A stretch of DNA of 64,000 nt from Anthopleura xanthogrammica. Taxonomy: Eukaryota > Cnidaria > Anthozoa > Actiniaria > Actiniidae. The notes beneath the pieces are model-generated. The model was not told the DNA's origin and ran no database searches. It was given only the letters and a program-made list of their open reading frames with translations. Made by a program: the position numbers and the translations under genes. The stretch covers positions 7,160,468 to 7,224,467 of the forward strand of contig OZ025221.1 in assembly GCA_964019055.1 (NCBI GenBank), given 5' to 3'. Shown in pieces: positions 1 to 64,000 of this stretch (position 1 is the stretch's first letter; each line of letters begins with the position of its first letter).

Positions 1-3000
1 CCAAGTAAAGATGGACACTGCCATTGATAAAGCAAGTGGCTTGTTTAGCATTGGCATCTGAAAACAGTTGCAAAAGAGTAAGCATTTCATTTAGAACCCC
101 CTGCCTTACAGCTTCATCTTGCAATTGAAGACCTTGTTGAAAAAGACCAATTATCAAATGGAAAACGGACTTTCCGTTCGGTAATGTATCGTTAATATTC
201 GTTCCACAGTTTATCAAAAATCTACAGATCTCTACCAGCATCTTAACTACATTAGTTCTAAGTAACCATTCCGAATGCAAACTAAGTTCTGACAAGCAAA
301 ACAACAGAGGTGTTTGACCTTGGTGGTTTCTGATGTTCATTGTTGCTCCATACTTCCTCAGTAGGTGAAATATTTCCATGACTTCCGTTTGGGATACACC
401 AACAAATGGCAGGAGAGTTGCATAGTGAAGGAACGTGTGGCCATGCGAGTCCGCACTGTTAGGATCAGCACCTAAATTCACAAATACAGGAACTACTTGT
501 GACAGTTGCTCACTTGAGACTTGTTCCAATATGTTTTCTATGGCTTGTTTAGTTGGACCATTAGGACCATTAGCTATGGACAAGAACTCAGAAAGATATC
601 CTTTGTGCACCAAATATGAATAGTAAGATTTGACTTCACCCAAAGGCGTACATGTAAACATAATTTTACAAAACAGTACATCTATTAGTGCTTTTACTAC
701 AATTTGTTCTGTAGCACCTTTTCTAAAAAGCAGATTCAATTGCTCAGTCAGATCAAAACGATTCGTAAGGACACGAACATCATTGTTCAACATCTCTTCG
801 ATAAAAAATGATAAAATGCTTAAACTGCAATTGTCTTTCAAAGAGAGATTTCCACCATTGTCGAGAAGAAAAGAAGCAACTTTTGGTGTACGCTGCAGGG
901 CATAAAATAGGGGCGTTCTGCCATAGCGATTTCTCACATTTATTAAGGCTTTACCTTTCTCCACCAAAGCTTTGACATGAAACTCAAACTCAGATCTGAC
1001 CAAATAAAACAATGGAGTTTCACCTTTGTTGTCAGGTAGGTTGACATCAGCACCTGCATCAATCAATAAACTAATGCTGCTTACAGGAAAACAGCCTGAT
1101 ATGGAAAAAAAAGCAGTTTCGCCATTATCATTAGTCTTGCTGACATCGGCACCAGCATCAATTAACGCCCGCATAATATTTTCATTGTCCTTTTTGACTG
1201 CACTAAACAAAGCAGTTTCTCCATTATCATCAGTCTTGTTGACATCAGCACCAGCATCAATTAACGCCCGCACAATACTTGCATTGTCTTTTCTGACTGC
1301 ACTAAACAAAGCAGTTTCTGCATTATCATCAGTCTTGTTTACATCAGCACCAGCATCACTTAACGCCCGCACAATACTTTCATTGTTTTCTTCGACTGCT
1401 CTAAACAAAGCAGTTTCTTCATTATCATCAGTCTTGTTTACATCAGCACCAGCATTAATTAACGCCCGCACAATACTTTCATTGTTTTCTTCGACTGCTC
1501 TAAACAATGCTGTTTGGCCAAATATATCAGTCTTGTTGACATCAGCACCAGCATCAATTAACGCCCGCACAATACTTTCATTGTTTTCTTCGACTGCACT
1601 AAACAATGCTGTTTCTCCATTATGATCAGTCTTGTTTACATCAGCACCAGCATTAATTAACGCCCGCAAAATACCTTCATTGTCATTGCTGACTGTACTA
1701 AACAAAGCAGTTTCTCCAATATCATCAGTCTTGTTTACATCAGCACCAGCATAAATTAACGCCCGCACAATACTTTCATTGTCATTTCTGACTGTACTAA
1801 AAAAAGCAGTTTCTGCATTATCATCAGTCTTGTTTACATCAGCACCAGCATCAATTAACGCCCGCACAATACTTTCATTGTTTTCTTCGACTGCTCTAAA
1901 CAATGCTGTTTGGCCAAATATATCAGTCTTGTTGACATCAGCACCAGCATCAATTAACGCCCGTAAAATACCTTCATTGTCATTGCTGACTGTACTAAAC
2001 AAAGCAGTTTCTCCATTATCATCAGTCTTGTTTACATCAGCACCAGCATCAATTAACGCCCGCACAATACTTTCATTGTTTTCTTCGACTGCTCTAAACA
2101 AAGCAGTTTCTTCATTATCATCAGTCTTGTTTACATCAGCACCAGCATCAATTAACGCCCGCACAATACTTTCATTGTCATTTCTGAATGCACTAAACAA
2201 TGCTGTTTGGCCTTTATTATCAGTCTTGTTGACATCAGCACCAGCATCAATTAACGCCCGCACAATACTTTCATTGTTTTCTTCGACTGCACTAAACAAT
2301 GCTGTTTCGCCAAATATATCAGTCTTGTTGACATCAGCACCAGCATTAATTAACGCCCGCACAATACTTTCATTGTCATTTCTGACTGTACTAAAAAAAG
2401 CAGTTTCTCCATTATCATCAGTCTTGTTTACATCAGCACCAGCATTAATTAACGCCCGCACAATACTTTCATTGTTTTCTTCGACTGCTCTAAACAATGC
2501 TGTTTGGCCAAATATATCAGTCTTGTTTACATCAGCACCAGCATCAATTAACGCCCGCACAATACTTTCATTGTTTTCTTCGACTGCTCTAAACAATGCT
2601 GTTTGGCCAAATATATCAGTCTTGTTGACATCAGCACCAGCATCAATTAACGCCCGTAAAATACCTTCATTGTCATTGCTGACTGTACTAAACAAAGCAG
2701 TTTCTCCATTATCATCAGTCTTGTTTACATCAGCACCAGCATCAATTAACGCCCGCACAATACTTTCATTGTTTTCTTCGACTGCTCTAAACAAAGCAGT
2801 TTCTTCATTATCATCAGTCTTGTTTACATCAGCACCAGCATCAATTAACGCCCGCACAATACTTTCATTGTCATTTCTGAATGCACTAAACAATGCTGTT
2901 TGGCCTTTATTATCAGTCTTGTTGACATCAGCACCAGCATCAATTAACGCCCGCACAATACTTTCATTGTTTTCTTCGACTGCACTAAACAATGCTGTTT

Positions 3001-6000
3001 CGCCAAATATATCAGTCTTGTTGACATCAGCACCAGCATTAATTAACGCCCGCACAATACTTTCATTGTCATTTCTGACTGTACTAAAAAAAGCAGTTTC
3101 TCCATTATCATCAGTCTTGTTTACATCAGCACCAGCATTAATTAACGCCCGCACAATACTTTCATTGTTTTCTTCGACTGCTCTAAACAATGCTGTTTGG
3201 CCAAATATATTAGTCTTGTTGACATCAGCACCAGCATCAATTAACGCCCGCAAAATACCTTCATTGTCATTGCTGACTGTACTAAACAAAGCAGTTTCTC
3301 CAATATCATCAGTCTTGTTTACATCAGCACCAGCATTAATTAACGCCCGCACAATACTTTCATTGTCATTTCTGACTGTACTAAACAATGCTGTTTGGCC
3401 AAATATATCAGTCTTGTTGACATCAGCACCAGCATAAATTAACGCCCGCACAATACTTTCATTGTCATTTCTGACTGTACTAAACAAAGCAGTTTCTCCA
3501 ATATCATCAGTCTTGTTTACATCAGCACCAGCATAAATTAACGCCCGCACAATACTTTCATTGTCATTTCTGACTGTACTAAACAATGCTGTTTCGCCAT
3601 TATCATGAGTCTTGTTGACATCAGCACCAGCATTAATTAACGCCCGCAAAATACTTTCATTGTCATTGCTGACTGTACTAAACAAAGCAGTTTCTCCAAT
3701 ATCATCAGTCTTGTTTACATCAGCACCAGCATCAATTAACGCCCGCACAATACTTTCATTGTCGTTTTGAACTGCACTAAACAATGCTGTTTGGCCTTTA
3801 TTATCAGTCTTGTTGACATCAGCACCAGCATTAATTAACGCCCGCACAATACTTCCATTGTTTTCTTCGACTGCTCTAAACAATGCTGTTTGGCCAAATA
3901 TATCAGTCTTGTTGACATCAGCACCAGCATCAATTAACGCCCGCACAATACTTTCATTGTTTTCTTCGACTGCACTAAACAATGCTGTTTCTCCATTATG
4001 ATCAGTCTTGTTTACATCAGCACCAGCATTAATTAACGCCCGCAAAATACCTTCATTGTCATTGCTGACTGTACTAAACAAAGCAGTTTCTCCAATATCA
4101 TCAGTCTTGTTTACATCAGCACCAGCATAAATTAACGCCCGCACAATACTTTCATTGTCATTTCTGACTGTACTAAAAAAAGCAGTTTCTGCATTATCAT
4201 CAGTCTTGTTTACATCAGCACCAGCATCAATTAACGCCCGCACAATACTTTCATTGTTTTCTTCGACTGCTCTAAACAATGCTGTTTGGCCAAATATATC
4301 AGTCTTGTTGACATCAGCACCAGCATCAATTAACGCCCGCAAAATACCTTCATTGTCATTGCTGACTGTACTAAACAAAGCAGTTTCTCCATTATCATCA
4401 GTCTTGTTTACATCAGCACCAGCATCAATTAACGCCCGCACAATACTTTCATTGTTTTCTTCGACTGCTCTAAACAAAGCAGTTTCTTCATTATCATCAG
4501 TCTTGTTTACATCAGCACCAGCATCAATTAACGCCCGCACAATACTTTCATTGTCATTTCTGAATGCACTAAACAATGCTGTTTGGCCTTTATTATCAGT
4601 CTTGTTGACATCAGCACCAGCATCAATTAACGCCCGCACAATACTTTCATTGTTTTCTTCGACTGCACTAAACAATGCTGTTTGGCCAAATATATCAGTC
4701 TTGTTGACATCAGCACCAGCATAAATTAACGCCCGCACAATACTTTCATTGTCATTTCTGACTGTACTAAACAAAGCAGTTTCTCCAATATCATCAGTCT
4801 TGTTTACATCAGCACCAGCATAAATTAACGCCCGCACAATACTTTCATTGTCATTTCTGACTGTACTAAACAATGCTGTTTCGCCATTATCATGAGTCTT
4901 GTTGACATCAGCACCAGCATTAATTAACGCCCGCAAAATACTTTCATTGTCATTGCTGACTGTACTAAACAAAGCAGTTTCTCCAATATCATCAGTCTTG
5001 TTTACATCAGCACCAGCATCAATTAACGCCCGCACAATACTTTCATTGTCGTTTTGAACTGCACTAAACAATGCTGTTTGGCCTTTATTATCAGTCTTGT
5101 TGACATCAGCACCAGCATTAATTAACGCCCGCACAATACTTCCATTGTTTTCTTCGACTGCTCTAAACAATGCTGTTTGGCCAAATATATCAGTCTTGTT
5201 GACATCAGCACCAGCATCAATTAACGCCCGCAAAATACCTTCATTGTCATTGCTGACTGTACTAAACAAAGCAGTTTCTCCATTATCATCAGTCTTGTTT
5301 ACATCAGCACCAGCATCAATTAACGCCCGCACAATACTTTCATTGTTTTCTTTGACTGCTGTAAACAAAGCAGTTTTCGTTTTGTTAAAAAAATTAGTAG
5401 CAGTCTTGTTTACATCAGCACCAGCATCAATTAACGCCTGCACAATACTTTCATTGTTTTCTTCGACTGCTCTAAACAAAGCAGTTTCTCCGTTATCATC
5501 AGTCTCGTTTACATCAGCACCAGCATCAATTAACGCCCGCACAATACTTTCATTGTCATTTCTGAATGCACTAAACAATGCTGTTTGGCCTTTATCATCA
5601 GTCTTGTTTACATCAGCACCAGCATCAATTAACGCCCGCACAATACTTTCATTGTTTTCTTCGACTGCTCTAAACAAAGCAGTTTCTTCATTATGATCAG
5701 TCTTGTTTACATCAGCACCAGCATCAATTAACGCCCGCACAATACTTTCATTGTCATTTCTGAATGCACTAAACAATGCTGTTTGGCCAAATATATCAGT
5801 CTTGTTGACATCAGCACCAGCATTAATTAACGCATCTACTACTTCTCTATTATTGTTACCAACCGCGTAAAATAAAGGAGTTTTGTGAAATTTGTCGATT
5901 GCATTAACATCAGCTTTTCCATCAATCAATGAGTGGACTATATTTTGTTGGTCACCTAACACAGCAAAGAATAAACAACTGTTTCCATCTTTGTCTTTAA

Positions 6001-6208
6001 CATTAACATTTCCACCAGCCTTGATCAGGGCATGAACCACATTTTCAAAGTTACCAAGAACAGCATAAAATAGAGGAGTTCTTTTCCAGTCTTCATCAGT
6101 TATATTCACATCTGCTCCATTGCTGAGCAATTCACGGATCTTACTTTGATTGTTATTCTTGACAGCATCAAACAGAGTCAATTGTTCACCTTCTTCCGAC
6201 TGACTCAT
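1..6208 (-). CDS. giant single-exon ankyrin-repeat protein, 3' end beyond window
   Basis: The minus strand is open without a stop from an ATG at 6208 to the window edge (2,069 codons). An in-frame TAG lies 19-21 nt upstream of this ATG, so it is the natural start unless an upstream exon exists. The protein opens MSQSEEGEQLTLFDAVKNNN, then has about four diverged ankyrin repeats. These are followed by 48 near-identical 33-residue repeats (pattern GADVNKTD..G.TALFRAV, then VRALIDA) coded by 1043-5807, and by a more diverged ankyrin-like C-terminal part down to position 1. The TALF/TPLF helix-1 motif and GADVN loop define the ankyrin fold, a protein-interaction scaffold. No catalytic domain, signal peptide or membrane segment is visible in the part present. 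One repeat near 5340-5450 carries four extra residues. Its biological partner cannot be inferred. Confidence is high for the fold and frame, low for role. Confidence 0.93.
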   Translation of the reverse strand, partial: MSQSEEGEQLTLFDAVKNNNQSKIRELLSNGADVNITDEDWKRTPLFYAVLGNFENVVHALIKAGGNVNVKDKDGNSCLFFAVLGDQQNIVHSLIDGKADVNAIDKFHKTPLFYAVGNNNREVVDALINAGADVNKTDIFGQTALFSAFRNDNESIVRALIDAGADVNKTDHNEETALFRAVEENNESIVRALIDAGADVNKTDDKGQTALFSAFRNDNESIVRALIDAGADVNETDDNGETALFRAVEENNESIVQALIDAGADVNKTATNFFNKTKTALFTAVKENNESIVRALIDAGADVNKTDDNGETALFSTVSNDNEGILRALIDAGADVNKTDIFGQTALFRAVEENNGSIVRALINAGADVNKTDNKGQTALFSAVQNDNESIVRALIDAGADVNKTDDIGETALFSTVSNDNESILRALINAGADVNKTHDNGETALFSTVRNDNESIVRALIYAGADVNKTDDIGETALFSTVRNDNESIVRALIYAGADVNKTDIFGQTALFSAVEENNESIVRALIDAGADVNKTDNKGQTALFSAFRNDNESIVRALIDAGADVNKTDDNEETALFRAVEENNESIVRALIDAGADVNKTDDNGETALFSTVSNDNEGILRALIDAGADVNKTDIFGQTALFRAVEENNESIVRALIDAGADVNKTDDNAETAFFSTVRNDNESIVRALIYAGADVNKTDDIGETALFSTVSNDNEGILRALINAGADVNKTDHNGETALFSAVEENNESIVRALIDAGADVNKTDIFGQTALFRAVEENNGSIVRALINAGADVNKTDNKGQTALFSAVQNDNESIVRALIDAGADVNKTDDIGETALFSTVSNDNESILRALINAGADVNKTHDNGETALFSTVRNDNESIVRALIYAGADVNKTDDIGETALFSTVRNDNESIVRALIYAGADVNKTDIFGQTALFSTVRNDNESIVRALINAGADVNKTDDIGETALFSTVSNDNEGILRALIDAGADVNKTNIFGQTALFRAVEENNESIVRALINAGADVNKTDDNGETAFFSTVRNDNESIVRALINAGADVNKTDIFGETALFSAVEENNESIVRALIDAGADVNKTDNKGQTALFSAFRNDNESIVRALIDAGADVNKTDDNEETALFRAVEENNESIVRALIDAGADVNKTDDNGETALFSTVSNDNEGILRALIDAGADVNKTDIFGQTALFRAVEENNESIVRALIDAGADVNKTDIFGQTALFRAVEENNESIVRALINAGADVNKTDDNGETAFFSTVRNDNESIVRALINAGADVNKTDIFGETALFSAVEENNESIVRALIDAGADVNKTDNKGQTALFSAFRNDNESIVRALIDAGADVNKTDDNEETALFRAVEENNESIVRALIDAGADVNKTDDNGETALFSTVSNDNEGILRALIDAGADVNKTDIFGQTALFRAVEENNESIVRALIDAGADVNKTDDNAETAFFSTVRNDNESIVRALIYAGADVNKTDDIGETALFSTVSNDNEGILRALINAGADVNKTDHNGETALFSAVEENNESIVRALIDAGADVNKTDIFGQTALFRAVEENNESIVRALINAGADVNKTDDNEETALFRAVEENNESIVRALSDAGADVNKTDDNAETALFSAVRKDNASIVRALIDAGADVNKTDDNGETALFSAVKKDNENIMRALIDAGADVSKTNDNGETAFFSISGCFPVSSISLLIDAGADVNLPDNKGETPLFYLVRSEFEFHVKALVEKGKALINVRNRYGRTPLFYALQRTPKVASFLLDNGGNLSLKDNCSLSILSFFIEEMLNNDVRVLTNRFDLTEQLNLLFRKGATEQIVVKALIDVLFCKIMFTCTPLGEVKSYYSYLVHKGYLSEFLSIANGPNGPTKQAIENILEQVSSEQLSQVVPVFVNLGADPNSADSHGHTFLHYATLLPFVGVSQTEVMEIFHLLRKYGATMNIRNHQGQTPLLFCLSELSLHSEWLLRTNVVKMLVEICRFLINCGTNINDTLPNGKSVFHLIIGLFQQGLQLQDEAVRQGVLNEMLTLLQLFSDANAKQATCFINGSVHLYL
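1043..5807 (-). repeat. coding satellite: 48 tandem 99-bp ankyrin units
   Basis: The unit is 99 bp and in frame throughout. The distance between the first and last GADV codons is 4,764 bp, equal to 47 units of 99 bp plus one of 111 bp. Higher-order copies are visible: blocks recur at 693 bp (7 units, near 1961 and 2654), 1,287 bp (13 units, near 3810 and 5097) and 2,376 bp (24 units, near 1779 and 4155). Units come in a few subtypes that differ at the same positions (for example VEENN versus VSNDN or FRNDN). Confidence 0.95.
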
Positions 6209-8805
6209 TTGTCCTTCATAAAATATCTACTTCTCAGGCCCTTATTTTTTGGACACACTGTTCATTGTTCAGGTATAGCAGCGACATGTCGTACATTGAA
6301 TGTTCTTGTTCCTTTAGATCTACTTTACAGATCCTGGTAATGCTTTCAGTGTTATCCCCAAATGTGAGGAAGACCTGATCTATAAAGATAATTTAGTTAG
6401 TAAATGACAGACCAGGATTTTTGGGGTTTTCAAACTGATCTACGTACTATTATTTAAAACAAATGTTGAATACTGCTGGTGAATACTGGTAATATACAGC
6501 AATTTGTTCTCTATATGTCAGCTAATACATTCAGATAGAATGCACTATAATATATAATTATTATATATTTTACTTTAGACAATATTACATAAGACCCAAA
6601 ATGCATTCCTCAAACCTAGTTTTGACCAACCCCTCATCTTCAGTCATGAGTAATACAAGACATTCAAGACCACCTCTCAACACATTCATAAAAAATTCTA
6701 ACTCCTGACTAAGACTTCTGTTTGCACTCAAACTTGGAGGAAAAATTTGTATTTATCAATGCTATGGTTTGAAGTGTTTTTCTTTTGAAATAAAATTTAT
6801 TTTTGATTTCTGATTTTTTGTTTAAGTTATGACGTATTTCCGGGTCCAACTGCTCACAAAAATCGCTAAAATAGTGGGAAAAATGTTCTCAATGATTTAA
6901 ACTCCACCTGAAACAATTGGAACTTTGGACGACAAATCCTGTCACGAAGAAAAAGTAAGAAAAACCTTTATAGAACTTTTTTGTTTTGGACCCGGAAGTC
7001 GTTTTTTCCTTCGATTGACGTCACCCGTCAGAATTTCTACGCACTCCAAGCTAATTCAAACCGATGGGACATCCTGACTTCGTTCGAGTTTTACCGACAC
7101 GATTTTCGGATGCTTTATTAAATGGTTTGACTCAACAAGACTACTACAAATAAACATGAGGTACAAAGAAGTTTATTCGGGCTTTCATTTTGATATTAAG
7201 AACTGAAGAGTAATGAGAAATATTGTTAAATCGAACGCATGCATTTTGACCCTCAGATCGATCTCTTATAAAGTTATTCAACTCACGGCTCACTCGTTAA
7301 ACATTTACGAACTGTTGATTGATTTACAAATATATACGAACATAGAAAATTATGGAATGTAAAGCAATTCTGAGGGTAGTTTTGAGCAATTATTTGCTCG
7401 TCTTACCGTTCTAAACGAAAGATTCATGTAGTAAACAAATAATGCTGACCTCAAACAAACGTGTCTCCGTCAGCTCGCTTTGCCGACTTTCTGTCTGCGA
7501 CTTTTAAGTTTAAATAATTAAAATTACGTATGATAAAACTCGGACTGGAATCGGAAGGATATGGAAGTTGGACTTCACCAAAAGGGTATTTTCCATGATG
7601 TAGTTTTTGATTTAACTTTTTTTCCAAAATGGCTTTCACTGTACATTTATAGTAGGCAGTCTCTCACTGTCTTTTGAAAAACGACGAAAAAAGAAAACGA
7701 GGCCTCGACAGTACGATACATCAGAAATATTAGAAACCAAATTACGGTCGGCTTATTTTATAATTGATCACTCTTTTTCCACAAAGGGTGGGTCAAGGGG
7801 ACCCTAGGACCCACTCGGTCCAGGTATGCCAGTGCACGCTGCCACCAGCGTCTAGTTTACGTATAGATCGGGGTTGCAGTTCTAGTACTATTTATCTAAA
7901 TAATTTGAGCATAAACGTAGTAATTTCCTGCATAAAAATTTAATAATAAGTCAGATAATTTGACCGTTCTTTATCTATCTATTCATCTAAGTTTTTGGCT
8001 GGCATAATAGTGTTTGAACCCTTGGTTTATTTGAGTTATCCACATATCCGTGGGCCATATTTACCGCTCGATCCTTTTCGTACAATGAAAATAAATTCAA
8101 ACAAATGCGTTAAAAATAGCTAGGGAGTTACTCAGTCAAGTTCACCTCACTCTCCCCTATTATGGTTCTATTTTATAAAAGGCATGTAAGACACGTCCAG
8201 CAGCAAAAAACATGTCAGAGAACAAGTTTTCGACGTTTGTTTGTTGTTTCAGACAGCGGCGATATTTACCGAAACGATTTCAAGACTTGTAGGTCAAACC
8301 TTATTCTGGCCTTGCGATATTGGATTGGACTTTTAAAGCTAATATTGAGGTACAAAATTATAGATTTCAAAATGACAAATTATGTATGTTGAGCGCCGTC
8401 GTAACTATGAAATTAGTTCTGATCTTTAGATTTGTTATTTGAGATACATACTTGATTGTTCAGCGACCTGTCGATAGGACTGACTCCAAGGACTTCCAAA
8501 ACCAGTCAAAATTGAATCCAATTGAAATCAGATGAACTGAACTTTGTTAGGGCTCCAAAAGAACCACGAATGGTTTCCGTATGAGTGGTAATGTTGTGGT
8601 GTCTTTGGTGTTGTCTCGAGTACGTTCGCCACTGCACTGGGAAGCCACTTTTACTAATAATACTCTGAATTCGAGTACTGGCTTCCCAGTTTAATCCATC
8701 GATTATTATCAAGTCTCTGTAGAACACATGGTCGATTTGATGTTTGCTTTACGCTGTTTGGAGGCCAATTTTCCAAGTACAACAGATAAATTTGAGCTGT
8801 ATTCC
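6209..8805. other. intergenic, no gene recognised
   Basis: This is the upstream region of the ankyrin gene. Open frames here are short and resemble nothing I recognise. The stretch 6828-7005 has a short inverted motif (a tccgggtccaac-like arm and ggacccgga), suggesting a decayed foldback element. No promoter motif is convincing. Confidence 0.5.
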
Positions 8806-9277
8806 AAGATACAAAAGTTCGCATACGTTGCTAAACCAACTGGAACCAGAACGTCATGCAAACGTCGGTCGTCTGATGGTGATCATCTGATCTGCCGGAA
8901 ATAAATCCAATGTTTCGTAATTAGCTCATTGATTCACAGCATCTCTTGTATTTTGAAATATGTTATCTAACCGTCTTGATCATAAAGAGTATTTCAAAGT
9001 TGTTCAACCAAGTTGAATTCCCCAAAAGAGCAGAAAGTGTTCAATAACTCAAAGCCATCATGCAGTCGAAATGATACTATACTTCCGCCTTGGCTTTACA
9101 CAGGGAGCCCAGCATAGGTATCATTTACAGCCCGGCAGAAACAAGAATGATGAATTTGAGTGGGCTGTGTTCCGAGATACAAAAATTCGCTTACATTGCT
9201 AACAACCAGAACGTAATGCAAACGTCGGCCGTCTGATCATCTGACTGTGATCAGTGTGATGTGTCGGGAACAAATCC
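8806..9277. repeat. diverged direct repeat pair
   Basis: About 100 bp at 8806-8905 recurs at 9176-9277 with scattered differences (shared words include cagaacgt, atgcaaacgtcgg and gtctgat). The intervening DNA is unrelated. This looks like two old copies of a dispersed repeat. Confidence 0.7.
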
Positions 9278-9494
9278 TAACGGCCTTTCCGGAATTGATC
9301 AAGGGACTGGGAACGAGTCTATAAATATTAATCTAATTAAGAAACAAACTCCATCACATGAAAGACCACACTAAAAGTATTAAGTTTACCAAGTTTTAGA
9401 ATGTTTGGGCAAATACTGACTGATTTACAGGCTTTACACAAATCGTAAAAATAAGAGAGAATGAGTAAGGTTTTTGGGGACGCTGTCCTCAAAT

Positions 9495-9919
9495 GAATAT
9501 TCGAATATTCATCATTCTCGTTCCCAGATCCTACTCATTAGCCAAATCGTTGACTCTGGGAAACCGTACTGCCCGGAAGCCAGAATCTTGCGACCAGGTC
9601 GTCAGAGCGCATGCTCTATCTCAGGATCGCTGACTATAAAATGCCGGCTCAACCTTACTAACGGCTTGCTTATGACTTCTGTTTGCAAAAGTTTCATATG
9701 TTCGACAAATGGAAATAGGATTTGATTCAAGATTCGAAGGTATGTAACCGTTCTAGTCGATTTGGCTTCCTTGGTTTCCGTTGGTATGTTTTTTATCCTA
9801 TTAACCAATCAGAGCTCATTGCTATGTTATTATCAACAGCTAATGAAATTTGATATGTTTTTAGGGTTAGAAAGTTGAGAAGGCTCTGGGTACGAGAATG
9901 AATATTCATTTGAATATTC
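9495..9919. mobile_element. MITE-like element with about 40-bp terminal inverted repeats
   Basis: The left end (gaatattc twice, then attctcgttcccaga) is mirrored at the right end by tctgggtacgagaat followed by gaatattc twice. The arms are about 40 bp and the whole is about 425 bp. No transposase frame lies inside, so it is a non-autonomous DNA element. A target duplication is not clear. Confidence 0.7.
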
Positions 9920-9944
9920 GTAGATTCAAAATGAAAACATTATC

Positions 9945-10215
9945 AACACATTTACAGAGAGTATTCAGTTCAGTCCCTTGGCCTTTGGGATCAATGCTTA
10001 TATAGAGCTGAGTGTCATCAGCATAAAACATGCATTGTAAATCATGGCCGAGAATAATATCCTGTCAAGGTGCAAGGTATAATATAAATAGAAGAAGCCC
10101 CAGTACAGATCCCTGGGGAACGTCAAATTCAAGTGGAGTAAAACAGTGTAATTACCAATGATAACAAATTGCCTAAAATGCCTGGGTTTTGTGGAGAGAA
10201 TATTCGATTGTTTTG
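9945..10215 (-). mobile_element. degenerate LINE reverse transcriptase fragment (CR1/L2-like)
   Basis: Minus-strand translation, pieced across frames, gives FVIIGNYTVLL, then VPQGSVLG, then YADDTQLYI. The last two are the QG and catalytic YADD boxes of non-LTR reverse transcriptases, in the right order and spacing. Internal stops and frameshifts show it is dead. It has been broken off at the left, next to the MITE ending at 9919. Confidence 0.85.
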
Positions 10216-10682
10216 AATATTGAAGTTTTACGTTCAAGCGTGAAGTTCGTTGACTGTAGCTGTGATCCAATGCTTCATAACTGGAGCGCGCTACTAGGGC
10301 TGGGGTCGAGAGTGTGTATAAAAAAGAAAATTTAGGAAGATAGAAAGAAAGGAAGCATACTGGTACCCCTCCCAGTGACGTACCATTGAGGTATATCATT
10401 ATTATTTTATTTATAAACATCAATTTAAAATAATTCAAATTTTTTACAGAGTTGAGAGTTAGAGACCCGGTCATTGTTTTTCGCCTGGGGTCAGGTCAGA
10501 GGATGTTTTTCTTTTTTTTAGGGGGGGGGGGGGTGATTTTTAGACAACTGGAGGGAGATCAGCTATATATTGACCCGACAGGCATCAGAGGGGGGATCTT
10601 ACAAAGATGAGAGAGTAGCAACCATAATTGGGGTGGGGGTGTCATAAAATAGATAGTGCCTCTGCGCCGATTAGTTAATTTT

Positions 10683-10688
10683 TATTAT
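10683..10688 (-). terminator. candidate poly(A) signal for TMEM104
   Basis: AATAAA on the minus strand, about 95 nt downstream of the TMEM104 stop codon. It is the first such hexamer seen downstream, but the motif is common in AT-rich DNA. Confidence 0.4.
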
Positions 10689-10782
10689 GTTGCAACAAAA
10701 ATCCTCCGACTCCCCCTCCCCTCCCCCTTCCGCAGGCGACAAATTATAACCAGCCCCTCAGTAATTTGGAACGAATGTTCCA

Positions 10783-13326
10783 TCATTTCCTTGTGATGAT
10801 ATGATTGGCCGTTATAAATACAATACCTATTGAAGCCCATATAAGAACAAAAAATATCCACGACCTTTGTCTAAACTTCGACCTGTGCTTGTTATCATAA
10901 CTATTGGTCAACTCTCTTAGTTGCTTTCTAGCAAAATATACTAGTGTAGCTGGGATAACATACTGCACACCAGTCCCTGCGTACGAACCAGTCACTCCTA
11001 CTAAAAATTCAAGATTGTCCGTCGCGAATGCAATAGCGATTGGTGGTGAAATGGTCACAAGTGGGAAGACAATCTTATCAACCGCCCAAGGATATGGACG
11101 TCCTTCGCGATAGAACAGATTCTTAAGGTTGTCTCGTAACGTTATTGAGATTATAGGGAAATTAGTACTAAGAGTAAAAACTGGGAATAGTGCAAGAAAG
11201 TAATGAATGAATGGGTCATAGTCCTTGAAGTTGAGCGTGTATAGATCTTGGATGTCGCCAAATGCGAACATGGCCGAGAAGGATAGCAGTGAATAGAATA
11301 ATAGGATGATACTGAAGTCCAATACAAATATTCTATTGACGTGGGACTTGCTTTTCATTGGTGTAATGAAGGATGGGAGAGAGTGCTGGCACATGAACGC
11401 GTAGATGCAGACGCCGAATAGATTAGGGATGCCACCGAAGTCTTCTACACTAACATGGACTTGTTTGCCCTTTCCTTGTTTGATGCGAATAAGAGCAAGA
11501 ATGATCATCATCGAAAATGCTGCGAAAAAAAAAAAATGTAAAAAAGATCAATCATCTGATAAGATTGCATCAGACCTACTTAGCTGAGGATTATGTTTTC
11601 TTACTTCATCCCCTCCTTCCTCATCACGTGTCACGTGATGTCAAAGCAGCTCAATTTGGAGGACAAAACAAAAGAATTTCAATCTCCTGACAATTGGAAA
11701 CCTATTGTTTTGTCCTCCAAATTGAGCTGCATTCCGAAGTACTGCAAAGATCAATATTAGTTTATCTTCACAGTCATTACAGGTTAAAAAAGAAAACAAT
11801 GATCAAGGGAATGAATGACACATGGTCTGAAATGCCCTTGGAAACAGTCCCGAGCAACAGCAATGTTGGGACTGCAAAACATGGCAGTCTATTCTTTTTC
11901 TAGGACAACATGAGTTCAGTACTTGTTCATAATCAAGAAGAGGTTTTCTTTACCTAGCCACCTCATGACTGTTGTTATCATCTGAAGGTACTTGGTTTTT
12001 TGTAGGTTGAAGAATGTAAATGGACCAAGAATGAGGGTGAAGATCAACTAGAAGCAAAGAATAGTCTGTGATAAGACTAGAATACAACACAAAACTACAT
12101 TTTTATCCTTCACTTAAGAAATGACAGACAGACAGACAGACAGGCCAGCAGACAGACAGACAGACAGGCCTGCAGACAGACAGATTTATCCAATTATCTT
12201 CAAAGTGACCATAATTATACATATTTGTCTCACCAAATATATCCTATAGACATTGTCTGTAGTAATATCCCCCCAGCACTTGTCATCTGTTTTAGAGATG
12301 TTAGCTACATGCTTGGACTGATTTATCATTGAGTGCGAATCAGAGTGAGACTTCACACTAAAGCGAAACAAAGAAAAATATCATTTAGTAAACAATAAAC
12401 CTTTTTAGCTTCGTTGTTTAACAAATAAATTCATTCCTGAGTGAATGAAAGTTTGCCTGGATTAGAAAAAAACCATTATGCCCAAGATTAAGCGAATGAA
12501 GACCAAACCAAACAAAACCTGAAACAGTACGCCACCCCTGATTTCAAAACGGGGGTTTGTTTGTACCTAGTATTATATAACTTGTACATACCATGATATG
12601 TTGGTCAGAGACTTGGGCACGGCAGCAGCATAAATAGCTAGGTCACCATAGAGATAGAGACCAATGCACAAATAAAACAGCCTCAGACCATCTTGAAGAA
12701 AAACATACATGTATATCATGACATTGATAATTATTGTAATACTGTATAACATAATATGGATATGACACAGTCACAGATGTTCATTCATCTATCCATCAAC
12801 CCATCCATCCATTCATTCATCCATCCATCTATTTATCTGTCCATTAATCTATCTGACTATCTATCCATTCATTCATCCATCCATCAACCCATCCATCCAT
12901 TCATCCATCCATCCATCAACCCATCCATCCATTCATTCATCTATCCATCAACCCATTCATTCATCTATCCATTCATACGTCTATCCATCCATCCATCCAT
13001 CCGTCCATCCATCCATCCTGCCATCCATCCATTCATTCATTCATCCATCAACCCATCCATCCATCCATCCATCCATCCATTCATTCATCCATCCATCAAC
13101 CCATCCATCCATTCATTCATCTATCCATTCATACGTCTATCCATCCATCCATCCATCCGTCCATCCATCCATCCATCCTGCCATCCATCCATTCATTCAT
13201 TCATCCATCAACCCATCCATCCATCCATCCATCCATCCATTCATTCATCCATCCATCAACCCATCCATTCATTCATTCATCCATCCATCAACCCATCCAT
13301 CCATTCATCTATCCATTCATACGTCT

Positions 13327-13360
<34 letters not shown>

Positions 13361-16300
13361 CCATCCTGCCATCCATCCATTCATTCATTCATTCATCCAT
13401 CAACCCATCCATCCATCCATCCATCCATTCATTCATCCATCCATCCATCAACCCATCCATTCATTCATCTATCCATTCATATGTCTATCCATCCATCCGT
13501 CCATCCAACCATCCTGCCATCCATCCATTCATCCATTCATCCATCGTCATCTCTATCATCTATCACCCGGCCGCCCATCCACAATCCCATCCAACAGACC
13601 CCTTAATTGTATCAATTTTAAGTCTCTAAGTTATTTACAGGTATCAACATCCTTCAAATACATGGAAGGACATGTTGACTATGTAATACCTAAGGTTTCA
13701 AGAAACATCACAGTCCTAGCTGATGTCAGTTGTACTGTACTTACTTTTACTGTAAAACATCTTGGCCATTTGTCCCTAAAATACAATTTATCTACAGTTG
13801 ATTATTTAGAAAAGACATAAAAGAGACAGCAATGGATAGACTTAAAAACAAGGACAAGAAATGAATATTACTGAAAAATGGACAGAATATTTAATAAGTA
13901 GCAAAGGAAAAATTAAAATTAAATCCTTAGAGAAGGATATATGTCAGTTCAACTTCATACCATCTCAACTCTTGTTGTAATTTCATAAAGGTGTTTTTCA
14001 GGCTGATTAACTTTTGAAAAGTCTGAAAAATTAATTAGAGAATAATATTATTAATTATTATTATTATATTATTAATGATTCAATGTCATATATCATGTGC
14101 TGTGACAGAAATATGACAACACTCATTATAAATCAAGATTTTTTGTATCAGTATATATATAAAGGATATATTACATGGTTGTGCGGAGATATGAATTTTA
14201 TCTTCGAGTGTTGATTGACACCACCAGTGTTGATATAAATCGTATCCCCACTGGCCACTGGTGGGAGTGGGGGATATCAATTTTATCATTTTGATGTCAC
14301 TCAATATCACACTCTATTTCATATAATAAATGTATATATGTAAGACCCAGTTCAGATGTCAAACTTTTGCTGCATCGAATCTAATTGCCTTTGAGGCCAG
14401 AGGCTAAGAAAATGCCAAGAACTGCTATATTAGACATATTGGCTGTTTTTTGCTTAGCCAGGAGACCATATCTGTTAAGTTTGGTCTACATACTGTACTT
14501 CTAGTTTATTAGGGAAAACAGTGCTTGACTTCGAATTCAATGGCAGGTCTGAATTTTAGGAAAACCTGTGAAAAACCTGTGAAATTTAAAAAATTCACAG
14601 GTTTTTTTCACAGGATTTTCATAGGTTCTCAGCCAGTAGTGAGCTGGCCGGGACTAAGAAATTAAATACCCCCTTCCTCAGCTGGCCTTCTGTACACTAG
14701 CAAATCAAAATGACCTAGTTGAAATTCCAAACCTTGTTTCAGCTCTGTCTTAATTATTGGAAATTGTGAAAGCTTATAAGCATGCATGAGAACTAAAACC
14801 AAAATTTACAGTCGAAGCTCTCCTTGCAACCACTCTCTGAAGCTCTAGTTGTGACTCGAGGGGGTTGCTTACAAGAGCTCAACTGTATTGTATGCTTGCA
14901 TTTATATAGTAAGGTTTCTTTAAATCTTCCTACTAGACACGTTTTCTTAATTTTTTTAGATCATAAAATACCCTAGCTAGATGAATGGTATAATCTATAT
15001 AAGTTCTGAAACAATACATTGTGATAATTTTAGAATAACAATGTCTCTCTTCCAACACTTACTTATCAATGGCTCCTTTTCCTCATCTGAGCTGTTAAAA
15101 TCTTCAACACTTGCACTACTAGTACCATCAGCTTGCTCCTCAACATACCCATTGACAACACCTTGTTGTCCCTATAAATGCAAAAAAAACACCAGATGTA
15201 TATATTTTATACCCTATGACATGTATATACCGGCCAACTCATGCATGGCTAGCACACTTAACTTCCTGGTACAAATTCCAGCAAAACCCCAGAATCAGGG
15301 AGATCAAGCTAGCAGGTGACATACTAGTAGTGGTTGTTGAGAAAATGTCAGTGTTGCATTACGTTGTACAATGTAGTGCTGCTACCATTACTACTGTCAA
15401 CTCCTACCATGATTATTTTAAGTCTGAATTTATTAATGATTCACTTGTTCAAAGTTGAAATTAAATAAACCCAAATGTGAGTTTAATTTACTTGTTTGAT
15501 ATGCAGCAATCCCTTACATGAAATGGTTGATTTTTGCTTAATCTTAGATATAATTAGCTAAGTTGTACATACTTATTTATTTATTTTGTTTTAACAATAT
15601 TTATACAGGGACATCACATTTAGCAAAGCTAGTTTAAAGAGAGCCCTGTTAGAAACAAAATGAACATACCAGTTTGTCCTTGGCTTTTAGTCTCAGCAGT
15701 GCATTAGCTGCAGCCATTGCTTCTACCATAAATGTTGCTGTAATAAAGCTAGGAACATATATTGGGAGCATCATGAGTATGTATATATATATATAGGAAT
15801 ACGCTCATAGGGGATGAGTGTATATGTACATGTGTTATGGGAGGGATATAGAGCTAGGATCAGGGTTGTTCTTGTTGCATTAGTCAAACTGATCAGCTAG
15901 AAGGTGAGTGTGGGTATGGTGGTGGTGAGCTAGTGCAACCACATGGTAAACTCGACATTAGCTTTAATAATCAGGCCTAGGGCAGGGCTTACTATATAAA
16001 TATGATTATGATCATGAGGGATATTCCCAAAGATAGGGATTTTGGCATTACTCCTTACCCCTACCTAGGGGTTTTGACATTTATGGTAATCACTTGCATT
16101 TTAACCTGCAGCATGCCAGGCGCAAGTGTAGTCGTTTATAATTTTGTTATAATACCTCTTGAACCCATAAAAAATTATAAGCTCCTCATGATGTGGTACT
16201 ACAGTATATGAGTTACATTATTATAATGGTTCTATTTCAGGGCTGACTGGGTCTTAATGCGTAAATTCACTGGGTCTTAATGAGTAAACAACTTATTATT

Positions 16301-17025
16301 GACGATGTCAAGTATCATGGACTTGATTACTCATTACTTTATTTACCTTGTGCCTGTCATGTGAGATTGACAAATAATATTATCATCTAAGAAAAAACAA
16401 TTTTCCTTTGAATTCATTGTTCTAACACTGTTTACGTATTTCTCAAACATCTAGCTGTTTCGATATTCTTGTTTCTTGTTTCGAAAGATCATGAACTAAT
16501 AATGGTTCAATTATTTATTGCAAATTATCAGTATTTTATCAGTAAGCTTAATTTTTAGCTCGCATCTTACCTCATAGATGCTAATGCTCCTATCAAAACC
16601 AGAGAGACAAGCCATCCAGCGCCAGCGAAAGCGTTAGGCATCGTTAGAGCTCCAACACCAATGATAAGATTGAAGATATAAATAAAAGCAACCTAGAAAT
16701 GCAAGAAAATGAACAGTGTTGACGAGGACTTGTTTTACCGGCTTTTAAGGTCGAGGAGTTGAATTATATGTTTGATAAAGGATTGAGATAACAGCTTTAA
16801 AACTCTCTGATTTAGGAATTTCAATTTTCAAAAACCAGAAATACTCTTAAGACAAGTCTTAAGGAATGAAAAAGAAAGCTAAAAAATAAAGCTAAAGGCT
16901 AGAGGCGAAAGTTTTGGATGACTGTGTAAAGCGATGTGGAAATGATGGAGTTCTACAGCTCATGATCTCCTTTTAAAACTTACCGGAGATGAATACAGCT
17001 CTCCAGTCTCTGTAACGGCAGCCAT
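10783..17025 (-). CDS. TMEM104: TMEM104, polytopic amino-acid-permease-like membrane protein
   Basis: Ten exons: 17025-16984, 16692-16571, 15748-15670, 15171-15063, 14022-13961, 13775-13745 (a 31-nt microexon), 12691-12592, 12357-12234, 12047-11954 and 11519-10783. They sum to 1,500 nt (499 aa; human is about 496). The N-terminus [13 protein letters not shown] leads into a first membrane helix with [16 protein letters not shown]. Later hallmarks are [38 protein letters not shown] and STNFPII. The C-terminal exon contains several membrane helices and ends ANHIITRK. The family belongs to the amino acid/auxin permease superfamily; its substrate is unknown to me. A long tcca/ttca microsatellite sits in the intron 12692-13744. 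Every junction is GT-AG and in phase. It shares its upstream region with NAT9. Confidence 0.96.
11630..11758. repeat. foldback MITE, ggacaaaac family, copy 1
   Basis: Inverted arms (cagctcaatttggaggacaa and its complement) flank a short centre. Outer sequences are cacgtgatgtcaaag and attccgaagtactgcaaag. It lies in a TMEM104 intron. Other copies are at 51091, 59401, 61206 and, partial, 29421. Confidence 0.85.
12122..12183. repeat. (CAGA)n microsatellite
   Basis: Interrupted cagacagaca runs in a TMEM104 intron, about 50 bp from the exon boundary at 12234. Confidence 0.9.
12777..13558. repeat. (CCAT)n-type microsatellite, about 780 bp
   Basis: Runs of tcca and ttca with higher-order repetition: blocks containing caacccatcc, cgtctatcc and cctgccatcc recur several times. 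It lies inside the TMEM104 intron and forces a spurious open frame of Ser-Ile-His-Pro repeats on the plus strand. Confidence 0.95.
14808..14888. repeat. small inverted-repeat element
   Basis: The arm gtcgaagctctccttgcaac is mirrored by gttgcttacaagagctcaac. The element is about 80 bp, in a TMEM104 intron. Confidence 0.6.
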
Positions 17026-17330
17026 TATCACTTCTCTTTCGTAAATCGAACCGTTTTTAGGGAATCAAAACTTTATAATGAGGAAATACCTGCGATCAGA
17101 ACCTAACACCTTAATGTCTGAATGTTTATGTGACAAATGAACTGGTCACAAGACTTCCGGTGAGTAGACTGAGCACTAGCTACACTGACACAAAAGTTGA
17201 AAAAGACTGGTGACAAATATGGTCACATTTGCGACACGTGAGTAGGATTTAAAATTTAGTATAGCCACCCAGCAACCACCCAGCCACCCAGCGACCACCC
17301 AGCCACCCAGCGACCACCCAGCCACCCAGG
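17026..17330. promoter_or_regulatory. bidirectional promoter interval TMEM104 / NAT9
   Basis: The 305 bp between the two start codons must hold both 5' UTRs and the promoters of the divergent genes. No TATA box is placed convincingly for either. The NAT9 side is occupied by a 19-bp minisatellite. Confidence 0.7.
17263..17330 (+). repeat. 19-bp minisatellite abutting NAT9 start codon
   Basis: Unit agccacccagcgaccaccc in 3.6 copies, ending on the base before the NAT9 ATG at 17331. It would lie in the 5' UTR. Confidence 0.95.
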
Positions 17331-20300
17331 ATGAAGATCAATAGTTCAACTGTTTTAGTTGGAGATAAAGTGGTGCTGGTTCCTTACAGAGAAGAACATG
17401 TACCAAAGTATGGCTTACTGTAAACAAGATAGATAGAGTACAAACAATATATCCGTGAAACATTAGTTATACTAAATAGTACAGTTTTATGCAAATTCTA
17501 TTGTTTTCTATTGTTTAATTAGCACTATTTTGTACTATTTAGTAATTTGTATTTCACGGATACATTGTTTGCACTCTATACACAAATTTATGTATGAATT
17601 TATCCCACACCATTGAAAGTACAGCCAATCAGATAATTTGCAAGAAAGCTGTTTTATACTTAGCAGTATTTCACTCTTCCTTCTCCCCAGGCATTGCAGT
17701 ATAGATATATTTTCAAATGATGTGAAATGATATGGATAAAGACTGGGCTTTCAGCATGACAAACAATGGAATCTACGTATCCCACTTATCAAAAATTAAT
17801 CATATTTTATAATTTTGTATGCTAGAAATTATTGTGTGGACTCCCAAAAAATATCCATACCCTGGAGGAAACAAGAAATTCCCAGTGAATGGGAGCCAGA
17901 GAAAAAACAAAATTACAAGGTTTGTATGGAAGAAAATTGGATATTCCTGAGGGATGCATGGGGATCCTTTTTCAAATATCCTCCATGGTGGAGTATGGAT
18001 ATTTTTTGGAACCACACATTAGAATATAAATGCCTCATGAATGGGGTAATTCATTGAATGCCACTCAAAACCATTGTATTATATAAATATTAGGATATAT
18101 AGGTCTATATGTGTATTGAATATTTGTAGGTATCATGATTGGATGCAGTCACCAGAACTACTTGAGCAAACAGCATCAGAAAGATTAACCCTATCTCAAG
18201 AATATGAAATGCAGAGAAGCTGGTACGAAGATGAACACAGTGAGTTATAGATCAAGAGTTTATATTTATGCAATAAACATTTTTGACATAACTGTGAAAT
18301 TTCTCACGCACTGATTGGTCGAGAGCCGTGGTAAATAAGAGGACATACCGATAAATGACCAATCGCTCGCTCAAGGAGCAAGCTTGCGCTTCAAATGTTG
18401 TTTTTTTTTTCAAACTTTTTCTTCACTTTTGGATCTTTTATTTGAGTTTGTTATGGTAAAAAACAAATTTCTGATGATTTTGCGTGGTATGTCCTTTTAT
18501 TTACCACGATATGACATCAAAAGTTGGTCAAAATGTTATGTACCCACGAGGCGTAGCCGTAAATCATCGGAAATCTGTTAAGTTTACTATTATAAAGACT
18601 TTATTCTCTCAGTCCAAATCAGGCTAAAAAAGTCTGGACTAATATAATGTTTGTCATGCATTTATATATAGGGGAGTTAATCTGTATGACTATAAAAAAC
18701 TTATGGCACAGCTGACTGCGCTTTGCCATGACAATGTATGAAAACATTCAACATTCAGTGTCCGTACTGCACCGTAACCGTGTTCTGTGCCATGACTTTT
18801 CAAACTCATACGAAATCTGCTCTAATAGATCTAACCTAATTCATCTTCATTAGTTGAAGTTGAAGTTGAAGTTAACTTTATTTATACAGGGTAGCCCGTT
18901 CAGCCATAGGCTGGTATCCATAGGGGCCCTGTTCAATAAAACTACTTAATTACAATTTATTATTTACAAACTTATCAATTTGGCTATACTAAGACTAATA
19001 ATAATTATTTATAATAATATTCATAAAAATTTTACAATTATGTATTATAAAAATGTTTAAACTTGAAAATGAAAATTATAATTATTTTACAATAAATTAA
19101 AAAAGCTATGAGCTAGTAATTATTATGGTGTGATAAAAAGTTAAATTTCACACCGTAAAAAATAAGAGAGATCACTTACTGACGTTTCGGACGCTAGTCT
19201 TTCGTCGGAGTAAATGTCCGAAACGTCAGTAAGTGATCTCTCTTATTTTTTACGGTGTAAAATTTAACTTTTTATCACAACTGTTTCATTGGAAACACCG
19301 TCGCAGCCCACACTAGCTTACTGCTAGTTATCATCTCTTTAGTAATTATATATATATATATATGGTGTAATGTTTTCCCGTCACAGACCTTGTGTCATTC
19401 CCAAGAGTATCATTTCTCTGTTTGATGGTTGTGCATGAGAAAACAACTCAAACAAAGAATCTTAATTATTCTCAAGAGAGTGACCTGTGATCTCGAATAG
19501 AAAAAATCATGCCTAGGTTGATATTTAGGTCCATTGATAATGTTCTTTTCAATAGCCCACTTCAAGATATGCTTCACTTGTCACCCACAAAGGTTTCAGT
19601 ATGAAGCTCCATGCTAAATTAAATTTATTATATTCTCCCATTACGAACAAATGAGTATTTAGCACGGAGCCTAACATAGAAACCTTTGCGCATGACAAGC
19701 CAAGCATAATTATTGCCCCCCCACCTTGGACCACAGGGAGCCCAATTTAGAAAAAAGTTTGTTTTTATTGAAAAAAAATCGGGAAGAAAAACATCAAGCA
19801 AAATCACAGTATAATTTCTTTGTACACCCTCTTGTTTTTCCTATATGATTTCCCTATTATCCTACATATACTGGCTCCCTTTGTCTCTTACACAGCTGAT
19901 GTTAGAGTGGTTTTTGCATGAGTGGGAAAGGGTATGGCAGATTGGTACATACCCATACGTACTGTAGCTGTTCTGTATCTTACCTCAGCCGTAACAATGT
20001 TTTGTTATTGGATGAATTGGATGAACTGAAAAACAATGGGAAGCCATTTCAGTGTTACGGCATGCCAAACTGTGTACTTGCTTTAAGTCAGTACTATATT
20101 TTCCCCACTCATACGAAAACAGCTCTAGTGTTGTCATGCAATGCTCTCTCCCCCAAGTTGTGTGATGACACTACTAGTAGCTGCATAAGGAGACTAGGGC
20201 TGTCTTTATGTAAACAGCTTTTTTGTATTTATAGAGTGCACTTTTATAATACTGGACAAAAGAAAATGGATGGACACTGATCAAAATGAAATTGGTTTGT

Positions 20301-21744
20301 AATTATTATCTATTAATTATTGTTTCATTATTTTGACCTAGTATACTATATGATATGCTTAACTTAGAATGCTTTGTTTTCATGGGCTTTAATCACATGG
20401 CAATCAGAAAATATAGTAGACTAGCCATCAAATACAGAATATATTGTAGTACTAGTAAACACTGGTTTATTACAAAATGTTATAACCAGACATGCCAGAG
20501 CTCTCAATTCAGCTACAGAGTAGAATGAGTCCAAATTCTTATTGTTCTTCAACATTCTGTCCCCTTTTAAAAATAACCTGTGATGTCACAGGGGGGGGGG
20601 GGGGGGGGCTAAGATCAAAAAATGTAGTACACACTACTATAGTGCTAGTTGCTGTGATGTAACTTTTGTTATTCATGGGTCAACCAGTGATTGATTGTCT
20701 GATGAAACAGAGTAACTTGTGAAGAGCTTTTGTGAAAATGGTTGGCATATTAACATCACAATGCTAAGGTTTGTAAACATCAACTAGCGCTATAGCCTCC
20801 ATCCCACAGCCCCTCCCTCTTCATTTTCCCTAACAGTTATAGAGTGGCTGAATAGTAATTTCATAATGTACTTGTTAATTCTTTAAATCAGACAGCATGG
20901 CTGGTGACGTTAATCTATTTTTCAATGACAGCGATGAACCAAATACTGCTGAACTGGAAATTATGATAGCAGGTAGACATTAAGTTAGTGCAAAGAATCT
21001 CTGTACCATCAAGGGTCAGAATGAGTCACCAAGGCAGTTTTGAGTAAAAATGTAAACAAACAAATCCTTTTGTCCAAAATTGCCTCATGCCTGCAGAACT
21101 TTAGCCTTCTTTGCAGACGTTCTTAGGTTTGTCACGCCATCATGCAATGCTCTATGTCTGTGCAGGAGTCTTGCAAAACTTTTGACAGTGATCATCACTA
21201 CTTGGAATCAGACTATTAGTACATCTTGCAATTACAACTTCATTTCTTGGTGCATAAACATATTTATAAATATTATATTTTTAATGTCATATTTTGAAGA
21301 ACCTTCCTGTAGAAGAAAAGGCTTTGGAAAAGAAGCTGTTTACATAATGATGCATTATGGTAAGAAACAATCAAGATACTGTAACGGTTATAGAATGGAT
21401 ATAGTTATAGTTAGAGATATGTCAATAATAATAAGGATCAGTGTTCATGCACAAAGTCTTTTGCTTTTGTCATGTGTATCTATGAGTACATGGTATTAAA
21501 AATTATGAGCACTTTATATAATAATATTAGTTACTACCAATAGCTGTTGCTGCTGCTCTGGCTACTGCTACTGCTACTGCTACTGCTACTGCTACTGCTA
21601 CTGCTACTGCTACTGCTACTGCTACTGCTACTGCTACTGCTACTGCTACTGCTACTGCTGCTGCTACTGCTGCTGCTACTGCTACTGCTGCTGCTGCTAC
21701 TGCTGCTGCTACTGCTGCTGCTACTGCTGCTGCTACTGCTGCTG

Positions 21745-21781
<37 letters not shown>

Positions 21782-21843
21782 TGCTACTGCTACTGCTACT
21801 GCTACTGCTGCTGTTACTGCTGCTGCTACTGCTACTACTAATG

Positions 21844-21877
<34 letters not shown>

Positions 21878-22543
21878 TTCTTAATTACAATATTGATATT
21901 CATAGTGCTTATCAATACTGCACCTGTTTGGAGTAATCTAGAACGTTTCAGCTTTTCCTTGTTTTAGGTACCACAACACTTAACATTGATAAATTCAGAG
22001 CCAAGATTGGATGCAGCAACAAGGCTAGCATAAATCTTTTTAACAATATTGGATTTTGTACAGTAAGTATAAATATATATTCCTTTGAAATAAGCTCAAA
22101 TTTCTTGTTTAGATATGAAAACATTTTAGGCTCAGCTCAATTTTGGCTATTTGGAGAAGGGCCTGGAAAGCCCAGGCCCCTGCCCCCCCTAATAATTTTT
22201 TTGACCTTGCTATGGCCCTGCAAGTATGATCATCCATGACATCAGTGTTTGTAAACAACGAATTGTAGAAACTAATATCTGTTTAAAAGGGAAGGAGGAT
22301 GGAAAGCAAGTGTTCAAATTTCTCATAGAAGTCAAGGGTTACAACAATTGAACAAAAAATAAACCATTTTATTTTTTGTTCTTACTGCCCGCCGTTCCTT
22401 AGTTAATGACTAGTATCTTAAACATTTTTCTTCTTTTCTCTGAGGTATCGACTAGTGAGGTTTTTCAAGAAATCACACTAGAGCTCCATGTAACAGAAAA
22501 TTTACGCCAAAAACTGGCCAGTGTGACTAATCACGTGACATAG
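17331..22543 (+). CDS. NAT9: NAT9, GNAT-family N-acetyltransferase
   Basis: Seven exons: 17331-17407, 18130-18239, 20235-20294, 20892-20972, 21300-21359, 21968-22062 and 22445-22543. They sum to 582 nt (193 aa; human 207). The protein begins MKINSSTVLVGDKVVLVPY and continues YHDWMQSPELLEQTASE, KCTFIILDKRKW, AGDVNLFFND, EIMIAEPSCRRKGFGKEA, FRAKIGCSN and FLNNIGF-like LFNNIGFCT. RRKGFG matches the acetyl-CoA-binding R/QxxGxG motif of GNAT enzymes. Family members are cytosolic acetyltransferases linked in insects to microtubules; the exact substrate here is not shown by sequence. Introns carry several foldback elements and a GCTACT microsatellite. All junctions are GT-AG and in phase. The start follows the minisatellite directly and is fixed by alignment to the family N-terminus. 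Confidence 0.96.
17431..17580. repeat. foldback MITE, ccgtgaaa family, copy 1
   Basis: gatagagtacaaacaatata and tccgtgaaa are mirrored by tttcacggatacattgtttg and cactctata. It begins about 25 bp into NAT9 intron 1. Relatives are at 30505-30650 and 56969-57115. Confidence 0.8.
18671..18832. repeat. TAGAGCAG-family MITE, copy 1
   Basis: The right end cgaaatctgctctaat matches the terminal repeat of the elements at 34856 and 38513. The left arm is more diverged. NAT9 intron 2. Confidence 0.55.
19131..19277. repeat. near-perfect foldback MITE, 147 bp
   Basis: tgataaaaagttaaattt ... agagatcacttactgacgtt is mirrored almost base for base by aacgtcagtaagtgatctct ... aatttaactttttatca around a centre of about 25 bp. 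NAT9 intron 2. Confidence 0.9.
19902..20130. repeat. TAGAGCAG-family MITE, copy 2
   Basis: The left end ttagagtggtttttgcatga and right end tcatacgaaaacagctctag form the inverted termini. It ends about 105 bp before NAT9 exon 3. Confidence 0.7.
21543..21875 (+). repeat. (GCTACT)n/(GCT)n and (AAT)n microsatellites
   Basis: About 290 bp of gct/act trinucleotides followed directly by ataat repeats, in NAT9 intron 5. It creates an artefactual poly-leucine frame. Confidence 0.95.
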
Positions 22544-24184
22544 CATCAGTATCCGTACAAATTGCACGGATGCAGTTTAGGCTATGGAAACAAGTGTTCA
22601 CCCCACAAGAAAAACGTAGGCTCTGGGAACTAGATTGTGAGCATGCGCGGTAATCAGACAGAGCCCGGAGAGTGCGCAGCATGATTTGCAGCACGTACTC
22701 AAATGATGTCCCAGTTTCATGTAAATCATCAATTCCGAACTCATATTTACACTAAAATACGGTAAAGGCCTTTCTTTAAAATGTTTCAATCCAGATGAAA
22801 CTTTGAGATACTGTTGTTCATAACATGAAAAAACGATCACGAAATCTAAAAAATATCTATCCTGCGGTTCTTGAAATATCAAGGAAAAGCGCTAAAACGC
22901 TAGCTAAAACTATGATAATAGGTACTCAGTCAAAAAAACTGTGTTCTCCTTTAAAAAAATTAATCAGTTCTCAAAACGAAAAGGATGAATTCTTTAAAGT
23001 TTTCAAGATATCAAATTATAAGTTAAAGGAACATTTTGTCGTGTTTAGAAGTAAGGATGTTAAAAAATTAAACCAAACTAAGCAGCTTATGGATACACAT
23101 ATACGCATGCAAAATCACGGATTCAAAATGTTTTTTGGATTTACTCAAAATCGGTCAGATAAAATTTCAGTCTAGTTTTCAGACACTTTGTTTCCCATAC
23201 ACCATAGGTTAAGTTTTAGGTACCGTCGGTACCGTCGTAATCGCTCAGAATTTAGGCCGTTTGGGTAAATTCAACGATTCGTGTTTATCGCCGCTATCTT
23301 AGTGCCAATTTTTTTAAAATTTACATTTTTATAAACTTCAATCTAAGTAGAATATTTTGTTTAAATTTCATAAGAATCAAACGGCAAAGGGAAGTTAGTT
23401 TAATGGCGGCTCAGGAGAGAAACACCTTGAGCTGCGAGATCGTGATTTCAGACTGAGAGGTAACTCAAGCCTAAAAATCTATATCGAGCGCTAGATGATA
23501 GGTTATAGCAGATAGGTCAAGTTGTTTGGTTCTGTGTGTTCTGGCCCTGTGCATAATACAGGCAACCAAGTTTACGCTCTTAGAGCGTCTCGTTATGTAT
23601 TTAGGCCAGTCAAGTAAAGGTACCTTCATGCATATTTTCCGCATTGCGGGAATAGTGTTGCGAAGTTCATTGATTATCGACCCAAATTCACAAATAAATT
23701 TTGATGTTGAATTAGCGCTGACTTTGTAGTGTACTAATTAATCGTGAGCGGGGTGTGTTTGATATTGGCTTAGAGAGAGAGCCGCCTGAACCCTGTTATT
23801 CTCTACTTCTAAAAAGTTTTGAGCGACCTTTTAAGAAAATATACAATAATAGCACAACTATGCTTTGCAGTAACTAAAGTTTGTCAGTGCTTAGTTAGAG
23901 GAGAATTCTTTTGGAAAAATTACAGTCCTATACTGACGTAATGCATAACCGGCAGACCATGTGACAAATTAGTGTTGCCGAAATTATTTTTTGACCTGCG
24001 TCAAAGAAGCAACAAAATATCCGTTTCAAGGAGCTGAGTTATTCATTCCTTCAAGATTTCTGCTGTGGTTAGTTCATTGTCCAGTTGCTCTTGCAAGTGA
24101 AGGTCCGACCTCGTCCAGATTCGACTCGAAAGAAATACAGGAAAATAGAATTGCTATTAGGCTTAGCTTTGCTTTGGGTGAAAA
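22544..24184. other. intergenic NAT9 to homeobox; no gene recognised
   Basis: A 116-codon open frame (22825-23175, plus, Lys-rich, starting MKKRSRNLKNIYPAVLEI) has a genuine ATG but matches nothing I know. 23455-23500 carries a fragment related to the foldback element at 54073-54226 (shared ctcaagcctaaaaa and tatatcgagc). Confidence 0.5.
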
Positions 24185-26340
24185 ATGACCTCCACCAGTA
24201 CCTCTACGCTAGGGAATTCTGCAGAAAATGCAGGAGCAACACAGATCCCTTACCCAAGTCTTTACGACCTGTCATCACACAAGAAGCGAAGGATGAACAG
24301 CTCAAGTGTTATGGACACCGCTATGTCAGGTAAAAATAACTGTCTCTTTTTCATTTTCAGCTCAGGCTGGCCTTACATGGCACCGGACGAATTTTTAACC
24401 CTTCAAAAAGTTGTATATTTAGGCGTTCCGTTTCAGTACACGAAACTGCCTATCCGGACAAAAATTCAAACTCCTAGCCCTGCAAATTAAAGACTGAGAC
24501 GGTTTCATGTAAATGGTATGTGCTGGCCAAATTTTTGAGCGGTTAGAAATTCGTCCGGTACCGACCGTGTTATTCCAGCTTCGGCAAGTTTGTTTATTCA
24601 TATGCGTCCATTCTTGCACGACATCCGTCGCTGCTATTGCTACGTTGGAAAAGAATGGACCATTTTTCAGAGTGCATTGCAATTTTATCCAAATATTAGA
24701 AGAAAAAAACTTGATGAACCAATTTGTTAAACTTCATAGCGGGTTTGACGAGAGGTTGTCATCACTGTAAGTCGCTCCGATTTTTTTATACAGTCCGTCG
24801 CTACTATTCAGTGCTACGCCGTTCGAAAAGAAAAGAAGAAAATATCATTTCTCATTTTGGGGGTTGCAAACTTAATCAAAACTTTGATTTGATAAGCCAC
24901 AAATAGAAGTAAAAGAAGGTTGTTTTCGAATTGCTGAAATTTTTTCGGCAAATATTGCCGATGATGCAAATGATTAATTACTGCACTGCGCGCTGCTGTC
25001 ATGTGCAGACTTCATTAGCGGGCTTAAAATGGCATAGCAAAGACTGAGTTTTTTCGGTGAGGTCCGGAGATTGATGATCGAGCATTTGGAAGGGTGCTAT
25101 ACCCCATGGTTATCAGGCGAAGTCTATTGGCATCTATCATGCAATCGAACGAACCCTCATCCAGCCAAAGGGACCCGACTAAAACAATATTTTTGTTATC
25201 AGGTGAAGGCCATATTGTCAAGAATAAAAGAACCCGTTACAGCGCTTATCAAACAGAGACGCTGAAGAAGATCTTCGAATCAACACAGTACCCAGATTTT
25301 GAACAGCTGGCTGCAATTGCACGGGAGTTGGCGCTTGATAAAGAGGTTGTCAAGGTAACAGCTTTAACTATTATTACATCTTCCTATTAATATAACTACC
25401 GAGTGCGTAACGAATACTTTTATGTCGTATTTATAGCTCAGATGACAATGATTTCTCGGCCTTAGATTTAATAGATCTTGTTCGACTTTTTTTTGCCAAT
25501 TTCAGAGCCGAATTAAGTTCCTTTTTTTCTTTTTTTGCTTCTGTTTGGTGAAGGTGCCAATGGGGGTACCGGATTGTCAGTTAACTACTACTATTTTTTT
25601 GGCCAATTGCCAATTAACTACTGATTGAATTTTACAAGCTCTGGCCATAATATTTAACCAAGATAACAGAAATGTCAGTTTACAGTTAACTTTCATTTGT
25701 CAGTTAGGCCCGGTTTAGACGTCGAATTTCACATGTGCCGAATCTAATGCACATGAATTCAAACAATAGGTTTTGCTCATTTGTATTAGATTCGGCTTGT
25801 GAAATTCGGCGTCTAAACCGGGCCTTAACTGCTAATTTTAAGGCTATTTTTCCTGCAGTTAACTACTAGATTTTAGGCCGATTGTCAGTTAATGATAATT
25901 CCGTGTAAGGCCAGCCTTAGATAGCGTGAAAAAGTTACGCTCAAAGTAGAAGAGTCCGGCTATTAACTGGTTTAACCTTTTTTCAGATATGGTTTAAGAA
26001 TCGAAGAGCTCGTCAAAAGACAAAGAACCAAGAAGAAGCTTATAGGCTGAGTTTCCTTCAAAGAGGAAGTAGTAGCTTGCCTCACTTCTGCTGCCCTGAG
26101 CCAGTCTATTGCTTCCCAATGTATCCTGTTTTTCCGTCACCATGCCAACCGATGATGAATTACCATGGTAACACCGCCTATGGCTTGTACAACAAGCCGA
26201 CAAGCATCTTTGAAGGCAGGTTCGATGACAACCTGTACCAAAACAGGCCTAGTGTTGTTGTTCCATCCCAAGAACGTCGACCAAATGAATCGGTTGCCTG
26301 CCGAAGGGAACTTAATCCATATGCTCATCACACTAAATAG
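24185..26340 (+). CDS. K50 paired-like homeodomain transcription factor
   Basis: Three exons: 24185-24329, 25203-25354 and 25987-26340 (651 nt, 216 aa). A TGA directly upstream in frame fixes the ATG at 24185. The first exon encodes a Ser/Thr-rich leader of about 48 residues. The homeodomain is residues 54-113, with the invariant positions L16, F20, L40, W48, F49, N51 and R53 all in register. The intron falls between homeodomain positions 46 and 47, the classical site of PRD-like genes. Position 50 is lysine (IWFKNRRARQ), the Otx/Gsc/Pitx-type specificity that usually reads TAATCC. The rest, including a basic RARQKTK end and a Pro/Tyr-rich tail ending NPYAHHTK, does not match a named family I recall. 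No paired domain, octapeptide or OAR motif is seen. It is a nuclear DNA-binding regulator; its orthology is unresolved. Confidence 0.92.
25701..25831. repeat. foldback MITE, ggcccggtttagacg family
   Basis: cagttaggcccggtttagac and its complement gtctaaaccgggccttaact bracket a 131-bp palindromic element in homeobox intron 2. A diverged relative of one arm may lie near 14340. Confidence 0.9.
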
Positions 26341-27749
26341 TTCATAAGATATCCCTCTAAACTGCTGTACGCTTGTGTTTAACTGTCTCTTCAATCAATG
26401 AATTGGTGCTCGGCCGCCATTGTTTCAATAGCCTTCTCGGGATAGACCATTACCAGGGTTAATTTCATTGGCCAATACTCTAGTCCCGAATGTTTCAATC
26501 GAATTCCCGAGGTATAGTAGGCCGTTAAATGGTTTAGTGGAAGAGCTAGGTCATTACTCTGACTGGCGCATTTCCTAAACATTTTTGCAGGTCGCACAAG
26601 CTGTCTCATTCGACTTCTCGCGATCTAGCGTTGGTTGGAAGAGCTGACTTGTTGACAACGTGCTCCCTGCCCGTGTCGTGACGAGTGTATCCCGAGATCT
26701 ACATAATGCATATTCAAATGTAAGTGCCTGAAACTGGTTCCACTGAAATTTCTCATTAGTAAAAGCATGTTTTATGTATATATAACATTAGCTAGACTTG
26801 CTTCAGAAGGGGTTGGGGATAACGTAGGGAAGGCGGAGCGCATTTTAAAGTGGGGTGGAGGGAGGCTAGTATGCAAATTAAAGGGAAAAGTAGGGGGAAG
26901 GTAAGATGAGAATATAGAAGCCTAGTATGCTAATGGGGAAAAAGTGTGTGTGTGTGGGGGGGGGGGGGGGGGGGTTGCTTTTTAAAAGCCCCGCCAGTTC
27001 CCTCGGCTCCGCTGTCCCTGTAACGGAGTACTGATTAATGATTGGTCAGATAAAATATATTGTTGTAAAGTGTGTAAATGACACCAAAGCGAGGCTAGTC
27101 AGTATTGATCAGCAAAATCTCATATTTATATCTGTAAATTCATTCCATAATAACTTAAAAGAAAAAAATGCCACGGCATTGAAACTTCCCCTGTTCACTC
27201 ACTTTTGGATGATCTTTCAGGTAAAAGTGATATACTGATAAAAATTTTGATTGACGAATTTTAAATAGAAAAGTGAAGAATCGCCATATTTAGAATCGAC
27301 GTATCAAGGAAGAGCTAGTTTCATGCCTTGATCCTCAGTGCGTGAACTAGCTGATCGCATACGTGTTTCAACTTCGATTCTTTTTCAGTAGAGACGCAAA
27401 GAAACGTACGTCAAGTAAATGTTGAACTTAACTGAGCGTTAATAAAAACCATCGTAGCTTTATTTACTTTCACCAAACTGGAGCCATTTTTCTAAGCTTA
27501 TAATACAGAACTATAACATATCCCTCTAGCAAGATTTTTTAGTGGCATGGCAGTAGGGAGGAAAGCCCGTGGGGTTCAATCGGCTTGGTGGATTCCTGCG
27601 GACAGACAGACACCATTTAAATAGAATCTTAGGAGTCCGGTTCTCTGAGGATGTTCGATAAAGAACGAATTTCGGATTCCTCATTATTAAAGCCCATCTA
27701 CCCGCTGCGATTGTCGGCCCGATTCTTGACCAGAATATGTCGGGAAGCA

Positions 27750-27921
27750 AATCGTGCGCGTAGTTTAGAGAGCCCGATTCAAGCCCGATTCAAGCCCGAT
27801 TTAATGTGAAACTCGGGGAAACTCGGGCCAAAATGAGATAATCTGTGACAGTGGTACAGATTTCGTGAATCGGGCCGAGTCAATTTTTTTCGAATCGGGC
27901 TTTAAACTACACGCACGATTT
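27750..27921. repeat. foldback element
   Basis: atcgtgcgcgtagtttagag with agcccgattc is mirrored by gaatcgggctttaaactaca and cgcacgatt. About 170 bp. Confidence 0.8.
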
Positions 27922-28354
27922 ACTTCTCGATGGTGTCGGGCCGATGAAGCGCAACGTGTATTTCCCGCTTTTATTATATCCATTTTGAAATCACTAGCAA
28001 ATCCTGTAATCTGATTGGCTCTCAGTAGTATAGATTGATTCAAGCACGAATCGCACTATTTTGAGTCCGAATCGCACTATTTTAAGTCCGAATCGCATCT
28101 TTTTGTCAGCCAATCACAATGCAACACTAGAAAAGGTAACCAATCAGATTACAGGATTGTATGTAATCAGCCAATCAGATTACAGCAAATAAGGAACATA
28201 AAATGTAGCTTTTTTCAAGTTTGACTGCAATTTTTTGTTACAAAAAGAAACAAAATGGATGATTTTAACAGCTACTTATTAATAAATACTTTTGTACTTA
28301 TCACAAATTTATAGTCTATCTAGTATGATTTCAAAATGGATATGATAAAGTGAT

Positions 28355-28494
28355 AATTGAACTTTGTGTCGTGCAATTTTGGTCTGATATCAAACTTGCG
28401 ATTACAAATCACACTCCCGCTACGCGGTCGTGTGATTTTGTCATCGCGCGTTTGATATCAGACCAAATTGCACTCCACTTAATTAGTTCAATTA
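28355..28494. repeat. foldback MITE
   Basis: aattgaac, gtgcaattttggtctgatat and caaac are mirrored by gtttgatatcagaccaaatt, gcac and gttcaatt. About 140 bp. Confidence 0.85.
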
Positions 28495-28899
28495 CCATTA
28501 TTAATTACGTACGTACGGCTACCCTAATGATCTCGTTAGTAAGGGTTCCATGGACATCGTCGCTGCCCTTTGAAGTTAATTATGCCAGATGTGATTACCC
28601 CAGTACTAATAATTACGTGCAGGGGGGGGGGGGGGGGGGAATTGATTTTCCCCTGTTACGTATTACGTTTGATTTGAATGCTTTTGAAACCGAATATAGA
28701 CACTACGGTTTTACCCGGAAATACGCCACTCGTATTTTTCATACGAACTACATCCTGGACCTCAATGATATATTTTCAATATCCTCACGTGAAGTTATCA
28801 GTGACGTCACTTCCTTTTATTCCCCGCTCTTTTTAACGCGCGTTGCAACAAGCCAAGATCACTTAAAATGGGGCCGCTAAGAAGGACTTTTGAAAGTCT

Positions 28900-29195
28900 A
28901 TTTAACAATTAGTCCTCGAGTCCGAATGGTCTACGAGTCAATAGCCCATGAGGCCGAAGGCCGAATGGGCTATTGACTCGTAGGCCATGAGGGCGAGAGG
29001 TCTAATTGTTTTAGTAAAAACCTACTAATCGGTCCAATAAAAGGATGCAAAAAGTTTTGGATTTTGCTTTAAATATATTTTTTTTGGTTTTCAAAACCGG
29101 CGCTTTTCGCTACTAGAGGTCTATCACTAATAGACCCCTAGTAGCTCAGCCAATCACAGGGCTCGATTGGTGATAGACCATTAGTAGGTTTTTTC
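28900..29195. repeat. partial copy of the 480-bp palindromic element
   Basis: Nearly identical to the left arm and centre of the element at 55335-55816 (starts tttaacaattagtcctcgag). The right arm is truncated after tagtaggtttttt. Confidence 0.9.
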
Positions 29196-29420
29196 TAAGT
29201 CCAAATATGAAGGGGTCAACTGACTATGAAAGACTATCTGTGCGTGCGTATGTCGTTATGCTTATGCTTGTAGCGTCGTTAGTGTGAACCAGGCTTAATT
29301 CTGTATATATGCATGAGTCTAGTAGTCAAGAATAACAGTGGTAATAGACCCTTTTCGAATATGGAGAATTAGTCAATCGAGGAGAATTAAAATGTCCTGG
29401 ATTTGAAAACACAATCATTG

Positions 29421-29476
29421 GAATTCTTTTATTTTGTCCTTCAAATTGAGCTGCTTTGACATCAAAGGCGGGGTCT
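29421..29476. repeat. partial copy of the ggacaaaac foldback family
   Basis: Only one arm is present (tttgtccttcaaattgagct and gctttgacatcaaagg). It contains a minus-strand AATAAA about 75 nt downstream of the EctC-like stop, so it could supply that gene's poly(A) signal. Confidence 0.65.
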
Positions 29477-29505
29477 ATAAAATGACTCGTCTTTTTCTTT
29501 TGTGT

Positions 29506-31400
29506 TTAATACGATGATATCTGAGAGCTGTCATCGAAATTATGAACCTCATCACCTCTCAAAGCTGGAAAAAATACACAAATTATCTGACTATTTTCCT
29601 CTTTAATGAGCAATGTATGGGCATCGTGCTTATCCAAGAGGTACATTATACCATCTTTCTTCACTGGATCTTTTTCGTCAAACTCCAAGCTTTCTGTGTT
29701 GTCGTTCCATGAGTAAATTCCACTACCTCTGATAAAGAAATTTGCTTCAATGTGGTTCCTATAGTGCATGGGACATAGAATATTGGCAGTGGGCATCGTG
29801 TTGGTGATGGTAATATTGAAACCGTCAGCTTGCTTCAAGAACCTTCTACTGGTCCCACGTTTGAAGTCAACCTCCCTATCCGTTCCCAAGATGCTGTTCA
29901 AGCTTAGAAAGTAGGGAATGGGCTGTATATCGGGTAACCCGGGCACAGATACGACCACCATGCGGGTACAAGCCTCCAGGACTTGGAAGCGTGCCTTTGT
30001 AGTTGAGGAAAGAGCAAGCAACGTATCCCCGGTCATTGTAAATGTCGTCTTTTCATCGTCATCCAAGGTAATGAAACATTTACCTAGAAAATTATAATAT
30101 GATCTTAGATTCAGCATTTCCTACCTAATACGAAGAAAGATATATAGTACTAATAAAAGAAATGTGTGGGTCACAAAGTTTGGCCGGTAAAGTCCAAATC
30201 AATTCCAAGAAATCGAGCTTCAACTGAAGTTTGGAAAAATAGTGCTTCTAGACCGTAGTCAGTACTCTTCATTTGAGGGAATAGAAATTTGATTGCAGAA
30301 AAACAAATATACTAACAAAGCATTCTGGTAGTTGCCTTGGGTGTCGGTGGTCCTCTCGCTCTGTACGTGATGTGCGGACCTGGGTCAATTATTTATTCTC
30401 GCTTTACTGACTTGATTCACATATCGCATGTCAGTAAGAATACCCTGTACAAGATCTACGAAACAGGTTTACAGCTGGTTTAGCACGCAATTACTAAAAA
30501 CATGATAGAGTGAGGTCAATAAACCCGTGAAATATATATTAGACTTATACACTTTAGTAGACCCTAATTCTATTGTTTTCTTTTGTGTCTATTTGACTAT
30601 TACACTTTAACAAGCAATTTTTATTTCACAGTTTAATACCTTCACTCTATGTTATGTAATATATACAATATTTATTCAAATCAGGCCTAGTTGTAGCAAT
30701 GGAAGCACGAGGCATTAAATTTAGAAAATATGTAAATGAAGGCGGCTATTTTTCGAATGGTCTATATGGCCGCTCCTTTATTATCATAATTTTACCGCTA
30801 CATTAACATTATAGATTAGAATGACATCAACAAAGTTAGAAAGTTTGAGACAAAAATATTTAATTCTTGAGAAGTTATGAGAATTTTAAAATGTGAAAAA
30901 CACCACAACGATGCTAGCAAGGAAACAGATCACTGAACACATACAAATCTCTGTAATTTTGATCCCAAATAGCTTCACTTGAATTCTATTCATACCAATG
31001 AAACTTTCCAAAAATACATATTTCTGCTTGCTCTTTCTGATGGTGGTGCTTATTTTTAAAATATTTTTTCAAAATGGCGAAATTTTTGAGCGTAAAAAAT
31101 CGAGTCTGCAAAGCAAAAATGGCAGAGAGAATAAAGTACACTATAGGCGTACTTCAGTTTAGAAAACCAATGATTCTTTAATACGCTAGTTGCTCAGATA
31201 TATACTGTACCTTCAATGCAGTAATAGATATGGTTATGTCCATCGTGCAGAGGTGCTAGTTGACCTTGATCGTCGTGTGATAGGTTAACATGGCTAACTG
31301 TAAATCCCACCTTGTCTTCGAGAGATGTCAGTATTTTACCTCTCAACTGACTTTGACCAAGTTTTTCTTCTGGTGTTTGAGAAACGATGCGAGTTTTCAT
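29506..31400 (-). CDS. ectoine-synthase-like (EctC) tandem-cupin protein
   Basis: Two exons, 31400-31211 and 30083-29506, joined in phase 1 (768 nt, 255 aa). An in-frame TAG lies upstream of the ATG. The length is twice a bacterial EctC (about 130 aa), and the protein splits into two EctC-like cupin halves. In the C-terminal half (about 131-255), MHYRNHIEANFFIRGSG, MYLLDKHDAH and VFFPALRGDEVHN follow EctC closely. E176, Y211 and H219 fall where EctC has its metal-binding Glu, Tyr and His. In the N-terminal half (1-130), HNHIYYCIEG and CFITLDDDE align, but those three positions become His57, Leu86 and about Ala94. EctC cyclises N-gamma-acetyl-diaminobutyrate to the osmolyte ectoine. No ectA or ectB partner is in the window. 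The GT-AG intron and animal neighbours argue against contamination. The fold and family are well supported; activity and substrate are inference. Confidence 0.88.
30505..30650. repeat. ccgtgaaa-family MITE, copy 2
   Basis: tagagtgaggtcaataaacc and cgtgaaat with the opposite end atttcacagtttaatacctt and cactcta. It lies in the EctC-like gene's intron. Confidence 0.75.
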
Positions 31401-31486
31401 GGTTGTATAGACCGTGTACTAATAGACAGTGAGCTCGTTGATCTAAATTCTCAAGTTATATCTTGAGCCGTGCCAAACTAACAATA

Positions 31487-31945
31487 GGGACCTTAAGCAC
31501 CAGGACGGGAGGACGAGGACGGCGTCAAGTCCGAGAAAGGACTAGGTCGAGAACGCCGTCCGTCCTCTCGTCATGTAACATTAGAGACCTTAAGATTCAC
31601 GACAGGAGCGGACAGCGACGGTAGACGATGATGCCAGCACGTTTTCAAGACGGTTTTTCGAGTGCGCGCCGTCGTCCTTGCCGTTGTCGTCCTCTCCAGA
31701 ACGTCACTTGGTGCTTTTTCACGTTCTAGCGAGGACTGCAGCAGCAAGGACGACGGCGCGCGCACCAAAAACCGTCTTGAAAACGAGCTGGCGTCACGTT
31801 AGTATTTTGATTTGGTGAAGTTTAGCTTGTTTTCCCGTCCTGGTGCTTAAGTGTTACGTTGCGTGAAAACCTACGACGATCTCGACCTAGTTCTTTCTCG
31901 GACTTTACGTCGCCGTCCTCGTCCTCCCGTCCTGGTGCTATAATG
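31487..31945. repeat. GC-rich nested palindromic element, about 460 bp
   Basis: The outer arms (aagcaccaggacgggaggac and gtcctcccgtcctggtgcta) and inner arms (gttttcaagacggtttttcg and its near complement at 31768-31788) make two nested hairpins. It begins about 90 bp upstream of the EctC-like start codon. Confidence 0.85.
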
Positions 31946-33049
31946 GCTATAATCGTGTAGCCTCCTACTGAGACGCTCTTAGGGTCGTCACGCAATACTT
32001 GTTTTTAAAAAAAACCGCTCTAAAACGGCCAAAAACCACCCAGAATGACATCAAATACCTTTAACAATAACATAGGACCAAGGTATGTTCAAATTTATTT
32101 CAACAAAAAATACGTTGTATATCGTCCCATACATTTACTGTAAAAATAGCTTTAAATGGATTGTTTGGGCTGCCTGTGGTTTGAGCAGAATCCACTCAAC
32201 CGCTCAATCAAATTACCGACACCGTACAATAGGCTTATAAACAAAAGCAAAAATGATGCCGAATCGGCGACGCGCACTAATTAGACCGACACTAATTAGA
32301 CGCTCACTAATTAGACCGACATCGTCAATTACGCAACACCAGGTAAGACTAAACCCCAAAATATACACCCTATGGGAGATTTCATGGAATCTTTTTTTTA
32401 CGTCACAACCTCGCGCGAGCGGTTCGCTGGCCGTCAAATTTTATTGGAAAGCTATGCATATTTAGTCTTTTTTCTTGAAATGGGATTGAAAAACAAAAAC
32501 TCAAAACGTCAAATATCACTTTTCTCTTGCTAGTAATGAAGACAAAGATGATCAAAGTGTAAAATGTAGTAAAAACACCAAAAAACAACCACAGTTCAAG
32601 TATTTCTGTCCAAATATTTCAATATCTCAAAATGGCGACCCTCTTTTGTATTACCGTATCGAGAGTTTTACGCATTTTGGTGTCGATATTTTTAGGAAAT
32701 CTTAGTTAACATCAATGATTGTACCTTCTATGAAGTGTTTTCTATGGAACTGAAGGACTATTTTTGCAGTGCAATCAAGTTTTTCTGGTCTTTAAGCCAC
32801 TTCTTCTCAGAGCTACAACCACAAAATGGCTTCGCAAATCTTCTTTCGGTGAAGACGAAAAATTGTTTTGGTTAACTTTAAGATAGACATGACTTCTGTG
32901 CTTCCAGTGATAGCTCAATCCACCGATGTCACAACATTAATGGTCAATCGTGTGGACCGCCACTCCTTGTCAGCCTTGGGAAAAAAATTTAACTTAGAGG
33001 ATCATTACATGTGCGATGCATTGTGGGATTGATAATGGAAAACACGGGT

Positions 33050-33210
33050 GATGTAGCGATGAGAGCGCTTGCCTCTCACCAATGCAAAACGGGTTCGAGT
33101 CCTGCGGGCTTGTTGTCATATGTTTGTTGGTTCTCTCCTGTGCTTTGAGAATTTTTCTCCGGGTTCTCCATTTTTTCTCCTCCGTAAAAATCAACTTCTA
33201 AATTCCAATT
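33050..33210 (+). mobile_element. tRNA-derived SINE, copy 1
   Basis: The head resembles a tRNA gene (gatgagagcgcttgcctctc, then box B ggttcgagtcc). The tail ctccgggttctccattttt and aaaatcaac is shared with the copies at 44437 and 60195. Confidence 0.8.
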
Positions 33211-33788
33211 TGATCATTGGTGAGGCAAGTTCATTTAATAGTGTTTATCACTATTACAAAACAAAACAAAGGCGATAGTGATCCTAAGATGAAATGCATG
33301 AACAAGCCTGACATTGTTGCCTTATGTTTGACTACAGGAAATTACTGTATAACAAAAAAACTATCTTTATTTACAATTCCATATAAAAATATTGAATATG
33401 CTTGTATAAAAAACCCAATACATAAAAGTTATCTATATCTAAAAGCATTAAACAGCTTCAGTGTTCACAAACAGGCAATTCCATTTAACCTGAGAAATAT
33501 TCTTACAGGGGCGGTATGGCTCACGCAAATTATGAAAAGTTCAAATTCAAGAAAATTCACAATTCACAACGTTTAGAACATGCTCATCACAGATCATGAA
33601 AATAAAAATAAAAAAGTTCACGATCTCATGCGAAAACCCCTTACCGCCCCTGTTCTTACAGGCATCAGTTGAAAGGACACTAAATTCTTTTGTTTTTTCG
33701 TTTTTCTCCTACGTTTAGTACTCTCATCATTGAGGTGGACAAACACTCTTGTAAAAACCAAAAACATCCCCATGGGAGGAGGGCTTAA

Positions 33789-33967
33789 GGCTGGTCCACA
33801 CTTGACATAAGCATAAGCATAAGAAAATGGAAAAAAATCCATTTTTTTATAATGCTTATGTTTATGTAGAAAAAAATACAAGTGTGAACCAGCACAACAT
33901 AATAATTCTTATGCTTATGTCTATGCTTATATCTATGCTTATGCTTATGTCAAGTGTGAATCAGCTT
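33789..33967. repeat. foldback MITE with gcataa arrays
   Basis: ggtccacacttgacataagc is mirrored by gcttatgtcaagtgtgaatc. The inside is repeated gcataa/ttatgc. A fragment of the same type lies near 29250-29295. Confidence 0.8.
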
Positions 33968-34855
33968 TTAGAAGCATGTTGTTTCCTCAGTTATTAAAGT
34001 GGAATCACACCATTTTTTAAATATAGGAAATTCAACATTGACTTTAAAAATCTGAATCATTTTCTATTATTAACACATTTATAAAAAATTCTTGTTTCTG
34101 ATTGGCTGTGAATTTTTGCTTAATCTGTGCAACAGCTAATTCATTGCACACATCTGGTACCCTGTGAGCAGGGGTTAGTTTTCTTCCCCTCCATAGGGCA
34201 GAGTGGCAGTTGCTGGTCAGGGAGAAAAATACCTCTGCCCTGAGATGATCGTTTTTTTAATGTTGAGCATGCGTGGCGGTTTCCTTAGAAACACATGACA
34301 TATTTCTGGACCGCCCAATGTATACACACATGCCTGTCAAGTGTCAATATGAGCATGGGAAAAACAAGGTAAGAACATGTCTGAACAGTCTGAACATGGA
34401 AGCGATTATGACAAAACCAAAATGGACAGCAGAAAAAGACCTCTGCAAGCAGGGACCTACACATTTGGGAACTTTTTTTGATCAGAAACAAGGATTTTTT
34501 TATAGATTTATTATTAAAAGGAAATACCACCTTTAAGTTCTTGAAGAATTTATGAAAAATACCACTCACATCTGAAGATGAAAATGGCTTACAACTGCTA
34601 CACACAAGGTATTAAGCCGTTTTCATTAAATACTATATTTTTCATTAATTCTTCTAGATAGGTGGTATTTGATATACTAAAACTCCCCCATTCCTCTGCC
34701 AGGTATTTATGTGCAACCATTTTAAACAGAGAAATGATACTCAAGGGACACATTACACCTAAGGTAAAGAGGTCTAATTATAGGGGAGGAAAACAGAAGG
34801 GTTACCCCAAACACTATCACAGGAATCTGCCCTAGTATGAATGATAATGATAATG

Positions 34856-35008
34856 ATAGAGCAAATTTCGTATGACTGTGAAAAGTTCAGTCCCATGTGC
34901 ATGCATTGCCATGGCTGTGATGTTTTCTAGATTTTTTGATTGGCTGACTTTTTGTCACAACGATGTTCATGCCGTGAGCTTTTCACAGTCATACAAAAAC
35001 TGCTCTAA
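34856..35008. repeat. TAGAGCAG-family MITE, copy 3
   Basis: Ends tagagcaaatttcgtatgac and agtcatacaaaaactgctct form inverted termini of a 153-bp element. Confidence 0.85.
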
Positions 35009-35425
35009 GCAAATGTGTTGTTGTGTTGCCTATATATATAAAAAATATCTTAAAATAAAGGTTTTGCATCATCATGTTCTCTGATAAAACACGACTGAGT
35101 CTGTTGATCTCTCAAAAAGATGCAAAATTTATGTTTTTCCTAAAAATCTTTACATGCTTTTGCTACTTCCAGGTTTGGATGAAACACACAATTTTTGATG
35201 CACTGGAGTAGGCTGAGGTGAAAATTTACATGGCACACGTGGCATTAAGAAGTTTCCCTCTCTTAGCTTATTTATGCTCTCTTGACCTATTGTAATCAAA
35301 AGTTTTTAAATATAAGATATAAAAAAATAGTTTCTCCAAACACAATTTGGGTCTAAAAAGTATGAATGCCTTGCTTATTTCTGATTCTTGTATGATACAA
35401 AATGCATTCTGACTATCCTTAGTAA

Positions 35426-37335
35426 CTATCTCAGCAGCAATGGACAAACTTTGAATATAAAAAGTTCAGATGTGATTGTGAAAACGATACAAAATATGAA
35501 TAAAAAGAATGAAGGTCCAACATTTGTTCCTGTTGGTAACTTGAATGCTTCGCCTCCGACTTCTGGCATGCTGAACCCAAGTGGGAAAGCCAGAGCAGCA
35601 AAACAGAAAACTATCACTGCAAGAAAGTATGGCAAAGGTGTTAGTGAGGCCTTGTTAGGGGTAAATTCCAACAAGCGACATATGGCCTTTAAACTGTGAC
35701 ATGAGATCCACAAACTACCTACACTGTTTTCGTCACTTGACAAAAATCTGACGAGTGACACAAGAACATTCCAAAATTGCAACATAGGCAGTTGTGAAAT
35801 TCAGACAGAGGACAGAGGTACCCCAAATAGGGCCTCCTTAGTCAGAGGAGCTGGGACATGAAATTCAAAGTATTGGTAGAATAAAACATAGACAGATCAT
35901 ATATTTTTGCTGAAGTAAACAGATAGCTAGTAGACTGTTACAAAGCTAGCTTGCACATTTGACGATCATGGTGATGGCAATAATGATAGCATTGATGATG
36001 GTGATGATGCTGATGACAATGATGATAGCAATGATGATGGTGATGATGATGCTGATGGCAATGAAAATGGTGATCAATGACATCAGTGATAATATAACTC
36101 TAAATCTACCTGAATAAACTTAATATGCATTACTTACTTCCAAAGAATGCAATCCATCTGGCAGGAGACATCAAATGCGGTTTCCACACAGAAACAATTA
36201 ACAGAAAACATGTTGTTGTTAAAGATATCACTCCAAATAAAAGAAACATGAGGGTAGCTTTCCACTCATGAGGTAGGTCTGGTGTAACACAAACTTCTGG
36301 TTGTCGTGGTGATTTTTGACACATTACCAATAGTCCAAGGTGGACAAAACCTGAAAAGTAAGAGAGTTAAATACAAATAACAAGCAATAATATTATAATG
36401 TACCTCCAATATAAGCATGAATTTATCCTCAAAAGATTCTTGGAAAATCTGAAAAATGTCCCTCTAATGAATAAGTATCTTTCCATGATAGAATCACTGG
36501 ATCATAGCTGCGTTGAGTGCTAAAAAAATTGCACCATCGATCAAGGGCCTTAGAGCACCCTAAAAAGTGGGGGGCTAAGGAAAATATAAGAGACTAGTAT
36601 GGGAAAAAGGAAAAAGTGGGGAAGCTATGATTTACTTGCATCAAGTGACCACAAAACAATTTATGAGTCCAAATCGATATTGGACTTGATGTCTTTTCAT
36701 ACATTTACTGTATTTTATCAAGAGTAACCTAAACTTGGAGCCTTTATTTCGTGGTCGCTCAAGCTGATTATATGGAGAATTTTTTCATATGTTTTTTTAG
36801 AAGAAGCTGCTAAGTAAGCTTGTATATAATTTTGTTATATAAAGTGAATTGAAATATTAGCTAGGCCACAAACATTATAATTAATTTATGTCTTGTTATC
36901 TTAGGTTACCATCGATCGTTATCATCATAATAAACTCGTTATACAAACAGAATTTTTATAGGATTTTTATGTATTTTAAAGTAATATAAAAATAAGAAAG
37001 CCAAACACAAATTAGCCAAGATTACTACGGGTATGATATATAGTGAAACACCGTACCATGACGAACTTTTGGATTATTTAACTTAGACGTTAAGTAAGAT
37101 ATAGAAGCTACAATTCGTAGTTAACAATCGAATCCAAATCAAAAATACGACATAATAAATTTAGTCATAAGCTTATTAAGCTCATTGGTAGACAAACAGA
37201 TTGTGGCTTAATTAAGACTATATTATATATACCTGAGAATTCTGATACGACCCATTTTGGAGTAACCAAGGCAGCAATTGCAAATACATCAGCAGTAAAG
37301 CACAGTATCCCTCCAATAATAACAAACTTATCCAT
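35426..37335 (-). CDS. MOSMO-like four-pass membrane protein, paralog A
   Basis: Three exons: 37335-37233, 36350-36138 and 35616-35426 (507 nt, 168 aa; human MOSMO 167). The protein begins MDKFVIIGGILCFTADVFAI, a first membrane helix followed by the extracellular segment with PEVCVTPDLPHEW. It continues with helices around FGVISLTTTCFLLIV, RWIAFFGMIVFCFAALAFPL and SFFLFIFCIVFTI. Family landmarks are MDK at the start, the Cys pair in the first loop, PPEW/PHEW, RWIAF.GM, FPLGF, and GG..(Y/F)KLP before the last helix. MOSMO limits Hedgehog signalling by lowering surface Smoothened with MEGF8 and MGRN1; whether that holds here is inferred from homology. Both introns are phase 1, as in paralog B. 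Confidence 0.93.
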
Positions 37336-37880
37336 AATGCGTCGACAAAATAAGCTTAGCCAATCTTCTTGTGTCTTTAAAATTTCTCCTATAAAATTAT
37401 CGTTGCTTTTTCCTCATTCCGAATGTCGAACTGAATTCCATAACCCTAATTTATTTCCCTGAGGCATTATGAAATGTTCCTTTTGCCCAGTTTTATGCTT
37501 TATATGCTTTAAGCAGTAGAAGAAGACGTATTGTTAGGATTTACTAAACGTAAATACTCAATGTTTTGAGTTCCTTCGAACATTCACGAACTTCTGAAAT
37601 TACTGGGCTTCACGAAGTAATTACGAACAGTTATCGATTGAATAACCAATGACGTCAACCATATCACGGAATATTATCGATTACCAAGAGTTTTATTTAT
37701 TTTGGAAAGATATTTCCTTTGGAACGATGAGAGTTTCTGTTCTGCCATTCAGAAGAAATCAAATATTTTAGGAAGATTTTAAGATGTCATGACTAAGAAT
37801 TTTCGAAAAATTTTATCATAGGATTTTTCAACACAGACTTTTAGATTCCATCTGCTTTGGAACCTGAGATTGTGCAAGTC
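37336..37880. promoter_or_regulatory. shared upstream interval of the two MOSMO-like genes
   Basis: 545 bp separate the divergent ATGs. No repeat element is obvious here, unlike most noncoding stretches nearby. No specific motif was identified. Confidence 0.55.
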
Positions 37881-40337
37881 ATGGATAAATCTGTCCTAGC
37901 AGGGGGAGTGTTATGTTTCGTCGCAGATTTATTCGCTATTGCTTCCCTTGCGATGCCCGAGTGGGTCATTTCTAAGTTTTCAGGTAAGATAAGATAAAAT
38001 ATATTTATATGTTATCGCTTTTAATGAAAAATAGTCGAGTTAGACTTATAAAGTTTTGACAGACGCACCTGCCTATCAACGCTTGACGACGAAGATTTTC
38101 TACAATAATTTTCCTAATTCTCGGTAGATTAAGCTTATGAGATTTATCGATGAGCGTAGAAAGTTGATATAAATTGTATTAAGAAAAATAAGCCTGGAGT
38201 GGTGTATTTTTTTTTACTGTAAGGACAGTGTTTATACAGCACTAGCTTTATGATACTTTCACACCAAATTGTTTACCTTCAAAATTAACTCCGGGACAGG
38301 ATCATTTGATAACATTAAGTGTCAGGTAAGGCTTATATGGAGCAATATGAATATTTTGCATCAGTTTTATACTATGAAGAGATCGTCTTCTAGTGTTACT
38401 ATTGGTTCACACTTTAATTGTCAAAATATTGGGGAATTTCTCAAAACTGACAGGCGACTCTAAAGTTATGCAATATCCCATGACACTCTTTTCAGCAATT
38501 GTCAGTTTCATTTGAGCAGATTTCGTATGAGTATGAAAATTCACGACACAGGGTGCAGCATGGACACATCATCGAATGTGAATGTTATCATATACAGCAT
38601 GAAGCATGGTCATGCACGGCAAGGTGTGATCTGTGCTGTAAGTATTTCATAGTCATATGAAAACTGCTCTAATGTTAAACATTGTTGAGAAAGATTGTTA
38701 CTTTTAATACAATTTTTGGTAAGCCAACCACCCTTCCTTCCATTCATATAAGGAAACTCTGTTTGACAATCCCTGGTAGCTTAATGTAAACCATGTTTTG
38801 AATGCAGGGATTGCACTAGGATTTTCTATTGTGCATCCTGGGACCCATGTGTCTGGGAACATTGGGGTCTCTGATTCTAGATGGTGTTATTTTGTAAGAA
38901 AGAAACTAAGTGCAATGGCAAGAAATGAAACTCTCGGGTCCCAGGACACATACAAACAAATTATGGTCAAAAGCATTTTCTGTTATTTTTTTGCTTAAAA
39001 TGTATGATTTCTGCATTAACGCGAACCCTGGAATATCTTTCATTATCAGCTGGATCAATGAGATTAGGACTTGCTGTTACATGTCAGCAGCCAAGAAGTC
39101 AACCAGAAGTATGTGTTACTACAGATCAGCCTGGTGAATGGGTTGCCACTACTGGATTCATGGTTGTTGGCATAGTTCTCCTCACTATGGCTTGGTTCTT
39201 TTTATTATTTTCAACATGTGAACGACAATTTATTGTTGTTGGAAGATGGATCATCTTTTTTGCTTGTAAGTATATAACACTAAATAACAAATCAAATTAG
39301 GAAGAAATATTTTTCAAATAATCCAGTAATTGGCCTGCATACTTGGTGATCTTAAGTCATTGTTGCAGGCTTCAGACCACCAAGCAACGCAGGCTAGCAG
39401 TCAAATAAATGGAAATGTTCTAACAACAAACTGGAAGTAACACATTTTTGGGGGATGTCACATAGTTAAGGTGCTTCACAAGACATATAAAATAAATAAA
39501 ACACATTGTTTTCAAGGGCATGTGCCTTTATGAAACTTCATTGAGACACCTTGACTGACATCCCCCAAAACCTACCACTTTTGTGCATGTGATTAGAAGG
39601 CATTTTGGAAGGATTATAAATACTACACTTCTCAGTTGAGCTTGTAACAACCGAAGTTTTGTCACAAAGTTTTATCGTTGAAAAGTACATGTTGTCAGGG
39701 GCAACGTCAAAAGTATTCAATAGTCATTCCAAGCTCAACTGAGAAGCGTAGTAAGGGATTGTTCATTATTTATGACAAGGGAATGCTGAGAAATGAATAA
39801 ATTTTTAATATTTTTAATTCTCCCATTTTTGTCCCATTTTAGTGAAAGTCTGGAAATTTGTGGCTTCCCAATTTGGAAAATGTCAGCTCAAAATTCCAAT
39901 CTTTCTCCCCCAGTATTGTGATTCTGTAATTTCAGTCCATAAAATGAATGGGAAATATTTCAGTTCCTCCCATTTCATTACACATCCCCACCCTGACAAA
40001 TAGTGAATAGTCACACAAAAATTTGAAGGGGAAAAGAAAGAAAAAAATGGAAAATAGAAAAATGGAAAATCTATTTCAAATTTTTCTCTTCTTTTTAGTT
40101 TTATTTGTAAAAATTAACATTTCTTCCATATTTCTTTCAGTGGCATTATTTAATCTAGCAGCTATAGTCTTTCCCCTTGGTTTCCACATGCCAGAGATTG
40201 GTGGAGTACCATTTAAGTTACCAAATGGAACAAGTGTAGGGCCATCCTTCATCTTGTTTGTCTTTTGTATCATAATGACTGTTGCTTCAGAGCTCTTTTT
40301 ATTCAAGATTTGCCCTCTGCTTCTTAGAAATGCATGA
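37881..40337 (+). CDS. MOSMO-like four-pass membrane protein, paralog B
   Basis: Three exons: 37881-37983, 39050-39265 and 40141-40337 (516 nt, 171 aa). It begins MDKSVLAGGVLCFVADLFAI, close to paralog A. The exon sizes (103, 216, 197 nt against 103, 213, 191) and phases are nearly the same. The first loop keeps PEVCVTTDQPGEW, and the end has FPLGFHMPEIGG, PFKLPNGTSVGPSF and FKICPLLLRNA. At the last intron the GM of paralog A is replaced by AL. The gene is a membrane protein presumed to act in the same pathway as vertebrate MOSMO. Three foldback elements lie in its introns. Confidence 0.93.
38513..38672. repeat. TAGAGCAG-family MITE, copy 4
   Basis: tgagcagatttcgtatgagt and atatgaaaactgctctaatg are inverted ends. 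Intron 1 of MOSMO paralog B. Confidence 0.8.
39445..39570. repeat. inverted-repeat element
   Basis: ttttgggggatgtca and tgacatcccccaaaa bracket about 125 bp, with aaggtg/cacctt inside. Intron 2 of MOSMO paralog B. Confidence 0.7.
39622..39752. repeat. inverted-repeat element
   Basis: actacacttctcagttgagc is mirrored by gctcaactgagaagcgtagt. About 130 bp, 50 bp beyond the previous element. Confidence 0.75.
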
Positions 40338-40688
40338 TAACAGACTGATTCAACTTGGGCTTAATGTCTTCCCATTTCAGACCGCATGTCATTACCTTGA
40401 GACTAAGATTATCTGTTGTGATCCATATTAAAATATAATGTATCTTCTCAAGCATTACTAATGAACAAAGAAATAATACTCAAGGAAATGACATGAGGTC
40501 CGAAATGGAAATAAACTGTGGATTATGTCTTCAGAAAGACAAAATATTGAAAATGCATGTAGAAAATAATTATCTAATTATCATCCAAATATTTATATCA
40601 ATTTTACATGTATTTAAAAAGTTATGGTAGTAAAAGCATTGTTAACCTCAAAGCTTTTAATTACATGAGAATTTTCCATTTGTAAATT
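40338..40688. other. convergent 3' interval
   Basis: Lies between the MOSMO paralog B stop and the CENPX stop, which face each other. A plus AATAAA at about 40509 could end paralog B. Nothing else is seen. Confidence 0.4.
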
Positions 40689-42473
40689 TCAAAAATCCAG
40701 CAGCTGCAAGAGAAAAAAAGAATTTGAGTTATGGGTACCAAAAAAAGACAGGGTCTCATTCAGGAAGCCCACAAATCCCACACTCGTGCACACTGCTACA
40801 TCCAACCACATTCTAAATCTAATATCAAGAGTCACCGAAATAGATCTACATTCAAGTGTTGATTTTTTACTTGCCCCAAATTTGTTTGTGAGATTGTTAA
40901 TAAGATTAAGGTGTCACTACAACCTTATCAACAAAATTTGGGGTCTTATTATATTAATATTGTATATAGTAGAGTGGTTTTCATTGACCTGTGAAACAAA
41001 ATGTACTACAGTAATATTACAGTGTAATGAGCACAATAGAAAACAAAAGAATTACAGTGAAGTAGAACTAAATATGCTACATGAACACCACTCCAAAAAT
41101 GTATGGTACAGTACAAAGATGTTAATATATTGAATCACTATATAGAACTACACAAGCATGAAAGTTAAATAAATGGCGTCACAACACAAGCATACTGTCA
41201 ATGTTGTTTAGTTACTTTAATTTGTGGAAGAAGTATAGATATTTTCTGAAACATATTACCAGTTGAGGAAGTATTTTCTCCAAGTGTTCGGTCTGTACAG
41301 CTGATGATGATTCTGCCTGAAGGTTCAAGAATCGCTATAAGAATCACTGGAAAATCATGGTACAAATTGCTCTGAATTCAGTGTAAGTGCCATCACACCA
41401 GGCAACATTCCTTCCAAAGTTTTATAGAAATGTTTGTTGAGAAACAGGCTAGAAATATGGCTGCTCAGTTTCGGCTGCTCAATGGCTGGAAAGGATAACT
41501 GGCCACATCGGACTGATCAGCATGAAACCAGTCAAGAAGATTGGCCTAAGATGTGTTTGGCTGGACAAGTGCCAGTTTTGGCCAGACATTGTCCATTTAC
41601 CAGCCTTATTTTGGTTAACCGTGTAATTTATGACAAGCCGACATGTTTTGGTAAACAATTACCTGACTTTCGATTAGCTGGTCATGCGTTTGCCAAATAT
41701 TATCTGTGCATTTGCAAGCTACTCATAAAATACATGGTTACCCTAATTTTACTGGTAATGAGCCCAGAGACAAGTGATGTCCTTAAACTGCCATAGAGTG
41801 CATGGTGACAAGAAGGAAATGCCCACCCCCTGAGTAGTTACACAGGCTATTTCTTGCAGTTTTCAATAATTGGCCTGGGCTGATGAGTCTTTATTAAACA
41901 AAGAGCCAAGCTCTGTTCCACAATTAACACATGCTACCTCTACTGTGTTATCATTTTTTTTTTTGCCGCAGCTAAAAGGGTTCTTATTGTTGCTGCTGCT
42001 ACACAAAAGTTCTTATTGTATAACAAGATTGCATTGAACAATGTCTAGTATATACCTTTGCTTGCTGTCCAGCCCTTGCTGCAGCCTCAGCTACAAACGT
42101 TCTCAACATCTCTGACATCAGTTTCAATGCATCACCATTAACTAAATATAAACAAGTATTAAGCTCACTGTAAAATCAGTTTTCACAAAAGATCTTTTAA
42201 AATCAATATTTCAGTTAGTAAAACTCCTCTCCGATAATCAGCTGGTTATTAAAACCATGGCATCTGAAACACAATCATAAAAGAATTAAAGAAAATACCT
42301 TTAGTTTTTTGTTGATCTTGAAATGATTGTTGTAGAAGTTTACTGACGGTTGTCTTCAAATAAACGAAAAGACAAGCAATATCCATGTAAATAAATACAA
42401 TAGTAGATGTATTTCAGTAACAGGAATATCACACGGTGATTCTTACCGGTTTAAAAGCAGGTTTACCATCCAT
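40689..42473 (-). CDS. CENPX: CENPX, histone-fold kinetochore/Fanconi protein
   Basis: Five exons: 42473-42447, 42353-42299, 42141-42056, 41316-41260 and a 15-nt last exon 40703-40689 coding LLDF and stop. The total is 240 nt (79 aa; human 81). Key matches are VSKLLQQSFQD, NGDALKLMSEMLRTFVAEAA, the final helix HLEKILPQL, and the LLDF terminus. The protein is one half of the CENPS-CENPX (MHF) histone-fold complex that binds DNA at the kinetochore and stimulates FANCM at stalled forks. The last microexon was found by following the family's conserved C-terminus and has a clean cttgcag acceptor. The gene faces RSAD1 head-to-head across 470 bp. Confidence 0.95.
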
Positions 42474-42943
42474 GATTCAACAAAATCTTCAAAATAAGGG
42501 TTCATGTCTTGTTGTCCACCATTTTGTTTTTGTTTTGCCGATTTTTCCCGCCAAATTTTTTATTTAGTTACCAGACCTCCTCTGTCAATGATCTCCTTTG
42601 GAAAAAAACCGGTATATTTTCAAAGGAAAAGCTCAAAATATTAATTTTTCTTATATTTCTATGTTATGTTAATGGATATATTTAGTTGATATAAAAATTA
42701 ATACAATTTTTGTGATTGAAAAATAGATGTTTGCTGTTACCCAGGCTCTAACGGACGACTGGGTTAATTCGTTACCAATCTATTCGCGGCGCGCATTTCA
42801 AGATGGCGGCTCTCTGTATGTGCGAGTGAAAATGTTCCATAACGGAGCAAAATGGACGTTGTTTCGTCTTCTGAAAACTCAAGAGGCAATATGAAAAAAG
42901 ACGCAGGATAAAATAGTCGTGTGCGTTTGATTTGAGTTGAAGA
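42474..42943. promoter_or_regulatory. bidirectional promoter interval CENPX / RSAD1
   Basis: 470 bp between divergent start codons. The RSAD1 side holds a cluster of CpG-containing words (gcggcgcgcatttcaagatg). The word aagatggcg resembles a YY1 site, a common element of TATA-less promoters, but this is only suggestive. Confidence 0.6.
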
Positions 42944-45900
42944 ATGTGGCGTAATTCTCACATTTTTCGCAGAAAATTTGTCCAGCGCGCCTTGACCTTC
43001 TCCTCGGATCAGCAAGTGTTTGCCATTCAAGGGAACAGTTTTACCTCAAACCATGGGAATTTATCGAAGAAACTTAATACCAAGAAGGACGAGGAAGTTG
43101 AGGAAGAATATACCGTATATGTACATGTAAGTCAATATAGTATGTGGCGTAAGATAGCTTTTTTCTGCAATGATTTCAATGGGCCCGGGGCTGGGAGGAA
43201 GTTGCGGGAGGGGGGGGGGGGGGGGGGAGAGGCCAGGGGGGCTATTGTCTAACAATCCTTTTACTGTCTAACAGTCCTTCCTCCTTAAAACCATGGGAAG
43301 AAACCTTAACTCCTTGGCTGAAAAAAAGCTATTACAGGGACTGCAGAGCATAGTTTTGAGTTTAGGTAACTCATAACAGAAAATCATTTAGGCTTAAAAT
43401 GTATATGATTTTTTTAAGAATGTATAGACTAGTATAGAATTATATATATAAAGGTTTTGTGTGAGTGCATGACTGCAACAGTGTTGGACGACAGGAACAA
43501 TACATTCATATTGAGGAAGAATTCCATAGTCCCCTTCACAGTTCCCTGCGCCATCTTGAAAGGTAGCCGTGCCTTTGCATCGAAGCAAGATGAGCAGTGA
43601 GCTTGCAATGATAGAGACCTTTTTAAACACCTTGAACAATTATTCACATGCCTCTATTATTGCAAACTCACTGTTTGTCTTGCTTTGATGCAAAGGCATG
43701 GCTACCTTTCAAGATGGTCCAGGGAACTGTGAAAATGACTATTCTTGATATTCTTTTTTTGAAGTGGCCGTTTTGTAAACAACTATGTACTTTCTGTAAT
43801 TTCAACAAATATGTTAGGTAAGTTGAACAATAGATAATAATTTAGAATATATTAAATATAAGTACAGTACTCCAAGACCAACGAAAAACTTGGAATGACT
43901 GGTGTTCCTTCTTGTTATTCTCATCAAAACATGGAGACTACAGTAGTCTTGAGAAATTCAGTGTAGTCATCAAGGTCATCATGAACACCTCTGTCAATTA
44001 TTCCTATTTACTGTGGATGGATTTGCATGTAACAGTAATTTTGGTAACTTCATTAAGCATGCAAACCATATATAATTCCTTTTAGTCTTGGAATTAACTA
44101 TCACCTATTCCATTTTCCTCCGACCAAATTTTTTGAAATACCAGTAGGTGTAAGTAAGGTTAATGGGTGAATATAGTGTGACATAATTTGACCCAAACTG
44201 CTGACACATATATCTGTCATTTTTGTATTTTCACATAACAGAGAAAATGTAAACCATGCAAGGATGAGAGACTGTTTGGTCACAGAACTCAAGACACTTG
44301 TTAACTTGTCTGGTGCAACTAAAGTAAAGTCTGTATACTTTGGTGGAGGTAAATAATAATCACTTTCCTCTTTATCACTGGATCTGGAAATCGTGGACTT
44401 TGAGAAGGTTTTGAGATCTAACTATTTCACAGGGGCAATGGGAAGCATGGTTGGCATCGCAGTGAAAGCATTTGCCTCCCACCAATGCACCCTGGGTTTG
44501 AGTCCCACTGGGTGTGGTGTGAGCACAGTTGCTTGTTGGGTTTCTCCTGTGTTTCGAGGGTTTTTCTGAGGGTTCTCTGGTTTTCCTCCCTCTGAAAAAA
44601 TCAACCTTTAAGTTGCAATTGAAATTTCAATAGCTACTCTGTAGAAATGCTACTGCTAAATCCCATTTGTTTATTTTTTATTGCTATTTATTCATTTATC
44701 AATGATTGATTTTGCTCGTATTGTCTGTCAGATACGTTCCTTGTTATTTATTGGGTCATCCATTTCATTAGGTACTCCATCTCTTGCTGAACCTTCAACA
44801 ATATCAGCCGTCTTAGACACTGTTAGCCAGCTCTGTCAACTGGATCAAGATGCTGAAGTTTCTTTGGAAGCAAATCCTTCATCTTTAGAAATGTCAAAAC
44901 TCAGGTGAACTAACTTTTGATATTGCCTTGCATGTATTTTCTTGCATATGAAATAACTTTTGATATTGTATTGAGTATGACATAAATAAAAAGGCTGTCA
45001 GACTAGGTGTCAGGTTGTTACAGGGACCCCAGTAATTAGCGCTGCTGTTGCTGCTACCCTGCTAATAATGTAAATTAATAGCAAAGTTGATGAAATAAAA
45101 TAAGAGTAGCAGAGACACAAAATGGTTTTCTTTAGAATAATGAGTGAGGTGCTCATTCGAAATTTGGAACAATTTGAATTTGTATAATTTTTATTTTTTC
45201 GAATTTATTCATTTTTTTTATTAATTGCTTTTTCAGGAGTTTCAAAGCAGCTGGTGTCAATCGCCTTTCTCTTGGAGTACAGGTATAGTTACATAGGGCA
45301 TGGCTAACTCACAGATCAAATTGGAAATTAGCATGTTTTGCAGAGGAAGGAAAACCAGAAAGCCTTAGGGAAAACCCTTGAATCAACTTACATGTGATGC
45401 CGAGTTCAGGAATCAAACCCAACACCCCAGAGGTGAGATGAGAGGAGAGTGCATTACTGTTACACCATCCTTGATTCCCCTAACTATCATAAAAGTTATT
45501 TAATGAGAAAGGCAGTGGTACCCAGGGGATTAGCAAAGGATCATGTGGGGGAGGGCAATGTACGATTTGGCCACACCCCTTGCTAATGCCACTGGTGAAA
45601 CCATTATATCACTGTTCAAAATCATGGTTTATATGTTAAACTACTAATTTGTTTTTCCCAGTCATTATCTACCAAAGACCTTGCTTTGCTTGGTAGGGAT
45701 CACACCATTGAGGAATCATTGAGGTCAGCTGAAAAAATTACAAATACACTGTATTTAATGTGTATTCTTGGAGATCTCCCATATTTTTGTAGCATTCCTG
45801 GCCATGAAGTGGTCACTCCCAATAGGTACATAATAAATTCTCACTAAGGTTCTTCAATGCTGTTTAGGTGCTTGGAAAAGGCTAAGGAATTGTTTCCAGG

Positions 45901-48900
45901 AAGAGTGTCTATTGATCTATTGTTTGGAAGGCCAGGACAATCTTTGAATGAATGGGAAAAGGAACTGAAGGAGGTACTGTGTTCATGACCTGGCAATAAA
46001 GTTTCCAATGTAGGGCTATGGTGTAGTGGTGCCTTACTGGTACCATCATCACCCAATCATCATCATGCACCCACCACCACCACCACCACCACCATCATAA
46101 TCATACATCTACCACCACCAACATCTTTGTTATCATGCATTCACCACCACCACCACCACCACCACCACCACCACCATCGTAATCATACATCAACCACCAC
46201 CATCATCACCCCATCATCATCATGCACCCAACACCATCATCATCATTGTCCACCCACCACCACCACCATCATCATGCATCCACCACTACCACCACCATCA
46301 TCATCATCATGCACCCACCACCATCATCATCATTGTGCACCCACCACCACCATCATCATGCAACCACCACCACCATCATCACCCCATCATCATCATTCAT
46401 CCACCAGTATCATCATCGTGCACCCACCACCACCATCATCATCATCATGCACCCAACGCCATCATCATCACCATTACCATCACAATCATCATCATCATGA
46501 TGCACCCTACACCATCTTTATCATCATCATCATCACCATTGTCATCAACTACATGTTACAGCTCTCTTCTAGTTGGGAAGTCATTTTGATTTTGAGACAT
46601 GATAAGGGTAGTAGAGAGCAAGACTTTTGAATTCAATTGGTTTTCCTCACTTACATCAGTGACCAGTCATTTAAAGTACTGCAGCATAAAGTTCTACAAT
46701 CTGGGTACTATTTATGTGAAACCTGAGAGACAAGAACTATAATTCCTGATTTTTCTTTATTTACAAGGTTCTGGTACATTCTGATAGCCATGTGTCCCTT
46801 TATCAGTTAACATTAGAAGTTGGAACACCTTTGTATAAAAGTGTTAAAGCAGGACATCTGGTAAGGAAACCAGTCCTACAGTATTGTCATATGACCCATA
46901 CAGCCCTGCTTGCACACTCTCATAAAACGTTTGTCAGTAGGTTGAAGATCAAATCAATGTAATATTGCTCTACATTGACAAAATATCATGAAATATTAGC
47001 ATTTATATCTACATCATCTGCTGAATATATTTTTCTTTTGGTCAATAATAGTCCTTACCAGGTGGTGATACCATGGCAGATCTTTATCACCAGGCTGTAC
47101 AAGTGAGTATAAGAAAATTTATTAACTATATATACTGTACATGGATATATAATATTGTGTTCACTTAGCTTCTTGTTACTGGTACATGATTACCTATCAT
47201 GATGGTAATACGCAAGACTAACACCCCAGATCTCATGTGGGCCAATTAACTGTCAAATGGCCATTAATCGGCTGACATGAGATGTGAGGTGCTGATCTTG
47301 CGTATTACCCATCATGACTAACTGACATTCAAGGTCCGCACATTGTGCAGCTATTGTTGAGATGTCAAATTAGTGACTTTATATGCACATGGGAATGAGA
47401 ATGACACATGGTCTGAAATGCATCCATACAGCCAATTCAAGCTGAAGGGATTTACTCAGACAGTGGGACATAGAAAAGTCTGATCTCAAACACCACATGA
47501 TTGCAAATTATGTTAAAGGTTGTTTTTACTATAAAACTGATGTCAGACAATATTGCAGGAATCAATCCCTATTTGAATTCTGCAGTGCTAAAACCTTGGC
47601 ACAATCATGACTGTGTTTGTTTGCAAAAGTTGCACTTTGTGTTTGGTTCTTGATTTCTCCTCTTACATACAGTAAAATAAATCTGAGAAAATGTTACACT
47701 CACAATGTTTTGTGCTTTATAATCTCATTCAGATGTTAGAAGGCAAAGGGTTTCACAGATATGAAGTTTCCAGCTTTGCAAAGCCTGTACGTACTTAATC
47801 GTCTGACAAACCTTCATTGTATTATTAACATTAAAATTAGCTTCTCAAACAGTCATAACACTTTGGATTTTTATTTTTAATTAGCTTGTTCATTTGGGTG
47901 GAGCTCATGGTTCCTTCTGTAGGCTTATACCCATCTTCATAATTATGCAACCCAGGCGACTTAGTAGCTATTATTAAATCCAGTTTTCAACAGTCTGAGC
48001 CACAGTAGTAAGATTTTGGTTGACAGCAGCCAAAACCCTGACGCCTTTGGCTGTGTTGGTTGCATAATTATGAAAAATGGGTGTAAATTTCATTTGTTTG
48101 ATTGACAGCAGTGTATTGCCTGATTTCCCTGTAGTGACTGTTGTCTTGAGTGATCAGCTCATAGCAATGAAAATAGTTGTAATACAAATTTGAAAATGGA
48201 AAGCCAAAGTATATATATATATATATATTAATATTTGTTTTGTTACATTATTCACGTCTGATGAAGGAGCTATGCTTTGAAAATGCTTACGTTTATGGTT
48301 ACCTTTTAAAATTTACTTACCAAGAGAAATATTTCTACAACATACATGTAGTATAATGTATGCTGTATTATTAATGCAGATATTATTCTCAGGGATCAGA
48401 GAGTCAACATAACTTATCATACTGGCTGGGAAGTGCTTACCTTGGTGTTGGTCCTGGTGCACATGGAAGGTATGACAGCATTATGTACTGTATAATAAAA
48501 ATAATAATGCAAGGGCTGCAAAGTACTCTGAAGATTATGGAAGGAAGCTAGGCTCTCAGACTAGTTTATAAGTTAAATTGTAGTAGAAGCACTAGCGTAG
48601 GGAGGGAAGCATATATGCATTCCCCCCCCCCCACCCCTAATTTTTTGTTTGTTTGTTTTTTACTTTTTTATTCTGGGTGCCCCCCAATTCTTGGGTCCTC
48701 GCTATGCCCCTGAGTGAAAGAATATTCCAAGCATTGCCCTTAAAAAAAAATTGTCTCTTATCTCAATGGGATTCATTTAAATGGTCCACGATCTTTAGAT
48801 TTATACAAATCTTGGTAAATGTTATGGTTCTAGGTTTTCTTTAGAGTCAAATGGGAAGAAGACACGTTTTGCAAGAGTTCAAACGCTGGAGCCAAATTCA

Positions 48901-50934
48901 TGGATGGCAGAGGTAGGAGTAATGTAATTCACCTTTCTATTTTGATAAAATATCTGATGTCAGTTTTTAAAAACAGGGCTTGGAATAACAGCTGGTTGGA
49001 CAGAATGTCCGGACAGAATTGGAACTTGTCTGGTGAAATCTTTGCCTTGTTGGTCATTTTGACCAGTAATGTTGAGCAAGAAACAGGGCATGACCAAGCT
49101 AAAACTAATTTGGCCAGCCACCATGACCTGCAACTGGCTGTTACTTCAAGCCCTGTTAATGGAATTTATTTTGCTTATTAATTAAGTATTTCTAAATGAT
49201 AGTTTTTGTTAATATAATATTGAAGGTAGAGCAGTTTGGCCATGGAACAAGGAAGTCAGTTCCACAATCAACCAGCGAAGTGTAAGTCATTAAAAAGAGA
49301 GAAAGGCACAGAGGGAAGGAGAAATTTCAATTTAGGAAAGAAATGTACCGGTATTTCTCTTGTAAGGAGAATGAGTTGGTAATGAAGAGAGAAAGAATTT
49401 CCTATATGGACCTACCACTGCACAGAGTGTTCTGTGGTATATTGGGACTTGAGGGAGTAATTGGAAAATATGATTTCTGCAGTCTCTGCAGCCTCCTTTT
49501 TCAATAGGCCCTTTGCAGCTAACAGTCATGTGATGAAATATCACTTCAATAGCGAATGGATTGAGGTCACAGTCCCTTTGGGAAGGCTGAACTGGAAGGC
49601 AAACAAACTCTGAAAAGCTTAATATCGTAAGATCAAAAGCGTGTTTTGAGGGTATAACAGCGTTTTGAAAAAAGGCTTCACCCAAGGCATTAGAACTCTA
49701 ATGAAAATTATTTTGAATAAATGAAATAAGATTTTTTGCTCTCCAGTTACAGTCACGTGATTACTAGCTGCAAAAGGCCCATTACCCTACTATTATGTGA
49801 ATGGCATGGCACTGGATTGCAAAGCAATGCTATTCACTGCTCATTTTTCTTTAGGTTGGAAGAAATACTGGTCTCAGGTCTACGAACAAAAGATGGAGTC
49901 ACTAACAAGGTAAAACCACCCTCTGAGTATTACAATTCAAAACTAATCAGTCAGTACCTTTTATATTTTTGACTGGCAGCAGTGAAAAACCAAATCCCAA
50001 TGGGCAACTTGCAGCTACTGAGTTCACAGAATATTGAGAATCACAGTATATCAGCATTGTTGACAGTGGTATTCATGAAATTAAAAATATCTAGTTGTTA
50101 TTGTTAACAGACATGGTCAAAATTTGCTGGAAAGGACCTTGGCAACCTGACAGACATTTTCTCTTGTTGTCAAGATGCTGAAGAGTTCATTGGTGGTGGA
50201 TTACTTGAGTTAGATGACAGGTATGTTGTCTGAGGAAGGAAGGATTGAGGGGGGCAAAGAAGAATGGAAAAATGGGAGGAATGGGAGGAAATGTGAATTA
50301 GGATGGTAGAGGAGGGAAGGAGATGGTAGAAGAGTGAAGGAGATGGTAGAGGAGGGAAGGAGATGGTAGAGCAGGGCTTGAAATAACAGCAAGTCAGTAG
50401 CCAGTCATTATGATCAGCCAAATTAGTTTTACCTTGGTCATACCTCGTTTCTGGCTCAACATTACTGGTCAGAACGACCGGCAAGGCAAAAATTTGACCA
50501 TGCAGACAAGTTCCAATTCCAGTCAGACATTGTCTGATTACCAGCCATTATTTCAAGCCCTGTAGAGAAAGCTTAAGAGGGGAGGATGGAATAAGAAAGA
50601 GGGGAAAATCAAAGTAAAGGGGATTTGAAGAATTGGATATAGGGCTCAAGAAAGGGATAAATGGATGTATTCGACACAAAAGATTATTCAACATAAAAGA
50701 ATAAATCATGACATAAAAAAATCATCATTCTTTTCAAGACACGACCTAAACAGCAAAATTAATTAATATAAAGAATAAACTAAAATTTTAACATATTATG
50801 CTAAAAGTGTAGAATTGTACATGTAATTGTAGTTTTTAATATTCAGGGGTATTAGAGCTTCATCGGCAGGACTTTCTGTTATTGACAGCATCATACCTCA
50901 TCTTGCCCTTCACCTGGACCGCTTTCTACTGTAG
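42944..50934 (+). CDS. RSAD1: RSAD1, HemW-like radical SAM protein
   Basis: Sixteen exons: 42944-43126, 43765-43817, 44242-44348, 44772-44904, 45237-45282, 45662-45723, 45868-45973, 46768-46860, 47052-47102, 47733-47786, 48393-48469, 48834-48912, 49226-49281, 49855-49909, 50111-50220 and 50847-50934. They sum to 1,353 nt (450 aa; human 442). TGA precedes the ATG in frame. The N-terminus MWRNSHIFRRKFVQRALTFS is basic without acids, as in mitochondrial presequences. HWPFCKQLCTFCNFNKYV gives the CX3CX2C cluster (C65, C69, C72). The next residues are NF, without the extra Cys of coproporphyrinogen dehydrogenases, so it is of HemW/RSAD1 type. FGGGTPSL, LEANPSSLE, NRLSLGVQS, SIDLLFGRPGQS, SLYQLTLE, YEVSSFAKP, YLGVGPGAHGR and GLRT follow in family order. 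HemW proteins act as haem chaperones, which is the likely role. Confidence 0.96.
43527..43742. repeat. foldback MITE in RSAD1 intron 1
   Basis: tagtccccttcacagttccc, cttgaaaggtagccgtgcct and ttgcatcgaagcaagatgag are mirrored in reverse order at the right end. It stops about 20 bp before exon 2. Confidence 0.85.
44437..44635 (+). mobile_element. tRNA-derived SINE, copy 2
   Basis: Head gcatggttggcatcgcagtg, box B gggtttgagtccc, tail gtttttctgagggttctctg and tcaacctttaagttgcaatt. RSAD1 intron 3. Confidence 0.8.
45340..45480 (-). mobile_element. tRNA-derived SINE, copy 3
   Basis: On the minus strand, box B reads gggtttgattcctg and the tail reads ctttctggttttccttcc. RSAD1 intron 5. Confidence 0.65.
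46066..46540 (+). repeat. (CAC)/(CAT) microsatellite
   Basis: Mixed caccac and catcat runs with tgcacccac interruptions, in RSAD1 intron 7. Produces artefactual poly-His and poly-Pro frames. Confidence 0.95.
47198..47316. repeat. foldback MITE
   Basis: atgatggtaatacgcaagac and gatcttgcgtattacccatc are inverted ends of about 118 bp. RSAD1 intron 9. Confidence 0.85.
48973..49157. repeat. acagggcttg-family MITE, copy 1
   Basis: acagggcttggaataacagc and gctgttacttcaagccctgt are inverted ends. RSAD1 intron 12. Confidence 0.85.
49505..49785. repeat. MITE-like element
   Basis: ggccctttgcagctaacagt with catgtgat is mirrored by gtcacgtgattactagctgc and aaaaggccc. About 280 bp, RSAD1 intron 13. Confidence 0.7.
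50371..50563. repeat. acagggcttg-family MITE, copy 2
   Basis: gcagggcttgaaataacagc and ccattatttcaagccctgta. It is in inverted orientation relative to the copy at 48973 (shared motifs run in reverse complement). RSAD1 intron 15. Confidence 0.8.
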
Positions 50935-51090
50935 TTAGTGAAATAATGGTTTATAAATATAGTTTTCAAGTATTTCTAGTGACAGGCAGTTTACAGTGAA
51001 TTTTATCAAACAGGATGGATAAAAGAGAATTTCATTTGTATCTGAGATCCCCTCTGTCTCAGACTACTCCACATGAAACAGTGTCATGGA

Positions 51091-51224
51091 TAGACTCCTT
51101 GCAGCACATCGTAATTCAGCTCAATTTGGAGGACAAAACAATAGGTTTCTACTTCTCAGGAGATTGAAATTCTTTTGTGTTGTCCTCCAAAATTGAGCTG
51201 CTTTGACATCATGTAAAAGGGTTC
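51091..51224. repeat. ggacaaaac-family foldback MITE, copy 2
   Basis: tagactccttgcagcacatc, then cagctcaatttggaggacaa, mirrored by ttgtcctccaaaattgagct, then gctttgacatcatgtaaaag. Confidence 0.85.
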
Positions 51225-51869
51225 TGTATGTGACATTGGTAGCCTGTATGATACATGCGAGTACTAATCTGGGTGCTAATGAACCATGAATCAGACATGA
51301 ATCATCTAATAATCAACACCTGAACATAGTACTACCCATGGGAACTGAGGTATCCATCCCAGACTACATTACATGTGATCTGTCCACAGTGGTGGATTTA
51401 TAGACATCTAAATTAATTTAACCGTTAAATCTAATAAGGCAATAAAATTTTAAAACAATAACTCATTTTTCATTAAATTATTTAAACAAATCAATTTTAA
51501 TTTGATTATATATTCAAAGATTATAATGTTTTTTGCGAGTGTATTAATATATTTATGTATGGTACATACTCTATGCAATAATAGATTTTTACAAGCATGC
51601 ATTTGATAGATTTATAACTATAGTATTTGGCCTTAAAGAGACTATTTGGGGTTGGGGTTACTGTGAATCTCAATATTCTGCGGACCAAAAAATGGATAAC
51701 TCCACAATCCATTACATTTGCATCCATTAATCCAATTAGAATTTTACTCTAAATCCATAATCTGGAAATTAATTGTGAAATCTACCAATCCATAGATCTA
51801 TCCTCCCCTTTTCTTTTAAAATTTGATAAATTTGATAAAATTTGAAAATTTCAAGTAGGCTTAGTCAAT

Positions 51870-52066
51870 AGGCCTCAAGCATGATGACGTTTTATATGTA
51901 CACTTCCAGAATCCCTTTCGGTAGCATTGTTTCTTGTGCTAATTTTCACTAATTGCTAATTTATTGTCTTGGTATTCTCAAAGGAGTTTTAACATTTGAA
52001 TATGAAAAGAGATTTTGAAAAGGATTTTGGTAGTTTAGGTATGAAACGTCATGAGGTTAGGGGTCT
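51870..52066. repeat. dispersed element, inverted relative of 57279-57450
   Basis: aggcctcaagcatgatgacg through taggtatgaaacgtcatgag. The reverse complement matches 57279-57450 along its length (tttcggtagcattgttt, caaaggatt-type words). Confidence 0.85.
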
Positions 52067-52698
52067 TTTGTTTGTTCAATTTACTGTTGATAGGCTGTTA
52101 GCCAAGCTATTACCATCAAATGACACTAATTTTGGGTATTTCTATATTTACACTATCATCAATATTACTTATCATATATATTACTATAAAAGGTTATCTA
52201 CTGTAAAGATTTAATAATTTCTAAAACAAAATATTGATCTCCTAACATCTTAGTGAGCGAGTGAGTTAGTGACAAATTCAGACCCCTCACAATAACTTGT
52301 TTTTATGCTTTGCATATTGAAAATAGAGACCTCGCAATAACTCCTTTTTACACTTCATGAGTTGAAAATAGAAACCATTCATTATATGTGGGAGGAAGGA
52401 ATTTTTTATCACTTCACCCCACTTCCCCCTCTTCACAATTTCCCTAATTTTAAAATATTAGGACCTCCCCCAAATTTGGAAAAAATCCCCATCCATTAAT
52501 GTACATATATGTTATAAATTCCAGTCTAAGTTTGTAAATGAAAAATGTCCTAAATAACAAATGGCCAACACGAACATGAGACTCTTGACTGCATAGCCTA
52601 CAAAGGGTCACTATAGATTCATAAGTACTGTTCCAGTACAATATTTTGTATCACCCCTGATGGTGATCTGTTAGTTATGCCTTTAGAAAAGATTTTGT

Positions 52699-54929
52699 TC
52701 AAGTTCTAGCAGATTCAAACATCTCTTTTAACAGAGTAGACATGGGGACCTCTCCTTCCAGTTTAGATTGTACCACAAGAAAGAATCCATATCCCTTGGT
52801 GCACACGTCTCTTAGTGCTGGAAGTCGCAGTAGGATTTTCGCAAATCTTTCTGGTTGATGAGGGTAGACTGTTGAGATGTGATATTGCAGACCTGATAAG
52901 AATGATGTTCGCAATTTTTCCACCTTTGATTTACACTTTAAGCCTGGGTTTTCTGGGGAAAACAAAACTAGGCATTTTAATTTTATGTATAAAATCTCTC
53001 GCTTCTGTGTAGTTCACTGCTTGGGTTATAATAATCAACTTTATTTAGGGTTACAGGTTTCATTCTTGACTGAACTGTGTATGTGAGTTGAGTTTGTTTT
53101 ATGCAAACATTGTTCTCTCCCTTGCCACAAGGGTTTTTTTCCAGGTTCTCTAGTTTTCATTTCTCCATGGAGATCAACATGTAAGTTGAGTCTTGTGTTG
53201 CAAATAGTGAAAATTGTGGTAGTGTGTGTGGAAAGACCCTCATGAAAGAGAGTGATGATTGTAAAATACAATGTTTAATCATTTTTGGCAAGTGTTTTTG
53301 CTATAAATTTAAACTAACCTGGATCTGCAAGTAGTATAGACTTTAATAACGCAAACTCTACTTCATCCATGCCAACAGCTCTTAACCTCTCCACAACATC
53401 CAGTATCCTATCAACTATATCAGTGTTCAATACTTCATAACACACTTCTCGCACCAGCAATGTAGTGGAATTAATATACACTTGGTTATGGTATGGTATT
53501 GACCGAAATATTACCCTGAAGACGATAAGTTCCATCCCTGCGGCAGTTAACAGCACAATCTGATCATGCTGAGGAAGATCACTGAACCCAGGAACCAGCT
53601 TTGCCCACTCCACAATGAAGTGCAGTTCTCTGGTGATTGCATTAGAAGAACGTACCAACACTGCTTCTTTCCCTTCTTTCATACTCTCTACAAGTTTCTC
53701 TATTGGTTCTCCTGGAGGAACAACACAAGGATTGCTGGCCATTAGTTGTGCTATAAGATCAGCGTTTTCATCTGTGGAATTTTCAGCTGTGTCTAGCTTT
53801 TCCTCTTGCAGGCTTGTAGTATTGCTATCCTTTGTAGGAATCTCTTTTTTGAGTGGATAGAAAGAACGACCTCCTCTTTGCTTTTCTTTCCTGATTCCTA
53901 AAAAATTCCAATTCAATATAAATTTAGGAAATTAAAATTTGCAGCTCATTAAAAAATAGTTGAACTTCTGATATATTAGTTTAGAAGAAATAGCTATAGC
54001 CTTTATATATAATTATGATCAAGATAAAAGAAGAAATTCCAGAATTCCATGCAATTTCTGAAATGTTATATCTTAAGGTGGCTCGATATAGTTTTCTTAG
54101 GCTAGAGGTACCTCTTTTGAAAACCCAATTTTACAGCTTATTCCAGTGCGATGCACTTAATCATGGCCTTAATCGTGGTGATTAAGAGGTACCTCAAGCC
54201 TAAAAACCTATATCGAGCCACCTTAAAAGATGGCACATGTGCCTTGCTATTGTTCTCATATTTGAAGGTCAAATGCTATTAGCCAATCAGAATCCTCTAA
54301 GACAATACAATTGTACACTAATATCATGTCATTATTATTGTACTGTTATGTTATGGGATTAGGCAATCGTGCGTTTTAAACTCGTGTTTGATCAAACCAT
54401 GCTTGTTCTCGGTGTTTTGTTACAATATTCTAGCAATCTTTTGCTTCGTAGATTATTCTTTTTTCAATATATGTCACTTTAATCATCGTTTATAGATGAA
54501 AGCTACTAAAAACATCGACTTTGACCCCTACCTGGAGAAAATGGATTTTGAAAGTGTCGTGTTTAAACTTGAAAAATTTCTTCTTTTTAAAAAAATATCA
54601 TGTGAAAAATCATTTCTGGAGAACCCTAATCGCCACACAGGCTTAGATAGAAATGCATCATAGGAGAATAACGTGAAATTAAGTTAAAGCTTACCTTCTT
54701 GGACCATTCCGACGTCAAAACACTTCTTGAGTCGACAAGCTTGACACTTCGCTCGACTAGCCTTATCGATCTCACAGTTGCCGGCCTTGAAAATACATGT
54801 ATATTTGTCTATATAACCTCGTTGAATGGTTCTTTTGAAAAAACTTTTGCATCCTTCACATGTGTCTGCACCATAATGATAACCCGAACTAGAATCTCCA
54901 CACACGGCGCATTTCTCAAGGGGGTTCAT
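52699..54929 (-). CDS. nuclear receptor with NR3-like features
   Basis: Three coding exons: 54929-54695, 53897-53319 and 52952-52699 (1,068 nt, 355 aa from the first in-frame Met). A TAA lies upstream in the same frame, but an upstream exon with an A/B domain is possible. The DNA-binding domain (residues 7-75) has all eight zinc cysteines (C7, C10, C24, C27, C45, C52, C62, C65). Its P-box is CEGCKS. The D-box has six residues between cysteines instead of the usual five. [14 protein letters not shown] resembles oestrogen receptors. The ligand-binding domain signature [20 protein letters not shown] (from about residue 172) is intact. The last exon has [13 protein letters not shown], as in RXR, and [18 protein letters not shown] with an AF-2 helix, as in ERR/ER. 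It is a nuclear ligand-regulated or orphan transcription factor. The mixed NR2/NR3 traits suggest the cnidarian NR3-related group, unproven. Confidence 0.93.
53110..53215 (+). mobile_element. SINE tail fragment
   Basis: tttttttccaggttctctag and tctccatggagatcaacatg match the 3' half of the SINEs at 33050 and 44437. In a receptor intron. Confidence 0.5.
54073..54226. repeat. foldback MITE, ttaaggtggctcg family
   Basis: cttaaggtggctcgatatag and ctatatcgagccaccttaa are exact inverted ends; internal aggtacctc is also mirrored. In a receptor intron. Confidence 0.9.
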
Positions 54930-55334
54930 TACTGAATTCTGAACCAAGTTTTCCTCACTGAATATACCCAGTTTATAAAACTTAGAATTGGATGAACATC
55001 TAGTTGAAAGACTCTCATGATATCGAATTTTGGAACCATGAAATGCTGTTTAGAGTCAAAGAAAGTTGATGTTTAGCAGAGAGATGGCTGGAGTCTTCTC
55101 TTTTATCATGAGGAAACCTGGTTCTAATTTTAGCTTTACCACAGGCAACCCATAATAAGTTTCAAATTTCAGTCAATCTGGTATTATTTTCGGGGGAGGG
55201 GTAGTATATTGTCAGATGTATCTTGTATTTGAATACATAACATCAGATCATAACATTTGTGTCGTTTATGAGATTACAAAAAAATTACGTTTCGACATCA
55301 TCGTCCGATGTCATTATTTATTTCGTACAATAAT

Positions 55335-55816
55335 ATTTAACAATTAGTCCTCGAGTCCGAATGGTCTACGAGTCAATAGCCCATGAGGCCGAAGGCCGAA
55401 TGGGCTATTGACTCGTAGGTTATGAGGGCGAGAGGTCTAATTGTTTTAGTAAAAACCCACTAATCGGTCCAATAAAAGGATGCAAAAAGTTTTGGATTTT
55501 GCTTTAAATATATATTTTTTGGTTTTCAAAACCGGCGCTTTTCGCTACTAGAGGTCTATCACTAATTGAGCCCTGTGATTGGCTGAGCTACTAGGGTCTA
55601 TTAGTGATAGACCTCTAGTAGCGAAAAGCGCCGGTTTTGAAAACCAAAAAAAATATATTTAAAGCAAAATCCAAAACTTTTTGCATCCTTTTATTGGACC
55701 GATTAGTAGGTTTTTACTAAAACAATTAGACCTCTCGCCCTCATGGCCTACGAGTCAATAGTCCATTCGGCCTCCGGCCTCGTAGACCATTCGGTCTCGA
55801 GGACTAATTGTTAAAT
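55335..55816. repeat. 480-bp near-perfect palindromic foldback element
   Basis: Left arm starts tttaacaattagtcctcgag; right arm ends ctcgaggactaattgttaaa. The arms are about 230 bp each, close to identical, around a short centre containing ccctgtgattggctgagc. No internal frame. A truncated relative is at 28900-29195. Confidence 0.95.
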
Positions 55817-56125
55817 ATTCTTTTTAATTTTCATCCTAATACTATATTGATCTTGATGGTACGAGAGTCTCTGGCTCAAAACTATGGCTAAGAATAGAGC
55901 AGTTTCTCAACCGATCAGATTTGCGGAAATTGAAATAGTTATCGAATTTAAAAATCTTATAACTAGCTGTGTTGCCATATATCTATATAACATAATTATG
56001 ATACTAAAACATTACAACAAAAATTTTGGTCCTTTTAACTGTTTTTAATAATATTTTTTGAGCAGCAGCGCGGAACTCTTGATGCGTCTATAGATAACAT
56101 AATCCATGTAATTTACGCTATATAA

Positions 56126-56127
<2 letters not shown>

Positions 56128-56192
<65 letters not shown>
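56128..56192 (+). repeat. (ATT)n microsatellite
   Basis: About 65 bp of uninterrupted att repeats. Confidence 0.98.
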
Positions 56193-56194
<2 letters not shown>

Positions 56195-56968
56195 GATACA
56201 GTGACTTTGCTTCTTGAGTTACCACGAGTTTGTTCAGTTTTTAAAAGTCTAAACAGAGCATGTACTTGCTATTTAAAATATTCGAATTGAAATAATGTTT
56301 ATGTTATTGTATTGTATGTACTGTATTTCAGGAGTTAACAGTGATCGATATCTCTATCGCAGTTAAAAAAGACGGTCCTCACAAACTTGCTGGTTCAAAA
56401 CTTCTTTTTTAGTACTCGAACAGCCCGTCGTTCATTTGAGAACATGTCTGTCGCGCTACACAGCGCTTTTCGACGAGGATGTTTTTCTGTGGTGGGCGGG
56501 TTTTGGTTCGACTGATTGACAACTATGAATCCATTACGTCACCTCAACTGCGCAGTATTGACTGTGTTGGTAATGGCTGTATTATTTTCCATTTGATTCC
56601 CCTGTTGACTTGACTGAGTGATCAGAGATCGATATGTTTGTAACTCACACTTATTTTTCTTTGTCTTTACTGGTTTATATGTACAGATAGATCAAGGCAT
56701 GTGACGTGTGATGTCTTAAGAAGAGAGCCAACCAAGACTTCGGCAGAAAGTATCAGTGACATGAAAGCTTAAGGTAAGGCAAGCAAAGTCGTAAAAAGAA
56801 AGCTTAGAGCGTTATCAAGAAGGTCATAAGAACGAATTGGTCTTGAATCAGGGGGGGGGCGTCCTGGGGAATGAGAAAAGGGAAAGATTCGATTCTAGAT
56901 ATCACTGAAACCCGTCATATCGATTCACTATTTATTTATTTCAAGATTTAACCAGAGCTGGACGTAAA

Positions 56969-57115
56969 ATAGAGTGAAATCGCTAAACCCGTGAAATAGA
57001 AATTAGTTGTTAAAGTGTAATAGTCAAATAGACACAAAAGAAAACAATGGAATCAGGGTCTACTAAAGTGTATTAGTCTAATATCTATTTCACGGGTTTA
57101 GTGATTTTACTCTAC
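56969..57115. repeat. ccgtgaaa-family MITE, copy 3
   Basis: agagtgaaatcgctaaaccc and gtgaaata are mirrored by tatttcacgggtttagtgat and tttactct. The best-preserved member of the family. Confidence 0.9.
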
Positions 57116-57278
57116 GATACCACGCGAGGTCCCCTAGAAGGTATTTTTAAAACACCCATATCGATGTTGCCAAGGGCAACCACTACAAATATCCGAGAAA
57201 TTGCGAGAAACGATTGTCTGTGATTTAATAGTGAAATTTGTTTAACCATATACAAATTCGCTTATAGACCCTTTGCAG

Positions 57279-57450
57279 CACCCCTAACCACATGACGTTT
57301 CATACCTAAACTACCACAATCCTTTCCAAAATCTTCAAATGTTAAAACTACGGGAATACCAAGACAATAGTGAAAATTAGTACAACAAACAATGCTACCG
57401 AAAGGGATTCTGGAAGTGTACGTATAAAACGTCATCATGCTTCAGGCCTA
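57279..57450. repeat. dispersed element, inverted relative of 51870-52066
   Basis: Runs from cccctaaccacatgacgttt to atgcttcaggccta. It ends where the duplicated CARD-gene tail begins. Confidence 0.85.
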
Positions 57451-57454
57451 CACA

Positions 57455-57745
57455 GAAGCGCTTCTCCTTTTTTATTTTTCATTGCGCACGCGCGCTGTCG
57501 GAAGGGCATCCTACGCATGCGCGACAACGATTTTAAAAAATCATCGACTTCTTCTTTCGTCTGCGGTGTTTTCCAGTTATCGTCTTTTGAATCAGAGTTG
57601 CCATCTTTGAAACCTTTATCTTTAGGTAAACACTCGTCTTCTTGTACCCAGTGAAAATCATTTCCGTCAAGCCCGTCATTATCCTCAGGCTGGTATGTCT
57701 CTTTGTATTCACCAGATTTTTCGGAATCTTCGTCGCTATTCAGAT
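57455..57745 (-). pseudogene. partial tandem duplicate of the CARD-gene last exon
   Basis: About 290 bp match 57815-58105 at an offset of 365 bp. It translates in the same frame sense (HWVQEDECLPKDKGFKDGNS, KTPQTKEEVDDFLKSLSRMR). Small differences include an extra codon pair near 57690. No upstream exon is attached, so it is a 3' fragment downstream of the real stop at 57755, possibly within the gene's 3' UTR. Confidence 0.85.
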
Positions 57746-57754
57746 GTAATTGAT

Positions 57755-60700
57755 CTATGTATTTTCTTTTTTAGTGGTGGTTTGAATGTCTTTCTCAAAA
57801 ATAATCGTCGGTACAGATGAGCTTCTCCTTTTATACTTCTTTTTCATTGCGCATGCGCGCTGTCGGAAGGGCATCCTACGCATGCGCGAAAGCGATTTAA
57901 AAAATTCATCGACTTCTTCTTTCGTCTGCGGAGTTTTCCAGTTGTCGTCGTTTGAATCTGAGTTGCCATCTTTGAAACCTTTATCTTTAGGTAAACACTC
58001 GTCTTCTTGTACCCAGTGAAAATCATTTCCGTCTAGCCCGTCATTATCCTGGTATGTCTCTTTGTATTCACCAGATTTTTCAGATTTTTCGGAATCTTCG
58101 TCACTGTTTTCTTCGTTAACTGCAGCTCCTCGGTGTAAACACGGCTTTACTTTTAGAATTGGTTCTGATTTGCTTTTGGCATAAGGCCTTGGCTTAGCGG
58201 GAACCTTGGGAGAGGTGGGTTTGTCTTTGTCCCTGGTAGCATCATTTGAATCATTATTGTTGGCGTCCAAATCAAGGCATGTTTCAAAATCCCCCAGCGC
58301 TTCATCATGTGAAGTATCAGACATACTGGAACTACTTACACAGTTCTCGCTGCTGTCTTTATAGTCGTTGGCAACACAGTTCGATATATCTGCAAAGCTT
58401 CCTAAATGACCACCCACGGACAGTCCAAACATAAACCTTAGAGTATTATAGGATGGCGGTGTCTTGAACAGAAGGTTCCCGCGTTGCAAGCTGAGACTTG
58501 TTCTGGCTTCTTGAGCAAGTGTTTCAGACCCATCGACCTTCAACTGATCGAGCTTGCGGTCCAAACTGAACCCCTTGTATTGAGCTCCGTCAACTCTTCT
58601 ACGCACACTTTGAATGATTGATTTGGCCTCTCGGCGACTTTTCCATGAGAACCCTTCGAATTTTGACTGTGAGGGGTGAGTACTTTCATTTGCACTTGCT
58701 GCACTTTCTTCTGATGTGGTTGAATCTAGACGGTCAGTGTTTGTTGCCTTTTGTGTTTCGATAAAAAGAAAATGAATTGGTTGAAAATTATATAAGACAG
58801 CAAGGCTAAAAAGTCTCCACTCCACTCCACTCCACTCCACTCCACTCCACTCCACTCCACTCCACTCCACTCCACTCCACTCCACTCCACTCCACTCCAC
58901 TCCACTCCACTCCACTCCACTCCACTCCACTCCACTCCACTCCACTCCACTCCACTCCACTCCACTCCACTCCACTCCACTCCACTCCACTCCACTCCAC
59001 TCCACTCCACTCCACTCCACTCCACTCCACTCCACTCCACTCCACTCCACTCCACTCCACTCCACTCCACTCCACTCCACTCCACTCCACTCCACTCCAC
59101 TCCACTCCACTCCACTCCACTCCACTCCACTCCACTCCACTCCACTCCAGCGCTTTCAGTTCTTTCTAATGTAAATAAGATAAGACCAGATTCAATAGTT
59201 CCTGCCTCTTGTCATGGCTGCCATCACGTGATGGTGCAAACCCTCTTTATATTCTTTTATTTCCCCGGAGCCTCGCCTTCAATCGTTTTGTGCGTAATCA
59301 CTCAACCAGAATATCGAAAGTGGGCTATTCACTTCATTCATTTCCATTTCTCCACTCAAATCCATTCTACTTTTACCTTCGATCCCGTATTCTCTAGTAA
59401 TAGACCCCTTGCAGCACGTCGGAATGCAGCTCAATTTGGAGGACAAAACAATGTTTCCAATTCCCAGGAGATTGAAATTCTTTTTTTTTTTGTCTTCCAA
59501 ATTGAGCTGCTTTGACGTCACGTGAAAGGGGTCGATTACTGAAAGACGTATTGTAACCAACTTACATTTTTCTCCGGCGTCATGTCAGAATCATAATCAC
59601 TGGTAGGTTTTTTCCTTTGTACTTTCAGTTCTTCCAGTTCGTGCTCCACACTAGCGATTCGTTCTCGCAGGGATTTCAACTCTGTGCAAGCTTTCTCGTA
59701 CTTCCCTTCAAAGTGCTGCGAGTGTTCAGTCTGTTGTGTGATAACCTCGTCACGGTTTTTCAGGACTTCGTTGTAACGCTGAACCGCTTCGTCACGCTCC
59801 AGGCGAGCATCATCACGTTCTAATAGAGCCGCTTTTCTGAAAAGTAAAATTTTTTGAAAGAATTGTTTGAAATCGAGGCATTTGGGTCAAAAATACAGTA
59901 GATGTATAGAAACCTCATCTCTCCAGCTGAGTTGATCGCCTTCCCCGAAAGGAATTATGGGTCACTATTTTTGGTTAGCATTTTTGGAGCATTTTCCGAG
60001 TATACAATGTAGACTTTTCTTGATGATTGAAATAAAATCCTGCCATGAGTTCGACTAGCGTTTACGACTAATTTAAAGAAGGAAGAACTCGTATTTCATA
60101 AATTCTCTTGACAGAATAATGGGAAATGCTAATCAAAATAGGATGTCGAATCCTCAATTCTGATTGGTTGACCTTGAGTTTGTTCTGAAGGTCAACTCAG
60201 CTGGCTGGGATGTCGGGTTTGATTCCTGGCCATCATATCTGAGTAGAGTTTGTTAGGCTTTCCCTTGATTTAAAGGTGTTTCTCCGGTTTTCCTCCCTCC
60301 TCAAAACCTAACACGCTTAATTTCAATTCAATCTGTGAGTTAGCCATGCCCTGACTTTGATCAGCCCAGAGGTTGTTTCAGGGTTCAATCTGTGAGTTAG
60401 CCATGCCCTGACTTAGATCAGCCCAGAGGTTGTTTCAGGGTTCAATCTGTGAGTTATCCATGCCCTGACTTAGATCAGCCCAGAGGTTGTTTCAGGGTTC
60501 AATCTGTGAGTTAGCCATGCCCTGACTTAGATCAGCCAAGAGGTTGTTTCAGGGTTCCATCTGTGAGTTAGCCTTGCCCTGACTTAGATCATCCAAGAGG
60601 TTGTTAATTTGAGGTTATTAGCACTGGCTCATTTTTACCTTGATTCTGAGAAGAAATCTCTCTGTTCTCGATATTTTTTCACTGTTTCCTCGAGCTCTTC

Positions 60701-63700
60701 ATTCCAACTCTTCAAATCATCAACACCAATTTTACTCAACGATAGTTGTAACTTGAGTTCCTCTATCTCTTCCTTCAGTTTGCAGCTCTCTGTCGCTCCT
60801 GTCACGAAACTTTGCTGCAACTTTGAATATTGTTATGAAAATTATGAAACTGCCGATACACAATACATATCTTGTTTGTGCAAAAAACGTGTAGCGTCTT
60901 CTATGCCCAATGGCTCACGCAGCGTCACGCATGCAATTTCTTTACTCGGCTGCAAAGAACATATGGACTTTCTGCAACTGTGCATACTTGTTCGTGAGAC
61001 TTTGTTGCCGTTGTTGTCGCAAGACAGTGTGGTAAATTCACAATGCGTCCTTTCGCCCGGATAATGCAACAAAAGACGGAACATTTTGGCGGGAAAATTC
61101 TGTCATCACGAAAAAACAATACCGCGCCTGGCAAGCTACATATGGCTGACGATCACGTGACTCAGAAAGAACCAATGGTAACTAGGATTTGTTAGTTTTG
61201 ACTAGCTTTCACGTGACGTCAAAGCAGCTCAATTTGGAGGACAAAACAAAATAATTTCAATCTCCTGAGAATTGGAACCTATTGTTTTGTCCTCCAAAAT
61301 GAACTGCATTCCGACGTGCTGCAAGGGGTTTATTATACCTGTTTATATTCATCCACAATAATGTCATAACGTGCTTTCAATGCTTCAGTCCAATCCTTGA
61401 GGTTATCCAGCTCCGATAACGACTCGTCTCGTTCAACCATCATTTGCTCGTTAATTTGTTTAAACTCGCGACATTTTCTTTCAAACTCCCCAGCTTTTTG
61501 AAGGTTTCCTCTCTGTGATTTTAACTTGGCGCTAAGTTTCATCGATTCACGCCTTTCGTAGTCATAATCCCTGGAGAGTTCCTTCCATTTTGAAGCGAGC
61601 CTGTCGTGTTGGGACTTGAGTTCCTCATACTGCCTTTTCGTTTCCTTAATTTCTTCTTCAGTTGCAAGCAGTTTCATCTGCAGGGCTATTATATAAGTGT
61701 TTCTCTCGAATATTCCCTGTTGTAGAGTACGTAACTGTTGAGCGACTGCTTCGTTGAGTTTGTTAGCATTGTTATGCGCTTCTACCACTCCCTTCTCTGA
61801 ATCATTCATCACCTTCTCGAGGATCTCAACTCGTCGGTGTTTCAAGTCGAGGTCGGTGGACGCTTGGTCCAGTTTCATGCCAAGGTTTTGGTTTTCTTTC
61901 AATAGTTGTTGGTTGCGGAGTGCCAGGTCTTGCAGGTCATCTATTGTCCTCTTTAACTGCCCACTTAGAAGTTCCACATCAGGAACATAACCACAGTTCC
62001 CTGAATATGATAAAGTTTACTGAATGTAAGTAGGATGACCCTACTACTAGAGATACCGAAATATTGCTTTCATTACTACTTTGGCCACCACACACGTTTA
62101 CTATCTCTTAATTAAGTATCTTATTTAAAAATATGTGAATTTTTATATATTGTATTTATATAATTATATGTATGTATAATTCTGCTTAGAGAAAAACTGT
62201 AAATTGTAATAGCACGTGTAAATACATTAAAGTCTAAAGTCTAAAGTCTTGGTGACCTTGGGGAAGGACGTGTTCCTACCAGGTTCCCCTGCTTTCATTT
62301 CAAATGAACCTTAGCTAGAAAATATGTTCATCTTTTTCGCTTTTCTAGTTGGAACGGATAGCCATTCTATGTGAATATCGATGTATGTCAAGCCCTGATG
62401 GAGATGGTCGCATCATGTGTGGATATCGTATTTGTTCTTATGCAAAGACTTTTCAGTTTTCAGACCACGAATGAAGCAAATCAAACAAACAGTCAACGTG
62501 AAAAAGAATACAAAAAAAAAAAAAAAACAAGCAAAAAAAGTTAATTTCTAGAGATAAACACATGGCTTTATTAAATCGATGCTGAGCTGCCTGGTGATCC
62601 AATAGATCTTGTAAACGAGAACGCAATACAACCACAGATGCTTCCTCCGACAGCATCTCTCTTCTGTGGGCATCCTGTGGTCTTGACGGAAGAGGAAGAA
62701 TGAGAAAAGGGGACTGAAGTCTCTTTTTGTTCTAATTCCTCACTCTTTCGCTCTCATTTCCGGCCAAAAGTTGCCCACTAATACGAAAATACACCAGATG
62801 AAATGAATATAAGAGAAAATAAAATAAAATTGAACTTACCAAGAGCGAATTTATCTCGCATATTTTCCCAAATACGACAAGGATCTGAAATTGAAAGAAA
62901 AAAGATTATAGAAACAAAAAGAAAGTCAGCCAGTTCCTGGAACTAAAACTTCCTAGAATCTCTGGAATCTCACTCGAATTTTTTTAGGGGAGAGGGTTGG
63001 GGGGAAGATATAACGAACCTCATGAAAAGACCCCACGGGTCCTGCTTTTTTACTTGGTTTTTTTTTATTAACTTTCCTGAACGAAATTTAAATTTCCATA
63101 AAGTCAGAAGTAAACATTTACGAATGGTGGATTTTTTTTTATAATTTAGGCCGGTATTTTTCCTACGCGGGTAAGTTTCTAGTTCTCGTATATAACAAAA
63201 GTGCAACCTTGTTTCAAGGCAATGGAGCGAAACCTTCCGTAACTTGATCACTTTTTGTATACCAAACTCCTAGTATCGCAACTTTTTTACATCTTACACG
63301 AGCGCCTGCAGAAAAATACTTCCTAAAAGAATTATTCGTCGTCTGCGACTTCAAAATAGATTTATAAATTCCTGATTAAGATACTTATTATTTTTAGTTG
63401 ATAAATATTAATTAATTTAGTAGAATTGGTGGTCAGTTGAAAGTGTTGAACCTCAAAGTTAAACCTGACAAATTTTCAATGTGATCTATTTACTGAGCTA
63501 AGACCGAGTGAAATTTCCGGTTTCAGATATTCCAAAACTTGTTATTTTTTAGCTTCGTTCGTACTTGGAATATTCTCTTAAAGATTATTTTAAGAACAAT
63601 TATAAGTGGCATAGAGTTTGGTGAGATCAAATTGGACAAAAGCGATAATTAAATATAAACAAGTACACAAAATCATCAAACATACACGAAAGTTAAACGA

Positions 63701-64000
63701 AAAAAGGCAGGAAAAAAAGTCCCATACTTACTAGCTTTTTTCCCAGTAATGCTCTCATACAATCCAGGATTTAAAAGCTGTAATACATCAATAAAATAGA
63801 CAAATCCATCCTTTCCTTTAGACTCCAGGATATCAAGAAACCTACTAGCCTTTTGTTCTCTTGTTTTCTCCACAAAAACAAGCTCACAATCACTGGCATC
63901 GAAAACTCCTTTGCTTCGAAGATAATCAAACATAGAAGTCCTATCTAGTTGTAAACGCTGGACAATTTCGTATCGGAATTTTTGTAAACTGTCCTTATAG
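57755..64000 (-). CDS. CARD-coiled-coil adaptor, CARD9-like, 5' end missing
   Basis: Six exons in view: 64000-63732, 62884-62840, 62000-61339, 60814-60639, 59836-59566 and 58747-57755 (804 residues present). The first carries a CARD: SMFDYLRSKGVFDASDCELV, FLDILESKGKDGFVYFIDVL and LLNPGLYESITGKKA, as in CARD9/10/11/14. A short linker exon (CRIWENMRDKFALG) follows. Then come about 370 residues of heptad-rich Glu/Lys/Leu coiled coil over three exons. The last 330 residues are Ser/Asp/Glu-rich and low-complexity, ending in a basic KKKYKRRSSS stretch. No PDZ, SH3 or guanylate-kinase module is present, so the architecture is that of CARD9 rather than CARD11. In mammals such proteins nucleate BCL10-MALT1 filaments to activate NF-kB; this role is inferred. 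All junctions are GT-AG and in phase. Confidence 0.93.
58815..59148. repeat. (ACTCC)n array, about 333 bp
   Basis: Perfect 5-bp repeat in the last intron of the CARD-coiled-coil gene, 70 bp from the final exon. Minus-strand frames through it read EWSGV repeats in all phases and are artefacts. Confidence 0.98.
59401..59533. repeat. ggacaaaac-family foldback MITE, copy 3
   Basis: The most complete copy: the termini tagaccccttgcagcacgtc and gacgtcacgtgaaaggggtc show the outer inverted ends. Confidence 0.9.
60195..60345 (+). mobile_element. tRNA-derived SINE, copy 4
   Basis: Box B gggtttgattcctgg and tail gtttctccggttttcctccc and tcaaaaccta. CARD-gene intron; the 57-bp minisatellite starts at its tail. 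Confidence 0.7.
60329..60610 (+). repeat. 57-bp minisatellite, about 4.9 copies
   Basis: The word aatctgtgagtta recurs at 60330, 60387, 60444 and 60501, with a variant at 60558, so the period is exactly 57 bp. Units differ by one to three bases. It ends about 30 bp from the CARD-gene exon at 60639. Confidence 0.95.
61206..61330. repeat. ggacaaaac-family foldback MITE, copy 4
   Basis: Ends ctttcacgtgacgtcaaagc and gacgtgctgcaaggggttta. It starts within about eight bases of the 5' splice site of the exon 62000-61339. Confidence 0.9.

What the first reader, a model, noticed from the sequence alone, without database searches (positions are those of the whole stretch)
29506..31400. A spliced animal gene for a double ectoine-synthase-like cupin with one intact and one degenerate active site
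The protein is two EctC-like cupins fused. The C-terminal half keeps residues at the metal-binding Glu, Tyr and His positions (E176, Y211, H219), while the N-terminal half has lost them (His57, Leu86, about Ala94). Ectoine synthesis is bacterial, with some halophilic protists; I recall no described animal two-domain form. The layout suggests ancient horizontal gain, tandem duplication, intron gain, then division into catalytic and structural halves. It could make ectoine from an imported precursor, or act on another substrate.
Basis: partly seen in the sequence, partly recalled or inferred. Interest (0 to 1): 0.85.

Follow-up and report, generated by a model that had tools for sequence, protein, structure and literature searches.

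The report
Sea-anemone ectoine-synthase-like double cupin gene
A real two-exon animal gene, most likely from a sea anemone, makes a two-barrel protein whose second half is a bacterial-type ectoine-synthase-like enzyme with its metal site intact and whose first half is a worn-out barrel of uncertain origin; it is probably a working enzyme, but nothing seen here shows that the animal makes ectoine with it.

Summary
The gene is real: exons 31400-31211 and 30083-29506 (minus strand), GT-AG intron, 255 aa, single copy as far as searched, on a contig of more than 7.2 Mb. The full-length Actinia tenebrosa protein (85% identical, 100% covered) supports the splice. The C half is EctC-like (Pfam 79.9 bits, cut-off 27) and keeps E176, Y211, H219. 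Three corrections. (1) The N half is a degenerate cupin, but EctC ancestry is not shown: 19.9 bits, below cut-off; profile comparison favours quercetinase pieces (88.6) over EctC (33-44) and its own C half (0.39). (2) The C half resembles orphan EctC proteins, whose genes in the 80 best bacterial loci lie near adenylation-domain homologs (62 of 80) more often than ectA/ectB (7 of 80); the catalytic Trp is Phe. (3) EctA was not found in the genome. EctC-like sequences in animals are already in print; the two-cupin form appeared in none of my ten paper searches. Most likely a metal-dependent cyclase/hydrolase for a small amide or amidine, with the N cupin as structural partner. Interest moderate.

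The parts
31211..31400 (-). Exon 1: ATG to the first base of codon 64, first part of the N-terminal cupin
   Evidence: collinear with P0001; found again by self-search
30084..31210 (-). Phase-1 GT-AG intron, 1127 b, inside the N-terminal cupin, not between the two domains
   Evidence: 5' GAAG|GTACAG, 3' TTTTCTAG|GT
29506..30083 (-). Exon 2: rest of the N cupin and the whole C cupin, stop TAA at 29508-29506
29914..30083 (-). Exon-2 share of the N-terminal degenerate cupin (protein residues 1-120 together with exon 1); H52, H55, H57 kept in both anemones, L86 and A94 at the EctC Tyr and His ligand positions
   Evidence: base places by arithmetic from the exon ends
29509..29913 (-). C-terminal EctC-like cupin, residues 121-255; E176 (29748-29746), Y211 (29643-29641), H219 (29619-29617)
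29428..29433 (-). AATAAA, possible polyadenylation signal 73 b past the stop
   Evidence: motif match only

Best explanation
A genuine cnidarian (probably sea-anemone) gene, single-copy as far as searched, for a two-cupin protein. SHOWN: the C cupin is an EctC-like domain, nearest in sequence to the orphan EctC class, with all three iron-ligand positions kept; the N cupin lacks two of them and has His at the third; the gene has an intron and is shared with Actinia tenebrosa. INFERRED: an orphan ectC-type gene came from a bacterium, was joined to (or duplicated beside) a second cupin, gained an intron and was kept. The C cupin most likely binds Fe2+ (or another divalent metal) and catalyses an EctC-type reversible amide-to-cyclic-amidine condensation or hydrolysis on a small amino-acid-like molecule that is probably not self-made ectoine. 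The N cupin most likely serves as the non-catalytic partner of an intramolecular pseudo-dimer in place of the EctC homodimer.
Against: The Trp found in 22 of 22 orphans (shifted place) and 11 of 11 canonical rows is Phe in 3 of 3 animals; a Trp-21 to Ala EctC keeps 9.7% activity. P0003, a 53% relative, has Thr at the Tyr ligand. NCBIfam's ectoine-synthase model is missed (107.5 of 128 bits). AU tests do not reject grouping the animal C half with bacterial tandem EctC (p 0.379) or canonical EctC (p 0.179). The P. syringae-type orphan (L078) lies in the same open orphan group as the animals, and a P. syringae orphan made ectoine in a Halomonas ectC mutant, so orphan affinity does not argue strongly against ectoine. 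No expression or activity data. Only the three animal rows cover the N half in the model's alignment and confidence is low for residues 1-50; the pseudo-dimer arrangement was not measured. No substrate identified.
Confidence: 0.48

Rival explanations
1. It is a true ectoine synthase: the animal takes N-gamma-ADABA (or makes it by non-homologous enzymes) from food or microbes and closes the ring to ectoine as an osmolyte or stress protectant.
For: All iron ligands and most substrate residues kept. P. syringae with only a solitary ectC makes ectoine when host leaf material is given, and its gene expressed in a Halomonas ectC mutant led to ectoine (PMC5924519 passage; also PMC6344544 passages); the P. 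syringae pv. cilantro orphan L078 sits in the same open orphan group as the animals in my tree.
Against: Trp to Phe; misses the NCBIfam ectoine synthase cut-off; EctA not found in the genome; no above-cut-off DABA transaminase, only 3 stretches of 40-60 bits against 401.6; most of the 80 best bacterial kin sit near adenylation-domain homologs, 7 beside ectAB; P. syringae did not turn externally given N-gamma-ADABA into ectoine. Limits: the genome search is exon by exon, and the EctB model TIGR02407 did not complete.
Confidence: 0.16
2. A pseudo-enzyme or binding protein: the EctC-like fold is kept to bind a metabolite or protein, and catalysis is lost or not under selection.
For: P0003 has Thr for the Tyr ligand; the Trp is replaced in all three animals; the N half lacks two of three ligand positions; long animal stem branch, 1.57 changes per site.
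Against: The window and A. tenebrosa keep the full metal triad and six further EctC positions; P0003 is an open frame on a contig of 1072 b that may carry errors.
Confidence: 0.25
3. On origin alone (not exclusive of the others): the N half is a duplicated EctC that degenerated, rather than a different cupin joined to it.
For: PF06339 is the best Pfam family for the N half (19.9 bits, E 9e-4; Cupin_2 15.4); collinear with EctC over about 100 residues; tandem EctC-like proteins exist in bacteria.
Against: Below the Pfam cut-off; hhalign 88.6 to quercetinase pieces against 44.5 orphan, 33 canonical, 0.39 own C half (biased, because those pieces were picked as top PDB hits of the N half); unplaceable in a tree, branch of about 6 changes per site.
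Confidence: 0.35
4. Bacterial contamination or a mis-assembled or mis-spliced open frame.
For: The domain is bacterial in type.
Against: Intron, full-length protein in a second anemone record, contig of more than 7.2 Mb with animal genes in the same window.
Confidence: 0.01

Closest known systems
Uncharacterized protein LOC116291205 of Actinia tenebrosa (UniRef name 'L-ectoine synthase')
   Same: Full-length relative, 255 aa, 85% identical, same two-cupin layout
   Different: Only the names in the listing were seen, no function stated; has Y where the window has T before SRRFL
Orphan (solitary) EctC-type proteins of bacteria, e.g. P0011 (identical to the protein of L023, Mycetohabitans), L005 Kitasatospora, P0024
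   Same: Best bit scores; Thr at the N38 position (19 of 22), C-terminal S-x-Y, GxSRR, metal triad
   Different: Single cupin of about 127 aa; Trp at the shifted position (22 of 22), which is Phe in animals; no 7-residue insert before the second motif (alignment)
Bona fide ectoine synthase EctC (PF06339; S. alaskensis 5bxx, P. lautus 5onm)
   Different: Encoded in ect clusters with EctA/EctB, homodimer of single cupins, Trp-21 (passages); this protein misses the NCBIfam ectoine synthase cut-off
Bacterial tandem EctC-like proteins (P0007-P0010, P0012, P0013; triple P0006)
   Same: Two or three EctC-like cupins in one chain
   Different: E, Y and H in 15 of 15 repeats; own clade at 100/100; the animal C half scores only 59.8 bits to them. 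That they are bacterial is judged from sequence and contig length; the listing names no organism for them
Bicupins such as (S)-ureidoglycine aminohydrolase (4e2q), DR1152 (1sfn), BacB and quercetin dioxygenase
   Different: 11-13% identity for the rows named; fold only, active sites not compared
EctA/EctC-related sequences in Branchiostoma and Saccoglossus (Harding et al., seen only as cited in PMC5924519 and PMC5796728) and PF06339 in Seriatopora and Favites corals (PMC11639872)
   Same: EctC-like genes in animals
   Different: No two-cupin form or degenerate half is mentioned in the passages I saw; sequences not seen

Membership tests
Ectoine synthase (EctC, EC 4.2.1.108) | Match to PF06339 above the curated cut-off | tested here: met
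   98.6 bits whole, 79.9 C half; N half alone 19.9, below 27
Ectoine synthase (EctC, EC 4.2.1.108) | Match to the NCBIfam ectoine synthase model NF009806 above its cut-off | tested here: not met
   107.5 of 128 bits
Ectoine synthase (EctC, EC 4.2.1.108) | Iron ligands Glu-57, Tyr-84, His-92 | tested here: met
   C half E176, Y211, H219 in the window and A. tenebrosa; Thr for Tyr in P0003; N half H, L, A
Ectoine synthase (EctC, EC 4.2.1.108) | Trp-21 stacking on the substrate, at its place or shifted by two | tested here: not met
   Phe in 3 of 3 animal sequences at the shifted place, Gly at the canonical place
Ectoine synthase (EctC, EC 4.2.1.108) | Encoded with EctA and EctB | tested here: inconclusive
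   EctA: no match at E<=0.001 in the own genome (control rang in 7 of 14, over the cut-off in 0); DABA transaminase TIGR00709 only 3 stretches far below cut-off; EctB model TIGR02407 not answered. Intron-split genes could be missed.
Ectoine synthase (EctC, EC 4.2.1.108) | Makes ectoine from N-gamma-ADABA | not testable with these tools
   no assay
Orphan EctC-type proteins | Sequence closest to the orphan class, S-x-Y C-terminus | tested here: met
Orphan EctC-type proteins | Tree placement excludes other EctC classes | tested here: inconclusive
   AU p 0.379 with tandem, 0.179 with canonical
Orphan EctC-type proteins | Shifted Trp conserved | tested here: not met
   Phe in 3 of 3 animals, Trp in 22 of 22 orphans
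Bacterial tandem EctC-like proteins | All repeats EctC-like with intact ligands | tested here: not met
   animal N half lacks them; 15 of 15 bacterial repeats keep them
Bicupins | Two cupin barrels in one chain | tested here: met
   AlphaFold2 model of P0001, mean pLDDT 79, low at 1-50 and with only three rows over the N half; whole-chain matches to bicupins
Quercetinase-like cupins (N half only) | N half belongs to this family | tested here: inconclusive
   phmmer to 1y3t E 0.0033, hhalign 88.6, but a 3-sequence N-half profile has no match better than E 0.35 in PDB, mostly WD-repeat proteins

The most novel reading that the evidence does not exclude
Anthozoans took a natural-product-type orphan EctC gene from bacteria, joined it to a second cupin that became a catalytically empty scaffold, and use it as a metal-dependent cyclase or hydrolase of a cyclic amidine not described in animals, for example to make a new small molecule or to process ectoine-like compounds from microbes.
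Probability: 0.2. Interest if true: 0.75.

Novelty: new variant of a known kind. Interest (0 to 1): 0.42.

Why it matters
The function of orphan EctC proteins was called unclear in PMC6344544 (passage). An animal version that keeps the metal site, in a genome where EctA was not found, is a clean case to ask what the fold does when it may not make ectoine. The bacterial context seen here (adenylation-domain and acyl-CoA-dehydrogenase-type homologs near most of the 80 best loci) gives a concrete lead: these cupins may act on carrier-bound or amino-acid-derived natural-product intermediates. It also warns that a database label of 'L-ectoine synthase' on an anemone protein should not be read as evidence of ectoine synthesis.

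Tried and rejected
Bacterial contamination: rejected (intron, animal genes in the window, full-length relative). Origin from a bacterial tandem EctC: not favoured (59.8 bits, separate clade) but not rejected by the AU test. Ectoine pathway in the same genome: EctA no match; EctD no match, but the control rang nowhere, so it says nothing; a class III aminotransferase (666 aa open frame, L083) scores best to acetylornithine transaminases and lies far below the cut-offs of the 25 families shown. Placing the N half on a tree led nowhere. Searching PDB with the N-half profile gave only noise. MAFFT alignments with tandem proteins were misregistered (410 columns) and were not used for the model. Protein searches with the whole query and with the C half alone returned few hits (4 and 2), probably because of the short-word filter; the profile search scored only the 8000 candidates sharing most words and listed 120 of 6697, so other animal members may be hidden. 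dN/dS could not be done, as I held no relative's DNA. Papers: ten searches. In the listings, the one paper I recognised as naming an ectoine-synthase domain in a cnidarian host was PMC11639872 (one passage seen); most listed papers were judged by title and abstract start. Harding et al.'s own text on ectC in animals was not seen; PMC5447177 holds one mention of ectoine, about Halocafeteria. PMC7024275 and PMC3992020 were seen in passages and not used.

Full report
What is there. On the minus strand, exon 1 (31400-31211) and exon 2 (30083-29506) join across a 1127-base GT-AG intron in phase 1 to give 255 residues; an AATAAA lies 73 bases past the stop. The window is C18:7160468-7224467 of an unnamed 290 Mb assembly in 125 contigs. 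A predicted protein of the sea anemone Actinia tenebrosa aligns over the whole length at 85%, which makes the splice model secure without transcript data. Two further relatives, P0002 (97% over 77% of the query) and P0003 (53% over 75%), are open frames whose starts look like intron read-through and which enter exon 2 at the same codon, so the intron position is probably shared; their DNA was not seen. The self-search finds only these two exons, so the gene is single-copy at the sensitivity of that search. In the same window lie an amino-acid transporter (10783-11547) and a nuclear hormone receptor domain (53314-53931). The species is inferred from the A. tenebrosa match, not given.

Which EctC. 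Bits of the window C half are 103.4 to the orphan HMM, 91.0 to canonical and 59.8 to tandem; the three sets are my own choice of rows. In a tree of 60 rows the three animal C halves lie inside the orphan clade (98/93) and the bacterial tandem repeats form their own (100/100). With the N halves added the orphan clade has 83/75. An independent mark agrees: the chain ends in S-x-Y in 22 of 22 orphans, 3 of 3 animals and 0 of 11 canonical rows. The AU test is less sure: grouping with tandem (p 0.379) or canonical EctC (p 0.179) is not rejected. I therefore call the orphan affinity likely, not proven.

What the orphan kin do. Of 203 relatives found in genome contigs, the best 80 were held. Within the DNA held around each (up to 5 kb either side), tblastn at E<=1e-8 finds a homolog of an NRPS adenylation domain in 62 of 80, an acyl-CoA-dehydrogenase-type homolog in 54 of 80, a TrpA-like homolog in 35 of 80, EctA in 7 and EctB in the same 7; none of those 7 has the adenylation homolog. 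The dehydrogenase query (L010) scores best to prodigiosin PigA and the RedW prolyl-carrier dehydrogenase, below their cut-offs. These queries also catch other acyl-activating enzymes and dehydrogenases, and 57 of the 80 loci are Actinomycetota, so this is a lead and not a count of independent clusters. P0011 is identical to the protein of L023 (Mycetohabitans), lies near the animal rows in one tree (90/80), and its next downstream frame is an NRPS. Against a purely non-ectoine role: the P. syringae-type orphan L078 falls in the same open group, and the solitary ectC of P. syringae B728a led to ectoine in a Halomonas ectC mutant, although cells given N-gamma-ADABA did not form ectoine (PMC5924519 passage).

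The N half. It is a cupin by the model (block means of pLDDT 80-92 for residues 51-120, 32-71 before that), though only the three animal rows cover it in the alignment used, and by weak similarity (orphan HMM 16.6 bits; best of 50 shuffles 7.2). It keeps H52, H55, H57 in both anemones but has L86 and A94 at the other two ligand positions. Whether it descends from EctC is open: Pfam EctC 19.9 bits is below cut-off but is its best family; hhalign gives 88.6 to two quercetinase pieces, 44.5 to orphan, 33 to canonical, 13.4 to tandem and 0.39 to its own C half. The quercetinase pieces were chosen as its top PDB hits, which favours them, and they themselves match orphan EctC at 82. The tree leaves the N half on a branch of about 6 changes per site. 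So 'lost its active site' holds only if it ever was EctC. It is as conserved as the C half between the two anemones (86% and 85%), so it is maintained.

What is known. Passages of two reviews say that ectA- and ectC-related sequences were found in protists and in Branchiostoma and Saccoglossus, with ectA-ectC fusions in a number of cases; [quoted passage not shown] Of 16 papers holding both 'ectoine' and 'cnidarian', that coral paper is the only one I recognised from the listing as about a host domain (the others were judged by title and abstract start). None of my ten searches showed the two-cupin animal form. Tandem EctC-like proteins do exist, apparently in bacteria, but keep the ligands in 15 of 15 repeats.

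Verdict. A real and somewhat unusual animal gene, correctly read in its anatomy, over-read in its origin (duplication) and its suggested product (ectoine, not excluded). New variant of a known kind; moderate interest, higher if an activity were found.

Noticed in passing
bacterial loci L002-L081 (e.g. L010, L023, L061): EctC-type genes lie near adenylation-domain homologs in 62 of 80 loci and acyl-CoA-dehydrogenase-type homologs in 54 of 80: possibly an undescribed natural-product role for orphan members of this cupin family.
   Followed up: partly
proteins P0006-P0010, P0012, P0013: Tandem and one triple EctC-like proteins (274-414 aa), apparently bacterial, with E, Y, H in 15 of 15 repeats, forming their own clade.
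   Followed up: partly
protein P0004: EctC-like cupin on one chain with PF02195 (listing; recalled as a ParB-type domain).
   Followed up: no
window 1106-5833, strand -: About 48 copies of a 99-base tandem repeat coding ankyrin-like repeats (ALIDAGADVNKTD; family name recalled).
   Followed up: no
window 28904-29187 and 31492-31939: Strong inverted repeats on both sides of the gene (arms of 26-76 b, one pair 100% complementary), like small transposable elements.
   Followed up: no
window 25930-26340, strand +: Open frame with a homeodomain helix-3-like stretch (FQIWFKNRRARQK); no Pfam match at 0.001, so the name is recalled.
   Followed up: no
window 53314-53931, strand -: Ligand-binding domain of a nuclear hormone receptor (PF00104).
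   Followed up: no
L083 934-2934 (G000 contig C12): Single open frame of 666 aa: class III aminotransferase (residues 35-407) plus about 250 residues without a Pfam match; far below the cut-offs of the 25 NCBIfam families shown.
   Followed up: partly
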